A stretch of DNA of 6,227 nt, taken from assembly GCA_021828425.1 (NCBI GenBank), contig JAKARN010000092.1:1-6227 (forward strand), written 5' to 3'. How positions within the stretch are numbered: the first letter of the stretch is position 1; every line of letters starts with the position of its first letter. The notes below the pieces were generated by a model that was not told where the DNA came from, did no database searches, and saw nothing but the letters and a program-made list of their open reading frames with translations. Source of the DNA: Pseudomonadota bacterium (lineage in GTDB: Bacteria; Pseudomonadota; Gammaproteobacteria; JAKAQQ01). Below, in pieces: positions 1 to 6,227 of this stretch. The position numbers and the translations under genes were made by a program.

Positions 1-162
1 TCGGATGGGCGGTTTTTTGCCAGACTCGGAGCCGAGGTAGTTGAACTCGGCTTGCCCAGTGAACGGTTACATGCTCCGGATGAACGGGTGGCCGTACAAG
101 ATCTGGTTACTCTCGAGTCCACTTATTTCGAGGTCGTGAAGTCCTACTTGGGAACCGCCTGA
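1..162 (+). CDS. dapE: Succinyl-diaminopimelate desuccinylase, C-terminal fragment (5' end outside window)
   Basis: These are the last 53 codons of an M20-family metallopeptidase, open from base 1 in frame 1 and ending at TGA 160-162. DapE hydrolyses N-succinyl-LL-diaminopimelate to LL-diaminopimelate and succinate in the cytoplasm, in the lysine and peptidoglycan precursor pathway. The fragment opens with SDGRF and continues ARLGAEVVELG, which matches the C-terminal region of E. coli-type DapE (SDGRF-ARMGAQVVELG) almost position for position. The His at fragment residue 24, in LHAPDE, occupies the place of the conserved metal-binding His in the family's IHK-NE segment. It is the only gene on the plus strand and converges on dsbB with only 12 bases between the stop codons. 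The catalytic N-terminal part is not visible, so integrity of the whole gene cannot be judged. Another M20 peptidase is possible but the SDGRF block argues for DapE. Confidence 0.9.
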   Translation, partial: SDGRFFARLGAEVVELGLPSERLHAPDERVAVQDLVTLESTYFEVVKSYLGTA

Positions 163-174
163 CCGCCAACCCCA

Positions 175-723
175 CTAGCGGACGGGCTTCCTCCGTCCCG
201 CCTTAAAGTTGATCCAAGCACCGAAGCTGGCCAAAAGCACAAAGCAGGCCAGAACCCAGACTGGCATGCTGAGTCCCAGGAAGGTCCAATCAATCCGCGC
301 ACAATCGCCACTCCCTGCCAGAGTCAGGCGGAGAGCTTCTATGGGCGGCAGGTGGCGAAACATCCATCCAAGGCCTGCCGCACAAGAGGTCGGCGTCCGG
401 GTCGTGAAATATTGCAACCAAATCTGCCGCATGGAGACTGCAGCACCGAAGAAGCCGCAAATGAGCAGCAACAACCCATATACCCGACTCCCCAAACGAC
501 CACTCCGGTGCAGGGTCGCCATGAGAAAGACAAATCCCAAAAGCCCCATGAAAATCCGTTGGAAGATACAGAGCGGACAAGGCTGCAAGCCCATCACGTA
601 CTGGAGGTAGTACGCGTATCCCAGAAGAAACACGCAGGCCAGAAACCCCAGGAGATTAAACAGTCGTCTCACTTTATTCGGCCCTCGGTCCAACCAGTTC
701 TTCAATCTCGTCAAGACGAACAT
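175..723 (-). CDS. dsbB: Disulfide bond formation protein B (quinone-linked DsbA oxidase)
   Basis: DsbB is an inner-membrane protein that reoxidises periplasmic DsbA and passes the electrons to quinone. With the start at 723 it has 182 residues, close to the 176 of E. coli. Four hydrophobic segments are visible. The first periplasmic loop carries the redox pair CPLC (C49, C52). The second pair is C114 (TSCAAG) and C141 (GDCAR). The following stretch, WTFLGLSMPVW, matches the family's W-FLGLEMPQW. The start is uncertain. ATG at 723 has an AAGGA 8 bases upstream but overlaps phoU by 50 bases. A GTG at 670-672, just after the phoU stop, would give about 165 residues with a short N-terminus typical of many DsbBs. 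Two further in-frame ATGs upstream (732 and 759) lack a suitably spaced ribosome site. It is the last gene of the minus-strand run, with no DsbA gene in view. Confidence 0.95.
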   Translation of the reverse strand: MFVLTRLKNWLDRGPNKVRRLFNLLGFLACVFLLGYAYYLQYVMGLQPCPLCIFQRIFMGLLGFVFLMATLHRSGRLGSRVYGLLLLICGFFGAAVSMRQIWLQYFTTRTPTSCAAGLGWMFRHLPPIEALRLTLAGSGDCARIDWTFLGLSMPVWVLACFVLLASFGAWINFKAGRRKPVR

Positions 724-1396
724 GCCGCACATCCTTCCCCGAAGCCAAATAGACGACATACTCGCACAGGTTTTTGGCGTGATCGCCGATCCGCTCCATG
801 GAACGACCGATGGTAATACAACTAAAAACCCTCCGGATAGTCCGCGGATCTTCCATCATGTAGGTAATCGATTGCCGGATAAAGCTTTCATAATCCCGGT
901 CTATCCGGTAATCCTCCCGGAGAATGCTGACGGCCGCATTCGCATCCACGCGGGCAAAGGCATCAAGCGCACCATGAAGAAGCCCGCGTGCGGCCTCCCC
1001 GAGGCGAATCAACTCGTGGAAGTTGGCAGGATCACGGTCCTGGACCGGCATCAGCAGGAAAAGCCTGCCGATTTTCGAAGCTTCATCTCCTGCACGTTCC
1101 AGGTCGGTGCTGGCCTTGAGGATGGCCAAAATCAGTCGCAAATCACTGGCCGCAGGCTGGCGCCTGGCCAGAATATGGCTCCCCGCTTCATCCAACGCAA
1201 TCTCAATCCGGTTAATTTCCCGATCTGAAGCATCCAGCTTCTCAGCGAGCGCACTGTCACCATCGCGCAGGGCCTTGAGTGCATCACTGATTTGCTGCTC
1301 CACCATGCCACCCATCGCCAGTAACTGGCGACGCAAGCCCCCCAGCTCGGAATTAAATTCCTGAGAAATATGGTCCCCGGTCAGGAAGCGTTCCAT
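674..1396 (-). CDS. phoU: Phosphate signalling regulator PhoU
   Basis: PhoU is a cytoplasmic protein that links the PstSCAB transporter to PhoR and keeps the Pho response off when phosphate is plentiful. This one has 240 residues, the usual family length (E. coli 241), and is predicted all-helical. It shows the two-repeat architecture, with a metal-binding-type E/D-xxx-D motif in each half: LERAGDEASKIGRL from residue 99 and MERIGDHAKN at 200-209. The start is set at ATG 1394-1396 because GAGGAG lies 6 bases upstream. The adjacent in-frame TTG at 1397-1399 is too close to that site. It follows olsA after 10 bases and its 3' end overlaps dsbB. Unlike in many bacteria it is not beside pst genes, at least within the window. 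Its position after phoB-phoR-olsB-olsA suggests co-transcription with the two-component system it modulates. Confidence 0.96.
   Translation of the reverse strand: MERFLTGDHISQEFNSELGGLRRQLLAMGGMVEQQISDALKALRDGDSALAEKLDASDREINRIEIALDEAGSHILARRQPAASDLRLILAILKASTDLERAGDEASKIGRLFLLMPVQDRDPANFHELIRLGEAARGLLHGALDAFARVDANAAVSILREDYRIDRDYESFIRQSITYMMEDPRTIRRVFSCITIGRSMERIGDHAKNLCEYVVYLASGKDVRHVRLDEIEELVGPRAE
732..736 (-). promoter_or_regulatory. Ribosome binding site for dsbB, inside phoU
   Basis: AAGGA (part of the purine stretch GGGGAAGGA, 732-740) lies 8 bases before the ATG at 723. It supports that start over the in-frame ATGs at 732, which it abuts, and 759. It lies inside the phoU coding region, so translation of dsbB would begin before phoU ends. 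The competing GTG at 670-672 has a GAGGG about 9 bases upstream, so the evidence is not conclusive. Confidence 0.5.
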
Positions 1397-1402
1397 CAAC
1401 TA

Positions 1403-1408
1403 CTCCTC
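1403..1408 (-). promoter_or_regulatory. Strong Shine-Dalgarno site of phoU overlapping the olsA stop
   Basis: GAGGAG at 1403-1408 overlaps the olsA TGA (1407-1409) and stands 6 bases before the phoU ATG at 1396. It decides the phoU start and is the strongest ribosome site in the operon. The overlap implies that ribosomes finishing olsA sit on the phoU entry site, consistent with translational coupling. Confidence 0.8.
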
Positions 1409-2279
1409 AACCCCTGGCATGCCAGCCATCCGTGACCTGCGAAGTGAGCTCAGTGCGAGGACCCTCGGTGACCGTCTCCTCGGAGCCGGTCAGCCATTGT
1501 CCGATCTGGCTTTCACAGGACAAGGCCATCTGACGAGGCGTTGGACTAGGGGAAGAAATCTGCATCGGGTCGAAAAAGCAAGCCTCAGCCTGGATCATGG
1601 GCAGGGCCAGGATACTCCAGAGGTTTTCAAGGATCGTGGCTTCACCCAGAAACGGGACTCGCTCACGCACCTCAGGAGATCCCCGGTAACGTAAGCCTAC
1701 AGGTTGAACGCTTGCCCCCGGAGAAGATGCGGCAGCAAACAACCGGGACCGGAAGCGTCTTAGAATCTGCCCATTACCCGTTGTCCCCTCCGGGAAAAAG
1801 ATCAGACGTTCCCCTTGAGAGAGCTCACTTTTCATGAGCTCCACCACAGCCTCAAAACTGGCTCCATCACCGCGGCGGATGAACAGGGTCCCGCCCTCAC
1901 GGGCAAACCAACCGAGCAGGGGCCAATGCCCAACCTCAGCCTTGGAGACAAAACGTGCCCGGCAGGCCGACGCCAGCACGAGAATGTCGAGCCAGCTGAC
2001 GTGATTACAGGCAAAAAGCACAGCTCCCGGACAGGGCTTTCCCGCCACCTGAACCCGAACGCCGATCAAAAAAAGGGCGCCCGAAAGCCAGAAATCGGAA
2101 CACCGGACCCGCATCCTCCGCCGGAAGCGATCCCACGGCTTTATCAGACTGACAAAACCGGCCACCAAGACCCCCACCAGGATCCATACGGCAAGTCCGG
2201 CCAGACGCAGTAAACGGACGAGGGATCGGTAGAAACCGTGAATCAGACTAGGCATGGGGTGGGTTGCGATCTGAGACAT
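1407..2279 (-). CDS. olsA: PlsC-family acyltransferase, probable lyso-ornithine lipid O-acyltransferase OlsA
   Basis: This is a membrane-associated 1-acyl-glycerol-3-phosphate acyltransferase fold protein of 290 residues. A hydrophobic N-terminal segment (about residues 25-44) precedes the PlsC domain. Motif I is NHVSWLD, with catalytic-type H93 and D98 in the H-x4-D arrangement. Next come FVSKAEVGHWPLLGW (110-124) and GTLFIRRG (130-137), then motif III FPEGTT (162-167). Family knowledge alone would allow a phosphatidic acid-forming PlsC. Its position directly after an OlsB-like gene argues for OlsA, which adds the second, ester-linked acyl chain to lyso-ornithine lipid; some OlsA proteins also do the PlsC reaction. 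The start at ATG 2277-2279 (GGA 6 bases upstream) overlaps olsB by 32 bases. ATG 2253-2255 would give an 8-base ATGCCTAG overlap and 282 residues and is a fair alternative. The C-terminal 40 residues are polar and poorly conserved in appearance. Confidence 0.85.
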   Translation of the reverse strand: MSQIATHPMPSLIHGFYRSLVRLLRLAGLAVWILVGVLVAGFVSLIKPWDRFRRRMRVRCSDFWLSGALFLIGVRVQVAGKPCPGAVLFACNHVSWLDILVLASACRARFVSKAEVGHWPLLGWFAREGGTLFIRRGDGASFEAVVELMKSELSQGERLIFFPEGTTGNGQILRRFRSRLFAAASSPGASVQPVGLRYRGSPEVRERVPFLGEATILENLWSILALPMIQAEACFFDPMQISSPSPTPRQMALSCESQIGQWLTGSEETVTEGPRTELTSQVTDGWHARG

Positions 2280-3096
2280 CCCGCTTCCGCTCCACAAAGC
2301 GTCTCAGGTAACGAGGTCCCACATTTTCTGCCGGAAGCATCATGAGTAAATCCGCGGTATCAAATCCCGGATCCCAACAGGGCGGGCCACAGACCACCGC
2401 TCCATAACGAACATATGCCATCAGCAAAGACGGTGCCTTGGGCTCGCCGGCCGGTGCCAATCCTTCCGGCAGCGGGTGTTTGGGAACCACACGGAGGTTG
2501 CCGGGAGACGGGCAGCGCGCCATGAGGTCATGGTAGACGGCAAGGGCACCCGCGCCACGATCCTGACCCATGGGAATGCTGGCACAACCAATAATCCGCG
2601 CATAATCCCTGAACGCCGTGTACTGGGCAATCCCGGTCCACAGCAGACTGATCGTCACTGTCTTCCGATAGTCCGGGTGCACGCAGGTTCGTCCCATTTC
2701 CATGGTCTGACCCGGAGCCAGACGGATCGCCGTCAGGTCAAACTCACTTTCAGAGTAAAAGCCGCCAGCACGATCGGCATCCGCTTGATAAAGGATACGG
2801 GTACACGCCACGACGTGCCCCGTGCGGGTATCGCGAACCAGGATGTGATGGCAGAAATCATCCAGCGGATCGATATCGTAACCCGATTCGGGCGTCAGGA
2901 TCCGGGCACCTTGCTCTTCCGCAAAAACGATCCAGCGCAATCTTTGCGCCTCGCGTACCTGGTGCCTGTCTCGTGCCCGCTCGACAACCAGGGATGCCGT
3001 AGAACGGGGGGTTGAATCACCTAAAGAAGACGAGCTTTCCCGTTCCGGAGTGCCGGTTTCCTCAGAATCTGGAACGGTTGTTTGGTCAGTCATCAT
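2248..3096 (-). CDS. olsB: Probable L-ornithine N-alpha-acyltransferase OlsB (GNAT fold)
   Basis: OlsB transfers a 3-hydroxyacyl chain from acyl carrier protein to the alpha-amino group of ornithine, the first step of ornithine lipid synthesis. The 282-residue protein shows the family's blocks in order. They are LRWIVFAEEQGAR (53-65), DDFCHHILV (79-87), TRILY (99-103), GFYSESEFDL (112-121), EMGRTCVHPDYR (133-144), LLWTGIAQY (152-160), GCAS (170-173), and a C-terminal YVRYGAVVCG...WDPGFDTADL block (228-250). These are far more specific than a generic N-acetyltransferase. The first 33 residues are Ser/Thr/Glu-rich and probably disordered; the conserved domain begins near residue 36. Two ATGs stand in tandem (3094-3096 and 3091-3093) with only a GAGAG touching them, so the exact start is unsure. 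It lies 87 bases downstream of phoR and overlaps olsA. Substrate identity is inferred from family motifs plus the adjacent acyltransferase. Confidence 0.88.
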   Translation of the reverse strand: MMTDQTTVPDSEETGTPERESSSSLGDSTPRSTASLVVERARDRHQVREAQRLRWIVFAEEQGARILTPESGYDIDPLDDFCHHILVRDTRTGHVVACTRILYQADADRAGGFYSESEFDLTAIRLAPGQTMEMGRTCVHPDYRKTVTISLLWTGIAQYTAFRDYARIIGCASIPMGQDRGAGALAVYHDLMARCPSPGNLRVVPKHPLPEGLAPAGEPKAPSLLMAYVRYGAVVCGPPCWDPGFDTADLLMMLPAENVGPRYLRRFVERKRDVSDRNPPHA

Positions 3097-3124
3097 CTCT
3101 CGAGACTTTCACGAAACCGGGACC

Positions 3125-3143
3125 CCGACAGGCTCCCTGACGG
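3125..3143. repeat. Imperfect 19-base inverted repeat in the phoR-olsB gap
   Basis: On the plus strand CCGACAGG-CTC-CCTGACGG forms a stem with seven pairs, one internal A-A mismatch and a 3-base loop. No run of T follows on either strand, so it does not look like an intrinsic terminator. It sits about where the transcript from the candidate olsB promoter would begin, so it could be an operator or a 5' leader hairpin. The two arms contain GTCAG- and CTGTC-like pieces resembling Pho half-sites, but their spacing is 12 bases rather than the 11 of a Pho box. Confidence 0.4.
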
Positions 3144-3151
3144 CAGAGAGG

Positions 3152-3182
3152 ATCATAACACGCGGCGGGCGAAGTTCGGCAA
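3152..3182 (-). promoter_or_regulatory. Candidate internal promoter for olsB-olsA-phoU (extended -10)
   Basis: On the minus strand TGTTATGAT at 3152-3160 is an extended -10 element: TG, one base, then TATGAT, which is one mismatch from TATAAT. A weak -35 candidate TTGCCG (3177-3182) lies 19 bases upstream, longer than the optimal 17, but an extended -10 can work with a poor -35. Transcription would start near 3145 and give a leader of about 50 bases before olsB. This is a pattern match only. Confidence 0.4.
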
Positions 3183-3183
3183 T

Positions 3184-4557
3184 TCACGGATGTGGCCGCC
3201 GATTGTCCATGGGCAACGGGGATGGATCAGGGGTCTTGGTCAACAGGTCTTGAGCCTCCTCCGTCACGTCCCTTGCTACCCGATCCGCTGGGAATAGGCA
3301 ACTGAAGCGGCTACCTTCTCCCGGCGTGCTTTCCACCGCCAATCTGGCGCCATGGCGGTCAAGGATCTGTCGAACGATGGCAAGACCTAAGCCAAATCCG
3401 GCCGGCCCATCCTCTTTGTGCGACATGATGCGGAAAAAGCGGTCGGTAATCCGGCCCTGCAGATGCATAGGGATACCCACCCCATTGTCCTCGACGCTCA
3501 AACATCCCCCATCCCCCCCGTCGGATTTCCACGTCACCACAACATGCCCCTCTGGAGCGGAAAATTTAATTGCATTTTCAATGAGGTTCCAGAAGGCACT
3601 CAACAACTCGGTTTCAGATCCTAAAAGAACAGCCGGTTCGCTGGACACCTGGAACTCCACATTCCGGCCGGCCAAACCCAGACTTTGGACCCTTTGCCTC
3701 AAAAGAGGAATCAGCGACTGGACGCGGACCTTCTCTTCAAACCCATGCCGCTCCTCAGGGTTCAGGCGCATGAGTTCCATAAAGCCCGTCACGAGCCTTT
3801 TCATACGCTCGGTTTCCCTTTGCATGTCCAGAAGGACCTTTCTCGATTCCACATTGTTCTCTGTGTCCTCAAGCAGCGCTTCAAGATACCCGCTCAAAAC
3901 CGTGAGAGGCGTCTTGAGTTCATGAGACGCATTTGCCAAGAAATCAAATCCACGCTGTTCCTCCTGCTTCCGGACCGTGACATCCCTGACCCACATCAAA
4001 GTTTCACCATCGTGATCAGAAACCGCAATCTGAAGGACTACCTCCTCATCCATGGGCGATGGGACTTCAATCGTGCCAGGCAAATCCATCTGCGCCAGCA
4101 AAGTCAGAAAAGTGGGATAGCGGATGAAATGCCCGATGAATTGACCATAATCATGCGGGATACGCAGTCCCAGCAGGGCGGCTGCCTTTTCATTGAAGGA
4201 AACCAGGCGACGCTGCTGATCCAGCAGCAACACCCCGTCCGAACAAGGTCCAAGCGAGCGGATCAACTCCGGGTATTTCCGTTCTTCCCCATCCCGGTTG
4301 AGTCGCATCCCCCGGATCCGCCACCGAACGGCATGTGCCACTTCCCTCCAGATCCCTCCTCCCTCTGGGATTTCCCGCTGCGGATGGTTCAGCCAGACGA
4401 GCCAGCGGCCCATTTGCCAATACAAGCGAAACAGCAACCACAAACAGAGCCCGAGAGTCCAGTAGACCCAGTGTCCCCACAGGAGTGCCAAAAGGCCGGT
4501 GAACACCACTCCTGCCACGATCCACAAGAATTCGCGAATCCAGATCTTGAGCTTCAT
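3184..4557 (-). CDS. phoR: Phosphate regulon sensor histidine kinase PhoR
   Basis: PhoR is an inner-membrane kinase that phosphorylates PhoB when phosphate is limiting. The 457-residue protein has two N-terminal hydrophobic segments (about 10-27 and 30-46) with almost no periplasmic loop, as in E. coli PhoR, so it senses through partners rather than an external domain. A PAS domain spans roughly 100-195 and ends MWVRDVT. The H-box FLANASHELKTPLTVLSGYLE carries the phospho-acceptor H212. The ATP-binding domain has an N-box NLIENAIKFS (324-333), a G1 box VEDNGVGIP (355-363), an F box DRFFRI (372-377) and a G2 box GFGLGLAIV (387-395). It starts 7 bases after the phoB stop, with AGG 6 bases before the ATG. 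The last 35 or so residues form an Asp/Pro-rich tail beyond the kinase fold, making it longer than the 431-residue E. coli protein. Confidence 0.96.
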   Translation of the reverse strand: MKLKIWIREFLWIVAGVVFTGLLALLWGHWVYWTLGLCLWLLFRLYWQMGRWLVWLNHPQREIPEGGGIWREVAHAVRWRIRGMRLNRDGEERKYPELIRSLGPCSDGVLLLDQQRRLVSFNEKAAALLGLRIPHDYGQFIGHFIRYPTFLTLLAQMDLPGTIEVPSPMDEEVVLQIAVSDHDGETLMWVRDVTVRKQEEQRGFDFLANASHELKTPLTVLSGYLEALLEDTENNVESRKVLLDMQRETERMKRLVTGFMELMRLNPEERHGFEEKVRVQSLIPLLRQRVQSLGLAGRNVEFQVSSEPAVLLGSETELLSAFWNLIENAIKFSAPEGHVVVTWKSDGGDGGCLSVEDNGVGIPMHLQGRITDRFFRIMSHKEDGPAGFGLGLAIVRQILDRHGARLAVESTPGEGSRFSCLFPADRVARDVTEEAQDLLTKTPDPSPLPMDNRRPHP

Positions 4558-4564
4558 CCGACAC

Positions 4565-5278
4565 CTAGGAAACCGGACCCGGTTTTTCCGTAAAAAGATA
4601 CCCCGTTCCCCGCCGGGTTTCGATCCATGAGTCCAGACCGAACGGCTCCAACGCCTTCCTCAGACGCCCGACATAAACATCCACCGTGCGTCCATCAATG
4701 GGCTGACCCACACCCCAGAGATGATCCAAGATCCGCGACCGGCTATGGACCTGCCGGGGATGGGCCATGAAAAATTTCAGCAGCCGAAACTCGGTCGGTC
4801 CCAAGAGAACGGGGTGATTGTCATAAAGAACATCACAGGTCTGCGTATTCAGCAGAAGCTTTCCAAACTGTAGCGTGCCCTCCTTATCGTGGATGATCTG
4901 GCTGCGCCTCAGAACCGCGTGGATCCGGGCGATCAGTTCCTTGGTCGAAAACGGCTTGGTGACAAAATCGTCGGCACCGCTGTCAAATCCATGCAACTTA
5001 TCCTCCTCCTCGTTTCGAGCCGTGAGGAATATGACGGGCACCTTCCGTGTCACTGGATCCCGACGTAAAGCCCGGGCATACTCGATACCACTCACGGATG
5101 GCATCATCCAGTCCAACAGCACGAGATCCGGAACTCCAGTTGCAAGCGCAGCCTGGGCTTCCGTCACCCGGGAGGCCAGGGTCACGGAAAACCCTGCTTT
5201 CCTCAGGGCAAAGGCCAGCATCTCCCGGACCCCGGAATCGTCGTCAACCAGCAAGATTTGGACTTGCCCGCTTTCCAT
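4565..5278 (-). CDS. phoB: Phosphate regulon response regulator PhoB
   Basis: PhoB is an OmpR-family transcription factor that binds Pho boxes once phosphorylated by PhoR. The 237-residue protein (E. coli 229) has a receiver domain with an acidic cluster D12-D14, phospho-acceptor D56 in LVLLDWMMP, switch T86 in FLTAR and K108 in TKPF. A C-terminal winged helix follows from about residue 135, with the recognition region GRTVDVYVGRLRKALEP (196-212) and the terminal RRGTGYLF hairpin typical of PhoB. The ATG at 5276-5278 has an AGG 6 bases upstream. It is the first gene after a 66-base gap holding a Pho box and a -10 element, so it should be the head of the operon and autoregulated. phoR follows after 7 bases. 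The DVDVHIRRLRKAL-like helix and the phoR neighbour make PhoB far more likely than another OmpR-type regulator. Confidence 0.96.
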   Translation of the reverse strand: MESGQVQILLVDDDSGVREMLAFALRKAGFSVTLASRVTEAQAALATGVPDLVLLDWMMPSVSGIEYARALRRDPVTRKVPVIFLTARNEEEDKLHGFDSGADDFVTKPFSTKELIARIHAVLRRSQIIHDKEGTLQFGKLLLNTQTCDVLYDNHPVLLGPTEFRLLKFFMAHPRQVHSRSRILDHLWGVGQPIDGRTVDVYVGRLRKALEPFGLDSWIETRRGTGYLFTEKPGPVS

Positions 5279-5305
5279 CGAAAACCTGTGAGCACCGATT
5301 TTTCA

Positions 5306-5311
5306 ATGATA
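5306..5311 (-). promoter_or_regulatory. phoB: -10 element of the phoB promoter
   Basis: TATCAT on the minus strand differs from TATAAT at one base. It begins exactly 10 bases after the Pho box at 5322-5339, the same spacing as between the Pho box and -10 of the E. coli phoA promoter. No good -35 element is present at 17 bases, as expected for a promoter where PhoB replaces the -35 contact. Transcription would start near 5299, giving a leader of about 20 bases. Confidence 0.6.
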
Positions 5312-5321
5312 TACGAAAGAC

Positions 5322-5339
5322 GTGTCAAATCTGTGTCAG
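5322..5339 (-). promoter_or_regulatory. phoB: Pho box (PhoB operator) upstream of phoB
   Basis: On the minus strand CTGACAC-AGAT-TTGACAC is two 7-base direct repeats separated by 4 bases, an 11-base period. This is the architecture of the Pho box CTGTCAT-AWAW-CTGTCAY, with 5 of 7 matches in each half. It lies just past the tsaB stop and 43 bases before the phoB ATG. The site predicts positive autoregulation of phoB-phoR, and of downstream genes that share the transcript, under phosphate limitation. The TTGACA inside the second half could also act as a -35, but no -10 lies 17 bases from it. Confidence 0.65.
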
Positions 5340-5342
5340 ACC

Positions 5343-5359
5343 GGTCAGCCCAACTGACC
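5343..5359. repeat. Perfect inverted repeat at the tsaB 3' end
   Basis: GGTCAG-CCCAA-CTGACC on the plus strand is a perfect 6-bp inverted repeat with a 5-base spacer, straddling the tsaB stop codon (5345-5347). There is no T-run after it on the minus strand, so it is not a convincing terminator. It abuts the Pho box and shares TGAC half-sites with it, so it might be an accessory operator or only a weak mRNA hairpin. Confidence 0.35.
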
Positions 5360-5992
5360 CACATAAAGGGGCTGCACCTCCTCCGGCCGCTCCAGGCGTT
5401 CCTCTTTCCTCGCAAGCTCGGCCAGGGCCAAGGAGGGCACAACCGGCGACCCGGGTTCGTGGGCCCAGTCACGGAGATGCTTCTCGAGATTGGGTTGATT
5501 CAGCGTCCGGGGATCATCCCCCACCCCCCTCCAACGTCCGGGCGGCAACTCGATCTCACGGGGTGATGTAACCCGTATCCTGCCCTCTGGCCACTGCCCC
5601 TCCCGAACCGTGTAGGGGCACCAAAAAACCAACCCCGATTGGGCCTTACGGCAAGCCAGAATGGAAACCGGCTGACGCTCCCTTAAGGAATAGGCCAGAG
5701 CGGCCAGATGGGGGATCGAGGCCACCGGCTTCCGCCATATCCACGCCAGTGCTTGTATGGTGGCTGCCGCGACTTTGAGTCCTGTAAAACTACCCGGTCC
5801 CGAAGCCCAAGCGAGACCCTCCAAGTCGCGGGGTTGGAGGCTTGCTTCGGAAAGCAGCTGGTCGATCTCCAAAGTCGTGGTTTCAGCAGCACGGCGACTG
5901 GCCCACTGTCGCCGAGCGACTACCGATTCGCCATCGCCAACTGCGGCAACAGCCGTTTCCAGCGAACAATCCAGAAACAACCACTTAGCCAT
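5345..5992 (-). CDS. tsaB: tRNA threonylcarbamoyladenosine biosynthesis protein TsaB
   Basis: TsaB is the non-catalytic ASKHA-fold partner of TsaD in making the t6A37 modification of ANN-decoding tRNAs. The 215-residue protein (E. coli 231) begins MAKWLFLDCSLETAVAAV, matching the family's start M-ILAIDT-TEA-SVAL, and carries the hallmark ASGPGSFTGLKV at 63-74. It ends with the PLY-type motif (208-210). The ATG at 5990-5992 was chosen because it matches the family N-terminus and overlaps the helicase stop by 8 bases (ATGGCTAA). An in-frame ATG at 6016 with a better GAGGG site would add 8 residues. Two places look diverged. The HSE-like segment after the first strand lacks a His (WASRRAAETTT), and the usual IDAR-EVYW block reads CRKAQSGLVFW. 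The helicase-tsaB order is the same as yoaA-tsaB in E. coli. Confidence 0.92.
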   Translation of the reverse strand: MAKWLFLDCSLETAVAAVGDGESVVARRQWASRRAAETTTLEIDQLLSEASLQPRDLEGLAWASGPGSFTGLKVAAATIQALAWIWRKPVASIPHLAALAYSLRERQPVSILACRKAQSGLVFWCPYTVREGQWPEGRIRVTSPREIELPPGRWRGVGDDPRTLNQPNLEKHLRDWAHEPGSPVVPSLALAELARKEERLERPEEVQPLYVGQLG

Positions 5993-6227
5993 GAGATTGC
6001 AGGAAATTGACGACATCGGCAGAATCCCTCGCCATTTGCATGGGGGGGAGGCTGGCTAAAAAAAGGGGACCATAGTTTTTCCCCCGCAACCGGTGGTCAC
6101 CAATCACGACTGCCCCAAAATCATTCTCATGCCGCAAGAGACGTCCGACACCCTGTCGCAGGGTTAAAATCGCCTTGGGCAGCTGGTACTCTTGGAAAGG
6201 CTCACCCCCCTCCTCCCGAATACTCCG
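5985..6227 (-). CDS. yoaA: YoaA/DinG-type ATP-dependent DNA helicase, C-terminal fragment
   Basis: The last 80 codons of a superfamily 2 XPD-like helicase run in from the right edge and end at TAA 5985-5987. The fragment has the C-terminal signature of the DinG/YoaA group: EGGEPFQEYQLPKAILTLRQ, then helicase motif VI QGVGRLLR (25-32), VVIGDHRLRGKNYG, and FLASLPPM near the end. Motif VI contains the Arg residues that sense ATP hydrolysis. These enzymes unwind DNA 5' to 3' and often hold an Fe-S cluster, but that domain lies outside the window. YoaA is chosen over DinG because it adjoins tsaB, as in E. coli; the fragment alone cannot separate the two. The 3' end contains a T7 run (6058-6064) and a C7 run (6042-6048) in frame. 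Confidence 0.87.
   Translation of the reverse strand, partial: RSIREEGGEPFQEYQLPKAILTLRQGVGRLLRHENDFGAVVIGDHRLRGKNYGPLFLASLPPMQMARDSADVVNFLQSHG

Follow-up and report, generated by a model that had tools for sequence, protein, structure and literature searches.

Phosphate control of olsB has been described before in other bacteria. According to the accessible parts of the respective papers, olsB of Acinetobacter baumannii, which carries a Pho box and is separate from olsA, is under PhoR (PMC11828411), OlsAB and PhoU of Pseudomonas BIRD-1 are PhoBR-dependent (PMC5082522), and the Pho regulon of S. meliloti counts olsA and olsB (PMC10315480); adjacency of olsB and olsA is stated in the accessible part of PMC11631085. 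The locus analysed here resembles that of A. baumannii in that an OlsB/OlsA aminolipid pathway is linked to the phosphate response, and differs from it, as far as the same part of PMC11828411 goes, in that olsB adjoins olsA and the pair is joined to phoU, and in that the search upstream of olsB detected no Pho box. With the known olsB-olsA pairs (PMC11631085 and, for Pseudomonas BIRD-1, PMC5082522, both as accessible) it shares the adjoining genes; its own pair has phoBR before it and phoU after it. It is this placement of olsBA between phoBR and phoU that appears to be new: no title on a phoR-olsBA-phoU order was found in the literature searched, and the order is not described in the accessible parts of PMC11631085, PMC11828411, PMC6298996, PMC7565709, PMC5082522, PMC10315480 and PMC9927469.

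The gene order tsaB-phoB-phoR-olsB-plsC-phoU-dsbB was confirmed on the minus strand of the window (the whole stretch of DNA analysed, 6,227 nucleotides; all coordinates given below are on this strand). The sequence-only reading had put the five genes from phoB to phoU on one strand with gaps of 87 bases or less, in agreement with the spacing obtained (phoB-phoR, 7 bases; phoR-olsB, 87 bases; plsC-phoU, 7 bases). Of the two overlaps that it had counted, that of olsB and plsC stands (50 bases, if plsC starts at its first (TTG) start), and the second, between phoU and dsbB (86 bases), involves a gene outside the five. The names phoB (4565..5278; PF00072 and PF00486) and phoR (3184..4557; PF11808, PF00512 and PF02518) were assigned from the best match and the neighbouring genes, the scores lying below the curated NCBIfam cut-offs: TIGR02154 gave 282 bits (cut-off, 296.2) and TIGR02966 gave 279 bits (cut-off, 334.2), yet each was the best NCBIfam match of its protein. 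The PF11808 domain of PhoR scored 30.1 bits, above the Pfam cut-off of 27.1. The phoU gene (674..1399) was matched by PF01895 in two stretches and by TIGR02135 with 208.3 bits, exceeding the cut-off of 130.25.

When genomes were searched for this synteny, the block was found in six of the nine genomes of one order, taken to be gammaproteobacterial (G001 to G009), the copy in G003 being broken by a contig end. Conservation among these relatives rules out a chance gene order, and the OlsB proteins of the clade formed a monophyletic group (support, 100/99). In the remaining three genomes (G004, G005 and G009), phoU, phoB (at E 1e-40), dsbB and olsB were not found; likewise, neither G004 nor G005 gave a tsaB match, G009 gave a weak one, and pstB was present in all three. 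Gaps in assembly or binning are a likely cause of the missing block, with its clean loss as the alternative. A single phoU match, the copy at the locus, was obtained in each of the six clade genomes, and pstB and pstC were located in these genomes on contigs other than that of the locus and separate from each other. A self-contained module including the transporter is thereby ruled out, and the word 'self-contained' in the sequence-only reading was too strong.

The olsB-like gene (2248..3096) encodes a putative aminolipid N-acyltransferase of the GNAT type (PF13444, 104.4 bits; cut-off, 22.4), and the olsA-like gene (1407..2297) a PlsC-fold O-acyltransferase (PF01553, 75.8 bits; cut-off, 23). 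For the former, the top two NCBIfam matches were the OlsB equivalogs NF052555 (126.2 bits; cut-off, 320) and NF052554 (115.6 bits; cut-off, 350), and for the latter, two OlsA equivalogs, at 123.8 and 111.2 bits against a cut-off of 300. The enzyme identities given by the sequence-only reading thus held, though with scores under the cut-offs, and no assignment of 2248..3096 outside OlsB emerged; because of these scores, the two proteins are named OlsB-like and OlsA-like only. The structure model of the OlsB-like protein showed a GNAT fold (mean pLDDT, 84) resembling LuxI-type synthases and FeeM, with LasI, TofI and BjaI as the top matches and FeeM (2g0b) from rank 13. With E values of 1e-6 to 5e-5 and TM scores, by query length, of 0.44-0.51, the model is similar, not close, to the LuxI/FeeM kind. 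The translation of the olsA-like gene contains HX4D and FPEG, which we take to be the motifs of PlsC-fold acyltransferases. The AGP_acyltrn model scored 79.6 on this protein (cut-off, 102.95), lower than the OlsA models. A second PF01553 protein was found in five of the six clade genomes (G008 yielded one only), so that the PlsC-fold gene of the locus need not be the housekeeping one; given this and the top scores of the OlsA models, a housekeeping PlsC identity is less likely.

Judged from these protein families, the olsB-like and olsA-like pair is likely to synthesize an aminolipid, a membrane lipid free of phosphorus, and the amino acid acylated in the OlsB-like step would most likely be ornithine. 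That the GNAT instead acylates lysine or glutamine, giving an aminolipid other than ornithine lipid, is unlikely in our estimate and would be compatible with any of the regulatory readings discussed below. Relatives of OlsB make glutamine lipid (PMC6298996) and lysine lipid (PMC11828411), as reported in the accessible parts of these papers, and the scores of 126.2 and 115.6 bits stay below the OlsB cut-offs of 320 and 350; however, both best matches among the NCBIfam models are OlsB, and an adjoining olsA-like gene marks olsB, not glsB, in Rhodobacteraceae, according to the accessible part of PMC6298996.

Pho boxes were scored before phoB, a pstS-like gene and olsB. Before phoB, a Pho-box-like 7-4-7 repeat (CTGACAC AGAT TTGACAC; 5322..5339) matched at 18/24 towards phoB and at 20/24 on the other strand; it was identical in G001 and present in variant versions in G002, G006 and G008, and it was not found before phoB in G003 and G007 (5/7 positive for the window and the six genomes). 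Before the pstS-like gene, a box was found in all five clade genomes having upstream DNA. With these two sets (5/7 and 5/5) as positive controls, two scorings detected no Pho box upstream of olsB in the window or in any of the six genomes (0/7). In a sample of 57 further genomes of the class that carry olsB, a score of at least 19 was obtained before olsB in 27, a shuffle fraction of 0.025 or less in 30 (the shuffles preserved single-base composition only), and a box with a matrix built on the clade's own Pho sites in 29. The difference between 0/7 and 27/57 gave P = 0.018, where the seven relatives possibly represent one event. Since 30 of the 57 genomes scored below 19, the absence of the box in the clade is not unique. 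A connection of olsB with phosphate control is common among the sampled genomes of the class (Pho boxes in 27/57, phoU nearby more often than expected) and known elsewhere (PMC11828411 and PMC5082522, as accessible), but direct PhoB control is not supported at this locus (0/7 boxes).

An alternative idea is that the neighbourhood has no regulatory meaning, the aminolipids serving e.g. acid or metal tolerance and the adjacency to phoBR being a neutral accident. The PlsC-fold protein has a relative with 57% identity in a metagenome of mine drainage, and acidic mine pit lakes were found to contain ornithine lipids (PMC7565709, accessible part), neither of which shows a role. Against this, phoU was located within 16 kb of olsB in seven of the 57 genomes outside the clade (0.75 expected), and olsB lies directly before pst-like genes in one of the sampled genomes (G235, locus L050), so that we regard a neutral accident as quite improbable. 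The G235 locus (porin O/P-olsB-plsC-permease-permease-ABC ATPase-phoU; similar in G119, locus L051) shares with the window that olsBA precedes phoU among phosphate genes; its olsBA is joined to pst-like genes, with Pho-box-like repeats, and not to phoBR, whereas that of the window is beside phoBR.

In the phoR-olsB gap, an extended -10 promoter element, TGTTATGAT (3152..3160), was conserved in the window and the six genomes (7/7). Across the 10 sources scanned, the pattern TG.TATGAT (as TGYTATGAT) occurred in this gap in all seven and at no other place. The element is without a clear -35, and a two-hexamer sigma-70 scan detected no promoter in the gap (0/7). A terminator-like hairpin was found between phoR and olsB, upstream of the element, in three of the seven (G002, G003 and G007), that of G007 being weak (6 pairs); across the whole G002 locus, terminator-like sites were not in excess (11 versus 11.3 in shuffles). 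The conserved element and the hairpins suggest olsB-olsA-phoU as a separate transcription unit. In the window, G001, G006 and G008, the strand of the genes showed no terminator-like site in the gap; thus, read-through driven by PhoB is open in four of the seven.

Two accounts of the transcription can be set against these data. If phoBR and olsBA-phoU were transcribed together from the promoter with the Pho box before phoB, the locus would be a PhoB-controlled, phosphate-sparing module in which aminolipids rise as phosphate falls. The gap of 87 bases in the window, the lack of a terminator-like site in the gap there and in G001, G006 and G008, the repeat before phoB in 5/7 and the cases of A. 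baumannii, Pseudomonas BIRD-1 and S. meliloti cited above are in its favour, but with the extended -10 just before olsB in 7/7, a hairpin ahead of it in 3/7 and a Pho box before olsB in 0/7, we consider it rather doubtful. We prefer the reading, with a probability of roughly 0.5, that olsB, olsA and phoU are transcribed as a unit of their own from a basal extended -10 promoter, with possible read-through from phoBR. Its computed support consists of the gene families, the synteny, the monophyly of OlsB, the absence of Pho boxes with controls, the -10-like element and the hairpins in three genomes, from which we infer the structure of the transcript and its basal expression.

Under this preferred reading, a two-step pathway, in which the OlsB-like enzyme would N-acylate an amino acid and the OlsA-like enzyme would then O-acylate the product, was placed in one lineage in an olsB-olsA-phoU unit directly behind phoBR, and the conserved extended -10, without a Pho box, would drive this unit. 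A promoter of this kind would leave lipid synthesis mainly basal, as we propose, with the lipids co-made with PhoU and not a direct PhoB target, unlike in many relatives. Where no terminator follows phoR (e.g., in the window), a response to phosphate may come on top, through transcripts that start at the Pho-box promoter of phoB and continue into the unit. The missing box at olsB, present in many relatives, suggests that control of the lipid genes was rewired. We infer the direction of this change tentatively: phoU may have joined and the Pho box been lost, by which starvation-induced lipids would have become a standing part of the membrane, co-made with the brake of the phosphate response from one promoter. 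Relatives that carry the box at olsB and the lineage whose lipid genes seem to share a promoter with phoU form a natural comparison, which makes permanent lipid replacement a testable idea. Note that regulation should not be read off gene order alone.

As for the flanking genes, dsbB downstream (175..759; PF02600) has, to our knowledge, no functional link to the locus, and its position is the same in the relatives. The upstream neighbour, tsaB (5345..6016; TIGR03725, 113.1 bits; cut-off, 69.3), also has the same position in the relatives, with weak and partial matches in G006 and G008.

The genes on the minus strand of the window lie in the order tsaB, phoB, phoR, GNAT acyltransferase, PlsC-fold acyltransferase, phoU, and dsbB, and the phoB-phoR-olsB-plsC-phoU order proposed from sequence alone was confirmed, read on that strand; it is also kept in relatives. 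In NCBIfam, the GNAT scored highest with two equivalogs of OlsB (126.2 bits for a cut-off of 320, and 115.6 bits for a cut-off of 350), followed by OlsF (46.1 bits), and the PlsC-fold enzyme with two of OlsA (123.8 and 111.2 bits; cut-off, 300). Since both enzymes scored below the equivalog cut-offs, they are named only OlsB-like and OlsA-like here. The predicted structure of the GNAT (mean pLDDT, 84) was similar both to acyl-homoserine-lactone (AHL) synthases and to FeeM, an N-acyl amino acid synthase (TM of 0.44-0.51, normalized by query length), and a profile from 23 relatives also matched an AHL synthase by sequence (E = 0.00017). The named relatives of both enzymes were mostly gammaproteobacterial, and one PlsC relative came from a mine drainage metagenome; from such names we infer the class and habitat of the lineage.

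An OlsB gene was found in six of the nine genomes examined of the order of the window (G001, G002, G003, G006, G007, and G008; with the window, the clade). It is adjoined by plsC and phoU in all six and preceded by phoR on one contig in five; in G003, a contig break lies between phoR and olsB, and both contig ends share sequence around the promoter element (see below). The closest locus found was L003 in G001 (OlsB, 91% identical). In the remaining genomes (G004, G005, and G009), the searches found pstB in all three and did not find olsB, phoU, dsbB, or, at E 1e-40, phoB; for tsaB, they found nothing in G004 and G005 and only weak matches in G009. A missing assembly piece is the simplest account of these absences; the block may truly have been lost, in favor of which two of the three genomes are listed next to G001. 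The pst genes are split in the lineage (L060, G001:C6; L082, G001:C65): pstC, with a weaker permease match beside it, is at one place, pstB at another, and phoU with olsBA. The neighbors of pstB are putative PilY1-like and minor pilin-like genes.

The sequence-only reading had also suggested that olsB-olsA are part of a self-contained phosphate-sparing membrane-remodelling module, an interpretation that finds partial support. Aminolipid genes tied to phosphate control are already known in several bacteria. According to excerpts of the published reports, olsB has a Pho box and is under PhoR control in A. baumannii, a producer of both ornithine and lysine lipids (PMC11828411), OlsAB and PhoU of Pseudomonas BIRD-1 depend on PhoBR (PMC5082522), and the S. 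meliloti Pho regulon includes olsA and olsB (PMC10315480); moreover, olsB and olsA are neighbors as a rule (PMC11631085), an OlsB relative makes a glutamine lipid using the same OlsA (PMC6298996), and acidic mine pit lakes contain ornithine lipids (PMC7565709). However, no Pho box was found before olsB in any of the seven clade members (best score, 17 in G002 with a shuffle fraction of 0.18; the rest, 14 to 16), when scored against the consensus CTGTCAT-N4-CTGTCAY (maximum, 24). The phoBR-olsBA-phoU order without a Pho box ahead of olsB is a new variation on this link; a literature search by title found nothing on this order.

With the same scoring, the pstS-like ORF (assigned by position as the ORF upstream of pstC) had an upstream box scoring 19 to 22 in all five clade genomes with upstream DNA, the G003 contig being uninformative. 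In G001 and G008, the longest pstS-like ORF overlaps the box, and therefore a later start must be meant. A repeat was present upstream of phoB in five of the seven clade members (none in G003 and G007); that of the window (5322-5339) scored 18 towards phoB and 20 on the opposite strand, so that the better fit to the consensus faces away from phoB (sites scoring at least 18 are expected at 0.26 per kb). In 369 genomes drawn from the class, OlsB was detected at E 1e-40 or better in at least 61 (at most seven candidates were scored per genome), of which 57 remained after subtraction of four clade members. Among these 57, a box scoring 19 or more preceded olsB in 27, and the shuffle fraction was 0.025 or less in 30 (expected, 1.4). 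A matrix built from ten sites of the clade itself gave 29 positives of 57, and none at that level before clade olsB on either strand (lowest fraction, 0.087, in G002). The contrast of 27/57 versus 0/7 gave P = 0.018; note that the seven clade members are kin and may equal one event.

The promoter element, an extended -10 (TG.TATGAT), was found in the phoR-olsB gap of all seven clade members and at no other site of the ten sources scanned; the six pst loci had no match to the wider pattern TG.TAT[AG]AT. A two-hexamer sigma-70 promoter scan of the gap found none in the seven, so the case for a promoter rests on the conserved extended -10. A hairpin with a trailing T run lies directly ahead of it in G002, G003, and G007 (weak in G007), and no terminator-like site was found on the gene strand of the gap in the window, G001, G006, and G008. 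Judged from these motifs, olsB-olsA-phoU are most likely transcribed as one unit from a basal promoter; read-through from phoBR into olsB may occur in the species of the window. At the other end of the block, dsbB as listed overlaps phoU by 86 bases (window 674-759); because two TGA stops lie inside the matched dsbB stretch of G002, G003, and G007, the real start is probably further in.

phoU was present in all 63 OlsB-bearing genomes searched (the 61 plus G002 and G003). Among the 57 non-clade genomes, the distance between phoU and olsB was at most 7 kb in four (0.35 expected; P = 0.0005) and at most 16 kb in seven (0.75 expected; P = 1.4e-5); the other genomes mostly carried these genes on separate contigs. 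In 45 of 64 rows, a set that includes the seven of the clade, a plsC-like gene lay no more than 1.5 kb behind olsB. G235 has the order porin O/P, olsB, plsC, two permease-like genes (the first slightly below the Pfam cut-off, 25.0 of 26.4), ABC ATPase, and phoU; the G119 layout matches it by length and match, the Pfam test covering the porin only. At these two loci (L050 of G235, 2267-10997; L051 of G119, 1976-10755), where porin O/P, olsB, plsC, permease-like genes, and phoU run in one direction, olsBA apparently lie inside a pst operon. The seven OlsB sequences of the clade formed one branch of the tree (support, 100/99), separate from G235 and G119, and thus the association of olsB with phosphate genes seems to reflect several origins or frequent loss; many deeper forks were without resolution. 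The distant OlsB of G140 (31% identity) is encoded tail to tail with phoU and has a Pho box scoring 23.
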